A DNA stretch of 64,000 nucleotides from Porphyrobacter sp. (lineage in GTDB: Bacteria; Pseudomonadota; Alphaproteobacteria; Sphingomonadales; Sphingomonadaceae): positions 608,377 through 672,376 of the forward strand of contig JAPZRO010000001.1 of assembly GCA_027531395.1 (NCBI GenBank), given 5' to 3'. The position numbers and the translations under genes were made by a program. The notes under the pieces are model-generated. The model was not told the origin of the DNA. It searched no databases and worked only from the letters and a program-made list of their open reading frames with translations. Of the stretch, positions 1-64,000 are shown one piece after another (positions within the stretch are counted from its first letter, which is position 1; every line of letters starts with the position of its first letter).

Positions 1-207
1 GAGCGCTTTGCCGCCGCGCTGCACGAACACCAGTCCGCCGCGCCGGGGCAAGGTCCGCAGCGCGCCGATCAGGCCGGCCGCGAGGCCGCGCTCGCCGAAG
101 CGCTCAAGGCGCTGGCCGCCTTCAGCCCGGACGAGAGCAGCCCGGCCCAGGGCGAACCTCTGCGCGCCGCTCTCACCCGCCTGCAGGAACTGCGCGGGGC
201 GGCCTGA
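1..207 (+). CDS. C-terminal fragment of a hypothetical protein (truncated by window start)
   Basis: Frame 1 is open from base 1 (ERFAAALHEHQSAAPGQGPQ...LRGAA) to a TGA at 205-207. Confidence 0.5.
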   Translation, partial: ERFAAALHEHQSAAPGQGPQRADQAGREAALAEALKALAAFSPDESSPAQGEPLRAALTRLQELRGAA

Positions 208-476
208 GGCGGCGGGCGATTCCCGCAAATCCTGCAAGCCACTGGCCGATTTGATGCGGCGGGCGCAATCTATTGATAGTCTGAATAGCTCTGCGAGAAA
301 TAATACTTCACGCAAACCCATTGCCAAAACCTCTTCCTGTCGGCATGAGGGGCCCGAAACCGGGGAAGGCAGGCCGCCTGCGCTGACCCTTGCCCGGAAT
401 AATCGTCGCCATGCGCCCGTTAGGCCCGAAACCGCCACAACGCGCCTGTCGGCATCTGACAGATCGGACTTTTGCC

Positions 477-5117
<4,641 letters not shown>

Positions 5118-5141
5118 AGATTCAGGAACGAGACGACAGAC

Positions 5142-6578
5142 ATGGGCAAGGAAACCGGATTTCTCGAGCTGGACCGCCGCGAGCGGGACTATCTCGATCC
5201 CAAGGAGCGGCTGAAGAACTACCGCGAATTCGTCATCCAGCCGGATGATGCGACGCTCGGCGCGCAGGCCTCGCGCTGCATGAATTGCGGGATTCCCTAC
5301 TGCCACAACGGCTGTCCGGTGAACAACCTGATCCCGGACTGGAACCACCTCGTCTACGAGGCGGACTGGAAGCGTGCGCTCGACATGCTCCATTCCACCA
5401 ACAACTTCCCGGAATTCACCGGCCGCATCTGTCCCGCCCCGTGCGAGGCGGCGTGCACGCTCAACATCATCGACCAGCCGGTCACCATCAAGTCGATCGA
5501 ATGCGCCATCGTCGATCGCGGGTGGAAGGAAGGCTGGATCACGCCCAAGGTGCCCGAGAAGAAGACCGGCAAGTCGGTCGCTGTCGTCGGCTCCGGCCCG
5601 GCGGGGCTTGCCTGCGCGCAGCAGCTGGCGCGCGCGGGGCACTCGGTGACGGTGTTCGAGAAGTCCGACCGCGTGGGCGGTCTGCTGCGTTACGGCATCC
5701 CCGACTTCAAGATGGAAAAGCACCTCATCAACCGCCGCTGCGTGCAGATGGAAGCGGAAGGGGTAACGTTCAAAACCTCCAAGGAAGTCGGCGTCGACAT
5801 CTCCTTTGCCTCGCTGCAGGAGAATTTCGACGCGGTGGTGCTGGCGGGCGGCGCGGAAGATGCGCGCAACCTGACGATCCCCGGCGCGGAAATGCCGGGC
5901 GTGCGGCTGGCGATGGAATTCCTCACCCAGCAGAACAAGCGCGTCGCGGGTGACGACGAGCTGCGCGCCGCGCCGCGCGGGTCGCTGCTCGCCACCGGCA
6001 AGCACGTGGTGGTGCTGGGCGGCGGCGATACCGGCAGCGACTGTGTCGGCACCTCGAACCGGCAGGGCGCCAAGAGCGTCACCCAGCTCGAAATCATGCC
6101 CAAGCCGCCGGAAAAGGAAGACAAGGCGCTGACCTGGCCCGATTGGCCGATGAAGCTGCGCACCTCGTCGAGCCATCAGGAAGGCGTGGAGCGCGACTGG
6201 GCGGTGCTGGCCAAGCGCGTGCTCGGCGACGGCGAGACCGTGACTGGCCTCGAATGCGTGCGGGTCGAGTGGAAGGGCGGCCAGATGCAGGAAATGGCAG
6301 GCACCGAATTCACGATTCCGGCCGATCTGATCCTGCTCGCCATGGGCTTCGTCGGTCCGAAAAAGGCCGGTCTCCTCGAACAGGCGGGCGTGGCGCTGTC
6401 GGCACGCGGCAATGTCGATGCCGACACCGAAAGCTACGCCACGTCCGAGCCGGGCGTGTTCGCCTGCGGCGACATGCGGCGCGGGCAGAGCCTCGTCGTC
6501 TGGGCGATCCGCGAAGGCCGCCAGTGCGCGCGCAGCGTGGATGAAGCGCTGATGGGGGCATCCGAACTGCCGCGCTGA
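5142..6578 (+). CDS. gltD: Glutamate synthase small subunit
   Basis: Follows gltB. Has [23 protein letters not shown] Fe-S motifs and [32 protein letters not shown] binding. Confidence 0.97.
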
Positions 6579-6581
6579 GGC

Positions 6582-7307
6582 ATGACCGCTCCGGCCCTTC
6601 CCAAGGCGCTCGCCTTCGACGTGTTCGGCACGGTCGTCGACTGGCGCACCAGCGTCACGCGCGAGTCTGAAAGCTTTCTCGCGGCGATCGGGCGCAGCGA
6701 TGTCGATGCCGCCGCCTTCGCCGATGCGTGGCGGGGGCAGTACATCGCGGCGATGATCGGGATGCGCAAATCGGGCCGCGCATTCGTGCCGCTCGACGTG
6801 CTCCACCGCGAGATGCTCGAAGCCGCGCTTCGCGAGCGCGACATCGACCCCGCCAGCCTCGACGAGGCGCTGCTGGCCGACTGGACCCGTGCCTGGCACC
6901 GGCTCGATCCGTGGCCGGACACGGTCGAGGGATTGACCCGGCTGAAGGCGCGCCTGCCGATTGTCACGCTCTCGAATGGCAACATCGCGCTGCTGCTCGC
7001 CATGTCGCGGCGGGCGGGCCTGCCGTGGGACGCGATCCTCGGCGCGGAGGTCAGCGGGGCCTACAAGCCCGACCGCCAAGCCTATCTGCACACCGCCGAA
7101 GTGCTGGGCATCGCGCCGGGCGAGCTATGCCTTGTTGCCGCACATCACGGCGATCTCGCCGCAGCGCGCGCCTGCGGGCTGCTCACCGCCTATGTCGATC
7201 GCCCCGACGAATATGGCGGCGCGCCCGCGCCCGACGCGCATTACGTGCAGGACTGGGAATGGTCGGCGTCGAGCCTGACGGAGCTGGCCGACCTGCTGGG
7301 CTGCTGA
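6582..7307 (+). CDS. Haloacid dehalogenase type II / HAD hydrolase
   Basis: ALAFDVFGTVVDWRTSV N-terminal motif, VTLSNGN and K/D motifs of HAD type II enzymes. Confidence 0.85.
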   Translation: MTAPALPKALAFDVFGTVVDWRTSVTRESESFLAAIGRSDVDAAAFADAWRGQYIAAMIGMRKSGRAFVPLDVLHREMLEAALRERDIDPASLDEALLADWTRAWHRLDPWPDTVEGLTRLKARLPIVTLSNGNIALLLAMSRRAGLPWDAILGAEVSGAYKPDRQAYLHTAEVLGIAPGELCLVAAHHGDLAAARACGLLTAYVDRPDEYGGAPAPDAHYVQDWEWSASSLTELADLLGC

Positions 7308-7314
7308 GCCTCAG

Positions 7315-7457
7315 GGCTGCGCGCGACATTCAGATGATGACGTGCCGAAAATGGTGCGGTTTCAGGACCCGGAGCGCAGCGGCCTTACTGGCCGTGAGCA
7401 CCGGAAGCCTGAAAACGGGCCATTTGCAGGCCGTCAGGGCTGAATGTCGTGTGCAGC

Positions 7458-7458
<1 letters not shown>
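7315..7458. repeat. 144-bp concentric imperfect palindrome between convergent genes
   Basis: 19-bp outer arms GGCTGCGCGCGACATTCAG / CTGAATGTCGTGTGCAGCC. Nested arms AAATGG/CCATTT, TTTCAGG/CCTGAAA and GGCC/GGCC are all centred at about 7387. Confidence 0.8.
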
Positions 7459-8738
<1,280 letters not shown>

Positions 8739-8894
8739 GCCCCATGCCTTAGCGAAAAGTGACTTTCGCGCAACTGATGCGCCATGCAGTGGGGATAATC
8801 GATTGCACGATTGACCTTGTCCGGCGCGCGCGGCACGGCGGAAAGAAAACACGCGGGCGGTCGACGTTCTGATCTGATCAAGCAAAGGCGCACA

Positions 8895-9773
8895 ATGTCT
8901 CCCAAGCCGATCCGTAAAGCCGTGTTCCCCGTTGCCGGGCTTGGCACCCGCTTCCTGCCGGCGACCAAGGTGGTGCCCAAGGAACTGCTGCCGGTGGTGG
9001 ACCGGCCGCTGATCCAATACGCTGTCGACGAGGCGCGCGAGGCGGGGATCGAGCAGATGATCTTCGTCACCGGGCGCGGCAAGACCGGGATCGTCGAGCA
9101 TTTCGACATCGCCTTCGAACTCGAACAGACGATGTCCGAGCGCGGCAAGGACCTCTCGGTGCTCGAATGCACCCGCGCCACCCCCGGCGACGTGATCGCG
9201 GTGCGCCAGCAGGTGCCGCTCGGCCTCGGCCACGCGATCTGGTGTGCCCGCGCGATCGTCGGGGACGAGCCTTTCGCGATCTTCCTGCCCGACGAGCTGA
9301 TGGTCGCCAAGGAAGGCGGCACCGGCTGCATGAAGCAGATGGTGGAGGCCTACGAACAGGTCGGCGGCAACCTCATCTCGGTGCTCGAAGTGCCGATGGA
9401 GCAGGTCTCGAGCTACGGCGTGATCGCCCCGGGCGAAACGCGCGGGCGCCTGACCGAGGTCAAGGGGCTGGTCGAGAAGCCGCCGGTTTCGGAAGCGCCC
9501 TCGAACAAGATCGTCTCGGGCCGCTACATCCTCCAGCCCGAAGTGATGCGGGTGCTGGAGAACCAGGGCAAGGGCGCGGGCGGGGAAATCCAGCTGACCG
9601 ACGCAATGGCGAAGATGATCGGCACCCAGCCGTTCCACGCCGTCACCTTCGACGGCGCGCGCTACGACTGCGGCAGCAAGGTCGGCTTTGTCGAGGCGAC
9701 GCTGGCGATTGCCCTCGCCCGCCCCGACATGGGCGCCGAAGTGCGCGCGATCGCGGAGGATCTGCTCAAGTAG
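8895..9773 (+). CDS. galU: UTP--glucose-1-phosphate uridylyltransferase
   Basis: [42 protein letters not shown] is characteristic of GalU. Confidence 0.96.
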
Positions 9774-9776
9774 GGC

Positions 9777-11069
9777 CTAGGCCGGAGTCACCTTCAGCGG
9801 CAGGGTCTTCAATCCGCCGACGAAGGTGCTGCTGGCGCGCTTGGCCTCGCCCGCCGGTTCGACCGCCGCGACCCGGTCGAGCAGCGCTTCGAACAGGATC
9901 TTCATCTCCAGCCGCGCCAGATGCAGGCCGAGGCACTGGTGCGCCCCTGCCCCGAAGGCGAGATGCCGGTTGGGCGAGCGGGCGGCATCGAACTTGCGGG
10001 GATCGGGGAACTGCGCGGGATCGTGATTGGCCGCGACATAATTGATCATCAGCCAGTCGCCCTTCTTCACCTGCTGCCCGCCGATCTCGACGTCCTCTGC
10101 CGCGGTGCGCATGAAGTGCTGCACCGGGCTGGTCCAGCGGATCGCTTCCTCGACGATACCGGGCAGCAGCGAGCGGTCGGCACGCACGCGGGCATATTGC
10201 TCGGGATCATTCGCCAGCGCCTGCATCGCGCCTGCGGTGCTGGCCGATGTGGTGTCGTGCCCGGCGGTGGCGACGATGATGTAATAGCCCGCCATGTCGC
10301 GCGGCGGCAGCGGCTGGCCGTCCACCAGCGCGTTGGCGATCACGCTCGCCACATCGTCGGTCGGGTTGCGGCGGCGATCCTCGGCGAGCGCGGCGAAGTA
10401 ATCCTCGAAGGTCTTCACCGCCCCGGCGACGATCTGCACCACCTGTTCCGGCGTCATCTGGTCCATGCCGCTGCCCGACAGGTCCTTGTCCTGCCCGCCG
10501 AACAGCTGCTGGGTGAGCATCTGCATCCGGAACTCGTCCTCGAGCGGCACCCCGAGGATCTGCATCACGACGCGCAAGGGATAGGGGCCGGAGACGAGCT
10601 TGACGAAATCGACCTCCGGACCGGACGCGATCATGTTGTCGACCGTCCGTGCCGCCAGCGCGCGCAGCTCGTCCTCAAGCTGCGCGAGGTTGCGCGGCAT
10701 GAACCATTCCTGCGTCAGCTTGCGGTATTTCGGGTGGATCGGCGCGTCGAACACCACCAGCGAATCGACCAGCATGTTGGAGCCGGTGGCCGCGCGGCTG
10801 AACTCGATCGCCTGGTTGAAGCTGAACACCACCGGACGCGGGTTGTTGAGGAAGGTCGCATTGTCCTTCGAGATGCGCATCACGTCGTCATAGGCAGTGA
10901 CGAGCCAGAACGGCTCGAACAGGCCCGGGGTGTCGGGCTGCACCTTCACGACCGGCGTATCGGCGCGGATCTGATCGAAGGTGTCGAGCAGCCCGTCCCA
11001 CTGCGCATAGGCGTGCGGATCGATCACCCGGCGGGCGATGTCGCCGGGCAGGATGGCCTCACCGCTCAT
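9777..11069 (-). CDS. Cytochrome P450
   Basis: AGHDTTSAS I-helix motif, EEAIRWTSPV ExxR region and heme loop HLAFGAGAHQCLG. Confidence 0.93.
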   Translation of the reverse strand: MSGEAILPGDIARRVIDPHAYAQWDGLLDTFDQIRADTPVVKVQPDTPGLFEPFWLVTAYDDVMRISKDNATFLNNPRPVVFSFNQAIEFSRAATGSNMLVDSLVVFDAPIHPKYRKLTQEWFMPRNLAQLEDELRALAARTVDNMIASGPEVDFVKLVSGPYPLRVVMQILGVPLEDEFRMQMLTQQLFGGQDKDLSGSGMDQMTPEQVVQIVAGAVKTFEDYFAALAEDRRRNPTDDVASVIANALVDGQPLPPRDMAGYYIIVATAGHDTTSASTAGAMQALANDPEQYARVRADRSLLPGIVEEAIRWTSPVQHFMRTAAEDVEIGGQQVKKGDWLMINYVAANHDPAQFPDPRKFDAARSPNRHLAFGAGAHQCLGLHLARLEMKILFEALLDRVAAVEPAGEAKRASSTFVGGLKTLPLKVTPA

Positions 11070-12607
11070 GCCGCAGCAGCCTTGGCGGCGTATTCGTCGC
11101 GCAGTTCGCGCTTGTAGAGCTTGCCATTGGCCTCGCGCGGAAGATCGGGGCGGAAGTCGAACAGCTTGGGCATCTTGATCTTGGAGAGGCTGCCGCTGAG
11201 AAATTCGCGCAGCTCCGCCTCCAGCGCCGGGCCGGCATCGGCCATGTTGCGCGGCTGCACCACCGCGACCACCTTTTCGCCGAGATCAGGGCAGGGCGCG
11301 CCGATCACCGCCGCGTCCATCACCTTGGGGTGGGTGACCAGCAGGTTCTCGATCTCCTGCGGGTAGATGTTCACGCCCCCGCTGATGATCATGTGGCTCT
11401 TGCGGTCGGTCAGGAACAGGAAGCCGTCCTTGTCGAGGTGGCCGATGTCGCCCAGCGTCATCCAGCCCTTGGGATGCATCGCCTCGCGGGTCTTCTCAGG
11501 ATCATTGTGATAGGTCGGCAGGTTGTCGTTCTCGAAGAAGATGAGGCCGTCCTGATCCGGGCCGAGCTCCTCACCCTCCGGCCCGCAGACATGGACCTTG
11601 CCGTGCACCGCCACCCCGACCGTGCCGGGCTTCATCAGCCAGTGTTCCGACTTCACCAGCGTCATCCCGATCATCTCGCTGCCGGCGTAGTATTCGTTCA
11701 CGATCGGGCCCCACCACTCGATCATCTCGCGCTTGATCGGCACCGGGCAAGGCGCGGCGGCGTGGATCGCGCGCTTGTGGCTGGAGAGATCGTAGCGGCT
11801 GCGCACTTCGGGATCGAGCCGCAGGAAGCGCACGAAGTGGGTCGGCACCCACTGGCTGTCGGTGACCTTGTATTTCTCGATCGCCTTCAGCGCCTCTTCG
11901 GGGTCGAACTTCTCCATCATCACCACCGTGCCGCCGAGGCGGTGGACGACCGAGCACCAGCCGATCGGCGCGGCGTGATAGAGCGGGGCGGGCGAAAGGT
12001 AGACCATCGAGCCATCGGCCGGCATCCCCATCCCCAGCGTCGCAAGGCCCAGCAGCGGGACCGGCGCGGCGGGATCGGGATCTTCCGGCGGCGCGGGACG
12101 GATGCCCTTGGGACGACCCGTGGTGCCCGAGGAGTAGAGCATCAGCAGGCCGGCGCTTTGATCGGGGATCGGGGTTGCGGGCTGGGCCGCCAGCGCAGCC
12201 GCGAAATCCTCTGCATCGCCCGAATCCATCACCAGCACGGTAAGGCCGGGGCACTCGGCGCGGATGTCACCCAGAATGCCGCTGAAATAGCCGCTGGTGA
12301 TCAGCAGCTTGGCCTGCGCGTCACGGATGATGTAGGCCGCTTCCGGCGCGGTCAGGCGGCTGGAGATCGGCACCAGCATCGTGCCGGCGCGCTGCGAGCC
12401 CCAGATCAGGGTGAAATACTCGATCCGGTTTTCCAGCAGCACCGCGAAGGCATCGCCCGCTCCGATACCGTGGGCGCGCAGCAGATGCGCAAACCGGTTC
12501 GATTCGGCATCCATCTCGCCATAGGTGATCTGCTTGCCCGATCCGGTCATGATGACGGCGGGATGATCCGGGCGGGTCGCGGCGTGCGCGATCGGGTGCA
12601 TCGACAT
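11066..12607 (-). CDS. AMP-dependent acyl-CoA synthetase/ligase
   Basis: LMLYSSGTTGRPKGIRP AMP-binding motif, GWMTLGDIGHLDKDGFLFLTDRKSHMIISGGVNIYPQEIE and the C-terminal catalytic Lys region. Overlaps the P450 start by 4 nt. Confidence 0.92.
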   Translation of the reverse strand: MSMHPIAHAATRPDHPAVIMTGSGKQITYGEMDAESNRFAHLLRAHGIGAGDAFAVLLENRIEYFTLIWGSQRAGTMLVPISSRLTAPEAAYIIRDAQAKLLITSGYFSGILGDIRAECPGLTVLVMDSGDAEDFAAALAAQPATPIPDQSAGLLMLYSSGTTGRPKGIRPAPPEDPDPAAPVPLLGLATLGMGMPADGSMVYLSPAPLYHAAPIGWCSVVHRLGGTVVMMEKFDPEEALKAIEKYKVTDSQWVPTHFVRFLRLDPEVRSRYDLSSHKRAIHAAAPCPVPIKREMIEWWGPIVNEYYAGSEMIGMTLVKSEHWLMKPGTVGVAVHGKVHVCGPEGEELGPDQDGLIFFENDNLPTYHNDPEKTREAMHPKGWMTLGDIGHLDKDGFLFLTDRKSHMIISGGVNIYPQEIENLLVTHPKVMDAAVIGAPCPDLGEKVVAVVQPRNMADAGPALEAELREFLSGSLSKIKMPKLFDFRPDLPREANGKLYKRELRDEYAAKAAAA

Positions 12608-12756
12608 GATTTCTCTCCCTTGCAGCGGCGGGCCGGCAGGCGGCAGGCGCTGGCTCTCTCGGGCTGGAAATCTAGCGGGAGCGAAACGGCCCGCAAGCAA
12701 AAACGGTATGGGAAATGCTACCGAAAATGCGGCGCTTCAGCTGCGAGCGGGACAAG

Positions 12757-12784
12757 AAAAAAGGCGGCGGGATAACCCGCCGCC
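12757..12784 (-). terminator. Rho-independent terminator for the M23 peptidase gene
   Basis: Minus strand reads GGCGGCGGG-TTAT-CCCGCCGCC followed by TTTTTT. It is a perfect 9-bp stem downstream of the 12842..13582 CDS. Confidence 0.88.
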
Positions 12785-12841
12785 ATGTTCGGACACCCTC
12801 TCCAATGTCCGGCCCGCTTACAGCGGGCAATCTCGTGAAGC

Positions 12842-13582
12842 TTACTCGCCACCCTGACCGGTCAGACGAGCGTCGCGGGCGTAGGCCAGCTGTGCTTCGC
12901 TCTCCACCATATACGGAATCGGATTGACTGCAAGCCCATCGATGCGAACTTCGTAATGAAGGTGCGGGCCGGTCGAACGGCCGGTCGAACCGACATAGCC
13001 GATCAGGTCGCCCTTCTTGACGCTGTCGCCCGCGGCAACCGCGAGGCGCGACAGGTGGGCGTAGCGGGTTTCCATCGAGGCGCCGTGGTTGATGCTGATG
13101 TAGAGCCCGTAGCTCGAATACCAGTCGGCGCGGCCGACGAGGCCGTCGGCGGTGGCATAGACCGGAGTGCCGGTCGGCGCGGCGAGATCGATGCCGGCGT
13201 GCTGGCGGCGACCGCCGAGCACCGGATGCGTGCGCATCCCGAAGCCGCTGGTCAGCGCAGCGCCTTCCAACGGCATGCGCGAGGGCACCGAGACAGTCGG
13301 GCGGGCGAAGGGCGCGGAATAGGCGGTTTCAGCACCGGCGCCCACGCTGGGGCTGGTGCGCTCGATCGCGGTCCAGCTGGAGAACAGCGACTTGAAGCGC
13401 TGGTCACCATTGGCGAGCGGATCGACCTGATCGGGCTTCACCGGGGCGACGACGTCGGCACTGGCATTGGCGCTGGCGGAATTGGCGGTGTTGGCGAGAG
13501 CGGGGGTGGTGCCGGCGACGGAGAGCAGCGCAGCACAACACAAGGCTGCGATCTTCGACATCTGGCGCACGGCAAATTTCAT
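12842..13582 (-). CDS. M23 family metallopeptidase (LytM-like), secreted
   Basis: Signal peptide, then LTSGFGMRTHPVLGGRRQHAGIDLAAPTGTPVYATADG ... GPHLHYEVRIDG zinc/catalytic motifs. Confidence 0.93.
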   Translation of the reverse strand: MKFAVRQMSKIAALCCAALLSVAGTTPALANTANSASANASADVVAPVKPDQVDPLANGDQRFKSLFSSWTAIERTSPSVGAGAETAYSAPFARPTVSVPSRMPLEGAALTSGFGMRTHPVLGGRRQHAGIDLAAPTGTPVYATADGLVGRADWYSSYGLYISINHGASMETRYAHLSRLAVAAGDSVKKGDLIGYVGSTGRSTGPHLHYEVRIDGLAVNPIPYMVESEAQLAYARDARLTGQGGE

Positions 13583-13690
13583 AACTGACCCGGTCCCCGA
13601 TTTCGGCGCCCATCTTGCTGGTGCGCCGCTCGTTTGGTTGAGCACGTCTGATGCGCGCCTTCGTTGGATCGTGGTTATGCGGGTGAGTCG

Positions 13691-14482
13691 TTAATGCGCA
13701 ATCGCCGCGTAGAATTCCCGCGATAAACCGGCAGCAAGACGCGCCGAGTCGTTGAACGGCGGCTTAATGACCCCGCGAAAGTGCCGTTTTACGAGGTTCT
13801 GCCACAGGGATTCGGGCGCTTCCTGCGCCATTCCGGCACAGCGCAGAAAATGCTTGGTGCCGTAGGCGACATGCCGGATTTCGTCGTCAAGTATGCGGGC
13901 AAGAATTTTCGCGCCGCCCGCATCGCCCGCGGCCGAGACCCGCTCGAGCGTCGCCGGCGTGACGTCGAGGCCGCGCGCTTCGAGCACCATCGGCACCACC
14001 GCCAGCCGCGCCGCGACATCATCGCGGGTGGCGTGGGCGGCCTCCCACAATCCCGCATGCGCGGGCAGCGCGCCGTAGAAGCTGCCGAGCGATTCGAGCT
14101 TCCGGGCGAGCAGCGCGAAATGCATCGCCTCGTCGGCGGCAACGGCCAGGAAATCGTCGACGAATTCCTCGCCCATCGCCTCTCCGAATCGCCCCGCCAT
14201 GTCGAGCGCCAGATCGATCGCGACGAATTCGATATGCGCGAGGCTGTGCCACAGCGCGATTCGCGCGCGCTCCGATCCGAACTTGCCGCGCTTGGGCATG
14301 CGATTCGGCGGGAGCAGCTCGGGCGCGGCAGGCCAGGCCGGCTGATCCGGCATCGCGACGTCAAACCGCCAGACCAGCGCGCCCCTGCGCCACGCCCGCG
14401 CGACGTCGCGCGCGGCAAAGCACTTGGCGCGCGGCTCGGCGGTGAGCAGCGCGGCGCGGATGGCGCTGGCGACTGACGTCAT
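13691..14482 (-). CDS. DUF455 / ferritin-like domain protein
   Basis: FVAIDLALDMAGRF, AADEAMHFALLARKLESLGSFYGALPAHAGLW and DDEIRHVAYGTKHF carry the ferritin-like E/H motifs of the DUF455 family. Confidence 0.8.
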   Translation of the reverse strand: MTSVASAIRAALLTAEPRAKCFAARDVARAWRRGALVWRFDVAMPDQPAWPAAPELLPPNRMPKRGKFGSERARIALWHSLAHIEFVAIDLALDMAGRFGEAMGEEFVDDFLAVAADEAMHFALLARKLESLGSFYGALPAHAGLWEAAHATRDDVAARLAVVPMVLEARGLDVTPATLERVSAAGDAGGAKILARILDDEIRHVAYGTKHFLRCAGMAQEAPESLWQNLVKRHFRGVIKPPFNDSARLAAGLSREFYAAIAH

Positions 14483-14490
14483 GGATGCGC

Positions 14491-14964
14491 TCAGAGCGCT
14501 TTGGCGGCGGCGAGCACTTCCTCGGCGTGGCCAGCGACCTTCACCTTGTCCCAGCTCTGCGCGATCTTGCCGTCCGGCCCGACCAGATAGGTCGCGCGAA
14601 CCATGCCCATATAGGTCTTGCCGTACATCTGCTTTTCCGCCCAGACGCCGAGCGCGTCGGACAGGCCGCCCTCTTCCGCGTCAGTCGCCAGCGGGGCGGT
14701 AAGGCCGTGCTTGGCGATGAACTTGGCGTGCTTCTTCGCCGGGTCCTTGCTGACCCCGAGCAGCTTGGTGCCCGCCGCCTCGAACTGGTCCTTGAGCGCC
14801 GAGAAATCCTTGTTCTCGGTGGTGCAGCCGGGGGTGTCGTCCTTGGGATAGAAGAAGATCACCAGCTTGGAGCCGGCAAAGTCGGACGGCTTCACGCTGC
14901 CGCCCTCGGGGGTTTCCATCGCAATATCGGGGATGGCGTCACCGACGCCGGGGAAGTTGCTCAT
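14491..14964 (-). CDS. bcp: Thioredoxin-dependent thiol peroxidase (peroxiredoxin, BCP type)
   Basis: VIFFYPKDDTPGCTTENKDFS peroxidatic Cys motif. Start codon overlaps the glnE stop (ATGA). Confidence 0.93.
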   Translation of the reverse strand: MSNFPGVGDAIPDIAMETPEGGSVKPSDFAGSKLVIFFYPKDDTPGCTTENKDFSALKDQFEAAGTKLLGVSKDPAKKHAKFIAKHGLTAPLATDAEEGGLSDALGVWAEKQMYGKTYMGMVRATYLVGPDGKIAQSWDKVKVAGHAEEVLAAAKAL

Positions 14965-17717
14965 GCGGGGTTCTCCTGTTCGTCTGCGAGAATGTCTGTC
15001 CCAAGGATTTGTTTCCACGCCTGCGCCACCTGTGCGCGGGCCGCGGCGAAGGCATCGATCAGCGCGGCGTAGCCTTCGTGTCCGCAGGCCTTCGCCAGCG
15101 CCCGCGCCCCGCCCGGCGAGGGTTCTCGGCCGTCGGGTGCCAGCAGGCGTCCGGCCACCAGCATCCGGCTCATCAGCGCGTGAGGCTGCGCAATGTCGGT
15201 AGGCAGCAGCCCGGCCTCGACCAGCCCGCCGATCGCCACCGCGAGATCGGGATCGAGCGCGTGCGGCACGCTTTCGCCGAGCGGCGCGCCGCTAGCCGTT
15301 TCGCCCTTCAATTGCAGGTAGTGGACAAGGAATTCGAGATCGACCAGCCCGCCGCGCAGCAGCTTGGCGTCGATCGGTCCGCCGGGGTGCTTGTGGCGGG
15401 CCATCTCGGCGCGCATCGCCAGCACCGCCTCGCGCAGCGCCGCCTTGTCGCGCGGGGCATGGAGCACTTCGGCGAGCACCGCGCCCAGCTCCGCGCGCGC
15501 GCGCGCTGAGCCGAACAGCACACGCGCACGCGCGAGCGCCATATGCTCCCAGGTCCACGCCGCCTCGCGCTGGTACTTGCCGAAAGCCTCGCAGCTCACC
15601 GCCAGCGGCCCCTGATTGCCCTGCGGCCGCAAACGCGTGTCGACCTCGTAGAGCGCGCCCTGCGCGGTCGGCACCGATAGCGCGGCGCTGACCCGGCTGG
15701 CCAAGCGGTTGTAATAGACCGTCGCCCCGAGCGGACGCGGGCCATCGGACTGCGCGGCGAAATCGCCGGTGAACAGGTAGACGATATCGAGGTCGGAAGC
15801 GTGGGTCAGCGCCCCGCCGCCCAGCCGCCCGAGCCCGAGCACCACCAACTCGCTATCCGGCACGCGGCCATGCTTGGCGGCGAATTCGGCGATAGTGGCC
15901 TCGGCCGCGAGATCGAACGCCGCCTCGGCGGTGCGCGACAGGGCGCGGGCGATATCGAGCGGATCGGCCAGCCCCTCGATCAGCTGGATGCCGAGCGCGA
16001 AGCGGATCTCGCCGGTGATCACCCGGATCGCGTCGAGCAGCGCCTCGTAATCCTCACGCACCGCCGCGCCGCGCATCCGGGCGACAATCGCGGGAATGTC
16101 GCCGGGAAGATCGAGCGCGTTCCGGTCGAGCAGCGTGTCGATCAGATCGGGCTTGCGCGCCAGCTCGTCGGCCAGCACCGGCGCGAGCGTGAGCGCGGCC
16201 ACCAGCCGGTCGATCAGGTGCGGGCGGGCGACCAGCAGGCGGAAGGTGGTGATCGCGCTAGGCACGCTTTCGAGAATGCGTTCCCAGCGGGTGAGCGCGC
16301 GCTGCGGATCGTCGCTGCGGGCGATCGCCCTGATCAGCGCCGGCGCAAGCCGGTCCCACGCCGCCACCGCCTGGGGCGAACGGATCGCGGCATGGCGCCC
16401 GTCGCGCCAGCTCTCGATCCGCTCTGCCAGCGTCTCGGGCTCTTCGAAGCCGAGCGCGGCGAGTTCGTGCGCGAGATCGCTTGCGGCAGCGGCCGGAGCC
16501 GGGGCCGTCTCGGATGCACCGATCAGCTGCTCGTAGATCGCCGCGGTGCGGCCCGTCAGCTCGGTCAGCTCGGCCACCAGCGCCGCGCCATCGGCCAGCC
16601 CGTCGAGCCGCGCGACCTGATCGAGCGCCTCGCCCTCGGGCAGGCTGTGGGTCTGGCGGTCGTTCACCATCTGCAAGCGGTGCTCGACGCTGCGCAGCCG
16701 GTCATAGCCCTCGCCAAGGGTCAGCGCGCTCTCCTGCGTGATCCAGCCCGCAGCGGCCAGCGCATCGAGCGCATGGCGCGTGCCGCGCACCCGCAGCGAG
16801 GTGTCGCGCCCGCCGTGGATCAGCTGGTGGGTCTGGGCATAGAACTCGATCTCGCGGATGCCGCCGCGCCCGCGCTTCACGTCGAAATGCGGACCCGGCG
16901 CAGGCGGGCCCTCGTGGCTGTCGCGGATGCGTTGGGTGAGCGCGCGGATCTCCTCGATCGCGCCGAAATCGAGCTGGCTGCGCCACACGAAGGGGCGGAT
17001 CTGGGCGAGGAAATCCTCGCCTGCGGCAATGTCCCCCGCCGCCGCCCGCGCACGAGTGAAGGCGGCGCGCTCCCACGCCAGCGCCTGCCCCTGATAATGC
17101 GCCAGCGCCGCGCCCACGGGCACGGCGAGCGGGCTGATCTCGCTCGCGGGCCGGAGGCGCAGATCGACCCTGAGCGCATAGCCCTCGTCGGTATTGGCCG
17201 CGAGCAGCGCCACGATCCGGCGCGCATAGCGCTGCGCCGCCTCGCCCGGATCATCGCTCGCCCGGCGCGGCAGGCGCTCGCGGTCATAGAGGAAGATCGG
17301 ATCGATGTCGGACGAGTAGTTGAGCTCGCCCGCGCCCTGCTTGCCGAGCGCCAGCGCGATGAAGCCGTCGGTGCTGTCCTCGCCGGAGCGCTCGGCGATC
17401 GCGGTCCGGATCGCGCGGTCCAGCGCGCGGTCGGCAAAACCGGTCAGCTCCTCCACCACCCGGGCGAGCGGGAAGGCCCCCGCCAGATCACCCACTGCCA
17501 GCGCCGCCGCCAGCGCCAGCCGCTCGCGCCGCAGCGCCACTTCGGTATCGGGATGGGCGCTGTGAGAGCGCGCCAGTGCCAGCGCCGCCTCGCCCTCGCC
17601 CGCCGCCAGCAGCGCGGCAAGATCGGGCTGGCGATCGAGCGCGCGCGCCAGAAACGGCGCATGGGCCCGGGCGCGAGCAAGCGCGCTGGCCCAGTCTGCG
17701 GTCTGAATCTCTCCCAT
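14961..17717 (-). CDS. glnE: Bifunctional glutamine synthetase adenylyltransferase/deadenylyltransferase
   Basis: Two nucleotidyltransferase modules (LGKQGAGELNYSSDIDPIFLYD and LGRLGGGALTHASDLDIVYLF), about 919 aa. Confidence 0.95.
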   Translation of the reverse strand: MGEIQTADWASALARARAHAPFLARALDRQPDLAALLAAGEGEAALALARSHSAHPDTEVALRRERLALAAALAVGDLAGAFPLARVVEELTGFADRALDRAIRTAIAERSGEDSTDGFIALALGKQGAGELNYSSDIDPIFLYDRERLPRRASDDPGEAAQRYARRIVALLAANTDEGYALRVDLRLRPASEISPLAVPVGAALAHYQGQALAWERAAFTRARAAAGDIAAGEDFLAQIRPFVWRSQLDFGAIEEIRALTQRIRDSHEGPPAPGPHFDVKRGRGGIREIEFYAQTHQLIHGGRDTSLRVRGTRHALDALAAAGWITQESALTLGEGYDRLRSVEHRLQMVNDRQTHSLPEGEALDQVARLDGLADGAALVAELTELTGRTAAIYEQLIGASETAPAPAAAASDLAHELAALGFEEPETLAERIESWRDGRHAAIRSPQAVAAWDRLAPALIRAIARSDDPQRALTRWERILESVPSAITTFRLLVARPHLIDRLVAALTLAPVLADELARKPDLIDTLLDRNALDLPGDIPAIVARMRGAAVREDYEALLDAIRVITGEIRFALGIQLIEGLADPLDIARALSRTAEAAFDLAAEATIAEFAAKHGRVPDSELVVLGLGRLGGGALTHASDLDIVYLFTGDFAAQSDGPRPLGATVYYNRLASRVSAALSVPTAQGALYEVDTRLRPQGNQGPLAVSCEAFGKYQREAAWTWEHMALARARVLFGSARARAELGAVLAEVLHAPRDKAALREAVLAMRAEMARHKHPGGPIDAKLLRGGLVDLEFLVHYLQLKGETASGAPLGESVPHALDPDLAVAIGGLVEAGLLPTDIAQPHALMSRMLVAGRLLAPDGREPSPGGARALAKACGHEGYAALIDAFAAARAQVAQAWKQILGTDILADEQENPA

Positions 17718-17857
17718 CAACCGCCTCTCTGACCGCGCTTGGCCTTGCGGGCAAGAGGTGTCTGGTCGCCCTACCGCTTCGCTACTCGAGGGCGAGCTTG
17801 CACCCCGCCTGCGCCTCTGCGATTGAGGCGCGCGATAGCGATACAGAGGACAGCACG

Positions 17858-19561
<1,704 letters not shown>

Positions 19562-19569
19562 GCGCCATC

Positions 19570-20550
19570 ATGACGATGATCATGCCCCCCGAATGGGCGC
19601 CGCAGGACTGGATCTGGATCGGCTTTCCGCACCTTGCCGAGGAGTGGCCGGGCTGGCTCGAACCGGCGCAGGTGCAGATGGCGGCGTTTGCGAGCGCGGT
19701 GGCGGAGAGCGGGCAGCAGGTGCGGCTGCTGGTTCGCGACGAGGCCAACGAGGCCCGCGCGCGCCAGCTGGTCAGCAGCAAGGTGGTGCTCGAACGCCGC
19801 GTCTATGGCGATATCTGGCTGCGCGACACAGGGCCGCTGGTGGTGCGCGAGGCGGACGGCACCCGCAGCGCGCGGCGGTTTGGCTTCAACGGCTGGGGCG
19901 GCAAGTATCTGATGCCGGGCGACACGGCTATCGGTGCGGAAATCGCGCGCGATGCGGGCCTCGCCATCACCACCACGAGGATGATCCTCGAAGGCGGAGC
20001 GGTGGACGGCGACGGGACAGGGCTGGTCGCCACCACCGAGCAATGCCTGCTCAACCCCAACCGCAATCCGCAGATGAGCCGCGCCGAAATTGAGGCGGAA
20101 CTGAGCCAGCAACTCGGCTTCACCCGCGTGCTGTGGTTCGGCAACGGGCTGATCAACGATCACACCGACGGCCATGTCGACAATCTCGCCCGCTTCGTCG
20201 CGCCGAACCGGCTGGTGGTGCCGCAGGCGACCGGCACGGACGATCCCAATGCCGCGATCTATGCCGACGCCGCCGCGCGTGCCGAGGCGGCAGGGGTCGA
20301 GGTGGTGCGCATCCCCTCGCCCGGCCTCATGACCCGCGACGGGGTGATCGAACCGGCGAGCTATGTGAACTTTGCCATCACCACGCATCTGGTGGTGGTG
20401 CCGACCTTCGGCAGCCCCCACGATGCCGAGGGCGTCGCCGCGATCGCCGCGCTGTTCCCCGACCGCGAGACCATCGGCCTGCCGGGCGAGGCAGTGCTGG
20501 CGGGCGGCGGGGGCTTCCATTGCGCCAGCCAGCAGATGCCCGCTGCTTAA
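19570..20550 (+). CDS. Agmatine deiminase family protein (peptidyl-arginine deiminase superfamily)
   Basis: PPEWAPQDWIWIGFPH, DIWLRDTGPLVV, EGGAVDGDGTGLVATTEQCLLN, NDHTDGHVDNLARFV and the C-terminal GGGGFHCASQQ Cys motif. Confidence 0.9.
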   Translation: MTMIMPPEWAPQDWIWIGFPHLAEEWPGWLEPAQVQMAAFASAVAESGQQVRLLVRDEANEARARQLVSSKVVLERRVYGDIWLRDTGPLVVREADGTRSARRFGFNGWGGKYLMPGDTAIGAEIARDAGLAITTTRMILEGGAVDGDGTGLVATTEQCLLNPNRNPQMSRAEIEAELSQQLGFTRVLWFGNGLINDHTDGHVDNLARFVAPNRLVVPQATGTDDPNAAIYADAAARAEAAGVEVVRIPSPGLMTRDGVIEPASYVNFAITTHLVVVPTFGSPHDAEGVAAIAALFPDRETIGLPGEAVLAGGGGFHCASQQMPAA

Positions 20551-20573
20551 CGCTTCGTTAGGAACTTGGGGCG

Positions 20574-20726
20574 ATGGTGCGGACCATGAACCGTGCGATC
20601 GCCCTTGCTGCCCCGCTCGCCGCTGCCACCGGCCGGATCGACCCGCTTGAGGTGGCGCGCAGCCTGATCGTGCTCGGCTGCGCCGCCGCCCTGATCCTCG
20701 CGCGCCAGCCCTTCCTGCCGTTTTGA
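20574..20726 (+). CDS. Possible small protein (50 aa), hypothetical
   Basis: ATG-initiated ORF MVRTMNRAIALAAPLAAATGRIDPLEVARSLIVLGCAAALILARQPFLPF with one hydrophobic segment. It fills the gap downstream of the deiminase gene. Confidence 0.35.
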   Translation: MVRTMNRAIALAAPLAAATGRIDPLEVARSLIVLGCAAALILARQPFLPF

Positions 20727-20745
20727 CCGCTTCGCGCGGCTGTCG

Positions 20746-21111
20746 TTACTGACGGCCGTGGTTCCAGATCACCGCCAGCGTCCCGCTGTGAAAGGCTGCA
20801 ATTGCAAGGTTGCTCAGCACGACCGGATTGGTGAACGAGCCGACAGTGAAGGGCGTCGTCAGCTTGTAGATGACCTGGACCAGCAGCAGCGCCGCAACCA
20901 TCGCGGGCACCGGCTTCAGCAGCAACGCGCCCGAGCAGAGCAGGATCGCCAGATAGACCGAGAGCAGGATGCCTCGCGCCGGTGAAGCCGGGCCAAAAGC
21001 GGCCTCCACCCAGCCCGCGTGCCCCATGATGCTCCCCGTCACGGGCACCAGCACCGCAATGTTGAGCAGCAGCGAGAGGGTGATCATCATCGACATGGAC
21101 GACTGCGGCAT
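20746..21111 (-). CDS. Small multi-pass membrane protein, hypothetical
   Basis: 121-aa ORF with about four hydrophobic segments, directly downstream of thrS (1-nt overlap). Confidence 0.7.
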   Translation of the reverse strand: MPQSSMSMMITLSLLLNIAVLVPVTGSIMGHAGWVEAAFGPASPARGILLSVYLAILLCSGALLLKPVPAMVAALLLVQVIYKLTTPFTVGSFTNPVVLSNLAIAAFHSGTLAVIWNHGRQ

Positions 21112-23105
21112 CAGGCGAGATCCGGCGGGGTGCCCTCGCTACGCAGCATCGCAATCGCCTCCGCGAGCGGCATCACCTTCTGGTGCTCCGCGCCGAGCGT
21201 CCGCACCGCGACGGTGCCTTCCTCGGCCTCGCGCTTGCCGACCACCAGCAGGTGCGGGACCTTCGCGAGGCTGTGTTCGCGCACCTTGTAGTTGATCTTC
21301 TCGTTGCGGGTGTCGGTCTCGACGCGGATGCCGACAGCGCGCAGCTGGGCGGCGACGTCCTCGGCATAGGGATCGGCGTCCGAAACGATGGTCGCCACCA
21401 CCGCCTGCACCGGCGCGAGCCATGCGGGGAGTTTCCCTGCGAAGTGCTCGATCAGGATGCCGATGAAGCGTTCATAGGAGCCGAAGATCGCGCGGTGGAG
21501 CATCACCGGACGGTGCTTTTCGCCATCCTCGCCGATGTAGTGCGCGTCCAGACGCTCGGGCAGCACCCGGTCCGACTGGATCGTGCCGACCTGCCAGGTG
21601 CGGCCGATCGCGTCGGTCAGGTGCCATTCGAGCTTGGGCGCATAGAACGCGCCTTCGCCGGGGAGTTCCTCCCATTCGAGGCCATTGGCGGTCAAAGCAT
21701 CGCGCAGTTCCTGCTCGGCCTTGTCCCAGTCGGCATCCGAACCGAAGCGCTTTTCGGGGCGCAGCGCGAGCTTGATGTCATAGGTGAAGCCAAAGTCGCG
21801 GTAGACGCTATCCGCCAGCGCGATGAAGGCCTGCACTTCGCTCACCACCTGCCCCTCGGTGCAGAAGATATGCGCATCGTCCTGCGTGAACTGGCGCACG
21901 CGCATCAGCCCGTGGAGCGCGCCATGCGGCTCGTTGCGGTGGCAGCAGCCCATTTCGCCGAGGCGGATCGGCAAGTCGCGGTAGGACGTGATCCCCTGCT
22001 TGAACACCATGACGTGGGCCGGGCAGTTCATCGGCTTGATCGCCATCCACGCGGCATCATCGGCGACCTTGGGAGAGGCGACGCCCGACTCTTCATCGAC
22101 GTCCGGAACGATGTCCGGCACCGCGAACATGTTCTGCGCGTATTTCCCCCAGTGGCCCGACTGGGTCCACTGGCGCACGTCCATCAGCTGCGGGGTCTTG
22201 ATCTCACGGTAGCCCGCGCCGTCCATCTTGCGGCGCATATAGGCCTCGAGCTCGCGCCAGATGCGGTAGCCCTTGGGGTGCCAGAAGACGCTTCCGTGGG
22301 CCTCTTCCTGCAGGTGGAACAGGTCCATCTCGCGGCCCAGCTTGCGATGATCGCGCTTGGCGGCTTCCTCAAAGCGCGTGAGGTGCGCCTGAAGCTGCTT
22401 CTTGTTGAGCCAGCCGGTGCCGTAGATGCGGGTGAGCTGGGCATTGTTCTGGTCGCCGCGCCAGTAGGCCCCGGCGGTGCGCATCAGCTTGAAGGCATCG
22501 GGATCGAGCTTGCCGGTCGAGGGCAGGTGCGGGCCGCGGCACATGTCGAGCCAGTCGTTGCCGCTCCAGTAGACCGTCAGTTCCTCGGTGCCGGGGAGTT
22601 CCTTGGCCCATTCGGCCTTGAACACCTCGCCCTCGGCCTCCCACTTGGCGATGAGGTCCTCGCGGCTCCACACCTCGCGGCGCAGCGGCTTGTCGGCGCG
22701 GATGATCTCGCGCATCTTTTCCTCGATCGCCGGAAGATCGTCCATGCCGAAAGGCTCGCGGCTCTCGGGGGCCTTCACGTCATAGTAGAAGCCATCGTCG
22801 GTCGCCGGGCCGAAGGTGATCTGCGTGCCGGGCCACAGCGCCTGCACCGCTTCCGCGAGCACGTGGGCGTAATCGTGGCGGGCGAGTTCGAGCGCATCGG
22901 CCTCGTCGCGGCTCGTCACCAGCGCCAGCTCGGCATCGCCCTCGAACGGCCGGCCCAGATCGCGCAACTCGCCGTTCACCCGCGCCGCGAGCGCCGCCTT
23001 GGCAAGGCCGGGGCCGATCGCCGCGGCAATGTCCGCCGGGGTCGAGCCCTGCGGCACTTCGCGCACCGAGCCATCGGGCAGGCTGATCTTGAGCAGTTTG
23101 GTCAT
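21111..23105 (-). CDS. thrS: Threonyl-tRNA synthetase
   Basis: TGS-domain N-terminus, [43 protein letters not shown] and a class II synthetase core. Confidence 0.97.
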
Positions 23106-23202
23106 GTCTATCGCAATCCGTCTCGTTTGGGCGGCCCTTAAGGCAAAGGACTACGCACCGGAAGAGCGGTGTTGAGCGAAAACCGGTTCGGGAAGGACAC
23201 CG

Positions 23203-23280
23203 CGCCGCCCCGATCCGGGCGGCGGGCTGCCGGGCTTACCCCGCGCGCCGCCGCCCCCGGATGGTAGTCCGGGTGGTGGT
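23203..23280 (-). promoter_or_regulatory. Candidate transcription/translation attenuator of thrS (alternative stems 1:2, 2:3, 3:4)
   Basis: Minus strand. Strand 1 CCCGGA (23268-23273) pairs with strand 2 TCCGGG (23256-23261). Strand 2 extension GGGCGGCGG (23248-23256) is a perfect 9-bp complement of strand 3 CCGCCGCCC (23217-23225). Strand 3 CGCCGCCC also pairs perfectly with strand 4 GGGCGGCG (23203-23210). Confidence 0.75.
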
Positions 23281-23310
23281 GGTCGTGGTGGTGGCGAGCA
23301 GCTTGGCCAT
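23236..23310 (-). CDS. Threonine-rich leader peptide (24 aa) upstream of thrS
   Basis: ATG GCC AAG CTG CTC GCC ACC ACC ACG ACC ACC ACC ACC CGG ACT ACC ATC CGG GGG CGG CGG CGC GCG GGG TAA = MAKLLATTTTTTTRTTIRGRRRAG. 9 of 24 residues are Thr, 7 of them consecutive. Below the ORF-track length cutoff. Confidence 0.82.
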   Translation of the reverse strand: MAKLLATTTTTTTRTTIRGRRRAG

Positions 23311-23317
23311 GGCCGGG

Positions 23318-23346
23318 CTTATAGGCACAAAGGCTTTCGCTGTCAT
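23318..23346 (-). promoter_or_regulatory. Sigma70-type promoter of the thrS leader
   Basis: Minus strand ATGACA (-35, 5/6 to TTGACA), 17-nt spacer, TATAAG (-10). Its expected start site is near the leader ATG. Confidence 0.75.
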
Positions 23347-23361
23347 TACCGAAGGCGCGGA

Positions 23362-25035
23362 CTAGACGGCGAGCTTGCCCGAGCCCTTCTCGCTCGTGAT
23401 CACCTTGGTCCCCGCGAGCCTGGTCGAACGCTGCTTCACGCTGCCGGTGAAGCGGTATTCGGTGGTGGCGCGCGCCGGGGTCAGCTCCACCGCCATGTAG
23501 CCGCGCTGCGCCGTGTCGGCCCACTTGAGCTGGGCATTGGTGCTCACCAGCGCGCTCGCCAGATCGGCCGGCTTGATGAAGCCGAGATAGGTCTCGAACC
23601 CCGGCGAGCTGACCGAGCACACGCCAAGCTCAACACCCACCTTCGCCCCGTCCTGCGCCAGTTCGAAAGCCCAGCCGTTGTGGGTGTCGCCCGCCAGCAC
23701 CAGCAGGTTGGCATCGGCGGCAAGCGCCGCCTTGAACACCCGCTCGCGCGCGGCGGGATAACCGTCCCATGCATCCATGTTCGAGGGCAGGCCGGCCTGA
23801 CTCGCCATCGCCGCCGCCTTCAGCCGCTGGCTGACGAAGTCGGGCAGGCTGCCGCCGATCTGGTCGACGAGGCCGACAGGGGTCTTGAGATTGCCGATCA
23901 GCACCTGCTGCACCAGCACCTGCCACGATGTGCCGCTCGCGGTCGAGGCCTTGAGCCCCTCGGCCAGCCACGCCTCCTGCGCCTGCCCGAGCAGCTGGCG
24001 ATCGGGGTTGGCCCAGTCGCCGTCGCGGAAGCGGTTCAGCGCTTCCATCGCGCCCTGCGGGTCCTTCTGTCCGGCCAGCACCTTGCCCAGATCAAGCTGC
24101 TTGTCGCGGCCTTCGAGACGGGTGTCGAGCTTGAACAGGGTGGCCAGATCGCCGACCTGATAGGCGGCATAGGGATCGTCCGAGACCGGCATCCATTCGC
24201 GGTAGGCGCGCTTGGCGGCGGCCTTGCGCACCTGCCAGTCTCCCTCGGTATCCGGCTGGTGATTCTGGGCGCCGGTTTCGTAGCTGTCGTTGGCGGTTTC
24301 GTGATCGTCCCACACCGCGATCATCGGCAGCACCTGATGCAGACGCTGGCAATCGGGATCGGCGCGGTAGGTGGCGTAGCGCAGGCGGTAATCGGTCAGC
24401 GCGACGATCTCGGTCGCGGGCGCCAGCACACGTTCGGCCACACCCTGCCCCGGATTGGGGTAATTGTCCGCGCCGTATTCGTAGATGTAATCGCCCAGAT
24501 GCACCGCAAGATCGCAGTCATTGGCCTCCACCGCATGGCCATAGGCGTTGAACCAGCCGAAGCCGTAATTGGAGCAGGAGAACACCGCCATGCGGAACTT
24601 CTGCACACCCGCTTCCGGCAGGGTGCGGGTGCGGCCGACGGGCGACTTCGTGCCGTCGGGTGCGATGAAGCGGTAGAAATACCAGCGCCCCGGCGCGAGG
24701 CCGTCGGCCCAGGTCTTGACGCAGAAATCGCTGTCCGGCCCGGCTGCCTTGCCGGTGCTGCCCTCGGCGACCAGCTTGGCGAAATCCTCGGTCTCGCTCA
24801 TTTCCCAGGCGAGATAGGCGGGCGCGTCGGAGACATAGCGGGTCCACAGCATCACCTTGTCGGTGCCCGGCTCCCCGCTCGCGACATTATGGGTGAAGCC
24901 CTTGCCGAAGCCCTGCGCGGCCAGCGGCGCGGCAGCGACGGCCGCCGAGGCGCCCGCAAGCGTGAACAGATTGCGGCGGGTAAGTGCATTGGGGGCCGGA
25001 GCCGGCTGGGCGGCGATATCGTCGGTTTTGATCAT
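23362..25035 (-). CDS. phoD: PhoD-like alkaline phosphatase, Tat-exported
   Basis: Twin-arginine signal LTRRNLFTLAGASAAVAAAPLAAQ, FTHNVASGEPGTDKVMLWTRY, HLGDYIYEYG, VWDDHETANDSYETGAQ and LAGDTHNGW. Confidence 0.92.
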   Translation of the reverse strand: MIKTDDIAAQPAPAPNALTRRNLFTLAGASAAVAAAPLAAQGFGKGFTHNVASGEPGTDKVMLWTRYVSDAPAYLAWEMSETEDFAKLVAEGSTGKAAGPDSDFCVKTWADGLAPGRWYFYRFIAPDGTKSPVGRTRTLPEAGVQKFRMAVFSCSNYGFGWFNAYGHAVEANDCDLAVHLGDYIYEYGADNYPNPGQGVAERVLAPATEIVALTDYRLRYATYRADPDCQRLHQVLPMIAVWDDHETANDSYETGAQNHQPDTEGDWQVRKAAAKRAYREWMPVSDDPYAAYQVGDLATLFKLDTRLEGRDKQLDLGKVLAGQKDPQGAMEALNRFRDGDWANPDRQLLGQAQEAWLAEGLKASTASGTSWQVLVQQVLIGNLKTPVGLVDQIGGSLPDFVSQRLKAAAMASQAGLPSNMDAWDGYPAARERVFKAALAADANLLVLAGDTHNGWAFELAQDGAKVGVELGVCSVSSPGFETYLGFIKPADLASALVSTNAQLKWADTAQRGYMAVELTPARATTEYRFTGSVKQRSTRLAGTKVITSEKGSGKLAV

Positions 25036-25130
25036 GGCGGCGGCGTAACCCTCTCCCGTTGCGCGGCTGTGACAGTCTGGAGGGGACGTTGTGCTTGCGT
25101 GTTGCCGCCAGCGCAAGGCATGGTGGCAGC

Positions 25131-25865
25131 ATGAGCGACGTGATGCACCACACTCTTTACGATGGCCGCCGGATCGCCTTCCGCTTCACCGATGGAACCG
25201 GCCCATGCCTCGTGTTCCTGCCGGGCTACATGTCCGACATGAGCGGGAGCAAGGCGAGCGCGCTTTTTGCCGAAGCGCAGGAACAGGGCCGCGCCTGCCT
25301 GCTGATGGACTATTCGGGCTGCGGGCAGAGCGCGGGCGACTTCGCCGACGGGATGCTCTCGAAATGGCGCGACGAGGTGCTGGCCCTGGTGGCGAGCTAC
25401 GTCAGCGGACCGGTGCTGCTGGTCGGCTCCTCGATGGGCGGATGGCTGATGCTGCTGGTGGCCGAGCACCTGAAACACCGCCTCGCGGGGATAATCGGCA
25501 TTGCCCCTGCCCCCGATTTCACCCGCTGGGGCTATTCCGAAGCCCAGCGCGCTAGCCTCGCAGCGGGCGAGATCCTCTATGAACCCAACCCCTATGGCCC
25601 GGAGCCGACCCCGACCCATCCCGGCTTCTTCGCCGATGCCGAATGCCATGTGCGGCTGGACGGGCCGATCGACATCACCTGTCCGGTGCGCCTGATCCAC
25701 GGCAAGCAGGATGCCGATGTGCCGTGGGAGATTTCGCTGCGCCTGAAGGCCGCGCTGCGGTCGGCTGACGTTCAGGTGACGCTGGTAGAGGACGGCGACC
25801 ACCGCCTGTCGCGCGACAGCGACATCGCCACCCTCAAGGCCATCGTGGCCGGATTTTACGGATAG
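25131..25865 (+). CDS. Alpha/beta hydrolase
   Basis: LVFLPGYMSDMSGSKA, nucleophile GSSMGGW and C-terminal DGDHRLSR His motif. Confidence 0.88.
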   Translation: MSDVMHHTLYDGRRIAFRFTDGTGPCLVFLPGYMSDMSGSKASALFAEAQEQGRACLLMDYSGCGQSAGDFADGMLSKWRDEVLALVASYVSGPVLLVGSSMGGWLMLLVAEHLKHRLAGIIGIAPAPDFTRWGYSEAQRASLAAGEILYEPNPYGPEPTPTHPGFFADAECHVRLDGPIDITCPVRLIHGKQDADVPWEISLRLKAALRSADVQVTLVEDGDHRLSRDSDIATLKAIVAGFYG

Positions 25866-25872
25866 ACCCCGC

Positions 25873-26757
25873 GTGTCATTGCTCCTCGCCTTGCTGCTTC
25901 AGGTCGGCCCCGATCCCATGAACGGGGGGATGCGCGGCGATGATCTGGTGCGCGACCGCCCGCCTCGTCCCGACCGCTCCGCGCTGACCGAGCAGGAGAC
26001 GCTCGATCCCACCAGCGCCTGGCTCCAGACCTGCCTCGACCAGCTCGCCGCCGATCCCGCGCGCGCTCATACCATGGCGCAGATCCGGCGCGGCGAGACC
26101 AGCGGGGCCGAACGGGTGCTCGCCAACCACTGCCTCGGCACGGCGGCGAGCGAGCTCGGCCTGTGGGAGGACGCCCGCAGCGCCTTTCTGGCCGCGCATG
26201 ACGAGACGCCCGAGGGCGAACCGCGCGCCCGCGCGCGCTTTGCCGCGCTGGCGGGCAATGCCGCTCTGGCCGGCGGCGATGCGCAAGGCGCGCTGACGCT
26301 GCTCGCGCAGGCCGAAGCCGATGCCCGCGCCGCCGGTTCGACCCCGCTCGAAGCCATCGCCGCGATCGACCGCGCCCGCGCGCTGGTCAGCCTCGGGCGC
26401 GGCGAGGAGGGTCTCGCGGCGCTCGAGTCGGCGACGACACTCGCGCCCGAGAATGCCGAGGGCTGGCTGCTCAAGGCCACGCTGCTGCGCCGGCTCGACC
26501 GGCTGGGGCTGGCCCAGGAAGCGATCGAGGCAGCGGCGAAGCTCACCCCGACCAATCCCGAAGTGGGGCTTGAGGCGGGGGTGATCGCCGTGCTCGCCGG
26601 CCGTGACGAGGCCGCGCGGGCGAGCTGGCAATCGGTGCTCGACCTGCAGCCCGACAGCCTCGCGGCGGCCACCGCAAAGGACTATCTCGCCCAGCTTGGC
26701 CCGCCAACGGCCGAAACGCCCGCGCCTGCAACCGAGGAACAGGAACCGCCCGCATGA
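25873..26757 (+). CDS. Tetratricopeptide-repeat-containing hypothetical protein
   Basis: GTG-initiated ORF with helical TPR-like repeats (A-rich, LLKATLLRRLDRLGLAQEAIEAAAKLTPTNPEV). Overlaps the next start by 4 nt. Confidence 0.7.
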   Translation: MSLLLALLLQVGPDPMNGGMRGDDLVRDRPPRPDRSALTEQETLDPTSAWLQTCLDQLAADPARAHTMAQIRRGETSGAERVLANHCLGTAASELGLWEDARSAFLAAHDETPEGEPRARARFAALAGNAALAGGDAQGALTLLAQAEADARAAGSTPLEAIAAIDRARALVSLGRGEEGLAALESATTLAPENAEGWLLKATLLRRLDRLGLAQEAIEAAAKLTPTNPEVGLEAGVIAVLAGRDEAARASWQSVLDLQPDSLAAATAKDYLAQLGPPTAETPAPATEEQEPPA

Positions 26758-27749
26758 CCCGATTTTCCGTGCTCGATCTTGTCCCCGTGCGCGAGGGCGG
26801 CACGCTCACCGAAGCCTTCGCCGCCACCGCCGAACTGGCGCGCGCGGCCGAGCGTGTCGGGTGCGACCGTTTCTGGGTGGCCGAGCATCACGCGATGGAC
26901 GGGATCGCGGGCGGAGCGACCTCGGTGGTGCTCGCGCATGTCGGCAACGCCACCAGCACCATCCGCATCGGATCGGGCGGGATCATGCTGCCCAACCACA
27001 CGCCGTTCCAGATCGCCGAACAGTTCGGCACGCTGGACGCGCTGTTCCCGGGTCGGGTCGATCTCGGGCTGGGCCGTGCGCCCGGCGCAGGGCCGGAGCT
27101 GCAACGCGCGCTGCGCAAGAACCTCCATCAGGCTGCCGAGTACTTCCCGCAGGACGTGGTCGAGCTGCGCGCGCTGCTGACGGGTGACTATGATCTGCCG
27201 ATCACCGCCACCCCCGGCCTCGGCGCGAAGGTAGAGCTGTGGATGCTCGGATCGAGCCTGTTCGGCGCGAGCCTCGCGGCAAAGCTCGGCCTGCCCTATG
27301 CCTTCGCCGCCCATTTCGCGCCCGATCATCTCGACGCCGCGCTCGCGATCTACCGCCGCGACTTCCAGCCTTCCGAGGCGCTGGAGAGGCCGCACGTCAT
27401 GGTCGCCATGAACGTTTTTGCCGCCGACAGCGAATCGCAAGCGCGCCTTCTTGCGTCGAGCCAGCAGCAGAGCTTCGTGCGGCTGCGCAGCGGCACCCCG
27501 GGCAAGCTGCCGCCGCCAATCGCCGATTATACCGACACGCTGCCCGCCAGTGCGAAGGCGATGCTCGCCCATGTCGGGCAGGCCGCTGCGGTCGGCACGC
27601 CTGCACAGGTGCGCGATGGCATCGCCGCCTTCGTCGCGCGCACCGGAGCCGACGAGATCATGCTGTGCGGCGCGACCTACGAACCCGAAGCGCGCATCCG
27701 GAGCCTCGAACTGACACTGGAGGCATGCGAAAAGGCACTCGCAGCCTGA
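26754..27749 (+). CDS. Luciferase-like (LLM class) flavin-dependent oxidoreductase
   Basis: RFWVAEHHAMDGIAGGATSVVLAHVGNATSTIRIGSGGIMLPNHTPFQIAEQFGTLDALFPGRVDLGLGRAPG. Confidence 0.92.
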   Translation: MTRFSVLDLVPVREGGTLTEAFAATAELARAAERVGCDRFWVAEHHAMDGIAGGATSVVLAHVGNATSTIRIGSGGIMLPNHTPFQIAEQFGTLDALFPGRVDLGLGRAPGAGPELQRALRKNLHQAAEYFPQDVVELRALLTGDYDLPITATPGLGAKVELWMLGSSLFGASLAAKLGLPYAFAAHFAPDHLDAALAIYRRDFQPSEALERPHVMVAMNVFAADSESQARLLASSQQQSFVRLRSGTPGKLPPPIADYTDTLPASAKAMLAHVGQAAAVGTPAQVRDGIAAFVARTGADEIMLCGATYEPEARIRSLELTLEACEKALAA

Positions 27750-27879
27750 CCTTACGTTATCGTCACGCTTGGCAGGGCGCGGCTAAAAGCGTATCGCGCT
27801 CGAACACGAATACAATAATCCGGCATAATATTATTACAGCAACGCGATGCCGGTCACGCAGGATGGGCAGGAGCCGATT

Positions 27880-30800
27880 ATGGGGTCAAAGACCGCTGCT
27901 GGAGCGGCGCACCACGCGCTGATCAAGGCCTTGCGCCTTCATCTCGAAGCCTCGCTGCTGCCCGGAGACGGCCCGGCCGACAAGGCCACGCTGGATGACG
28001 CCGCACAATTCCTGCTCGCCGCCGCCGGCCCGCGCGGCCAGGGCGAATCGCTGGTCCACATCGCGTCGGACACCGGCGAGCGCCGCCTGCGGATCGCGGT
28101 GATCAATGACGACATGCCGTTCCTGGTCGATTCGGTCGCCGCGACCATCGCCGCACAGGGCCTTGCGATCGACCGCCTGCTGCACCCCGTCGCCCCCGTC
28201 ACCCGCGACGCCGCGGGAGCGATCATCGCGCTTGGCAAGCCGGGCGCCAAGGACGCCGCGGGCGCGCGCGAATCGCTGATTTATGTCGAAACCCCGCGCG
28301 CCGACGCGCGCCAGCGCCGCGAATTGCTCGAAGCGCTCAACACCACGCTCGCCGACGTGCGTGCCGCTGTCGGCGACTGGAGCGCGATGCAGGCGGTGAT
28401 GGGCGAGGATGCCGCGCGCGCTGCCGCGCTTGATCCCGAAGCGGGCGCGCTGCTCGCCTGGCTCAATGGCGGAATGCTGACCCAGCTCGGCCACCTCACC
28501 CGCTACCGCGACAAGCGCGAGGATGCGCTGCTGGGCATCTGCCGCGGCTCGGCCCGCGAGCTGCTCGCCGAATCCTCGATCGCGCGCGCCTTCGAGTGGT
28601 TCGATCGCCACGAGGCCGAAGGCCGCCCGCGCACGCTGCTGGTGATCAAGGCCAACGTCCAGTCGCGCGTCCACCGCGCCAGCCCGCTCGATCTGTTCGT
28701 TGTGCCGGTGCGCGAGAACGGCGCCATCACCGGGCTCTCGATCCACGCCGGGCTGTGGACCAGCGCCGCGCTCAACGCGCGGCCGGGCGAAGTGCCGGTG
28801 CTGCGCCGCGCGCTGGCCGATCTCACCGCCGAGCTCGGCTATGACCCGGCCGGGCACAACGGCAAGGCGCTGGTGCATGCCTTCACCTCGCTGCCCAATG
28901 ATCTGCTGATCGCCTTCGGTGCCAGCCGCATCGCCGAACTGGCGACCACCAAGATGGCGCTGATCGACCGTCCGCGCCCGCGGCTGGTGATGCTGCCGGG
29001 GACGCTCGAGCGCCATGTCTTCGCCTTCGTCTGGCTCCCGCGCGACCAGCTCTCGACCGATGTCCGGCTGCGGGTGCAGGCGATGCTGCTGGCGACGCCG
29101 GGCGCAGCGCTGCTCGACTGGAGCCTCGAGGTCGAGGGCAGCAACCTTGCGCTGCTGCGCTTCCTGATCGACGTGCGCGCCTGCGAGCGCCTGCCCGATC
29201 CGGCGGGGATCGAAGCCCAGCTGGTGGACATGCTGCGCGGCTGGAACGAGGCAGTCGAGACCCATCTCGCCGCCGGCGAGGATGATGGCCGCGCCGCGAT
29301 GCTGGCCGCGCGCTATGCCCCCGCCTTCCCGACCGGCTATCGCCTCAGCTACGGCCCCGCCGAAGCCGCGCGCGACATCGCCAAGCTGCGCACGCTGGCG
29401 CTGGCCGACAGTGACGACACCCACCCCGCCGCCGACCGCGCGACGCGCCTCTACCGCATGGACAGCGACGGCGCGGAGGCGCTGCGGCTCAAGATCTATG
29501 TCGGGCGCGGCCGCCTCGCCCTGTCCGATGCCGTGCCGGCGCTCGAACATTTCGGCTTCCGCGTCACCGCCGAAATCCCGACCTTCCTGACCGATCCGGC
29601 GCTCGGCTCGATCCACGACTTCCTGCTCGCGGTGCCCGCCGGGTTCGACGCGGGCGCGCTGCTGGCGCGCGCCACCCTGATCGAGGATGCGCTCGCCGAC
29701 GTGCTCAACGGCGTGGCCGAGGACGATCCCTTCAACCGCCTGATCGCCGCCATCGGCCTCACCCCGCGCGAGGCCAACTGGCTGCGCGCGATCTATCGCT
29801 ATCTGCGCCAGACCGGGGTGAGCTACACCATCTACACCGTGGTCGACGCGCTCGCCGGAGCGGCTCCGGTGACGCGGGCGATGATCGATCTGCTGACCGC
29901 GCGCCACGATCCGGCCTTCGCCGGCAGCCGTGAGGAGGCGATTGCCGCGGCACAGACAGCCTTCACCCGCGGCCTCGCCAAGGTCACCGCGATCAACGAC
30001 GACCGCCTGCTGCGGCTCTACCGCGCGGTGATCGACGCGGTGCTGCGCACCAACGCCTTTGCCCCTGCTTCCACCGAAGCGCTGGCGTTCAAGATCGATT
30101 CGAGCCTCGTGCCGAACCTCCCCAAGCCGGTGCCGTGGCGCGAGATCTTCGTCTACAGCGCCCGCGTCGAGGGCATCCACCTGCGCTCGGGCGCAGTGGC
30201 GCGCGGGGGCCTGCGCTGGTCCGACCGGCGCGACGACTTCCGCACCGAGATCCTCGGCCTGATGAAAGCCCAGCGCGTCAAGAATGCGGTGATCGTGCCG
30301 ACCGGCGCGAAGGGCGGGTTCTATCCCAAGCAGCTCCCCTCGCCCGCATTGGACCGCGAAGGCTGGGCCGCCGAGGGCCGCGCCTCCTATGAAATCTTCA
30401 TCCGCACGCTGCTGTCGGTCACCGACAACATCGTCGAAGGGCGCGTTGTGCACCCTGAAGGCGTGCAGGTGCTCGACGGAGAAGACCCCTATTTCGTGGT
30501 CGCCGCCGACAAGGGCACTGCGACCTTCTCCGACGTGGCCAACGGCATCGCCCAGAGCCGCGATTTCTGGCTCGACGATGCCTTCGCCAGCGGCGGATCG
30601 AACGGCTATGACCACAAGGCGATGGGCATCACCGCGCGCGGCGCGTGGGTGAGCGTGCAGCGCCACTTCCGCGAGATGGGGATCGACGTCCAGAAGGACA
30701 GCATCACCGTCGCCGGCTGCGGCGACATGTCGGGCGACGTGTTCGGCAACGGGATGCTGCTGTCGAAGGCGGTTCTGCTCGTCGCCGCCTTCGATCACCG

Positions 30801-32595
30801 CCACATCTTCCTCGATCCCTCGCCCGATCCACTGGCGAGCTGGAAGGAAAGGAAGCGCCTGTTCGAACTGCCGCGTTCGAGCTGGGAGGACTACAATCCC
30901 GCGCTGATCTCCAAGGGCGGCGGGGTGTTCAGCCGCGCCTTGAAGCGCATCAAGCTGACCAGGCAGGTGCGCGATCTGCTCGGCATCGCCGACAAGGAGA
31001 TCGAGCCCGAGGCGCTGATCTCGGCGATCCTGCGCGCGCGGGTCGATCTGCTGTGGTTCGGCGGGATCGGCACCTATGTGAAGGCGGGCCACGAGAACAA
31101 CATTCAGGTCGGCGATCCGGCCAACGACACGATCCGCATCGATGCCGAGGAGGTCGGCGCGCGGGTGATCGGCGAGGGCGCGAACCTCGGGGTGACGCAG
31201 GCGGCGCGCATCGCCTTCTCTCTGAAGGGCGGGCGCATCAACACCGACTTCATCGACAATTCCGCCGGGGTCGACTGCTCGGACAACGAGGTCAACATCA
31301 AGATCGCGCTGGCCGCGGCGCTGCGCGACGGCAAGCTGTCGGGCAAGAAGCGCAACACGCTGCTCGCGGCGATGACCGACGAGGTCGGCCAGATCGTGCT
31401 CGAGGACAACCGCCTGCAGGCGCTCGCGCTGTCGGTGGCCGAGACCGGCGGTCCGGGGGCCAGCGCCTCCTATGTCCGCCTGATCGAGCGGCTGGAGGAA
31501 GTCAGCGATTTCGACCGCCGCACCGAGGGCCTCGCCGATGGCGAGACGCTGCTGCGCCGCGCCGCCGACGGGCACGGGCTGACCCGCCCCGAACTCGCGG
31601 TGCTGCTGTCCTCGGCCAAGCTGGCGCTGCAGGAAGCGATCGAGGCGAGCGCGCTGGCCGATGATCCGGTGCTCGAAGGGATGCTGATCGCCCGCTTCCC
31701 GACGGCGATGCGCAAGACCTATGCCGCGCAGATCCGCACCCACCGGCTGCGACGCGAGATGATCGCGACCAGCCTCGCCAATCGCATCGTCAACCGGATC
31801 GGGATGGTGCATCCGTTCGAACTGGCCGAGGAGGAAGGCGTGGGCCTCGCCGAGGTCGCGGGTGCCTTCGTGGTGGCCGAGCGGCTGTTCGGGCTCGATG
31901 CGCTGTGGCGCGAGCTCGACGAGGCGGCGATCCCCGAAGCGGCGCGGCTCGCGCTGTTCGACAGGCTGGCTGCGGCGGTCGGCAACCTCATGAGCGACGT
32001 GCTGCGCACCGCTTCGGGCAAGGTCGCCGCGGGCGCGATGATCGAGAGCCTGTCGTCGGCGGTCACGGTGCTGGTGGCGGGACGCGAGGAACTGCTCACC
32101 GCCGAGCCGCGCGCGCGTTCGCTGGCGCTGCGCGACAGCTTCGTCGCGCTCGGCGCGTCCGAGGTGCTGGCGGCGCGGGTCGCCAACCTGTTCGATTTCG
32201 ACGGGGCCGTCGGCCTCGCCCAGACCGCGCGCGACACCGGGATCGACGCCAAGCTCTTGACCCATGCCTTCACCGGCATCGGCACGCGGCTGGGGCTCGA
32301 CTGGGCGCAGGGCACGGCGGCGCACATGAGCCCATCGGACGTGTGGGAGCGGCTGCTGGTGTCGGGCCTTGCGCGCGATTTCCAGCAGATGCGCATGGAG
32401 TTCCTGCGGCGGCTGATGCGCACCAAGGCCGGCAAGTCCGATCCGCTCGCGGCGGTCAATGACTGGGCGGCGCGCAATGATACGGGCGTAAGCCAGTTCC
32501 GCGCGATGATCGCCCGTGCCCAGGCCCGTCCGCCGGTCGGCGCGGCGATGCTTGCCCAGATCGCCAGTCAGGCGCGAAACCTGCTGGAGCGGTAG
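27880..32595 (+). CDS. gdhB: NAD-specific glutamate dehydrogenase, large (about 180 kDa) type
   Basis: About 1570 aa with GGLRWSDRRDDFRTEILGLMKAQRVKNAVIVPTGAKGGF and VAGCGDMSGDVFGNGMLLS. The upstream in-frame ATG at 27847 is an alternative start. Confidence 0.93.
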   Translation: MGSKTAAGAAHHALIKALRLHLEASLLPGDGPADKATLDDAAQFLLAAAGPRGQGESLVHIASDTGERRLRIAVINDDMPFLVDSVAATIAAQGLAIDRLLHPVAPVTRDAAGAIIALGKPGAKDAAGARESLIYVETPRADARQRRELLEALNTTLADVRAAVGDWSAMQAVMGEDAARAAALDPEAGALLAWLNGGMLTQLGHLTRYRDKREDALLGICRGSARELLAESSIARAFEWFDRHEAEGRPRTLLVIKANVQSRVHRASPLDLFVVPVRENGAITGLSIHAGLWTSAALNARPGEVPVLRRALADLTAELGYDPAGHNGKALVHAFTSLPNDLLIAFGASRIAELATTKMALIDRPRPRLVMLPGTLERHVFAFVWLPRDQLSTDVRLRVQAMLLATPGAALLDWSLEVEGSNLALLRFLIDVRACERLPDPAGIEAQLVDMLRGWNEAVETHLAAGEDDGRAAMLAARYAPAFPTGYRLSYGPAEAARDIAKLRTLALADSDDTHPAADRATRLYRMDSDGAEALRLKIYVGRGRLALSDAVPALEHFGFRVTAEIPTFLTDPALGSIHDFLLAVPAGFDAGALLARATLIEDALADVLNGVAEDDPFNRLIAAIGLTPREANWLRAIYRYLRQTGVSYTIYTVVDALAGAAPVTRAMIDLLTARHDPAFAGSREEAIAAAQTAFTRGLAKVTAINDDRLLRLYRAVIDAVLRTNAFAPASTEALAFKIDSSLVPNLPKPVPWREIFVYSARVEGIHLRSGAVARGGLRWSDRRDDFRTEILGLMKAQRVKNAVIVPTGAKGGFYPKQLPSPALDREGWAAEGRASYEIFIRTLLSVTDNIVEGRVVHPEGVQVLDGEDPYFVVAADKGTATFSDVANGIAQSRDFWLDDAFASGGSNGYDHKAMGITARGAWVSVQRHFREMGIDVQKDSITVAGCGDMSGDVFGNGMLLSKAVLLVAAFDHRHIFLDPSPDPLASWKERKRLFELPRSSWEDYNPALISKGGGVFSRALKRIKLTRQVRDLLGIADKEIEPEALISAILRARVDLLWFGGIGTYVKAGHENNIQVGDPANDTIRIDAEEVGARVIGEGANLGVTQAARIAFSLKGGRINTDFIDNSAGVDCSDNEVNIKIALAAALRDGKLSGKKRNTLLAAMTDEVGQIVLEDNRLQALALSVAETGGPGASASYVRLIERLEEVSDFDRRTEGLADGETLLRRAADGHGLTRPELAVLLSSAKLALQEAIEASALADDPVLEGMLIARFPTAMRKTYAAQIRTHRLRREMIATSLANRIVNRIGMVHPFELAEEEGVGLAEVAGAFVVAERLFGLDALWRELDEAAIPEAARLALFDRLAAAVGNLMSDVLRTASGKVAAGAMIESLSSAVTVLVAGREELLTAEPRARSLALRDSFVALGASEVLAARVANLFDFDGAVGLAQTARDTGIDAKLLTHAFTGIGTRLGLDWAQGTAAHMSPSDVWERLLVSGLARDFQQMRMEFLRRLMRTKAGKSDPLAAVNDWAARNDTGVSQFRAMIARAQARPPVGAAMLAQIASQARNLLER

Positions 32596-32694
32596 GCGGG
32601 GCGCTTCGCCGCTCTGCCAATTCCACCAGCTTGACCCCCCGGCAATTTGCGGCAAGTCAAAGGCCGCAAACCGCCGGAGGGGCATAGGCAGGCC

Positions 32695-33951
32695 ATGACA
32701 TCACCCAATCAGCACGCCACAGATCACTGGGACGTCGTGATCGTCGGCACCGGCCATGGCGGCGCGCAGGCGGCGATCGCGCTGCGTCAGCAAGGGCACG
32801 AAGGCTCGATCCTGATGATCGGGCGCGACGACGCCCCGCCCTACGAGCGCCCGCCGCTGTCGAAGGAATATCTCGCCGGGGACAAGGGCTTCGAGCGGAT
32901 CATGATCCGGCCCGAGAAGTTCTGGGCGGAAAAGGGCATCGATCTCAAGCTCGGCGCGGCGGTGACGGCGATCGACCCGCACGCCCACCGTCTTACCCTC
33001 AGCGACGGCAGCAGCGTCACCTATCGCAAGCTCATCTGGTCGGGCGGCGGGGATCCGCGCCGCCTGCCGGTGCCGGGCGCGGTGCTGCCCCAGGTGTTCT
33101 ACGTGCGCGACAAGTCCGATGCCGACGCGATGATGGCCGCGCTCGCCGACGGGCCGAAGCGCGCGCTGGTGATCGGCGGGGGCTATATCGGCCTCGAAGC
33201 CGCTGCGGTGCTGAGGAAGCTGGGCTGCGAGGTGGTGCTGGTCGAGATGCTGCCGCGCCTGCTGGCGCGCGTGGCGGGCGAGGAACTTTCGACCTTCTAT
33301 GCCGAGGAACACCGCCGTCAGGGCGTCGATGTGCGGCTCAACACCGGTGTCCAGGCCGTGCTCGGCGAAGAGCAGGGCAAGGTGACCGGCGTGCGCCTCG
33401 ACAACGGCACGGAAGTGGCCTGCGACATGGTGGTGGTCGGCATCGGCATCGTCCCTGCGGTCGCGCCGCTGATCGCGGCCGGCGCGGCGGGATCCAACGG
33501 CGTGGACGTCGATTTCTGCTGCCGCACCACGCTCGATGACATCTACGCCATCGGCGACTGCGCCGCTCACGCCAATCCCTACGCCGACAATGCCGTGATC
33601 CGGCTGGAATCGGTCCAGAACGCGCATGACATGGCCAACACCGTGGCGAAGGCGATCATGGGCGAGAAGGAGCCCTACAACGCCCTGCCGTGGTTCTGGT
33701 CGAACCAGTATGACCTGAAGCTGCAGACCGCAGGTCTCAGCCTCGGCTTCGACCAGACCGTGCTGCGCGGCGATCCTGCGGAGCGCAAGTTCACCGTGGT
33801 CTACCTCAAGAACGGCGTGCCGATCGCCTTCGACTGCGTGGGGACGATGAAGGACTACGTGCAGGCGCGGAAGCTGCTGGAAAGCGGGGTCGGCAGGATC
33901 GATCCGGCGCTGCTGGCCGATCCCGAAGTGGCGCTCAAGGATTTGATCTAA
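32695..33951 (+). CDS. FAD-dependent ferredoxin/rubredoxin-type reductase
   Basis: [49 protein letters not shown] and [28 protein letters not shown] dinucleotide-binding motifs. Confidence 0.9.
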
Positions 33952-34996
33952 GCCGCGCCAGCGCCCACTGGGCCGCCTCGGCCACCACCGGATCAGGGTC
34001 GTCCGTCAGCGCCTCGACTTGAGGCACGAGCGCGGCATTGCCGATGTTGCCCGCCGCGTAGAGGCAGTTCCTCACGAACCGGTCGCGCCCGATGCGCTTG
34101 ATCGGCGAGCCGGAAAACAGCGACCGGAACCCTGCGTCGTCGAGCGCCAGCAATTCGCCGAGGCGCGGGGCGACCAGCTCGGCGCGCGGCAGGAACTCCT
34201 TCATCGCCTGCGCCTGCGAAGCAAACTTGTTCCAAGGACACACCGCCAGGCAATCGTCGCAGCCGTAGATGCGGTTGCCCAGAGCGGTGCGGAATTCCTC
34301 GGCAATCGGCCCCTTGTGCTCGATGGTGAGGTAGGAAATGCAGCGCCGCGCGTCCAACTGGTAAGGCGCGGGGAAGGCGTCGGTGGGGCAGGCGTCGAGG
34401 CAGGCGCGACAGGAACCGCACTGGTCGCGGTGACCCTCGGCCGGCGCGAGGTCGAGCGTGGTGTAGATCGCGCCAAGGAACAGCCAGCTGCCGTGGGTCG
34501 GGCTGACGAGGTTGGTGTGCTTGCCCTGCCAGCCGATCCCCGCCGCTTCGCCCAGCGGCTTTTCCATCACCGGGGCGGTGTCGACGAAGACTTTCACTTC
34601 CGCCCCCGGAACCTCCTCCACCAGCCAGCGGGCGAGCGCCTTGAGGCGCTTCTTCACGACGTCATGATAGTCGCGGCCTTGTGCATAGACCGAAATCCGC
34701 GCGTGGGTGTCAGACCCCTCCAGCGCCAGCGGATCATGCGCCGGGGCGTAACTCATGCCGAGCGCGATGACGCTCTTCGCGGCGGGCCACAGGCCTTGCG
34801 GCGAGCGGCGGTGATCGAGCCGCGTGGCCATCCACTCCATCGATCCGTGATGTCCCTCGCCCAGCCATTGTTCGAGCCGGTCGGCGCGCAGCGGGTCTTC
34901 CCCCGCCGCCGCAATCCCGCAGGCGGCAAAGCCCAGCGCTCCGGCCTGTGCGGCAATGCGCGCCGCCAGATCACCGGTTGCCGGGGCGTTAACCAT
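33935..34996 (-). CDS. queG: Epoxyqueuosine reductase
   Basis: [39 protein letters not shown] and [14 protein letters not shown] (two 4Fe-4S motifs plus C-terminal HEAT-like region). Confidence 0.95.
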
Positions 34997-35042
34997 GCTT
35001 GGAGAGGCTCCCGTTTAATCCTGCCCGCTAACCGCGTAGGCC

Positions 35043-36053
35043 ATGGACATGGCGGTAAGCGAACAGAGCCTGACGGGCAATCGCGGCGATGGCTTCAGTG
35101 CCATTCCTGCCGATGCGCGCCCGCTGGCGATCGAGGCCCGCGGGCTGGTCAAGAGCTTCGACGGCACACGGGCGGTGGACGGGGTGGACATTTCCGTCCC
35201 CGAGGGCGCGATCTACGGCATTCTCGGCCCCAACGGCGCAGGGAAAACCACGACGCTGCGGATGCTGCTCGGCATCATCGACCCGGACGAAGGCGTGCGC
35301 CGCGTGTTCGGACACGACCGCCCGCACGATATCGGCCGGTTGATCGGCTACCTGCCCGAAGAACGCGGGCTCTATCCGGCGATGAAATGCGTCGAGGCGA
35401 TCGCCTTCATGGGCGCGCTCAGGGGCCTGCCGCTCAAGGAAGGGCGCAAGCGCGCGGTCGAATTGCTCGAACGCCACGGCCTCGGCTATGCCGCCGACCG
35501 CCAGATCCGCCAGCTGTCCAAGGGCATGGCGCAGACCGTGCAGCTGCTCGGCACGCTGGTGCACCAGCCGCGGCTGGTGGTGCTCGACGAGCCCTTTTCG
35601 GGCCTCGATGCGATCAACCAAGGCAAGCTGGAACTGATGATCCGCGCGCTGGCGGACGAGGGCGTGACGGTGATCTTCTCGACCCACGTGATCCACCATG
35701 CCGAACGCCTGTGCGAAGGCGTGGCGATCATTGCCGGGGGCAAGGTGCCCTACGCCGGATCGGTCGAGGCGGCGCGTGACCGGATTCCGGCGCAGGTGCG
35801 GCTGGAGACGCGGGCGCGCGAAGGCGCATGGCTCGCCGCGCTGCCCAGGGACACCCGCCGCAACGGCGATTTCTTCCAGTTTCCGCTCCCCGAAACCGGG
35901 GTCGAACCGCTGCTCCGGCAGCTGATCGAAGGCGAGGCGGGGATCCTCTCGCTCTCGATCGAACGGGCTGGCCTGCACGATGCCTTCGTCGCCATCGCCG
36001 GCGAGGCCGCCGCGCGCCAGCTTGAGGCCGACGCTGCGGAGGGCCGCGCATGA
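35043..36053 (+). CDS. ABC transporter ATP-binding protein (NatA-like)
   Basis: Walker A GPNGAGKTTTLR, signature LSKGMAQTVQLLGTL, Walker B VVLDEPFSGLD. Confidence 0.94.
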   Translation: MDMAVSEQSLTGNRGDGFSAIPADARPLAIEARGLVKSFDGTRAVDGVDISVPEGAIYGILGPNGAGKTTTLRMLLGIIDPDEGVRRVFGHDRPHDIGRLIGYLPEERGLYPAMKCVEAIAFMGALRGLPLKEGRKRAVELLERHGLGYAADRQIRQLSKGMAQTVQLLGTLVHQPRLVVLDEPFSGLDAINQGKLELMIRALADEGVTVIFSTHVIHHAERLCEGVAIIAGGKVPYAGSVEAARDRIPAQVRLETRAREGAWLAALPRDTRRNGDFFQFPLPETGVEPLLRQLIEGEAGILSLSIERAGLHDAFVAIAGEAAARQLEADAAEGRA

Positions 36054-37345
36054 GCATCGACCTGACCATCCGCCCGCGCCTCTCCGCGCTCGAAGCCGCC
36101 TGGGTGATCGCCCGGCGCGATTTCGTCGCGGTGCTGTTCAGCCGCGCCTTCCTGTTCTTCCTGCTCGGGCCGTTGTTCCCGGTAATCGTCGGCGGCCTCG
36201 CCGGCGCGATCGGCGGCGAGGTGCAGCGCGAGGCGGTGAGCGTCGAGATCGGCCTCGCCATGAGCGAGGCGGATAACGCCGCGATGATCGAGGCGGGCAA
36301 GCGCCTTACCCCGCAGCTCGGCGGCGCGCTGCCGTCGCTGCGCGAGGTGCCCGAGGCCAAGGGCGATCCCGCATTCGATGCGCGCGCCTTCATGGAAGCG
36401 CGGCGCGGGAATTACGCCGCGATCCTCACCGGCACGCTGGCAAGCCCGCAGCTGGTCGGGACCGAAGGGCAGGTTCGTCGCTGGCAGGGGCCGGTCGGCC
36501 TGCTCGCCGGCCATGCCACCAGCGCCGAGCCGACCACCTTCCCTGAAGTCGCCAGCGCGGTGGTGACCACCAGCGCCGCGGCCGAACGCTCCAGCCGCAT
36601 CCAGACCGCGCAGGTCGCGCAGATGCTGCTGTTCCTGCTGACGATGCTGCTGGCGGGCATGGTGCTCTCCAACCTCGTCGAGGAGAAGGCGAACAAGATC
36701 ATCGAGATCCTCGCCGCCGCCATCCCGATGGACGCGGTGTTCATGGGCAAGCTGTTCGCGATGCTCGCGGTGTCCTTCGTCGGCATCGGGGTATGGGGGC
36801 TGGCGGCCTATGGCTTCTGGACTGTGGGCAGCGACGCGATCACCGCAGCGAGCGGGTTCGACATCGCCCGCCTGCCCGCGCCCGCCGTGGGCTGGCCGCT
36901 GTTCCTGGCTCTGGGCGTTATCTATTTCGCGATGGCCTATCTGCTGCTCGGCGCGCTGTTCCTCACTATCGGCGCGATGGCGAACACGGTGCGCGAGGTG
37001 CAGACCCTGTCGATGCCCGTCACCATGATGCAGCTGATGGTGTTCTTCCTCGCCGCCTACACCATCAAGCAGCCCGGTTCAGGCCTCGAACTGGCGGCGA
37101 TCGTCTTCCCGCTGTCCTCGCCTTTCGCGATGTTGGCGCGCGCGGCGATGGAGCCTTCCTTGTGGACCCACGCGCTCGCGTTGGCGTGGCAGGGGCTGGC
37201 GGTGCTGGCACTGGTCAAGGGCGGCGCGGTGCTGTTCCGCAAGCGGGTGATGAAGTCGGGCGGGGCCGGACGCGCCCCGCGCAATGGGGGGCGCCGCGGC
37301 TGGTTCGCCCGTCGCACCTCAGGCACGGCCGAACCGGCGGAATAG
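36050..37345 (+). CDS. ABC-2 type transporter permease (NatB-like)
   Basis: 4-nt overlap with the ATPase gene, multiple TM segments, VEEKANKIIEILAAAIPMDAVFMGKLFA. Confidence 0.9.
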   Translation: MSIDLTIRPRLSALEAAWVIARRDFVAVLFSRAFLFFLLGPLFPVIVGGLAGAIGGEVQREAVSVEIGLAMSEADNAAMIEAGKRLTPQLGGALPSLREVPEAKGDPAFDARAFMEARRGNYAAILTGTLASPQLVGTEGQVRRWQGPVGLLAGHATSAEPTTFPEVASAVVTTSAAAERSSRIQTAQVAQMLLFLLTMLLAGMVLSNLVEEKANKIIEILAAAIPMDAVFMGKLFAMLAVSFVGIGVWGLAAYGFWTVGSDAITAASGFDIARLPAPAVGWPLFLALGVIYFAMAYLLLGALFLTIGAMANTVREVQTLSMPVTMMQLMVFFLAAYTIKQPGSGLELAAIVFPLSSPFAMLARAAMEPSLWTHALALAWQGLAVLALVKGGAVLFRKRVMKSGGAGRAPRNGGRRGWFARRTSGTAEPAE

Positions 37346-37453
37346 GTTCCAAATCGCAACCCACTATTGACAACCCTGTCAGTTAAGGCAGGATGCGACT
37401 CGGACCAGCGCGGCCCCTTGCGTTTGAGGGAGCTCGCCGGACGGGAGAGAGAC

Positions 37454-38809
37454 ATGGCTACGATTGCACCCCCCACACCGATGGGCGTGCAGCGCCCGCA
37501 GGTGCGCCGCGAACCGACGTCCTATGAAGCGCTCAAGAAGCACTTCGAGACCCATCCCGAAGAGCGCCTGAAGCACACGCACCCTTGGGATGTCAGCCGC
37601 TCGGACATCTATTTCGAGGACAAGTGGCAGCCGGTGTTCGCCGAAATGCGCAAGGCCGGGCAGTTGCACTGGATTCCGGAAAGCCCCTATGGCCCCTACT
37701 GGGCGGTGGTCGGCCACAAGGCGATCCAGCACATCGAGGCCTTGCCTGAAACCTTCTCTTCGAGCTGGGAATATGGCGGCATCACCATCCTCAACCGCCT
37801 GTCGGAAGAGGAGCTCGCCGCCAGCAACATCGAACGGCGCGAGCTGCCGATGTTCATCGCCATGGATCGCCCGCAGCACACCGGCCAGCGCCGGACGGTG
37901 GCCAACAAGTTCACCCCTTCCGCGATTGCCGACATGGAAGCGGAAATCCGCCAGCGCACCGGCGAACTGCTCGATTCGCTGCCGCGCGGCGAGGTGTTCG
38001 ACTGGGTCGACACCGTCTCGATCGAGCTGACCACCGGGATGCTGGCGATCCTGTTCGGCTTCCCCTGGGAAGACCGCCGCCTGCTGACCTTCTGGTCGGA
38101 CTGGTCGGGCGATACCGAACTCGGCTCGGTGCGCGCGCTTGACGATTTGCGCTGGGGCATCCTCCAGGAAATGGCGGCCTATTTCCAGTCGCTGTGGATC
38201 GAGCGCACGATGGACAAGGAGCCGGGCAGCGATCTCATCTCGATGATGATCCACTCGCCCGCGATGAACCAGATGAGCCCCGAGGAATTCATGGGCAATC
38301 TGGTGCTGCTGATCGTGGGCGGGAACGACACCACCCGCAACACCATGAGCGGCATCATCCACGCGCTCGACCAGTTCCCCGATCAGCGCAAGCTCTACGA
38401 GGAACGGCCCGAACTGATCCCCAACGCGGTGCAGGAAATCCTGCGGATGCAGGTGCCGCTGGCCCATATGCGCCGCACCTGCACCGAGGATACCGAGGTG
38501 TTCGGGCAGACCATCAAGAAGGGCGACAAGGTGGTGCTGTGGTACATCAGCGCCAACCGCGACGAGGAAGTGTTCGAGAACCCCGACAAGCTCGACATCA
38601 CCCGCGACAACGCCCGTCGCCACCTCGCCTTCGGCTATGGCATCCACCGCTGCGTTGGTGCCCGTCTCGCCGAACTTCAGCTGCGCGTGCTGCTGGAGGA
38701 AATGCACAAGCGCCGGATGCGCGTCCATGTGGCTGGCGATGTCGAGCGGGTGCGGGCGAACTTCGTCCACGGCTTCCGCAAGCTCGACGTCGAGATCACG
38801 ACCTTCTGA
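37454..38809 (+). CDS. Cytochrome P450, CYP153-like (alkane/fatty acid omega-hydroxylase type)
   Basis: LPMFIAMDRPQHTGQRRTV, VSIELTTGMLAILFGFPWEDR, LLIVGGNDTTRNTMSG, HMRRT and heme loop HLAFGYGIHRCVGARLAELQL resemble CYP153 family motifs. Confidence 0.87.
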   Translation: MATIAPPTPMGVQRPQVRREPTSYEALKKHFETHPEERLKHTHPWDVSRSDIYFEDKWQPVFAEMRKAGQLHWIPESPYGPYWAVVGHKAIQHIEALPETFSSSWEYGGITILNRLSEEELAASNIERRELPMFIAMDRPQHTGQRRTVANKFTPSAIADMEAEIRQRTGELLDSLPRGEVFDWVDTVSIELTTGMLAILFGFPWEDRRLLTFWSDWSGDTELGSVRALDDLRWGILQEMAAYFQSLWIERTMDKEPGSDLISMMIHSPAMNQMSPEEFMGNLVLLIVGGNDTTRNTMSGIIHALDQFPDQRKLYEERPELIPNAVQEILRMQVPLAHMRRTCTEDTEVFGQTIKKGDKVVLWYISANRDEEVFENPDKLDITRDNARRHLAFGYGIHRCVGARLAELQLRVLLEEMHKRRMRVHVAGDVERVRANFVHGFRKLDVEITTF

Positions 38810-38826
38810 TCTCCTGAAACTTCCCC

Positions 38827-38858
38827 GGTGTCTCGCGCGTATATTTGTGCGAGACACC
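38827..38858. other. 12-bp hairpin between the P450 gene and msrB
   Basis: GGTGTCTCGCGC-GTATATTT-GTGCGAGACACC, one G-T mismatch. No T-tract on either side. Confidence 0.7.
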
Positions 38859-38874
38859 ACGGAAGGAATCTCCC

Positions 38875-39372
38875 ATGCGCCTGCCTGATGCCAACCGCCG
38901 CACCGTGCTCGCCGCCGCCGGGATCGGCGCGGTGCTGCCGCTGGTCGCAGCCTGCGGTGCCTCGCCCGCCGAGGCGAAAGGCTTCCGCGTCACCAAGACC
39001 GAAGCCGAATGGCGCCGCATTCTCACCCGCGAGCAGTATCACATCCTGCGCGAAGAGGGGACGGAGCGCGCCTTCAGCCACCCGCTCAACAAGGAAAAGC
39101 GCAAAGGCACCTTCACCTGCGCGGGCTGCGGCAATACGCTCTATGCCTCGGCGCACAAGTATGACAGCGGCACCGGCTGGCCAAGCTTCTGGCAGGCGAT
39201 CGACAAGGGAGCGGTCGGCACCAGCACCGACTACAAGATCGGCTATCCCCGCACCGAAGTGCATTGCGCCGATTGCGGCGGGCATCTCGGCCATATCTTC
39301 GGAGACGGCCCGCAGCCGACCGGCAAGCGGCACTGCATCAACGGGCTGGCGCTGAAGTTCGTGCCGGGTTAG
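38875..39372 (+). CDS. msrB: Peptide-methionine (R)-S-oxide reductase, exported
   Basis: NRRTVLAAAGIGAVLPLVAACG signal (twin Arg, lipobox-like), then FTCAGCGNTLYASAHKYDSGTGWPSFW, CADCGGHLGHIFGDGP and catalytic RHCIN. Confidence 0.94.
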   Translation: MRLPDANRRTVLAAAGIGAVLPLVAACGASPAEAKGFRVTKTEAEWRRILTREQYHILREEGTERAFSHPLNKEKRKGTFTCAGCGNTLYASAHKYDSGTGWPSFWQAIDKGAVGTSTDYKIGYPRTEVHCADCGGHLGHIFGDGPQPTGKRHCINGLALKFVPG

Positions 39373-40010
39373 CCCTCGAGCAGCGCCGGAGCCTGAAGCC
39401 GCGCCGCCAGCCGGGCGAAATCGCCGAGCGTGAAGGTGTCGTCGAACACCACGCCGTAATGCTGCCCGCGCCGCCAGCGCACTTTGGCGCGCACCTCGCG
39501 CAGCATCCCGCCAAGGTCGGGCGCCTCGATCCGCACCGTCTGGTCGATCGCCAGCAGCGCGTCGCATTCGAAACGCGCGCCCTGCTGCGACAGGTTCTCC
39601 ACCACCGCTTCGCTGGTCTGCGTCAGGGTGCTGACCCGGACCGGGAAACACAGGCCGAGCCGCAGTCCGCGCTTGGGATAGTCGCCGGATTCGTTGATCA
39701 GCTGCTCGACATCCACGGTCTGCGCGAAGGCGAAGCCGGCCTCGTTGTCGCGGTTCCACACCCGCACGATCTGGTAGACCGCGCCGCCGGGCATATGCAG
39801 CTCGAAATCATGGCAGCCCGGCAGGGCGTGGAACAGGCGCACGCTGACGCCGGTTTCCGAGACATCGCGGATGACGCAGACGAATTCGCCCTGCGCCGAA
39901 ACCAGCTTGGCGGCGCGGATCAGGAGGGTGAAACGCGGCGCGACGCGCTGTTCCGCACCGTCCGGTTCAGGCCCGTCTTCCTGTCGTGCGAAACTCGCAG
40001 CCTTGTCCAT
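39369..40010 (-). CDS. PilZ domain-containing protein
   Basis: EQRVAPRFTLLIRAAKLVSAQGEFVCVIRDVSETGVSVRLFHALP resembles the PilZ RxxxR...D/NxSxxG pattern; a second PilZ-like half follows. Confidence 0.75.
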   Translation of the reverse strand: MDKAASFARQEDGPEPDGAEQRVAPRFTLLIRAAKLVSAQGEFVCVIRDVSETGVSVRLFHALPGCHDFELHMPGGAVYQIVRVWNRDNEAGFAFAQTVDVEQLINESGDYPKRGLRLGLCFPVRVSTLTQTSEAVVENLSQQGARFECDALLAIDQTVRIEAPDLGGMLREVRAKVRWRRGQHYGVVFDDTFTLGDFARLAARLQAPALLEG

Positions 40011-40177
40011 GCCCGTGTCGCCCTGCGCGCGGCGCTGCCCCCGCCAGCGGGAGCAACGGGGCGCGTGTGTCCCATGCTTGTCGGAAAGCTGTAAGTGCAA
40101 CAGGTTAAGCGGTGGATAATGCGCAGCCTGTGGTTTGTGAGAGGGGAAAGGCCCTCGCGGTGCGCGATGACACATCG

Positions 40178-40259
40178 TACGGGCGGCGGGACTCGAACCC
40201 GCACGAGCAAAGCTCAGGGGATTTTAAGTCCCCGGCGTCTACCATTCCGCCACGCCCGC
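40178..40259 (-). tRNA. tRNA-Leu (anticodon UAA)
   Basis: Minus strand GCGGGCGTGGCGGAATGGTAGACGCCGGGGACTTAAAATCCCCTGAGCTTTGCTCGTGCGGGTTCGAGTCCCGCCGCCCGTA. Has a 7-bp acceptor stem, long variable arm GAGC-TTT-GCTC, GGTTCGAGTCC T-arm and loop CUUAAAA. CCA is not encoded. Confidence 0.95.
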
Positions 40260-40366
40260 ATAGCGAGAGCCCTTGCCACAGATTGACAGCGGAAGGCCAG
40301 AGCTTGCCAGCGGGCAGGCGATGCCCCATCTCGCCGGAGGCAAGAGGCAGCAGAGGGCAGGCAAGT

Positions 40367-42037
40367 ATGGCTGACGCGCATTCGGTGGTTGCCACGATCC
40401 AGCCAGCGATCACCCTGCTCGGCCTCGGGATCGGCGCGGCGCTTGCCAGCCGGGCGCTGCGGCTCAATCCGATTGTCGGCTATATCGGCCTGGGGCTGGG
40501 CCTCGCGGGCCTCGGCATGGCGGAGGATTTCAGCGGGCCGCTGGTCGCCGCGATGGCCGAAGCGGGGGTGATGTTCCTGCTGTTCAACCTCGGCCTGCAT
40601 TTCTCGCTCGGGCGGATCCGCGCCGAGGCGGGCAATATCTTCGGCTTCGGCAGCTTGCAGATGCTGGTCGCGGGCGGCGCCTTTGCCGCACTGCTCGCCG
40701 CCTTCGGCCTGCCCATCGCCTTCGCGGTGATCGCCGGCTTCGGGCTGGGCCTGTCCTCCACCGCCGTCGTCATCGGCCTGATCCGCGAGCGCGACCAGGA
40801 GGACTGCCCGGTGGGCCGCGCGGCGCAGGCGATCCTGATCTTCCAGGACATTGCCGCAATCATGCTGCTGGTGGGCGCAGGCGCGCTGGCCGAGGGCGGC
40901 AACCTGCTGCCCGCGCTCGGCATCGCCGGGGCCAAGGCGCTTGCGGCCTTCGGCGTCGCCGTGCTGTTCGCGCGGCTGCTCACCGAGCCGCTGTTCCGCC
41001 TGATCGCCCGCGCGGGCACCACCGAGGTCTATACCGCAACCGCACTGTTCATCGCGCTGGCGGCGGGCTGGGCGACGGGGATGGCGGGGCTATCGCTGAC
41101 GCTCGGGGCCTTCCTCGGCGGGATGGCGGTAGCGGATTCGCGCTACCGCATTCTGGTGCAGACCGAGATCGATGCCTTCCGCGGGCTGTTCCTGAGCTTC
41201 TTCTTCATCTCGGTCGGCCTGTCGATCGATCCGGCGGCGCTGGCGCAGGACTGGCTATGGGTGCTGCTTGCCGCGGCGGGGCTGATCGTGCTCAAATGCG
41301 CGCTCAACGTGATCGCCGCGCTGGTCAACCGCTGGTCGGTGCCGGGCTCGATCCAGCTGGGCTTCCTGCTCGGGCAGGGGAGCGAGTTCACGCTGGTGCT
41401 GCTGGCGCTGCCGGCGGTGGCGGGGCTCGCCGAGCCGCGGCTGGTCTCGACGCTGGTGACCGCGATCGCGATCAGTCTCGCGGTGACGCCGCCAGTCTCG
41501 AACCTCGGGCGCAAACTGGCGGGCCGTCTGCGCGCCGGGCCGCCCGATGCCAAGCTGGCGGGCGACGAGGCACCGGTAGTGATCATCGGGCTGACCCCGG
41601 CTGGGCGCGCGGTGGCCGATGCGCTGGCGTTCAACGACATCGGCTACATCGCGATCGAGCCCGATCACGACCGCTTCCAGATCGCGCTCGCCGACGGCTA
41701 TCACGTGCATCAGGCCAATCCGGCCGACCCGCGCAGCTGGGACGCGATCGGGATGGGCAAGCGCGAGGTCGTGGTGGTGGCAACCGGCAATGCCGAGGTC
41801 TCGCGCGAGCTGACGCCGCTGGTGCAGGAGCGCCTGCCCGGCATCGCGCGGGTGATCGCGCTGAAGGGGGCAGACGCAATCGAGGAGTTCGCTGCGCTCG
41901 GCATGGTGCCGGTCGACATCGCCGCCAGCGGCGGGCCGGAGCGGCTCGCCGATCTGGTGTTCGCCTCGCTCGGACGCGAGCGAAGGCTCCCGGTGCCGGG
42001 ATGGGCGGACGAAGGAGGGCTGAGCGCCGCCGCCTGA
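40367..42037 (+). CDS. Kef-type cation:proton antiporter (YbaL-like) with TrkA-N domain
   Basis: AGVMFLLFNLGLHFSLGRIRAE, GFGLGLSSTAVVIGLI, many TMs and C-terminal VVIIGLTPAGRAVADALAFNDIGYIAIEPDHDRF nucleotide-binding domain. Confidence 0.92.
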   Translation: MADAHSVVATIQPAITLLGLGIGAALASRALRLNPIVGYIGLGLGLAGLGMAEDFSGPLVAAMAEAGVMFLLFNLGLHFSLGRIRAEAGNIFGFGSLQMLVAGGAFAALLAAFGLPIAFAVIAGFGLGLSSTAVVIGLIRERDQEDCPVGRAAQAILIFQDIAAIMLLVGAGALAEGGNLLPALGIAGAKALAAFGVAVLFARLLTEPLFRLIARAGTTEVYTATALFIALAAGWATGMAGLSLTLGAFLGGMAVADSRYRILVQTEIDAFRGLFLSFFFISVGLSIDPAALAQDWLWVLLAAAGLIVLKCALNVIAALVNRWSVPGSIQLGFLLGQGSEFTLVLLALPAVAGLAEPRLVSTLVTAIAISLAVTPPVSNLGRKLAGRLRAGPPDAKLAGDEAPVVIIGLTPAGRAVADALAFNDIGYIAIEPDHDRFQIALADGYHVHQANPADPRSWDAIGMGKREVVVVATGNAEVSRELTPLVQERLPGIARVIALKGADAIEEFAALGMVPVDIAASGGPERLADLVFASLGRERRLPVPGWADEGGLSAAA

Positions 42038-42065
42038 GCAGCGGCGCAGGGGATCGAGCCCCGAA

Positions 42066-42347
42066 TCAACCTTCGTTGAGGCGCTCGCGGATTTCCTTGC
42101 CGGCCTTGAAATAGGGCACGCGCTTGGCAGGCACCTTCACCGTCTCGCCCGTGCGCGGGTTGCGGCCGCTGCGGGCCTCGCGCTCGCGGGTGGAGAAGGC
42201 ACCGAAACCGCGCAGTTCGACCCGGCCACCTTCGGCCAGACGCTGTGCGATTTCATCAAAGAAGATGTCCACCACCTGCTCGATTTCCTCGGCACGCAGT
42301 TCGGGATTATCCTTGTGCAGTTCCTGCAACAACTCGGATCTGATCAT
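42066..42347 (-). CDS. ihfB: Integration host factor subunit beta
   Basis: MIRSELLQELHKDNPELRAEEIEQVVDIFFDEIAQRLAEGGRVELRGFGAFSTREREARSGRNPRTGETVKVPAKRVPYFKAGKEIRERLN. Confidence 0.94.
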   Translation of the reverse strand: MIRSELLQELHKDNPELRAEEIEQVVDIFFDEIAQRLAEGGRVELRGFGAFSTREREARSGRNPRTGETVKVPAKRVPYFKAGKEIRERLNEG

Positions 42348-42559
42348 GGCGGTCTCCCGGCGCCCATGGACGGTCAAGCCGCCATATCACGCCGCATTGC
42401 GGGTTACCCCGTCGTTTCCTCAACTCGCCTCCGACCCGTGAGGCGCCCCCCTTTAGCCGCAGCACCCTACGCGATTCAATCCCGCAAGATGCGTACCTTA
42501 ACAGATTGTCAGAAATTGGTTTCAGGCGCAACGACTACAATTGTCAGTGCGCGCTTTTG

Positions 42560-42898
42560 TCAGGTGAAAACCGCCAGATCGGCCGGATCGAGGCCGAGCC
42601 GCACCATGCGGGAACGGATCTCGGGCCATTCCTCGCGCAGGAAGGCTTCGCGCTCGCGCGCGCGCAGGCGCTCGGCGGCACCCTTCACCACATACATCCC
42701 GACGCCGCGCTGCACCTCGACGAGCCCGTCGTTCTGGAACTGCTGGTAGGCCTTGGCGACCGTCAGCGGGTTCGCCCCCTGCTCCGCCGCGAGCGCCCGC
42801 ACCGAGGGCAGCATCGCGCCTTCGGGATAATCGCCGTCGATGATCGCGGCCGCGATCTGGTCGCGCAGCTTGAGATAGACGGGGCGGTTGGGGTTCAT
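42560..42898 (-). CDS. GntR family transcriptional regulator (YtrA-like short form)
   Basis: VYLKLRDQIAAAIIDGDYPEGAMLPSVRALAAEQGANPLTVAKAYQQFQNDGLVEVQRGVGMYV winged HTH with a short C-terminal domain. Confidence 0.9.
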   Translation of the reverse strand: MNPNRPVYLKLRDQIAAAIIDGDYPEGAMLPSVRALAAEQGANPLTVAKAYQQFQNDGLVEVQRGVGMYVVKGAAERLRAREREAFLREEWPEIRSRMVRLGLDPADLAVFT

Positions 42899-42961
42899 GG
42901 GTGCATCAGTGCCATAATACAGCCATGCGGTCAAGGCGGGGAGCACCCGTACTTCTGCCTT

Positions 42962-43060
42962 CCCCACCCCGGACTTGATCCGGGGCCCCGCTGCCTCCTC
43001 TCTGGGGGCGTACTCCTCATAAGAGAAGCTGGGCCCCGGTCAGGCCCGGGGCGGGGTGCC
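42962..43060. repeat. Palindromic intergenic repeat element
   Basis: CACCCCGGACTTGATCCGGGGCCCCGCT ... AGCTGGGCCCCGGTCAGGCCCGGGGCGGGGTG, arms imperfectly complementary. Resembles dispersed CCGGACTTGATCCGGGG-type repeats of proteobacteria. Confidence 0.75.
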
Positions 43061-43173
43061 GGTGGCGCATTCCGTTACGCCCGCACGCAACAAAAGCTTC
43101 ACACGCGCGCGCAAGGCGCTAGGGTGCGCTCCCATTGCGGTGGTGTGGTGAGGCACCTCCCCCTAACCATTCG

Positions 43174-44793
43174 ATGGGGATCGAATACATGATGGAAATT
43201 TCGCAGTGGGCGGAGGCCGAATGGATTGCGGCCATCGCCGTGGTCGTGCTGATCGTGTTTCTGGCGATCGGCGGCAAGATCGCCGTTCAGAAGGACCCTG
43301 AATTCGCGGGCCACCCCAAGGGCCTCTACATGCTGTTCTTCGCCGAGATGTGGGAGCGCTTCTCCTACTACGGCATGCGCGCGATCCTGATCTTCTACCT
43401 CACCCAGCACTGGCTGTTCTCGGACGGCAAGTCGAACCTGATCTACGGGGCCTATACCTCGCTGGTCTACATCACCCCGGTGCTCGGCGGCTGGCTGGCC
43501 GACCGCTATCTCGGCCAGCGCAAGGCGGTGCTGTTCGGCGGGCTGCTGCTGGCGATCGGGCATACCCTGATGGCGGTGGAAGGCACCGGCGGGCAGGACG
43601 ATCCGACGATCAACGTGTTCTGGGCCGCGCTCGCCTTTATCATCGTCGGCTCGGGCTTCCTCAAGGCGAACATCTCGGTGATGGTCGGCCAGCTCTATGG
43701 CCTGACCGATACCCGCCGCGACGGGGCCTATACGATCTTCTACATGGGCATCAACGTCGGCGCGGCGCTGGGGACGATCCTGGTCGCCTATCTCGGCCAG
43801 CATCCCAGCTATGGCTGGGGCTACGGCTTCGGGCTGGCGGGCATCGGGATGATGCTCGGCCTCGTCGTCTTCGTGCTCGGCAAGGCCACGCTGAAGGGCG
43901 CGGGCGAAGCGCCCAAGGCGATGGGCAAGGGTCTCGAATACGGGCTCTACGGCGTCGGCTTTGCCGCCGTCGCGGTGATCTGGGCGCTGGTGCAGTATCA
44001 GGACGTGATCCAGAACCTGCTGGCGATCTCGGGCGTGGCGCTGCTCGGCTACGTGCTGTTCGAAAGCTTCAAGCTGGAGAAGGAACCGCGCGAGCGGATG
44101 TTCGCGATCCTGTTCCTGATCAGCCTCAACCCGCTGTTCTGGGGCCTGTTCGAGCAGGCGGGCGGTTCGATGAACCTGTTCACCGACCGCTTCGTCGACC
44201 GCGCCGGCGTGCCTGCGGGCATCTTCCAGTCGATCAACCCGATCTACATCATCCTGATGGCCCCGGTGTTCGCAGGGCTCTGGCAGTGGCTCGGCAGCAA
44301 GGGCAAGGAGCCCTCGGCTCCGGCCAAGTTCGGTCTGGCGCTGGCGCAGATGGGCCTTGCCAACCTCGTGCTGGTGTGGGGCGCGGAGGCCTATGGCATC
44401 GCCGCGATGACCCCGGTCATTCTGGTGTTCGCCTACTACTTCTTCGCCACCACCGCGGAGCTGTGCCTCTCGCCGGTCGGCCTTTCGGCGATGAACCGGC
44501 TGGCGCCCAAGCACCTGGCCTCGCTCATCATGGGCGCGTGGTTCTACATGACCGCGGTCGGCAACTTCGTCGCCGGCAAGATCGGGGAAGCGACCGGTGG
44601 GCACGATGGCGAGATGACCAAGCAGGGCCTGCTCGACATCTACGAGCTGTTCGGCTGGATCGCGATCGGTGCGGCCGTGGCGGTGCTGGTGATCAGCCCG
44701 CTGGTGAAGAAGTGGATGCACCTCGACACGCTCAAGGACGAGGACCCCGCGCCGTTCGACGCGCCCTCGGCCCGCGCCGAGCCGGCCGAGTAA
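43174..44793 (+). CDS. POT family peptide:proton symporter
   Basis: GHPKGLYMLFFAEMWERFSYYGMRAILIFYLTQ (ExxERFSYYGMR signature), 12+ TMs. In-frame ATGs at 43189 and 43192 are alternatives. Confidence 0.94.
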   Translation: MGIEYMMEISQWAEAEWIAAIAVVVLIVFLAIGGKIAVQKDPEFAGHPKGLYMLFFAEMWERFSYYGMRAILIFYLTQHWLFSDGKSNLIYGAYTSLVYITPVLGGWLADRYLGQRKAVLFGGLLLAIGHTLMAVEGTGGQDDPTINVFWAALAFIIVGSGFLKANISVMVGQLYGLTDTRRDGAYTIFYMGINVGAALGTILVAYLGQHPSYGWGYGFGLAGIGMMLGLVVFVLGKATLKGAGEAPKAMGKGLEYGLYGVGFAAVAVIWALVQYQDVIQNLLAISGVALLGYVLFESFKLEKEPRERMFAILFLISLNPLFWGLFEQAGGSMNLFTDRFVDRAGVPAGIFQSINPIYIILMAPVFAGLWQWLGSKGKEPSAPAKFGLALAQMGLANLVLVWGAEAYGIAAMTPVILVFAYYFFATTAELCLSPVGLSAMNRLAPKHLASLIMGAWFYMTAVGNFVAGKIGEATGGHDGEMTKQGLLDIYELFGWIAIGAAVAVLVISPLVKKWMHLDTLKDEDPAPFDAPSARAEPAE

Positions 44794-44798
44794 GTCTC

Positions 44799-44821
44799 GC
44801 CTGTCTCAATAATCGACAGGC
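44799..44821. other. 7-bp stem-loop just after the POT transporter stop codon
   Basis: GCCTGTC-TCAATAATC-GACAGGC, perfect arms, 5 nt after TAA. Confidence 0.6.
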
Positions 44822-44829
44822 AGCATGGA

Positions 44830-44881
44830 CAAACCTCGCGTTTTCCGTTCCAACACCGGAACCGGAATAACGCGAGGTTTG
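44830..44881 (+). promoter_or_regulatory. Long hairpin enclosing the Shine-Dalgarno of the amidohydrolase gene
   Basis: Perfect 13-bp outer arms CAAACCTCGCGTT / AACGCGAGGTTTG. The stem continues inward as TTCC/GGAA and GTTCC/GGAAC with single-nt bulges and loop AACACC. GAGG at 44874-44877 lies 5 nt before the ATG at 44883. Confidence 0.8.
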
Positions 44882-44882
44882 A

Positions 44883-46318
<1,436 letters not shown>

Positions 46319-46322
<4 letters not shown>

Positions 46323-47629
46323 AGCGCCTGCTCACTCTCGCCGTCTCCGGCCTCGCCCTGACGGCCGCGCCCGCGCTGGCGCAGGACGTCACCATCACCA
46401 ACGCCAAGGTCGTGATCGGCGACGGCTCTGCCCCGATCGAGGGCGGCACCGTGGTCGTGCGCGGCGGCAGCGTCGTCTATGCAGGGCCAGCCAGCGGCGC
46501 GCCTGCGGGCGGGACGGCAGTCGACGCGGGCGGGGCCTGGGTCACCCCCGGCCTGTTCGCCACCGTCACCACGCTCGGCCTCGCCGATGTTTCGGCCGTG
46601 GGCGAATCGAACGACATCACCGCGAACGGCACCCCGTTCAGCGCGGCGCTGGACGCCTCCGCGGCGATCAACCCGACCTCGCAGCACATCCTCGTGCACC
46701 GCGCGGCTGGGATCACCCGCGCGGCGACGACCACCATGCCGGCAGGCTCGATCTTTGCAGGCCAGGGCGCGATCATCGATCTGGATGGCGACCGCAAGCC
46801 GGTGATGCAGGCACGGGCCTTCCAGATGATCACCCTCGGCGAAGGCGGTGCGCAGCTGGCGGGCGGCAGCCGCGTCGCGGCCCACGTGCTGCTGCGCGCG
46901 TCGCTGCGCGAGGCGCAGGCGCTGGTCGGCAAGACCTTCATCCCCGAGACCACGGAGATCGGCAAGGATGACGAGGTGTTCCTCAGCCGCTTCGATGCCG
47001 AGGCGCTGGTGCCGGTCGTGACGGGGCAGCAGAAGCTCTATGTCGCGGTCGACCGGGCGGCGGATATCCGCGCGGTGCTGGCGCTCAAGACCGAATACCC
47101 CAAGCTCGATTTGGTGCTGGTCGGCGCGACCGAAGGCTGGCTGGTGGCCAATGAAATCGCCGCAGCCGGGGTACCGGTGATCGCTAATGGCCTCAACGAT
47201 CTGCCCGAGACCTTCGAACAGCTCGGCGCGACCCAGTCCAATGCCGGGCGGCTCGCACAGGCGGGCGTCAAGGTCGCGATCAACGCGGCGACCGCGCGGG
47301 ACCCGCGCCGCTTGCAGCAGGTGGCGGGCAATCTCGTCGCGTTGAACCGCGTGCCGGGTGCGTCGGGGATGGAATGGGGCAAGGCCTTCGCGGCGATCAG
47401 CTCCGTTCCGGCCGAGATCAGCGGCATGGGCGGCAAAGCGGGCGTGCTGAAGCCCGGCGCGCTCGGCGACGTGGTGCTGTGGGACGGTGATCCGCTCGAA
47501 GTCGGCTCGGTGCCGACCAAGGTGTTCATCGGCGGGGTCGAACAGAGCCTCGAAAGCCACCAGAGCCGGCTGCGCAACCGCTATCGTGATCTCGACGAGA
47601 GCGATCTGCCCAAGGCCTACGACTGGTAA
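46319..47629 (+). CDS. Secreted amidohydrolase family protein (paralogue, second in tandem)
   Basis: 4-nt overlap with the previous gene. Signal peptide ending ALAQD, TNAKVVIGDGSAPIEGGTVVVRGG, GALGDVVLWDGDPLEVGS. Confidence 0.87.
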
Positions 47630-48144
47630 TGACGCCGATGCATAGGCCGCTCGCCGCCGGCGCTCTTGCGGCTTCGCTGATGCTTGCCCTGCCCGCGTCC
47701 GGAGCGCAGGCGCAGGACAGCGAAGCCCAGAGCGCAACCGGGGCGCAGGACCCCGCATGGCATTCCCGGCAGCAGCTCTATCTGCTCGGCCTGACCGCGG
47801 CGGACGGCTGGAATCTGGAGAAGGGCGGGGTGCGCTGGCGCTGGGTGAAATACCTCGCCTCGGACAAGCGGCCCAGGGTCTCCGACCGGATCACCGTCCA
47901 CTACGAGGGCCGCCTGATCGACGGGACGGTGTTCGACAGTTCCTATGCCCGCGGGGAGCCCGCCACCTTCCCGCTCGGGCGACTGGTGAAGGGCTGGCAG
48001 GTCGCGATCCCGAACATGGGCGTGGGCGAGACCATCGAGATCGCGATCCCCGCCGACATGGCCTACGGGCCGGTCGGACGGGGTCCGATCCCGGGCAATG
48101 CAACGCTGGTTTTCAAGATCGAACTGATCGCGATCGGAGGCTAG
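47629..48144 (+). CDS. FKBP-type peptidyl-prolyl cis-trans isomerase, exported
   Basis: VSDRITVHYEGRLIDGTVFDSSYARGEPATFPLGRLVKGWQVAIPNMGVGETIEIAIPADMAYG ... IPGNATLVFKIELI. Confidence 0.93.
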   Translation: MTPMHRPLAAGALAASLMLALPASGAQAQDSEAQSATGAQDPAWHSRQQLYLLGLTAADGWNLEKGGVRWRWVKYLASDKRPRVSDRITVHYEGRLIDGTVFDSSYARGEPATFPLGRLVKGWQVAIPNMGVGETIEIAIPADMAYGPVGRGPIPGNATLVFKIELIAIGG

Positions 48145-48148
48145 CCGC

Positions 48149-48502
48149 TTAGCCGGGGCGCGGCGGCCAGGCCGGGGCAGTCTCGCCCTCGGCGTAGAGA
48201 TGCGCAGCGCTCCAGCCCGCCAGCTCGGTATAGAGCGGCACCAGCGCGCGGGCCTTGTCCGTCGGCAGATAGCGCGCGCGCTTGCCTTCGGGCGGATCGC
48301 GCTGCATCAACCCGGCCTCCTGCAATATCGCCAGCCGCGAGGTCAGGGCGGCACGGTTGATGCCGAGCCGCTCGACGAACTCCTCGAACCGCTCCGCCCC
48401 CAGCAGGGCATCGCGCAGGATCAGCAGCACCCAGCGATCGCCAAGCAGGCGCGCGGCGCGGGCCACGGGGCATGGCGCGCGGGAGGGGTGATAGGTCTTC
48501 AT
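48149..48502 (-). CDS. HxlR family transcriptional regulator
   Basis: CPVARAARLLGDRWVLLILRDALLGAERFEEFVERLGINRAALTSRLAILQEAGLM typical HxlR winged helix. Confidence 0.92.
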   Translation of the reverse strand: MKTYHPSRAPCPVARAARLLGDRWVLLILRDALLGAERFEEFVERLGINRAALTSRLAILQEAGLMQRDPPEGKRARYLPTDKARALVPLYTELAGWSAAHLYAEGETAPAWPPRPG

Positions 48503-48504
48503 AG

Positions 48505-48519
48505 GTCTGATTATCAGAC
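48505..48519. promoter_or_regulatory. Candidate HxlR operator 1, GTCTG-N5-CAGAC
   Basis: GTCTGATTATCAGAC palindrome 2 nt upstream of the hxlR-type start codon. Confidence 0.65.
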
Positions 48520-48547
48520 TTGCGCTGACCGAAGGCAAGCGCCATAA

Positions 48548-48564
48548 AGTCTGGAATACAGACT
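48548..48564. promoter_or_regulatory. Candidate HxlR operator 2, GTCTG-N5-CAGAC
   Basis: AGTCTGGAATACAGACT palindrome 15 nt upstream of the thioesterase start. Same half-sites and spacing as operator 1. Confidence 0.65.
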
Positions 48565-48579
48565 AAATGGAGCCCTGCC

Positions 48580-49026
48580 ATGACCGCCTCCCGTTTCGAC
48601 AGTCCTGAAGCCTCGATTGCCTATATGAAGCGCGTCGCCGTGGCGCGGTCGGGCTTTTCCAGCTGGCTCGATGTCGAACCGGTCAAGGTGTGGCAGGGGG
48701 AGAGCGAGCTGACCCTCGCCTTGCGCCCCGAGATGACCCAGCACCACGGCTTCGCGCACGGCGCCATTGTCGGGTTGATGGCGGACAATGCCTGCGCCTG
48801 GGCCGGAGCATCGGTGGTGGGCGATGTCGTTACGGGGGGCTACACCATCGACTTCCTGCGCCCCGCCAAGGGCGAGCGGCTGCGCGCCAAGGGCACGGTG
48901 ATCAAGGCGGGCAAGCGGCAGGTGGTGGTGCGCGCCGATGTCTGGGCCGAGAGCGCGGGCGAGGCCCCCGTCCATGTCGCCGCCGCGCAGGCGACCATCG
49001 TGGCGACGGGGATCGTGCCGGGTTGA
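48580..49026 (+). CDS. PaaI-like hotdog-fold thioesterase
   Basis: MTQHHGFAHGAIVGLMADNACAWAGASVV ... GYTIDFLRPAKGERLRAKGTVIKAGKRQVVVRADVW. Confidence 0.88.
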   Translation: MTASRFDSPEASIAYMKRVAVARSGFSSWLDVEPVKVWQGESELTLALRPEMTQHHGFAHGAIVGLMADNACAWAGASVVGDVVTGGYTIDFLRPAKGERLRAKGTVIKAGKRQVVVRADVWAESAGEAPVHVAAAQATIVATGIVPG

Positions 49027-49073
49027 TGCGAACCGGCTAGGCGGCGTGGACAAGCCATGTTAGCCTCGCGCGC

Positions 49074-49751
49074 ATGGACGGGGCAATCATCACACTCATC
49101 GCGGCCAATGCCGCCTTTGTCGGCACGCATTTCGCCATGTCGCATCCCTTGCGCGCACCGATGGTGAAGGCATTGGGCGCGGGCGGCTTTACCGCAGCCT
49201 ATACCATCGTCAGCTTTGCGACGCTGGGCTGGGTGGCCTTCGCCTTCAAAGCCGCGCCGCCGGCCGATCTCGGCGGCTCGGGCGAGGCGGGCTGGATCCT
49301 TGCCACGCTGCTGACCTGGCCCGCGATGGTGCTGCTGGCGGGCTCGCTGATGGGCAATCCCGCTCTCCCCACTCCGATGGCCGAAGCCCAGGCCCGCGCC
49401 GAGCCCAAGGGCGTGTTCCGCGTTACCCGTCACCCGATGATGTGGGGGATCGGCCTGTGGGCGCTCTCGCACATCGCGCTCCTGTGGAGCACCCGCACGC
49501 TGGTCACCGCGCTCGCCATGGGCATTCTCGCGCTGGTCGGCGCGAAGCTGCAGGACGGCAAGAAGGAAGTCCTGATGGGCGAGGCCTGGGCCGCGTGGGA
49601 GAGCAAGACCTCCTACTGGCCGCAGCTCCACAAGCTGCTGGCGGCAGGCGCGGTGCCGCTCATTGCCGGCACGGTGCTGTGGCTTGCGGGCAGCTGGCTC
49701 CACTTGTGGCAGGCGGGCATTCCCGCAGGCGTGTGGAAGTGGATCGGCTGA
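49074..49751 (+). CDS. NnrU family membrane protein
   Basis: AFVGTHFAMSHPLRAPMVKALGAGGFTAAYTIVSFATLGW, VFRVTRHPMMWGIGLWALSHIA. Confidence 0.85.
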   Translation: MDGAIITLIAANAAFVGTHFAMSHPLRAPMVKALGAGGFTAAYTIVSFATLGWVAFAFKAAPPADLGGSGEAGWILATLLTWPAMVLLAGSLMGNPALPTPMAEAQARAEPKGVFRVTRHPMMWGIGLWALSHIALLWSTRTLVTALAMGILALVGAKLQDGKKEVLMGEAWAAWESKTSYWPQLHKLLAAGAVPLIAGTVLWLAGSWLHLWQAGIPAGVWKWIG

Positions 49752-50549
49752 TCACTCGCCGGTAAAGTTCGCCGGTCGCTTCTCGATCAGCGCGGCGATG
49801 CCCTCGGCATGGTCGGCGGTGGTGTGCATCATCGCCTGCGTGTTCGCCGCCATTTCGAGCGCGGTGTCGTAGCTCACCTGCTGGCCCTGCCGCAGCAGGT
49901 TCTTGGTGTGGCGCAGCGAATGCGGCGGGAGCAACGCGATCCTGCCCGCCAGCGCCCGCGCCTCGTCCATCAGCGCCTCAGGCGCGACGACGCGGCTGAC
50001 GAGGCCCCAGTCCTTCGCGGTGCCTGCGTCGATCACATCGCCGGTGTAGAACAGCTCGGCCGCGCGGCTCATGCCGATCACACGCGGCAGGATCCAGGTG
50101 CCGCCATCGCCCGGGATGATGCCGAGCTTGAGGAAGGTCACCCCGAACTTCGCGCTCTCCGACGCGATGCGGATGTCGGCGAGGCAGGCGACATCGCACC
50201 CCAAGCCGATCGCCGGACCGTTGACCGCCGCGATCACCGGCACGCGCAACCCGTAAAGCGCGCGCAGCATCTGGTGGATATTGTCGCGATAACCGTCCGA
50301 GATCGCGGGGGTGGTGCCGCCGAAGGTGCCGGTCTTGTCGCGCATCGCCTTGACGTCGCCGCCCGCACTGAAGGCCCGTCCCGCGCCGGTCAGGATCACC
50401 ACCCGGCATTCCATGTCGCGGTTGATCGCATTCGCCACACGGGCAAACTCGTCCCCGTCGCCCGGCGCGCCGAGCGGGTTCATGGTCTCCGCGCGGTCGA
50501 TGGTGAGGATGGTGACAGGGCCTTCGCGGACGATCTGAAGCAGCGACAT
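49752..50549 (-). CDS. Enoyl-CoA hydratase/isomerase (crotonase) family protein
   Basis: VVILTGAGRAFSAGGDVKAMRD and AAVNGPAIGLGCDVACLADIRIASESAKFGVTFLKLGIIPGDGG. Confidence 0.93.
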   Translation of the reverse strand: MSLLQIVREGPVTILTIDRAETMNPLGAPGDGDEFARVANAINRDMECRVVILTGAGRAFSAGGDVKAMRDKTGTFGGTTPAISDGYRDNIHQMLRALYGLRVPVIAAVNGPAIGLGCDVACLADIRIASESAKFGVTFLKLGIIPGDGGTWILPRVIGMSRAAELFYTGDVIDAGTAKDWGLVSRVVAPEALMDEARALAGRIALLPPHSLRHTKNLLRQGQQVSYDTALEMAANTQAMMHTTADHAEGIAALIEKRPANFTGE

Positions 50550-50628
50550 GGATGCCTTGGCCTTATATGTATGGAAGGTTCAGGCTGCGTATAGGGACGG
50601 GGCGGCAACGAGGAAACCGAGGAATACC

Positions 50629-51573
50629 ATGTCCAGCCTTGCGTTTTTGACAGTCTCGCAGCCGTTGCTTGGCGCTGCTTTGGCGGCGGCCCCGGTGCCC
50701 GCGCCTGCGCCCGAGCCGGTCACGGCGGTGGCCTGGTCGCTGCAGGACGCGCCCCCCGCCGAGACTCCGGCCGAAACGCCACCCGAGGCAGGCGAGACCC
50801 CGCCCGAGGAGGACAGCGGCGAGATCGTGGTCGAGGGCGAATATGGCCCGCCCGCTGGCGATCCGGCGGAAAAGCTCAATGCCGAGGCCTACCGGATCAC
50901 CCAGGCGGTTGACGATGCGGTGATCGAGCCGGTCGCCTATGCCTATCGCGACGGGCTGCCCGAGCCGGTGCGCGACGGGCTGGGCAACGTCGTCAAGAAC
51001 CTCGGCGAGCCGAGCAATGCTCTGAATTTCCTGCTGCAAGGCAAGGTCGGCAAGGCCTTCGGCGCGCTCGGGCGGCTGGCGATCAATTCGACGCTGGGCG
51101 TGGGCGGGCTGTTCGACGTGGCGGGCAAGCCCGGTATCGGCATTCCCTATCGCCGCAACGGCTTTGCCAACACCATGGGTTATTACGGGGTCGGGCCGGG
51201 CGCCTATCTCTACCTACCGGTGACCGGCGCGACCACGGTGCGCGATCTGGTGGGCAGCACATTGGATCAGGCGCTGCTGCCCTTCGTGGTGGGCAAGCCT
51301 TTCAACCAGCCCGAATATGCGGTGACCTATTTCGTGGTGAACGGGCTCGACCAGCGGCTCGAATTCGATGCCGAACTGGCCGAGATCGCCGCGTCCGACG
51401 ATCCCTACGCGATGCGGCGCGACACCTACCTCGCCAAGCGCGAACGCGAGATCGCGGCGCTGAAGGGCGAGGTGGTGGAGCAGCCGCAGGTGCAACCGGC
51501 GCCCGACGCCCCGCCGCTGTCGCTGATCGAGCAGGTGCAGATCACCGCGCGCACCGCCCCGGCGACGCGCTAG
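50629..51573 (+). CDS. MlaA/VacJ family protein
   Basis: EPVAYAYRDGLPEPVRDGLGNVVKNLGEPSNALNFLLQGKVGKAFGALGRLAINSTLGVGGLFDVAGKPGIG ... FANTMGYYGVGPGAYLYLPVTGATTVRD. Confidence 0.9.
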   Translation: MSSLAFLTVSQPLLGAALAAAPVPAPAPEPVTAVAWSLQDAPPAETPAETPPEAGETPPEEDSGEIVVEGEYGPPAGDPAEKLNAEAYRITQAVDDAVIEPVAYAYRDGLPEPVRDGLGNVVKNLGEPSNALNFLLQGKVGKAFGALGRLAINSTLGVGGLFDVAGKPGIGIPYRRNGFANTMGYYGVGPGAYLYLPVTGATTVRDLVGSTLDQALLPFVVGKPFNQPEYAVTYFVVNGLDQRLEFDAELAEIAASDDPYAMRRDTYLAKREREIAALKGEVVEQPQVQPAPDAPPLSLIEQVQITARTAPATR

Positions 51574-51574
51574 A

Positions 51575-53503
51575 TCAGGCCCGCACTTCCTCGATCTCGA
51601 CGCTCGCGCTGTTGTGCTTCAGCGCCTTGAGCACCGTCTCGACGATGTGCGGGGCGTTGAGGCGGGCCTCGTCATACTGCTTCACCGGATCATCGTGATC
51701 CTGGAAGATGTCGGGCAGGCGCATGGTGCGCACCTTGAGGCCGGCATCGGTGAGGCCTTCGTCCGAGGCGAAGGTCAGCACGTGCGCGCCGAGCCCGCCG
51801 ATCGCGCCTTCCTCGATGGTGACGACCACCTCGTGGGTGCGCATCAGCCGGGCGATCAGCGCCTCGTCGAGCGGCTTGGCAAAGCGCATGTCGGCAACCG
51901 TGGTCGAAAGCCCCTTGGCTTCGAGCTGGTCGGCGGCCTTGAGGGCTTCGGCCAGACGCGCGCCCAGCGAGAGGATCGCGACCTTGGTGCCTTCGCGCAC
52001 CAGCCGGCCCTTGCCGATTTCGAGCTTCTGCGGAACTTCAGGCAGCGGCACGCCGGTGCCGGAGCCGCGCGGATAGCGGAAGGCGATCGGGCCGGAATCG
52101 TGCTCGGCGGCGGTGTAGGTCATGTGGACCAGCTCCGCTTCGTCCGATGCCGCCATCACCACCATGTTGGGCAGGGTGGCGAGATAGGTGATGTCGAAGC
52201 TGCCGGCATGGGTCGCCCCGTCGGCGCCGACCAGACCGGCGCGGTCGATCGCGAAGCGCACCGGCAGGTTCTGGATGCACACGTCGTGCACCACCTGGTC
52301 ATAGGCGCGCTGGAGGAAGGTCGAATAGATCGCCGCGAAGGGCCGCATCCCCTCGGCCGCCATCCCGGCGGCGAAGGTCACCGCGTGCTGTTCGGCAATG
52401 CCGACATCGAAGCTGCGCGACGGGTGCGCCTTGGCGAACTTGTCGACGCCGGTGCCGGACGGCATCGCCGCAGTGATCGCGCAGATGCGCGGATCATCAT
52501 TGGCAAGCTTGGCCAGCGTCTCGCCGAACACATCCTGATAGGCCGGCGCGCTGGGCGCGCTCTTGGCCTTCTCGCCGGTGACGACGTTGAACTTGGGCAC
52601 GCCGTGGTACTTGTCGGCGGAGTTTTCGGCCGGGGCATAGCCCTTGCCCTTCTCGGTCACGACATGGATCAGCACCGGGCCTTCCGAGGTGTCGCGCACA
52701 TTCTCCAGCACGGGGAGCAGGTGATCGAGGTTGTGACCGTCGATCGGGCCGACGTAGTAGAAGCCCAGCTCCTCGAACAGCGTGCCGCCGGTTACCATGC
52801 CGCGGGTGAATTCCTCGGCCTTGCCGATGGTGTCGTGCAGGCGGCGGCTCATCTTCTTGACCGCGCGGCTCGCGAGGCTGCGGATGCCGAGATACTCGCT
52901 CGAAGACACCATCCGCGCGAGATAGGCCGACAGCCCGCCGACCGGCGGGGCGATCGACATGTCGTTGTCGTTGAGGATCACGATCAGCCGGTTGCCCGCC
53001 TGCGTCGCGTTGTTCATCGCCTCGTAGGCCATCCCGGCGCTCATCGAGCCGTCGCCGATCACGGCAATCCCGCGCCCCGGCTTGTTCTGGAGCTTGTTGG
53101 CCATGGCAAAGCCGAGCGCCGCGGAAATCGAGGTCGATGAGTGGGCCGCGCCGAAAGGATCGTATTCGCTCTCGGAACGCTTGGTGAAGCCGCTGAGGCC
53201 GCCGCCCTGACGCAGGGTGCGGATCCGGTCGCGCCGGCCGGTGATGATCTTGTGCGGATAGCACTGGTGCCCGACGTCCCAGACCAGCTTGTCCTCGGGC
53301 GTGTTGAACACGTAGTGGATCGCGACCGTCAGTTCGACCACGCCGAGCCCGGAACCAAGGTGCCCGCCAGAGGTACTTACTGCGTCGATCATCTCGGCGC
53401 GGAGTTCGTCGGCAAGCTGGCGGAGCTGTTCGGGCTTGAGGCGGCGCAGATCGTCAGGAGTGTCAACCTGATCGAGCAGAGGCGTGTAAGGCGGTTGATT
53501 CAT
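51575..53503 (-). CDS. dxs: 1-deoxy-D-xylulose-5-phosphate synthase
   Basis: [61 protein letters not shown]-like [30 protein letters not shown]. Confidence 0.96.
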
Positions 53504-53512
53504 CCCGCCAGC

Positions 53513-53527
53513 TTTACACATTGTAAA
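53513..53527. promoter_or_regulatory. Palindromic site TTTACA-CAT-TGTAAA upstream of dxs
   Basis: Perfect 6+6 palindrome centred 17 nt upstream of the dxs start codon. Confidence 0.45.
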
Positions 53528-53579
53528 CCGGCCTGTCGATGAAGGGTTGAGGCAGATCAATGCGCGGGCGCGAAGAGCC

Positions 53580-54044
53580 TCACGCGCAGGACTTGCACAG
53601 CCCCCTGATCTCCAGCACCGGACGCTCCGCCTTGAACTGGCGGCCCGCCGCAATGGCGCGCACCGCGCGGCTCACCTCCTCGTCATCGACGTGCGCGGCC
53701 TCGCCGCATTCGTCGCACACCAGGAAGATGCAGTCATGCGCGCAGCCCGGGTGGGTGTTGGCGAGATAGGCGTTGGCGCTCTCCACCCGCATCGCAAGGT
53801 TGTTGGCCACGAACACGTCGAGAATGCGGTAGACCGAGTTGGGCGCCACCCGCTTGCCGCGCGCAGCCGAGAGGTTGTCGGCGATGTCATAGGCCGAAAC
53901 CGGGCGATCGTGCCGGGCAAGCTCGGCAAACACCGCCTCGCGCATCGAGGTCCATTGCTCGCCCGCGGCCGTCAGCGCGCGGGCGGCTTCGGCGACCAGA
54001 TCGGCACCGTGATGTTCGTGATGGCTGTGAGCGTGCTGTCCCAT
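53580..54044 (-). CDS. Fur family transcriptional regulator (Zur-like)
   Basis: His-rich N-terminus, [75 protein letters not shown] and ...RGLCKSCA (two CxxC zinc motifs). Confidence 0.9.
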
Positions 54045-54046
54045 AT

Positions 54047-54079
54047 CTGCGAATATAATCGCAGGGATGCGCTTCGCAA
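54047..54079 (-). promoter_or_regulatory. Promoter with overlapping palindromic operator for the Fur-family gene
   Basis: Minus strand TTGCGA, 16 nt, TATATT, then 7 nt to the ATG. The palindrome CTGCGA-N6-TCGCAG (54047-54064) covers the -10. Confidence 0.6.
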
Positions 54080-54098
54080 AGGCAGGTTTTGAGAGGGC

Positions 54099-54782
54099 TT
54101 AGCCCGCGTCTCTCAGAAAGCTGGCGCGGTAGAGCGTCGGAAACATCGCCTTCAAGGCCGCGACCTTGGGCGCGTCCCAGCGCACGATGTAACCGTGGCG
54201 CGGATTGTTGGCCATGAAGTCCTGATGATAGCCTTCCGCCGGGTAGAAGGCCTTGTAGGCCTCGATCCGGGTCACGATCGGCTTCGACCACAGGCCCGAT
54301 GTGCCGAGCTGGGCGAGATAGGCCTTGGCGACGGCCGCCTGCTCGGCGTTCATCGGCACGATCGCGCTGCGATAATGCGAGCCGACATCCGGCCCCTGCC
54401 GGTTCTTGAGCGTCGGATCGGCCACCACCGAGAAGAAGATCCGCAGCAGCTGATCATAACGCACCACGGCGGGATCATAGGTGATCTTCACGGATTCGGC
54501 GTGGGCGGTGCCGCCCGCGACGATGGTGTCATACTGCGCGGTCGCCGCAGAGCCGCCGTGGAAGCCCGAGACGGCCGAGGTCACGCCCTTCACATGGCTG
54601 AACACGCCCTCGACACCCCAGAAGCACCCGCCCGCGAAGATCGCGGTCTTGAGGCCGGGCTTCTCCTTGGCCACGCGGGTGGCGGCGGGCGCGTCGACCG
54701 GCTCCTCGGCAGCGATGGCGGGGCCGGCGCAGGCCGACAGCGCGAGCGATCCGACGACGATGAGGGCAGCGAGACGGTTCAT
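54099..54782 (-). CDS. msrA: Peptide-methionine (S)-S-oxide reductase, exported lipoprotein-like
   Basis: MNRLAALIVVGSLALSACAGP signal with lipobox, AIFAGGCFWGVEGVFSHVKGVTSAVSGFHGG, TPAE-like HYRSAI and GYHQDF. Confidence 0.94.
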   Translation of the reverse strand: MNRLAALIVVGSLALSACAGPAIAAEEPVDAPAATRVAKEKPGLKTAIFAGGCFWGVEGVFSHVKGVTSAVSGFHGGSAATAQYDTIVAGGTAHAESVKITYDPAVVRYDQLLRIFFSVVADPTLKNRQGPDVGSHYRSAIVPMNAEQAAVAKAYLAQLGTSGLWSKPIVTRIEAYKAFYPAEGYHQDFMANNPRHGYIVRWDAPKVAALKAMFPTLYRASFLRDAG

Positions 54783-54970
54783 GGGGTTTCCTGTTGCGGC
54801 GCAATCACGAATTCTGCGGCAGGCTCAAGCGTCTCGGGCATCGGCGCGGCGAGTGCGGGGGAGGCGATCTGGTCGCCAAAGCTCTCGGCATTGGCTCCGG
54901 CTACCAGCAAGGCGCCGAGCAGGAAGCCGATCGAGAAATTGCGGAAGAGGTCGGAGGAGAAGAGGCGCAT
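54779..54970 (-). CDS. Small hypothetical protein with one TM/signal segment
   Basis: 63-aa ORF MRLFSSDLFRNFSIGFLLGALLVAGANAESFGDQIASPALAAPMPETLEPAAEFVIAPQQETP, 4-nt overlap with the msrA start. Confidence 0.6.
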   Translation of the reverse strand: MRLFSSDLFRNFSIGFLLGALLVAGANAESFGDQIASPALAAPMPETLEPAAEFVIAPQQETP

Positions 54971-55143
54971 CGAACTGGCTCGTGATTCGTGATTTTTTGT
55001 CTGCCTCGTCCCATGCCCGAGCCCGAATTGCTTGCGGATGAACGCAGAGATCAGGCGTTATTTCGGTCGTCATGCGCTCGAAGTTACGCACCCCGCGAGA
55101 AAAGGTTGCACCCCACAGAGCCCAAGGACTCAGCGCAACCCAT

Positions 55144-55237
55144 CGGCCCGAAGGGCCGCGAGCGCACAGCGCGAGCCGCAGGGGCCCGTAGCGAAGCGAA
55201 GGAACAGCCCCGAGGATGTGCCCGTGGAGGCGGGCAC
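55144..55237. repeat. Structured tandem element, copy 1
   Basis: CGGCCC-GAA-GGGCCG, GCGC-ACA-GCGC, GGGGC..GCCCC (55181-55211) and GTGCCCG-TGGAGG-CGGGCAC (55218-55237). Long identical core shared with copy 2. Confidence 0.85.
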
Positions 55238-55250
55238 ACGCACAAAAACG

Positions 55251-55344
55251 CCCCGAAGGGCCGCGAGCGCACAGCGCGAGCCGCAGGTGCCCCGTAGCGA
55301 AGCGGAGGGAACAGCACCGAGGACGGGGGCGCGGAGGCGCCCCC
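55251..55344. repeat. Structured tandem element, copy 2
   Basis: CCCC-GAA-GGG, identical core GGGCCGCGAGCGCACAGCGCGAGCCGCAGG, GGTGC..GCACC (55286-55318) and GGGGGCG-CGGAGG-CGCCCCC (55325-55344). Minus strand carries GCCCTTCGGGGCGTTTTT, a possible purH terminator. Confidence 0.85.
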
Positions 55345-55354
55345 GCAAAGCAAA

Positions 55355-56956
55355 TCAATGCCTGAAATGCCGCATCCCGGTGAACACCATCGCGAGACCG
55401 GCCTCGTCGGCGGCGGCGATCACCTCGTCGTCGCGGATCGAGCCGCCCGGCTGGATCACTGCAGTTGCGCCCGCTTCGGCGGCGGCCAGCAGGCCGTCAG
55501 CAAAGGGGAAGAAGGCGTCCGAGGCGACCGCGCTGCCCACGGTGCGGGGCGCGGCCCAGCCGTAGGTCTCGGCGGCTTCCTTGGCCTTGATCGCGGCGAT
55601 GCGCGCCGAATCGCGGCGGTTCATCTGGCCTGCCCCGATGCCTGCGGTCGCGCCGTCCTTGGCGTAGACGATGGCGTTGGACTTGACGTGGCGCGCCACG
55701 GTCCAGGCGAAGAGGCAGTCCTTGAGTTCCTGGCTTGTGGGCGCGCGCTTGGTGACGACCTTGAGATCGGCCTCGGCAATCGCGCCATTGTCGCGCGACT
55801 GGATCAGCACCCCGCCCGCGATGGTCTTGAGCGCGAGGCCCCCGCGGCGCGGGTTCGGCAGCGCGCCGCATTCGAGCAGGCGCAGGTTCTTCTTCTTCGC
55901 GAAGATTTCGCGCGCCTCGGCAGAGACGGAAGGCGCAATCACCACCTCGGTAAAGATCGCGCTGATCGCCTCGGCAGTCGCGGCATCAAGCTCGGTGTTG
56001 ACCGCGACGATCCCGCCGAAGGCCGAAACGGAATCGCACGCCAGTGCCGCTTCCCACGCCGAGAGCAGCGAGCCGCCTTGCGCCACGCCGCAAGGGTTGG
56101 CGTGCTTCACAATAACGACGGCAGGCTCCTGCCCGGCAAACTCGGCGGCGAGTTCGAGCGCCGCGTCGGCGTCGTTGAGGTTGTTGTAGGAGAGCTCCTT
56201 GCCCTGCAACTGGGTCGCTTGCGGGACGCCGGCGGTGCCGGACACCTGAGGGACATAGATCGCCGCCGACTGGTGCGGGTTCTCGCCATAGCGCAGCGTG
56301 TCGGCGCGCTTGAATGCGAGCGGGAGCGTCTCGGGGAACAGCGTCGGCTCGTCCGAAGCGGCGGGCGAGAAGGCGAACCAGCTGGCGATCGCGCTGTCAT
56401 AGGCAGCGGTGCGGGCATAGGCCTTGCCCGCCATGCGGGTGCGGAAAGCCTGCGTGGTGGCACCGCCGTTCGCTTCCATCTCGGCGATCAGCGTCGGGTA
56501 ATCGGCAGGATCGGTGAGGATCGTCACGAAGCCGTGGTTCTTCGCCGCCGAGCGCACCATCGACGGCCCGCCGATGTCGATGTTCTCGATCACTTCCTCG
56601 CGGCTTGCACCCTTGGCGACGGTCGCTTCGAAGGGATAGAGGTTGACCACCACCAGATCGATCGCGCCGATCCCGTGGGCCTCCATCGCGGCGACGTGCT
56701 CGGGATTGTCGCGCAAAGCGAGCAGCCCGCCATGCACAGTCGGGTGCAGGGTCTTCACCCGCCCGTCCATCATCTCGGGAAAGCCGGTGAGTTCCGACAC
56801 ATCCTTCACGGCAAGGCCTGCATCGCGCAAGGCCTTGGCGGTGCCGCCGGTGCTGACCAGCTCGACGCCGCGCGCCGCGAGGGCCGCGCCAAGTTCAGCC
56901 AAACCGCTCTTGTCGGACACTGACAGCAGTGCCCGCGTGATTGCCTTCTCGCTCAT
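55355..56956 (-). CDS. purH: Bifunctional AICAR formyltransferase/IMP cyclohydrolase
   Basis: [41 protein letters not shown] ... [11 protein letters not shown] ... [54 protein letters not shown]. Confidence 0.97.
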
Positions 56957-56966
56957 CGGGAAAAAC

Positions 56967-58832
56967 CTATCCTGTCTTCTTCAGCAGCCAGGAGAATTGG
57001 CCCCCGCTGCGCAATGCCAGTCCCTCGATCACCAGCTGCTCGGTGGCGTGCGGGCGGCCATCGCCGTCAACCCACAGGCTGTCTTCGGCAGACAGGGTGA
57101 TCTCGCCGGCGCCCGCCCTATCGCCGCCGAGGCGGAATTGCCAGAGCCGACCGTCGGGCAGCAGCAGGCTTGCCCCGCGTTTGTCACCCGACAATTGCAC
57201 CTCGACCCCGCGCCCGAGGTGGAAGCGGATTGCGAAGCCGATCTTGCCGCGCTTGCCCTTGTTCGAGGTGGGGATGAGGATGTCCTCGCCCGCCAGCTCG
57301 GTCCCGTCGCCGCTCAGCGTCAGGATGCGCTGGTGGGTGAGGCCGAAGCGCGCGGCGTAGCCGTCATGCGCGGCCTCGATCCGGGTCGCCTCGCGGCCAC
57401 GGCCAGCGACCTGGCGGCGTTCAAGCTCGACCGTCTCCACGCCTTTGCCGAGCTGGCCGTGGAGCAGCACTGCGGTGGAATTGGCATTGTCGAGCACCAG
57501 CGTCGAGAAGGCGGCGGTGGCGCGCAGCCCCTGACCGATGCGCGCCGGCACCTGCCCGCCCGCGAGCGCCGCGCCGCCGCAATTGACGATCACCCGTGCG
57601 GGGCCGTCGGAAAGCTCGAAGGCCAGCGTCGAGGCGCAGCCGGTGCGCACATGGCGCGCGCGCGGCGGCGGAGCGGCGTCGAACTGGAGCAGCGTGTCGC
57701 CCGCCTTGATGCGCTGATAGCCCCAGCCTGCGACCTGCGACAGCGGGCGGGTTCGCACGCCGGAAGCCTCGATCACGGCATTGACGCGGTCAGCCGGGAT
57801 CGCCGCCTGCCCCTGCCAGCTGCCGAGCGCCCCGTCGCCATGCCGCAGCGCCAGCACCGGCGGCACCAGCAGCTCGCGCATCACCTGCAAGGCGGGCGGC
57901 GGGGCGATCTCCGCCGCGTCGTAGCAGGCGATGAGATCGGTCAGCAGCCGGATCGCATCGAGCTGGGTGGCAGGACAGCGCGACAGCACGCCGCCATCCT
58001 CGCCCACCATGTCGCCGAGCGCCTTGACGAGACCGGCCTCGCCATGAAGCCGCCGGGGCTTGCCGTGGGGCAGCAACAGGCCGGCAGCGACCACGCCCGC
58101 CCAGCCTGCAACCTGCGCAAAGCCCGCACCTTCACGCGCTGCGCGCTTGTCGAGCCAGCTGGCGGTCTCGGCGATGGCGGCGAGCATCTTCGTCTTCAGG
58201 GTCTTGTCGTTGCCGGCCAGCACCAGCGGGGCGTGGACCAGCCATGCCACCAGCCTGAGGCCGGCGTGTTCGACTTCCCATGCGGGCCCCTTGCCCGGCT
58301 CGCGGTGGGCGTGGAGCCACATGGCGGTGATGCGCTCGGCCACCGGCGCAGCATCGGCGCGCGGCGCGGCGGCGGCCAGATCGGCCAGCCACGAGAAGGA
58401 ATGCAGCACCCGCTCGACCGCCGGCGCGGGCCGCGCCGAACCGGTGAAATCGAGCCCGGAGATGGGCAGACGCACGCCGTGGACGAGGAAATGTCCGGCG
58501 CGCAGGGCGGTGCCCGCCGCGCGGTCGCCGCGATTGGGGCTTTCGACCGTCGCCAGCACCCGCAGCGGCTGCGGACGACGGAACGGGGCGGCAATCGCAT
58601 GACCGGGGATGCCGAGGCGATAGGCCCAGCGGATCAGCGCCTCGCCCGGACCGCTCGGTGCGGCGATCACATCGCTCAGCGCCAGCGCGCGGCCGGTTTC
58701 CTCGGGCGACGGCGGGGCGGGAGAGACCTGCGGCTCGGCCCGTGCGGCCAGCACCAGCGAAGGGCCATCACCCACCCGCTCCACCAGCGCATCGGCGCGG
58801 CGGCCGGCAGGGGTGCGCAGCAGCGTCGCCAT
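56967..58832 (-). CDS. Heparinase II/III family protein
   Basis: [49 protein letters not shown] and C-terminal heparinase-like beta domain ([33 protein letters not shown]). Confidence 0.87.
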
Positions 58833-59494
58833 CAGCCCTGCCCCTTCAATGCGGCGATGTTGGCCGCGTAGTGATCCGGCCCGCCCTTGAACGTCGCCGA
58901 ACCGGCGACCAGCACATCGGCCCCGGCGGCAACGCATAGCTTCGCGGTTTCGGCATTGACCCCGCCGTCGACCTCGAGGTGGATGTCGCGCCCGGTGGCG
59001 TCGATCATCTTGCGGATGCGGGAAATCTTGGCGAGCTGCGAGGCGATGAAGCTCTGCCCGCCGAAACCGGGGTTGACGCTCATCACCAGCACCAGATCGA
59101 CGAGGTCCATCAGATTGTCGAGCACCTCGACCGGCGTGCCGGGATTGATCACCGCGCCCGCCTTCTTGCCGAGCGCGCGGATCGCCTGCAGCGTGCGGTG
59201 GATGTGCGGCCCGGCCTCAGGGTGGACGGTGATGATGTCCGCTCCGGCGGCGGCGAAGGCTTCGAGATAGGGATCGACCGGCGAGATCATCAGGTGGACG
59301 TCGAAGGTCTTGGCGCTGTGCGGACGCAGCGCCTTCACGACGTCGGGGCCGATGGTGATGTTGGGCACGAAATGCCCGTCCATCACGTCGATGTGGATCC
59401 AGTCCGCGCCGGCGGCGTCGATCGCGCGCACTTCCTCACCAAGCCGGGCGAAGTCGGCAGAGAGGATCGATGGCGAAATCAGCGGTGTGGGCAT
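58832..59494 (-). CDS. rpe: Ribulose-phosphate 3-epimerase
   Basis: [52 protein letters not shown] ... [14 protein letters not shown] ... EVDGGVN. Confidence 0.97.
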
Positions 59495-59740
59495 GGTGCG
59501 GCGCGAAAGCCCCTGTGCGAAGATGCACCCCTGCCAATACGGGAGCTGCGAATCGGGGGACAAGCGCGGGCGGGTCGTTTTCCACGGTGGCGGGCGGCAA
59601 TCGCGCAGAAATCCGCGATTTGCGCGTGATTAAGCCGCAATTCAGGCCGCGCCTGCCATTGCACCGCGCCAACCACAGGGCGATAAGCGGCACCGACGGG
59701 AAAACAGGCCGCGCCCCTCTCCTCTCGTTTCGCACTGGAA

Positions 59741-60277
59741 TTGCCGATGAATGCCTCTGCCCTCGCCCACCCTTTGCCGCGCCTTGCGCTGGCTGCCGGT
59801 GCCGCCGCCGTGCTCGGCCTTGGCGGTATCGCCTCGCCGCTCGCTGCGCAGACGCTGGGCGTGAAGATCGACAATGACATGAGCTTGTGCGCCCCGGGCA
59901 AGGGCCCGGCGGTGCGGCTGGAGATCAGCGGGCTCAAATCATCGAGCGGCAACCTGTTCGTGCGCACCTACCGCGCGCGGGAGAGCGACTGGCTCAAGAG
60001 CCGCCGCTATCTTCACCGCATCGACACCACGCCGCGCAAGGGCGCGATGACAGTCTGCGTCCCCCTCCCCTCGGCGGGCGACTATGCGATCGTCGTCCAG
60101 CATGACGCCAACGGCAACCGCGAGAAGGACTTCTCGAGCGACGGGGCGGGTATGTCGAACAATCCCGAGATCAACACCTTCCTCGGCATCCCCCGCGCGC
60201 CAGGGCTCGACAAGACGCGCTTCCGTGCCGGGTCGGGCGTCACCCGGATCGCGATCCAGGTGAAGTACCAGGACTAG
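59741..60277 (+). CDS. DUF2141 domain-containing secreted protein
   Basis: Signal peptide, LEISGLKSSSGNLFVRTYRA ... YAIVVQHDANGNREKDFSSDGAGMSNNPEINTFLGIPRAP. Confidence 0.82.
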   Translation: MPMNASALAHPLPRLALAAGAAAVLGLGGIASPLAAQTLGVKIDNDMSLCAPGKGPAVRLEISGLKSSSGNLFVRTYRARESDWLKSRRYLHRIDTTPRKGAMTVCVPLPSAGDYAIVVQHDANGNREKDFSSDGAGMSNNPEINTFLGIPRAPGLDKTRFRAGSGVTRIAIQVKYQD

Positions 60278-61173
60278 CTGCGGCGGTGACGCCATAGCGC
60301 CCACAGCACCTGCGGCGCGGCGAGCAGCGGATAGCGTTCGCGGAAGGGCGTCACCTCCACCGCCATGCCGGTGTGCCGCTCGATCTTCCACGCGGCATAG
60401 CGCGCCGCGCCCTCGAAGGTGGTGCTGGCCTTTACCAGGCGCAGCAGGTTGAGCGGCTTGCCCAGCCGCCGCCGCTTCGCCCACCACTTGAGGATGACGC
60501 CGCGCTGCCAGTGCGGCAGATCGGGGGTCAGCCTCTCGCCCTCCGCCTTGACGGGGATCCCGCCTGCTTCCCACGCCAGCGGCAGCAGGCCCGCGAAATG
60601 GGCGGCGTTGACGCTGAGGATATCATTCTCGCGCCCGCCCTTCTCGACCCGGAATTCGGCAGCGTAGGTGGCACGGAACAGCGCGCGCCAGTAATCCTCC
60701 GCCGTGCCGCTGTCCGGCCCGAGCGCCGCCGCCAGCCGCGCGGCGGTGGTGCAGGCGGCGCAGATCGCGGCGACAACCTCGTCCTGCGCCTCGGCATCGG
60801 CGGTCCACACCAGCGCGGAAGGCTGGACGAAGCGCGCCCAGATAGTGGTGTCAGTCAGTTCGCCCCCGGCCGCGCGGGCGAAGGTTGCCAGCCGCATGGT
60901 CGCGACCTTGGCGCGCAGGGTCAGATCCTCATGCGCGCGCTCGTGGTAGCTGACCGTCGGCCAGATCGCCGGCTCCTCGGTGCCCGGCAGCAGCACGTAG
61001 AAATCGAGCACGCCTTCAAGCGAGCCGGTGCGCCGGTTCGAGCCGTAGAACAGCACCGCGCGTGCGCCGGCGGCCGCTCCGAGTGCGGCAGCGAAGGCGG
61101 TGACTTCGGGTGTGACGGGCGCGGCCAGCTGGACCGCGATGCGCTCTGCCAGCGCGCCGGTTCCGGCGCTCAT
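60274..61173 (-). CDS. Hypothetical protein with nucleotidyltransferase-like N-terminus (FYGSN...LDFYV)
   Basis: ARAVLFYGSNRRTGSLEGVLDFYVLLPG resembles an NTase GS...D motif. Overlaps the lipid-kinase-like gene by 4 nt. Confidence 0.6.
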   Translation of the reverse strand: MSAGTGALAERIAVQLAAPVTPEVTAFAAALGAAAGARAVLFYGSNRRTGSLEGVLDFYVLLPGTEEPAIWPTVSYHERAHEDLTLRAKVATMRLATFARAAGGELTDTTIWARFVQPSALVWTADAEAQDEVVAAICAACTTAARLAAALGPDSGTAEDYWRALFRATYAAEFRVEKGGRENDILSVNAAHFAGLLPLAWEAGGIPVKAEGERLTPDLPHWQRGVILKWWAKRRRLGKPLNLLRLVKASTTFEGAARYAAWKIERHTGMAVEVTPFRERYPLLAAPQVLWALWRHRRS

Positions 61174-62210
61174 GGCCTCACAAAGGCGAGCTCCGGCCCC
61201 TGCTCGATGCGGTAATCGCCCGCCGGGAAGGCCTCCCCGTCGAGAATGAACTGATCGTCGATCGACAGCGTGAACTGGCTCGCGGCGAGCTGGTGGATGC
61301 CGCGTTCGCGCAGGCCGTTCTGGAGCTTGCCAGCCACCACCAGCGGCAGCAGCGCGGTGGTGCGGCGGGAAATCTGGTCGAGCGCCGCCAGCTTTAGCCC
61401 GCTCTTGAGGAGGCCGAAGGGGCGAATCCCGGCGGGCAGGCGTTCGAGCGTGGAGGCGAACAGGATCTGCCGCCGCTCCGGATCACCCAGCCCGCTATGC
61501 GCCATCGGCACCTCGCCAGGGCCGAGCAGAATGCGCATCCGCGCACCCTGACGCCACGGGTTCGCACGACTGGCGAACAGAGACTGCGCCAGCACCCAAG
61601 CCGTCGTCACCCCGACCGCGAGGCTGTTGAAGGCCCCGAGCTTGTGCGCGCTCTGGCCTGCGCGGGTGGCGGTGGTGAAGGCCCCCGCTCCGAGGATGAA
61701 GCCCGACACCCGCGACAGCCCGGAATCCTCGCCTAGCGCCGTCACCTCGATCGGGCGGCGCCATACCCGCCCGCCATGATCGAGCGCGGTGATCGCGTCC
61801 TGCAACGTCCAGTTGTCGGGCACCCCGAGATCGACCGTGAGCGCGTTGGTCTTGCCCTTGGGCAGCACCGCGATCGCGGGCCAGTCGTCACCGAAGATCG
61901 GACGCCCGCAGGTCAGCACGTCGCGCACCGTTCCGTCACCGCCGTTGATCACCAGCAGATCGATCCCGCGCGCGGCCAGATCGGCGAGCGCGGCGGGCAG
62001 CTGCGAACGGTCACCCGGGCGGGCAATGTGGACATGGGGCGACAGGCCGCAGTCGAAATCGGCCCCGAGATTGCGGTGGCTGCGCGGGTTGTAAATCACG
62101 CCGACGGTGGGCGCCTCGCCCGCCTTGCGCACCCTGCCCGCACGGGTCCGCGCCGCGGCAGCAGCGTCCACCCGGGGGATTTGCGCGAATTCGTAGATCG
62201 GCGTCGCCAT
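61170..62210 (-). CDS. Diacylglycerol kinase catalytic-domain family protein
   Basis: VGVIYNPRSHRN, LLVINGGDGTVRDVL, IAVLPKGKTNALTVDLG and a C-terminal DGEAFPAGDYRIEQG beta domain. Confidence 0.85.
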   Translation of the reverse strand: MATPIYEFAQIPRVDAAAAARTRAGRVRKAGEAPTVGVIYNPRSHRNLGADFDCGLSPHVHIARPGDRSQLPAALADLAARGIDLLVINGGDGTVRDVLTCGRPIFGDDWPAIAVLPKGKTNALTVDLGVPDNWTLQDAITALDHGGRVWRRPIEVTALGEDSGLSRVSGFILGAGAFTTATRAGQSAHKLGAFNSLAVGVTTAWVLAQSLFASRANPWRQGARMRILLGPGEVPMAHSGLGDPERRQILFASTLERLPAGIRPFGLLKSGLKLAALDQISRRTTALLPLVVAGKLQNGLRERGIHQLAASQFTLSIDDQFILDGEAFPAGDYRIEQGPELAFVRP

Positions 62211-62455
62211 GCCGGGGGTATAGTTGCAAGGGGCTCAAGTTTCCACTGTCATGTTACCCCGAGGCGTAACAATCGGCCCTGCGCACGACACGTTTCGACC
62301 GGCACCCGATTCTCGCCGACCAGTGGCCGGACCGCGCAGCGATCCCAGACGGAGCAGAAAATGCTTGCGTGATCGCTCACATTGCCATCATTTCGCAATC
62401 GCGCGCAGGCACGCTAATCGCCGGGGCGCGCTAGAGAACGAAAGAACAGGGTCGG

Positions 62456-63484
62456 GTGCGGCAAGGCATCACCATCGAGGATGTGGCCAAGGCCGCCGCG
62501 GTTTCGCGGCAGACCGTCTCGCGCGTGATCAATCGCAGCCCGCGCGTCAGCCCCGAGGCGCGCGCACGGGTGGAACAGGCGATCGCCGATCTCGGCTGGG
62601 TGCCGAGCCTGGCCGCCCGCAGCATGGCCGGCGGGCGCAGTCGCTTGCTGCTGGTGGTGTTCGAAGGCCCGCCGCCGGGAAGCGAGCCGGCGCTGCCGCT
62701 CGGCGACTTGCTGCTCGCCGGAACCGCCACCTGCAGCGCGCAGGGCTATCGTCTGCTGTTCGAACAGCTTGCCCCGGGCCTGTCGCCCGCCGCCGCCACC
62801 GCGCAGCTTGCCGCCACGCTCGGCGCTGCCCAGCCCGACGGGGCGATCCTGCTGCCGCCAGCCGACCGGGCAAGACCCTTGCGCGATCTGCTCGAAAGCC
62901 GTGGCATCGCCTGCGAGACGCTCCACGCCGCCGGCCATCCGCCGGGCAATCCGGGCGAGGCGGCCGCGCAGCACCTGCTCGCGCTCGGCCACCGCCAGAT
63001 CGGCTTCATCGCCGGCGCGCCCGACCCGGCGCGCACCCGCGACAATCTGGCCGGATACCGCCGCGTGCTGGCGCAGAAGGACAGCCGCGCGCACCGCCAC
63101 TTCGTCGCCGAGACCGCGACCGATCTGGCCGCCACGCTCGAACTGGCGCGCTCGTGGCTGGTGCCGACCATCCGCCCGACCGCGATCATCGCCGAGCGTG
63201 CCGCCACCGCGCTCGCCGTGCTCCACGTGGCGCGCTCGCTGAAGCTGGCGGTGCCGCGCGACCTGTCGCTGATCGCGCTTGAGGATGATCCGGCGCTGGC
63301 AGGCTCCCAGCCGCCGCTTGCCGCCCTGCACGAACCGGCGGCGGCGCTGTTTTCGGCCGCCTGCGAGCGCCTGATCGCGGCGCGCGAGGCAACGCCCGCC
63401 AGCCCGCCGGAGCCGCCCGTCATGCCGCTCACCCTCGAGCTCGCCGAACGCGCCAGTCTCGCCCGCGCGCCGCGCACGATCTGA
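62456..63484 (+). CDS. LacI family transcriptional regulator
   Basis: GTG start. ITIEDVAKAAAVSRQTVSRVINRSPRVSPEARARVEQAIADLGWVPSLAARSM and a periplasmic-binding-like effector domain. Confidence 0.92.
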   Translation: MRQGITIEDVAKAAAVSRQTVSRVINRSPRVSPEARARVEQAIADLGWVPSLAARSMAGGRSRLLLVVFEGPPPGSEPALPLGDLLLAGTATCSAQGYRLLFEQLAPGLSPAAATAQLAATLGAAQPDGAILLPPADRARPLRDLLESRGIACETLHAAGHPPGNPGEAAAQHLLALGHRQIGFIAGAPDPARTRDNLAGYRRVLAQKDSRAHRHFVAETATDLAATLELARSWLVPTIRPTAIIAERAATALAVLHVARSLKLAVPRDLSLIALEDDPALAGSQPPLAALHEPAAALFSAACERLIAAREATPASPPEPPVMPLTLELAERASLARAPRTI

Positions 63485-63498
63485 CCCGCCCCGCCCGC

Positions 63499-64000
63499 AT
63501 GTCCGCCCCGATCCTCTTCATCACCCGCAAATGGGCCCCCGCAAGCGGCGGGATGGAGACCTATTCGATGCGCCTGACCGAGGCGCTCGCCACGCACGCG
63601 CCGGTCGAGACCATTGCCCTGCGCGGGCAGGACAATGCCATGCCGCCGACCGCGCTGGCGCTGCTGCTGTTCCCCTTCACGGTGATCGCCGCCGCTCTGC
63701 GCCGCAGCGCGCCGCCGCGCGTGATCCATCTTGGCGACATGGCGCTGTGGCCGCTCGGCCTGCTGGTGCTGGTCTGGCCCGAGACGGCGCTGGTGATCTC
63801 GGCGCATGGCACCGATGTTGCCTATCATCGCCGCGGCGGGGTGAAGGGGCGGCTCTACGGCGCCTATCTGCGCACCGGCGCGCGGCTGCTGGGCGGGCGC
63901 ATGACCGTGATCGCCAATTCGCGGGCGACGCGCGACGTCACGGCGGAGACCGGCTGGCGGCGGATCGCCGTCGTGCCGCTGGCGAGCGACTTTGCCGACA
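63499..64000 (+). CDS. Glycosyltransferase (GT4-like), N-terminal part, truncated by window end
   Basis: MSAPILFITRKWAPASGGMETYSMRLTEALA ... VISAHGTDVAYHRRG ... MTVIANSRATRDVTAE. Confidence 0.87.
   Translation, partial: MSAPILFITRKWAPASGGMETYSMRLTEALATHAPVETIALRGQDNAMPPTALALLLFPFTVIAAALRRSAPPRVIHLGDMALWPLGLLVLVWPETALVISAHGTDVAYHRRGGVKGRLYGAYLRTGARLLGGRMTVIANSRATRDVTAETGWRRIAVVPLASDFAD

Follow-up and report, generated by a model that had tools for sequence, protein, structure and literature searches.

The thrS gene of this 64,000-nucleotide stretch of Porphyrobacter sp. DNA (the window) is very probably preceded by a ribosome-mediated attenuator that couples its expression to the supply of charged threonyl-tRNA, a reading to which we assign a probability of about 0.85. 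Apart from a U-tract terminator, the features that characterize such attenuators are found here: a predicted Thr-rich ORF, a controlled gene that matches the sensed amino acid, mutually exclusive helices that covary among relatives, and Thr codons placed such that a ribosome could mask individual RNA strands. A first-pass annotation of the same DNA had centered on a Thr leader peptide followed by mutually exclusive stems and had named conservation and coevolution in relatives as the check; relatives do conserve both Thr run and stems, and the stems coevolve, which supports that reading.

A Thr-rich leader ORF and its promoter

Reading the minus strand from the phoD stop at 23362 to the thrS ATG at 23105, one meets an unannotated ORF of 24 amino acids, located 130 nt upstream of thrS, with its ATG at 23310 and its stop codon TAA at 23238 to 23236. 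Seven consecutive codons (ACC ACC ACG ACC ACC ACC ACC) form a Thr run, and Thr accounts for 9 of the 24 residues, just as first described; a search of the genome for seven Thr codons gave two matches, one of which is this leader. The promoter reported in front of the ORF, ATGACA-N17-TATAAG with 7 nt to the ATG, is also present as described. The elements are as follows.

23318 to 23346, minus strand: promoter P1 (-35 box ATGACA at 23346 to 23341, 17-nt spacer, -10 box TATAAG at 23323 to 23318); motif present in relatives
23236 to 23310, minus strand: leader peptide ORF MAKLLATTTTTTTRTTIRGRRRAG, start probably leaderless; Thr-run ORF at the same site in relatives
23271 to 23291, minus strand: seven Thr codons, the putative sensor, read directly from the sequence
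23117 to 23124, minus strand: presumed thrS Shine-Dalgarno region GAGACGGA, read directly; pairing alike in both folded states
21111 to 23105, minus strand: thrS, threonyl-tRNA synthetase (ThrRS), the predicted controlled gene; 664-amino-acid ORF with full-length relatives across genomes of the family

The P1 motif recurs as [TAG]TGAC-N17-TA in 83 of 113 leader loci, compared with 4% in shuffled sequences, and the spacer is 17 nt in all of them; the end of the -10 box lies 6 or 7 nt from the start codon in 72 of these 83. In Zymomonas mobilis, a member of the Sphingomonadaceae in which leaderless mRNAs are common, the boxes of mapped promoters read TTGNNN and TANNNN and stand 17 nt apart, and the discriminator is most often 6 nt long (PMC7566282). 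P1 agrees with this TTGNNN-N17-TANNNN consensus and with the 6-nt discriminator. Given the position of P1 and the discriminator length in Z. mobilis, the leader mRNA is probably leaderless, starting at the AUG or 1 to 2 nt upstream; what had been raised as a possibility from one sequence thus gains probability from the promoter position in 72 of 83 loci.

Conservation of the leader among Sphingomonadaceae

The comparison covers 239 loci for which the sequence upstream of thrS was collected; about 233 belong to GTDB Sphingomonadaceae (Erythrobacter, Porphyrobacter, Croceicoccus, Novosphingobium, Blastomonas, Sphingopyxis, Sphingomonas, and others). In 137 of the 239 loci a short ORF containing a Thr run was scored about 180 to 230 nt upstream of thrS; 125 of these leaders are distinct. 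Three to five of the 125 are doubtful (L189, L190, and L194), and two real ones went unscored (L161 and L177). Homologous Thr-run ORFs occupy the same position in about 120 distinct thrS leaders of Sphingomonadaceae, from many genera. Within the genus itself the Thr leader is present in all 69 evaluable loci of 70 (L001 to L030 and L140 to L179); L168 was left out of this count because it lies at a contig end, and L161 and L177, missed by the script, are plain leaders by eye. A scan of small upstream ORFs for any residue that fills five of eight positions picked out Thr at 130 of 231 loci, against 11 for Arg and 5 for Ala.

The leaders use all four Thr codons (ACC 518, ACT 156, ACG 136, and ACA 42 times), indicating that the amino acid rather than the bases is what is conserved. 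The residue predicted to be sensed also fits the controlled gene, as Thr codons precede thrS in every case.

On a ThrRS tree (FastTree, N-terminal 450 amino acids), presence and absence of the leader require at least 11 changes, and the leader reaches the deepest Sphingomonas lineages (L088 and L089). This pattern fits an old element that would have been lost repeatedly, and transfer may be another origin of the scattered presence. Several relatives are entirely devoid of the leader; it is therefore dispensable, a point that we count against the attenuator reading, and the natural losses also offer ready comparisons for future work.

A covariance model built on 36 diverged leaders, that of the window included, gave one strong match in the genome of origin, at thrS; the next best match there had an E value of 0.05 (G000:C15:579043-579201, minus strand). 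A search of 395 genomes from the class gave strong matches (E < 1e-20) in Sphingomonadaceae only; the matches outside the family, weak (E of 1.5e-4 or worse) and in many cases covering only part of the model, were taken as chance. No convincing Thr-run leader was found in 40 thrS upstream regions from other alphaproteobacterial families. Three loci of such families (L260, L261, and L288) have small Thr-rich ORFs before thrS, for example ...STATTTTTATGG... in L288, which are possibly independent leaders or chance occurrences. A quick look upstream of hom and thrC in the genome of origin, with the longest frame taken as the gene and its start thus doubtful, showed no Thr leader.

Coevolving, mutually exclusive helices

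Downstream of, and overlapping, the Thr codons we distinguish the following strands.

23268 to 23273, minus strand: strand 1, CCCGGA, within the last Thr/Arg/Thr codons; 1:2 coevolves (z = -3.5, 2/5000 permutations)
23248 to 23261, minus strand: strand 2, TCCGGGGGCGGCGG; 2:3 coevolves (z = -4.7, 0/5000)
23215 to 23225, minus strand: strand 3, CCGCCGCCCGG; partner of strand 2 or of strand 4 (3:4, z = -4.9)
23203 to 23210, minus strand: strand 4, GGGCGGCG; 89.5% of cells paired in 3:4
23208 to 23216, minus strand: L4, GGATCGGGG, which spans the 3:4 loop and the start of strand 4; can pair instead with strand 5
23183 to 23192, minus strand: strand 5, CCCGAACCGG, a C-rich, G-poor stretch; L4:5 coevolves
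23197 to 23203, minus strand: strand 4b, GCGGTGT; 4b:6 coevolves (z = -10.0)
23166 to 23172, minus strand: strand 6, ACACCGC; pairs and coevolves with 4b

The pairings proposed from the single sequence (CCCGGA/TCCGGG, GGGCGGCGG/CCGCCGCCC, and CGCCGCCC/GGGCGGCG) can all be located in it. To assess them among relatives, we compared within-sequence with between-sequence pairing in 52 leaders less than 70% identical to one another, with z values that are inflated by relatedness in the wrong-pairing controls as well. Wrong pairings in the same 52 leaders showed no coevolution (1:3, -0.5; 2:4, -0.5; 3:5, 0.0; 2:5, +2.4; 4:6, +1.4). Two helices are added to the originally proposed stems, 4b:6 and L4:5, the latter joining the 3:4 loop and the start of strand 4 with downstream CCCGAAACC (z = -9.4). 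Cells in which both sides of a pair had changed numbered 17 for L4:5 (5.0 in shuffles), affecting six of its nine pairs, 18 for 4b:6 (6.8 in shuffles), with C-G to U-A swaps, and 10 for 3:4 (4.0 in shuffles), with G-C to A-U double changes; for each of the three helices, 0/500 shuffles equaled the observed number of double changes. Helix 2:3 is near-invariant, with 95.8% of cells paired and little covariation in its pair counts. Its pairing stands as first proposed, and only the register differs slightly: the form kept in the family is CCGGGGGCGG : CCGCC(G)CCCGG, of 10 bp with one bulge.

Helix 1:2 excludes 2:3, 2:3 excludes 3:4, and 3:4 excludes L4:5, which also crosses 4b:6. The helices therefore fall into two sets, 1:2 + 3:4 + 4b:6 and 2:3 + L4:5, so that the mutually exclusive stems 1:2, 2:3, and 3:4 of the first-pass annotation, all of which coevolve in relatives, are extended by L4:5 and 4b:6 into a longer switch. 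A further downstream pair that it had listed, CACCG/CGGTG (6:7), is present in the sequence and shows no coevolution (z = -0.6); we dropped it, since a separate, conserved promoter-like block accounts better for this stretch (see below).

Ribosome position and the predicted switch

Stalling must mask strand 1 and termination of translation must mask strand 2 for such a switch to operate, which requires fixed distances between the Thr run, strand 2, and the stop codon. Such distances are found: in 91 of 113 loci the Thr run stops 8 or 11 nt short of strand 2, and in 95 of 113 strand 2 begins 25 nt upstream of where the stop codon ends. One could suppose that GC-rich DNA, which yields many stems and in which ACC repeats arise easily, has produced ORF and stems by chance and without function. 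We consider this extremely improbable, given that Thr is maintained through all four synonymous codons, that distances are fixed, and that the helices coevolve while the negative controls remain flat.

We then folded the leaders under ribosome masks that cover 12 nt ahead of the A site, with the stall set at the last Thr codon. Under these masks a stalled ribosome hides strand 1 but not strand 2, and a ribosome at the stop codon hides strand 2. In constrained ensemble folding of the 52 leaders, the probability of 3:4 falls from 0.79 at the stop codon to 0.36 on stalling, that of 2:3 rises from 0.00 to 0.45, and that of L4:5 rises from 0.04 to 0.24 (up in 47 of 52); the exchange between 2:3 and 3:4 runs in the same direction in 43 of 52 leaders. 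The leader of the window switches more completely: on stalling, 3:4 drops to 0.01 (0.86 at the stop codon) and 2:3 reaches 0.76 (0.00 at the stop codon). Helix 4b:6 is weak in both states (0.22 at the stop codon and 0.19 on stalling), which we count against the attenuator reading.

Based on these patterns, we hypothesize that transcription from P1 yields an mRNA, probably leaderless, whose first codon is the AUG of the Thr-rich leader peptide. With charged Thr-tRNA available, the ribosome would pass the Thr codons, reach the stop codon, and cover strand 2, whereupon 3:4 and 4b:6 would form and transcription from P1 would stop before thrS (the OFF state). With Thr-tRNA scarce, the ribosome would stall in the Thr run and cover strand 1, strand 2 would capture strand 3, and the freed strand 4 would capture strand 5 (L4:5) and open 4b:6, allowing RNA polymerase to enter thrS (the ON state). 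Three parts of this scheme are inferred: which way the switch turns, the early end of transcription, and basal expression from P2 (the promoter-like block described below).

The predicted end of transcription in the OFF state

The attribute of ribosome-mediated attenuators that we did not find is an intrinsic terminator, that is, a hairpin followed by a U-tract. No U-tract follows any hairpin in the 113 leader loci or, in the sequence of the window, helix 3:4, in keeping with a caveat raised at the outset; T makes up on average 0.25 to 0.33 of the next 10 nt after the hairpins, compared with 0.16 overall, and at most 12% of leaders have five T in eight positions there. A canonical intrinsic terminator, GGCGGCGGGTTATCCCGCCGCC-TTTTTTCTTG, is present at 12784 to 12763 on the minus strand of the same window, indicating that this genome uses U-tract terminators elsewhere. 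What we claim is therefore attenuation with a non-textbook end of transcription.

Transcription in the OFF state would end by Rho or by an unusual intrinsic signal. Rho appears likeliest, given that the RNA in and around strand 5 is rich in C and poor in G (C minus G of +0.27, with the loop positive in 94% of leaders) and would be exposed only in the OFF state. In a more detailed version, which we put forward tentatively and hold to be somewhat less probable than its negation, the leaderless mRNA would act as a relay of six strands, handing on the effect of the stalled ribosome from 2:3 through L4:5 to 4b:6, and no intrinsic terminator would be needed to end transcription, as a C-rich Rho-loading stretch would be exposed in the OFF state and paired in the ON state. 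If true, it would be the ancestral thrS control of the whole family, lost many times.

The missing U-tract could also be taken to mean that leader peptide and switch are right but that control is translational, the OFF state hiding the thrS ribosome site, an alternative that the first-pass annotation had allowed for. Folding argues against it: the thrS start region is unpaired with a probability of 0.48 at the stop codon and 0.49 on stalling in the 52 leaders (0.42 and 0.43 in the leader of the window), and a start that is equally open in both states speaks against masking of the ribosome site. Further, about 60 nt separate the thrS start from the end of the last coevolving strand, a gap in which insertions are tolerated (L018 and L026). 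We therefore regard translational control as unlikely and retain the transcriptional attenuator as the preferred reading.

Relation to known control systems

Known controls of thrS are an operator bound by the gene's own product in Escherichia coli and T-boxes in Firmicutes. A T-box riboswitch, which would read uncharged tRNA-Thr directly, would suit the gene on these grounds, but no Rfam T-box match was obtained at E values up to 10, and the Thr run and its spacing would be left unexplained; we give this reading next to no weight. The Rfam scan of the window and of the leader returned nothing above cut-off, the best match being Thr_leader (RF00506) at 12.6 bits, far under its cut-off of 55.

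Autoregulation by ThrRS through a tRNA-like operator in the leader mRNA would concern the same gene, and in E. coli thrS is indeed controlled from its leader in this way, with ThrRS binding anticodon-like hairpins and blocking the ribosome (PMC11088916). Such an operator involves no leader peptide and predicts no translated Thr run, no fixed strand spacing, and no alternatives of 2:3 and 3:4, yet all of these are seen here, and masking of the thrS ribosome site does not depend on the state. It is thus a very improbable explanation. UUGU loops in some leaders had prompted us to consider a tRNA-Thr-like operator, which we rejected because the loop is not kept, GC or CC replacing GU in many leaders.

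The thrS leader is therefore set apart from the T-box, the Rfam Thr_leader, and the E. coli thrS operator. By analogy, it would work like the leader-peptide attenuators of thrABC and pheST, with whose defining features it agrees except for the U-tract. The thrL leader of enterobacterial thrABC (RF00506) also combines a Thr-rich leader peptide with mutually exclusive hairpins and Thr-tRNA sensing (predicted here), but it controls biosynthetic genes rather than a synthetase gene, includes Ile codons, and ends in a U-tract terminator. The pheMST attenuator of E. coli places the pheST synthetase operon under leader-peptide attenuation by the charge of its own tRNA, the arrangement predicted here for thrS, but with Phe codons, four strands, a U-tract terminator, and no sequence relation to the thrS leader. 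Closest in lineage is trpL/rnTrpL of Sinorhizobium meliloti, an alphaproteobacterial attenuator that is transcribed from the leader AUG onward (PMC7298713), as predicted for the thrS leader; it differs in sensing Trp for trpE(G) and in its depicted terminator hairpin, which gives rise to a stable small RNA.

We found no description of a thrS leader peptide among the papers available for comparison. Lopatovskaya et al. (2010, Mol Biol 44:128; cited in PMC4833913), reportedly a comparative treatment of attenuated amino acid and aminoacyl-tRNA operons, and Vitreschak et al. (2004) may contain earlier predictions of some thrS attenuators.

A translated Thr sensor would be a third solution to thrS control, present in a large environmental family, and would imply that control of this synthetase has been rewired between lineages. 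The leader would also allow attenuation to be tested on a leaderless mRNA that lacks a U-tract, and the defined alignment and covariance model make annotation possible in hundreds of genomes.

A conserved promoter-like block between the putative attenuator and thrS

One further conserved element separates the attenuator from the ribosome site of thrS.

23136 to 23164, minus strand: P2, promoter-like, of the type CTT-N19-TTAAGG

In the form CTT-N19-(A-containing box ending in G), the spacing of this block is exactly 19 in 113/113 scored leader loci. The block is also found in relatives that lack the leader (L119, L232, and L234), and its spacing is constant with and without the leader (loci L119, L232, L234, L062, L067, and L137). 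In Sphingomonas and Sphingopyxis it takes the form CTTGCC...GGCATAAG or GGCAAAGG, and in Sphingomonas lacking the leader it forms an inverted repeat, CTTGCC...GGC-AT-AAG, whose bulge is AT, which makes an operator possible. From these sequence patterns, we read P2 as a basal thrS promoter or an operator that is independent of the attenuator and probably lies outside the RNA switch. A candidate hairpin near the ribosome site (7:8; weak, z = -3.3) was reassigned to this block, since the same block persists at constant spacing where the leader is absent.

In L018 and L026 an extra hairpin, CTTCCCGC...GCGGGAAG, is inserted between the attenuator and thrS, and L153 has an insertion of about 110 nt there; the strands are intact in all three. 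In L034 and L152 strands 3 to 6 are missing, and the Thr leader ORF, still present, runs directly into the P2 block, a natural deletion that could serve to test the role of the hairpins.

Follow-up and report, generated by a model that had tools for sequence, protein, structure and literature searches.

A REP-like family of four-hairpin repeats behind genes of Porphyrobacter and related sphingomonads

REP repeats are usually moved by a transposase. Among the described systems closest to the element reported here are the CGTC REPs which Di Nocera et al. (2013; PMC3733652) reported in alphaproteobacteria; they are known from sphingomonads such as S. wittichii and stand behind ORFs, within 20 bp. 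Each of them is 20-40 bp long, with an 8-9 bp stem whose first pairs are A-T, a 5' CGTC tag and a CCA tail; they form inverted dimers and have no dedicated transposase (PMC3733652). In E. coli, according to work cited in PMC12306157, REPs that lie no more than 15 nt from a stop codon stall ribosomes.

We analysed a window of 64,000 nucleotides from Porphyrobacter sp. ("the window" means this whole 64-kb stretch of DNA), in which hairpin-rich elements follow the gene purH. Compared with Rfam, the window yields only a tRNA at the gathering threshold and, at a lax threshold, nothing near the element beyond a chance match (E up to 5). The open-access literature, which gives no proof of novelty, returned no description of a unit of ~115 nt with four hairpins, and the repeat family is apparently undescribed so far.

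The tandem pair behind purH and the structure of the unit

The gene named purH by the first-pass annotation of this DNA lies on the minus strand at 55355-56956, with its stop codon TGA at 55355-55357; homologues of it were found in 40 of the 41 genomes searched. That annotation had described two tandem elements of ~105 nt at its 3' end, and both are present: a 20-base core occurs at 55157 and at 55262, that is with a spacing of 105 nt, and the covariance model finds exactly two matches in the window, the next best having E=0.36. Copy A, which is proximal to purH (copy 2 of the annotation), matches from H1 to H3 at 55261-55346 (R2 covariance model, 82.4 bits, E 1.3e-11) and copy B (copy 1) at 55156-55239 (76.1 bits, E 1.3e-10). 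Both copies and all their parts are on the minus strand and are read here on the strand of purH.

A unit measures about 115 nt and consists of a T-rich leader followed by four hairpins, H1 to H4. The leader (consensus TTTGNTTT, 117 copies) has a T at position -2 in 102/117 copies and at positions -6 to -8 in 74-83/117; in copy A it is TTTGCTTT and fills the space between the purH stop codon and H1 (55347-55354), so that H1 starts 8 nt past the stop. H1 has 10 bp, the outer ones being for the most part G-U and C-G, and a loop CTCC, replaced by ATCC or GTCC in other genera; in copy A it covers 55323-55346, with the CTCC loop. An unpaired CCTC separates H1 from H2, which combines an outer stem of 5 bp with a TGTT bulge and an inner hairpin of at most 8 bp (in copy A, at 55286-55318, the outer stem is GGTGC/GCACC and the inner hairpin is variable). 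After TGCGG comes H3, with a core of 4 bp (GCGC-TGT-GCGC in copy A, 55267-55277). H4 is GCCC-TTCG-GGGC in copy A (55250-55261) and CGGCCC-TTC-GGGCCG in copy B (55144-55158). Its stem has a mean length of 5.9 bp over 120 copies versus 2.2 bp in shuffled sequence and, since there is no sequence conservation past it, H4 marks the end of the unit.

The T-rich leader of copy B (GTTTTTGTGC, 55240-55249) stands directly 3' of the H4 of copy A. It contains the GTTTTT from which one copy had been proposed to double as the terminator of purH. This run of T is real, yet it belongs to the leader of the copy that follows, and a terminator scan of 54700-55500 found no terminator-like site, so we rejected this role.

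The two copies had also been said to differ mainly where pairing is preserved, and here the annotation was accurate: 16/52 paired positions differ between copies A and B versus 0/32 unpaired ones (Fisher p=3e-4). The outer stem of H2 is GGGGC/GCCCC in copy B and GGTGC/GCACC in copy A, with an inner CC/GG versus CCC/GGG, and the annotation's helix 3 is GTGCCCG/CGGGCAC versus GGGGGCG/CGCCCCC, as first described. When the copies of the window are folded singly, the energy has a z of about -0.9 for the sense strand, which is not significant, and of about -2.5 for the complement, a moderate value.

Several relatives carry another repeated hairpin, CCTACCGCTTCGCTACNTGAGG, in the space separating the stop codon of purH from the element: L093:3110-3131 (genome G010), L098:1468-1489 (G011) and L110:1470-1491 (G012). 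It is also found in L088 and L100, and as a one-base variant in G008.

Copies in the genome and its relatives

With a covariance model built from 24 copies we found 26 copies at E<1e-3 in the genome of the window (G000), 0-30 in each genus mate, and copies in 31/151 genomes of the taxonomic family, with matches in about 20 of its other genera; a second model, applied to the whole order, found copies in 45/251 genomes, all within one family. All these copy counts are lower bounds, because only 17-109 candidates were scored per genome. None of the 16 genomes from other families matched, and BLAST found no match to the element in plasmids and phages; an exact scan of genome contigs found a 30-base match in one Porphyrobacter MAG. 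The element is thus dispersed and not confined to the purH site. The first-pass annotation had inferred a dispersed structured element, either REP/ERIC-like or an sRNA/3'-UTR module; the REP-like reading is supported by the placement and covariation of the copies as well.

In 73/135 copies the distance from the end of a same-strand ORF to H1 is -2 to 15 nt, 8 nt being the commonest value; the fraction is approximate because our codon-based gene calling missed some genes (genes around the copies were called in stretches of genome by a simple caller based on codon usage, and ORFs with coding-like codon use were counted). When the positions were shifted by 100-400 nt, only 0-4 of about 134 were so placed. 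H1 faces the gene, in one fixed orientation. At least 7 further copies directly follow the 3' end of tRNA genes, about 15 follow a hairpin and a T-tract, that is a terminator, and among the remaining 32 several sit behind genes missed by the simple caller. The host genes with a copy at their 3' end probably include def, nusG, rplA and tRNA-Trp, to judge by C-terminal sequence, and the same gene ends can bear the element in several species and genera. In the ribosomal-protein region of G000 (C15:272761-277684), four same-strand copies occur within 5 kb, behind apparent rplA, nusG, tRNA-Trp and another gene.

Copies are single, in tandem or in inverted dimers. Among 25 close pairs 22 are +/-, all of them H4-to-H4, and none is -/+; H1 is therefore turned outward at both ends of a dimer. 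The gaps measure 53-81 nt in 20 of the +/- pairs, mostly 53-71. At L188:1056-1166 a CGTC-like repeat occupies the centre of an H4-to-H4 dimer, whose gap is long (111 nt). In the close relative G022, the site orthologous to C19:3713 of G000 (L222) holds variant units of the type TTCCGCATCGCATCCGCGACGCGAATTCCTCGCTCATGCGACC, which probably form a diverged subfamily, present in G000 at C15:306459, C14:212299 and C11:390510 too.

The possible partner named at first was a RAYT-type transposase. No RAYT or Y1 transposase (PF01797) is present in G000, nor in any of 24 genus mates except G002, G007 and G013, and the domain is absent from 16 of 17 element-bearing genomes. We rejected an association with RAYT or IS200, the transposase being absent from G000 and from nearly all element-rich relatives. 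G002 has six Y1-transposase matches and zero copies of the element, which is the opposite of what dependence on RAYT predicts. A group II intron or an IS200 end was considered as an origin from the T-rich flank only and was dropped, as no feature supporting it was seen.

Covariation and the turnover of stems

In the 24 copies of G000, we counted 117 cells in which both sides of a pair had changed, versus 41+-4 after shuffling and 10-25 when the partners were slid; for 105 copies from relatives the count is 564, versus 190+-13 shuffled and 52-98 slid. As the copies are related, shuffles alone overstate the significance, and the slid controls keep this relatedness. Pairing is kept in copies other than the two behind purH, and the covariation is very strong.

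The first-pass annotation had read covariation as a sign of selection on the structure. The covariation stands, but a selected RNA structure is weakened by the substitutions, by the fold of the sense strand and by the stems at orthologous sites. Such a structure would be a 3'-UTR RNA element, either an mRNA stabiliser or a 3'-UTR-derived sRNA, whose helices evolve by compensatory mutation; the covariation speaks for it, as do the fixed orientation and distance to the stop codon, the conservation of the unpaired CCTC and TGCGG, and the fact that several genera use the same gene ends. G-U pairs are normally common in RNA helices, and if pairing were selected in the transcript, G-U stepping stones should be common here. 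Yet the inner cells of H1 contain 944 Watson-Crick pairs, 2 G-U and 12 A-C, and all helices together, minus the two outermost pairs of H1, contain 14 G-U versus 39 A-C (p=8e-4). The predicted fold keeps 66% of the consensus pairs for the sense RNA versus 81% for the complement (70% and 79% respectively with DNA parameters). The A-C excess and the better fold of the complement led us to consider an antisense RNA, a reading which we dropped. G-to-A exceeds C-to-T in unpaired columns too (3.7% versus 1.7%), hence we make no claim that it is the complement which functions. Some copies, moreover, lie past intrinsic terminators, and a close relative lacks the element at 9 of 19 sites (see below). 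As far as it can be read from the aligned copies, the substitution pattern does not support selection on the sense RNA.

We searched G022 with 21 flanks taken just before copies of G000, located 19 sites and read the sequences by eye. Nine of the sites are filled, nine are empty and one holds a different palindrome, so filled and empty orthologous sites, as expected of a transposable element, both occur. At C12:3258 of G000, the element directly follows the T-tract of a terminator; G022 has the terminator and then, at once, the shared downstream sequence. Among the genus mates, the purH end is filled in some and empty in others; truncated and internally deleted alleles occur as well. No clean target-site duplication was noted among the compared sites and the search for Y1 transposases gave no mobilising enzyme, so mobility rests on the filled versus empty sites, and some of these differences could be explained by deletion.

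Copies at orthologous sites differ from each other in 33.0% of H1 versus 34.8% for random copies, and in 10.2% of unpaired positions versus 10.1%. A given stem type reappears at unrelated loci and in other species. Positions are shared while the copies in them are as unlike as random ones, and stem types are found again elsewhere: the stems thus resemble exchangeable cassettes. The near-absence of G-U pairs and the lack of any extra similarity between orthologous copies, compared with random ones, both argue against a simple selected 3'-UTR RNA, which we consider unlikely. The pattern looks more like turnover of DNA palindromes than like selection on RNA. It offers a clean case in which strong covariation between copies is, alone, no proof of a selected RNA structure, the scarcity of G-U and the way in which stems are reshuffled while positions stay fixed pointing to palindrome turnover at the DNA level.

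The explanation which we favour, and hold to be probable without being sure of it, is a RAYT-independent family of REP/REPIN-like palindromic DNA repeats standing at the 3' ends of transcripts, whose stems turn over and which may act as RNA barriers. The element would be non-autonomous, spreading as DNA with no accompanying RAYT or other Y1 transposase. It occupies the 3' ends of transcription units, H1 toward the gene, where it may be tolerated or useful; its positions persist across species and genera while its stems turn over, each palindrome as a whole, the probable routes being recombination between copies, re-insertion or template switching inside the palindrome. Where copies are transcribed, their stable hairpins, mostly 2-15 nt past the stop codon, would probably act as a barrier on the RNA, blocking 3' exonucleases or slowing the terminating ribosome as has been reported for E. 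coli REPs. Copies linked to a CDS do fall inside the 15-nt distance of REP stalling in E. coli. As copies past terminators cannot serve the preceding gene in this way, such a role is possible for only part of the family. What the data establish is the family, with its structure, covariation, placement, dimers and turnover; mobility and the barrier on the RNA are inferences. Several facts fit the favoured explanation less well: the unit, with its length and its four hairpins, exceeds classical REPs of 20-40 bp; the same gene ends are common to genera more than recent random insertion should produce; and the search for Y1 transposases gave no mobilising enzyme. Sphingomonads that carry several copies at known gene ends, such as purH, allow a direct test of how REP-like repeats spread without RAYT.

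A bolder version, which we consider about as unlikely as the 3'-UTR RNA, is a strand-locked class of multi-hairpin repeats targeted to transcript 3' ends and moved by some enzyme; each copy would inherit its position and fold, while stems would be swapped as cassettes between copies. If true, it would make a distinct class of bacterial repeats and a general 3'-end module.

It is still more doubtful that the copies are old, immobile repeats with inherited positions, whose quasi-palindromes are rewritten by template-switch repair, the covariation being then mutational and functionless. This would agree with the positions common to genera, with the near-perfect Watson-Crick arms and very few one-side changes, with stems which differ blockwise between tandem copies, and with the lack of a transposase. 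But the unpaired linkers are conserved across genera, the spacing of dimers is narrow, and the recurrence of stem types at unrelated loci and in other species is better explained by copies exchanging stems than by each copy being rewritten on its own.

Relation to known repeats

In favour of the mobile REP-like repeat, the element resembles REPs and REPINs in the broad sense: its copies are dispersed and palindromic, extragenic mainly behind ORFs, and form inverted dimers. We file it as REP-like and not as a classical REP, since the latter has 20-40 bp and one hairpin whereas our unit has ~115 nt and four. That it belongs to the known GTAG or CGTC REPs, served by an accessory transposase, is very improbable: placement behind ORFs and inverted dimers do match, and CGTC REPs are likewise without a dedicated transposase (PMC3733652), but the candidate failed on tag, tail and stem, there being no GTAG at the hairpin foot (H1 is flanked by TTTGNTTT and GTCCTC), no 5' CGTC tag, no CCA tail, first stem pairs other than A-T and four hairpins in place of one, while true CGTC REPs stand separately beside some copies.

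Genuine CGTC-type REPs and four-hairpin units thus both occur in these genomes. The former (CGTCATTGCGAGCNNAGCGAAGCAATCC) adjoin copies of the element at L040:1617-1644, L183:1095-1122 and L184:792-819; that of L040 is in contig C11 of G000, about 30 nt after the copy C11:315581. None is found in the 64-kb window.

Intrinsic terminators, like our element, place GC-rich hairpins at the ends of transcripts; here, however, the T-tract precedes the hairpins, and several copies follow a normal terminator. With the GTAG REPINs and BIMEs that go with RAYT, as described in PMC3116915 and PMC2817692, the element shares paired inverted units, a variable centre and patchy, population-like copy numbers, but it has no GTAG tag, no RAYT and longer units with several hairpins. 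Like the E. coli REPs near stop codons, as described in PMC12306157, it sets a stable hairpin a few nucleotides behind the stop codon; unlike them it keeps one fixed orientation and forms a longer array of hairpins. From the CGTC REPs the purH-type unit differs by its ~115 nt, its four hairpins and its T-rich leader, with neither tag nor tail; like them (PMC3733652), it is palindromic and dispersed, has no dedicated transposase, stands behind ORFs and forms inverted dimers.
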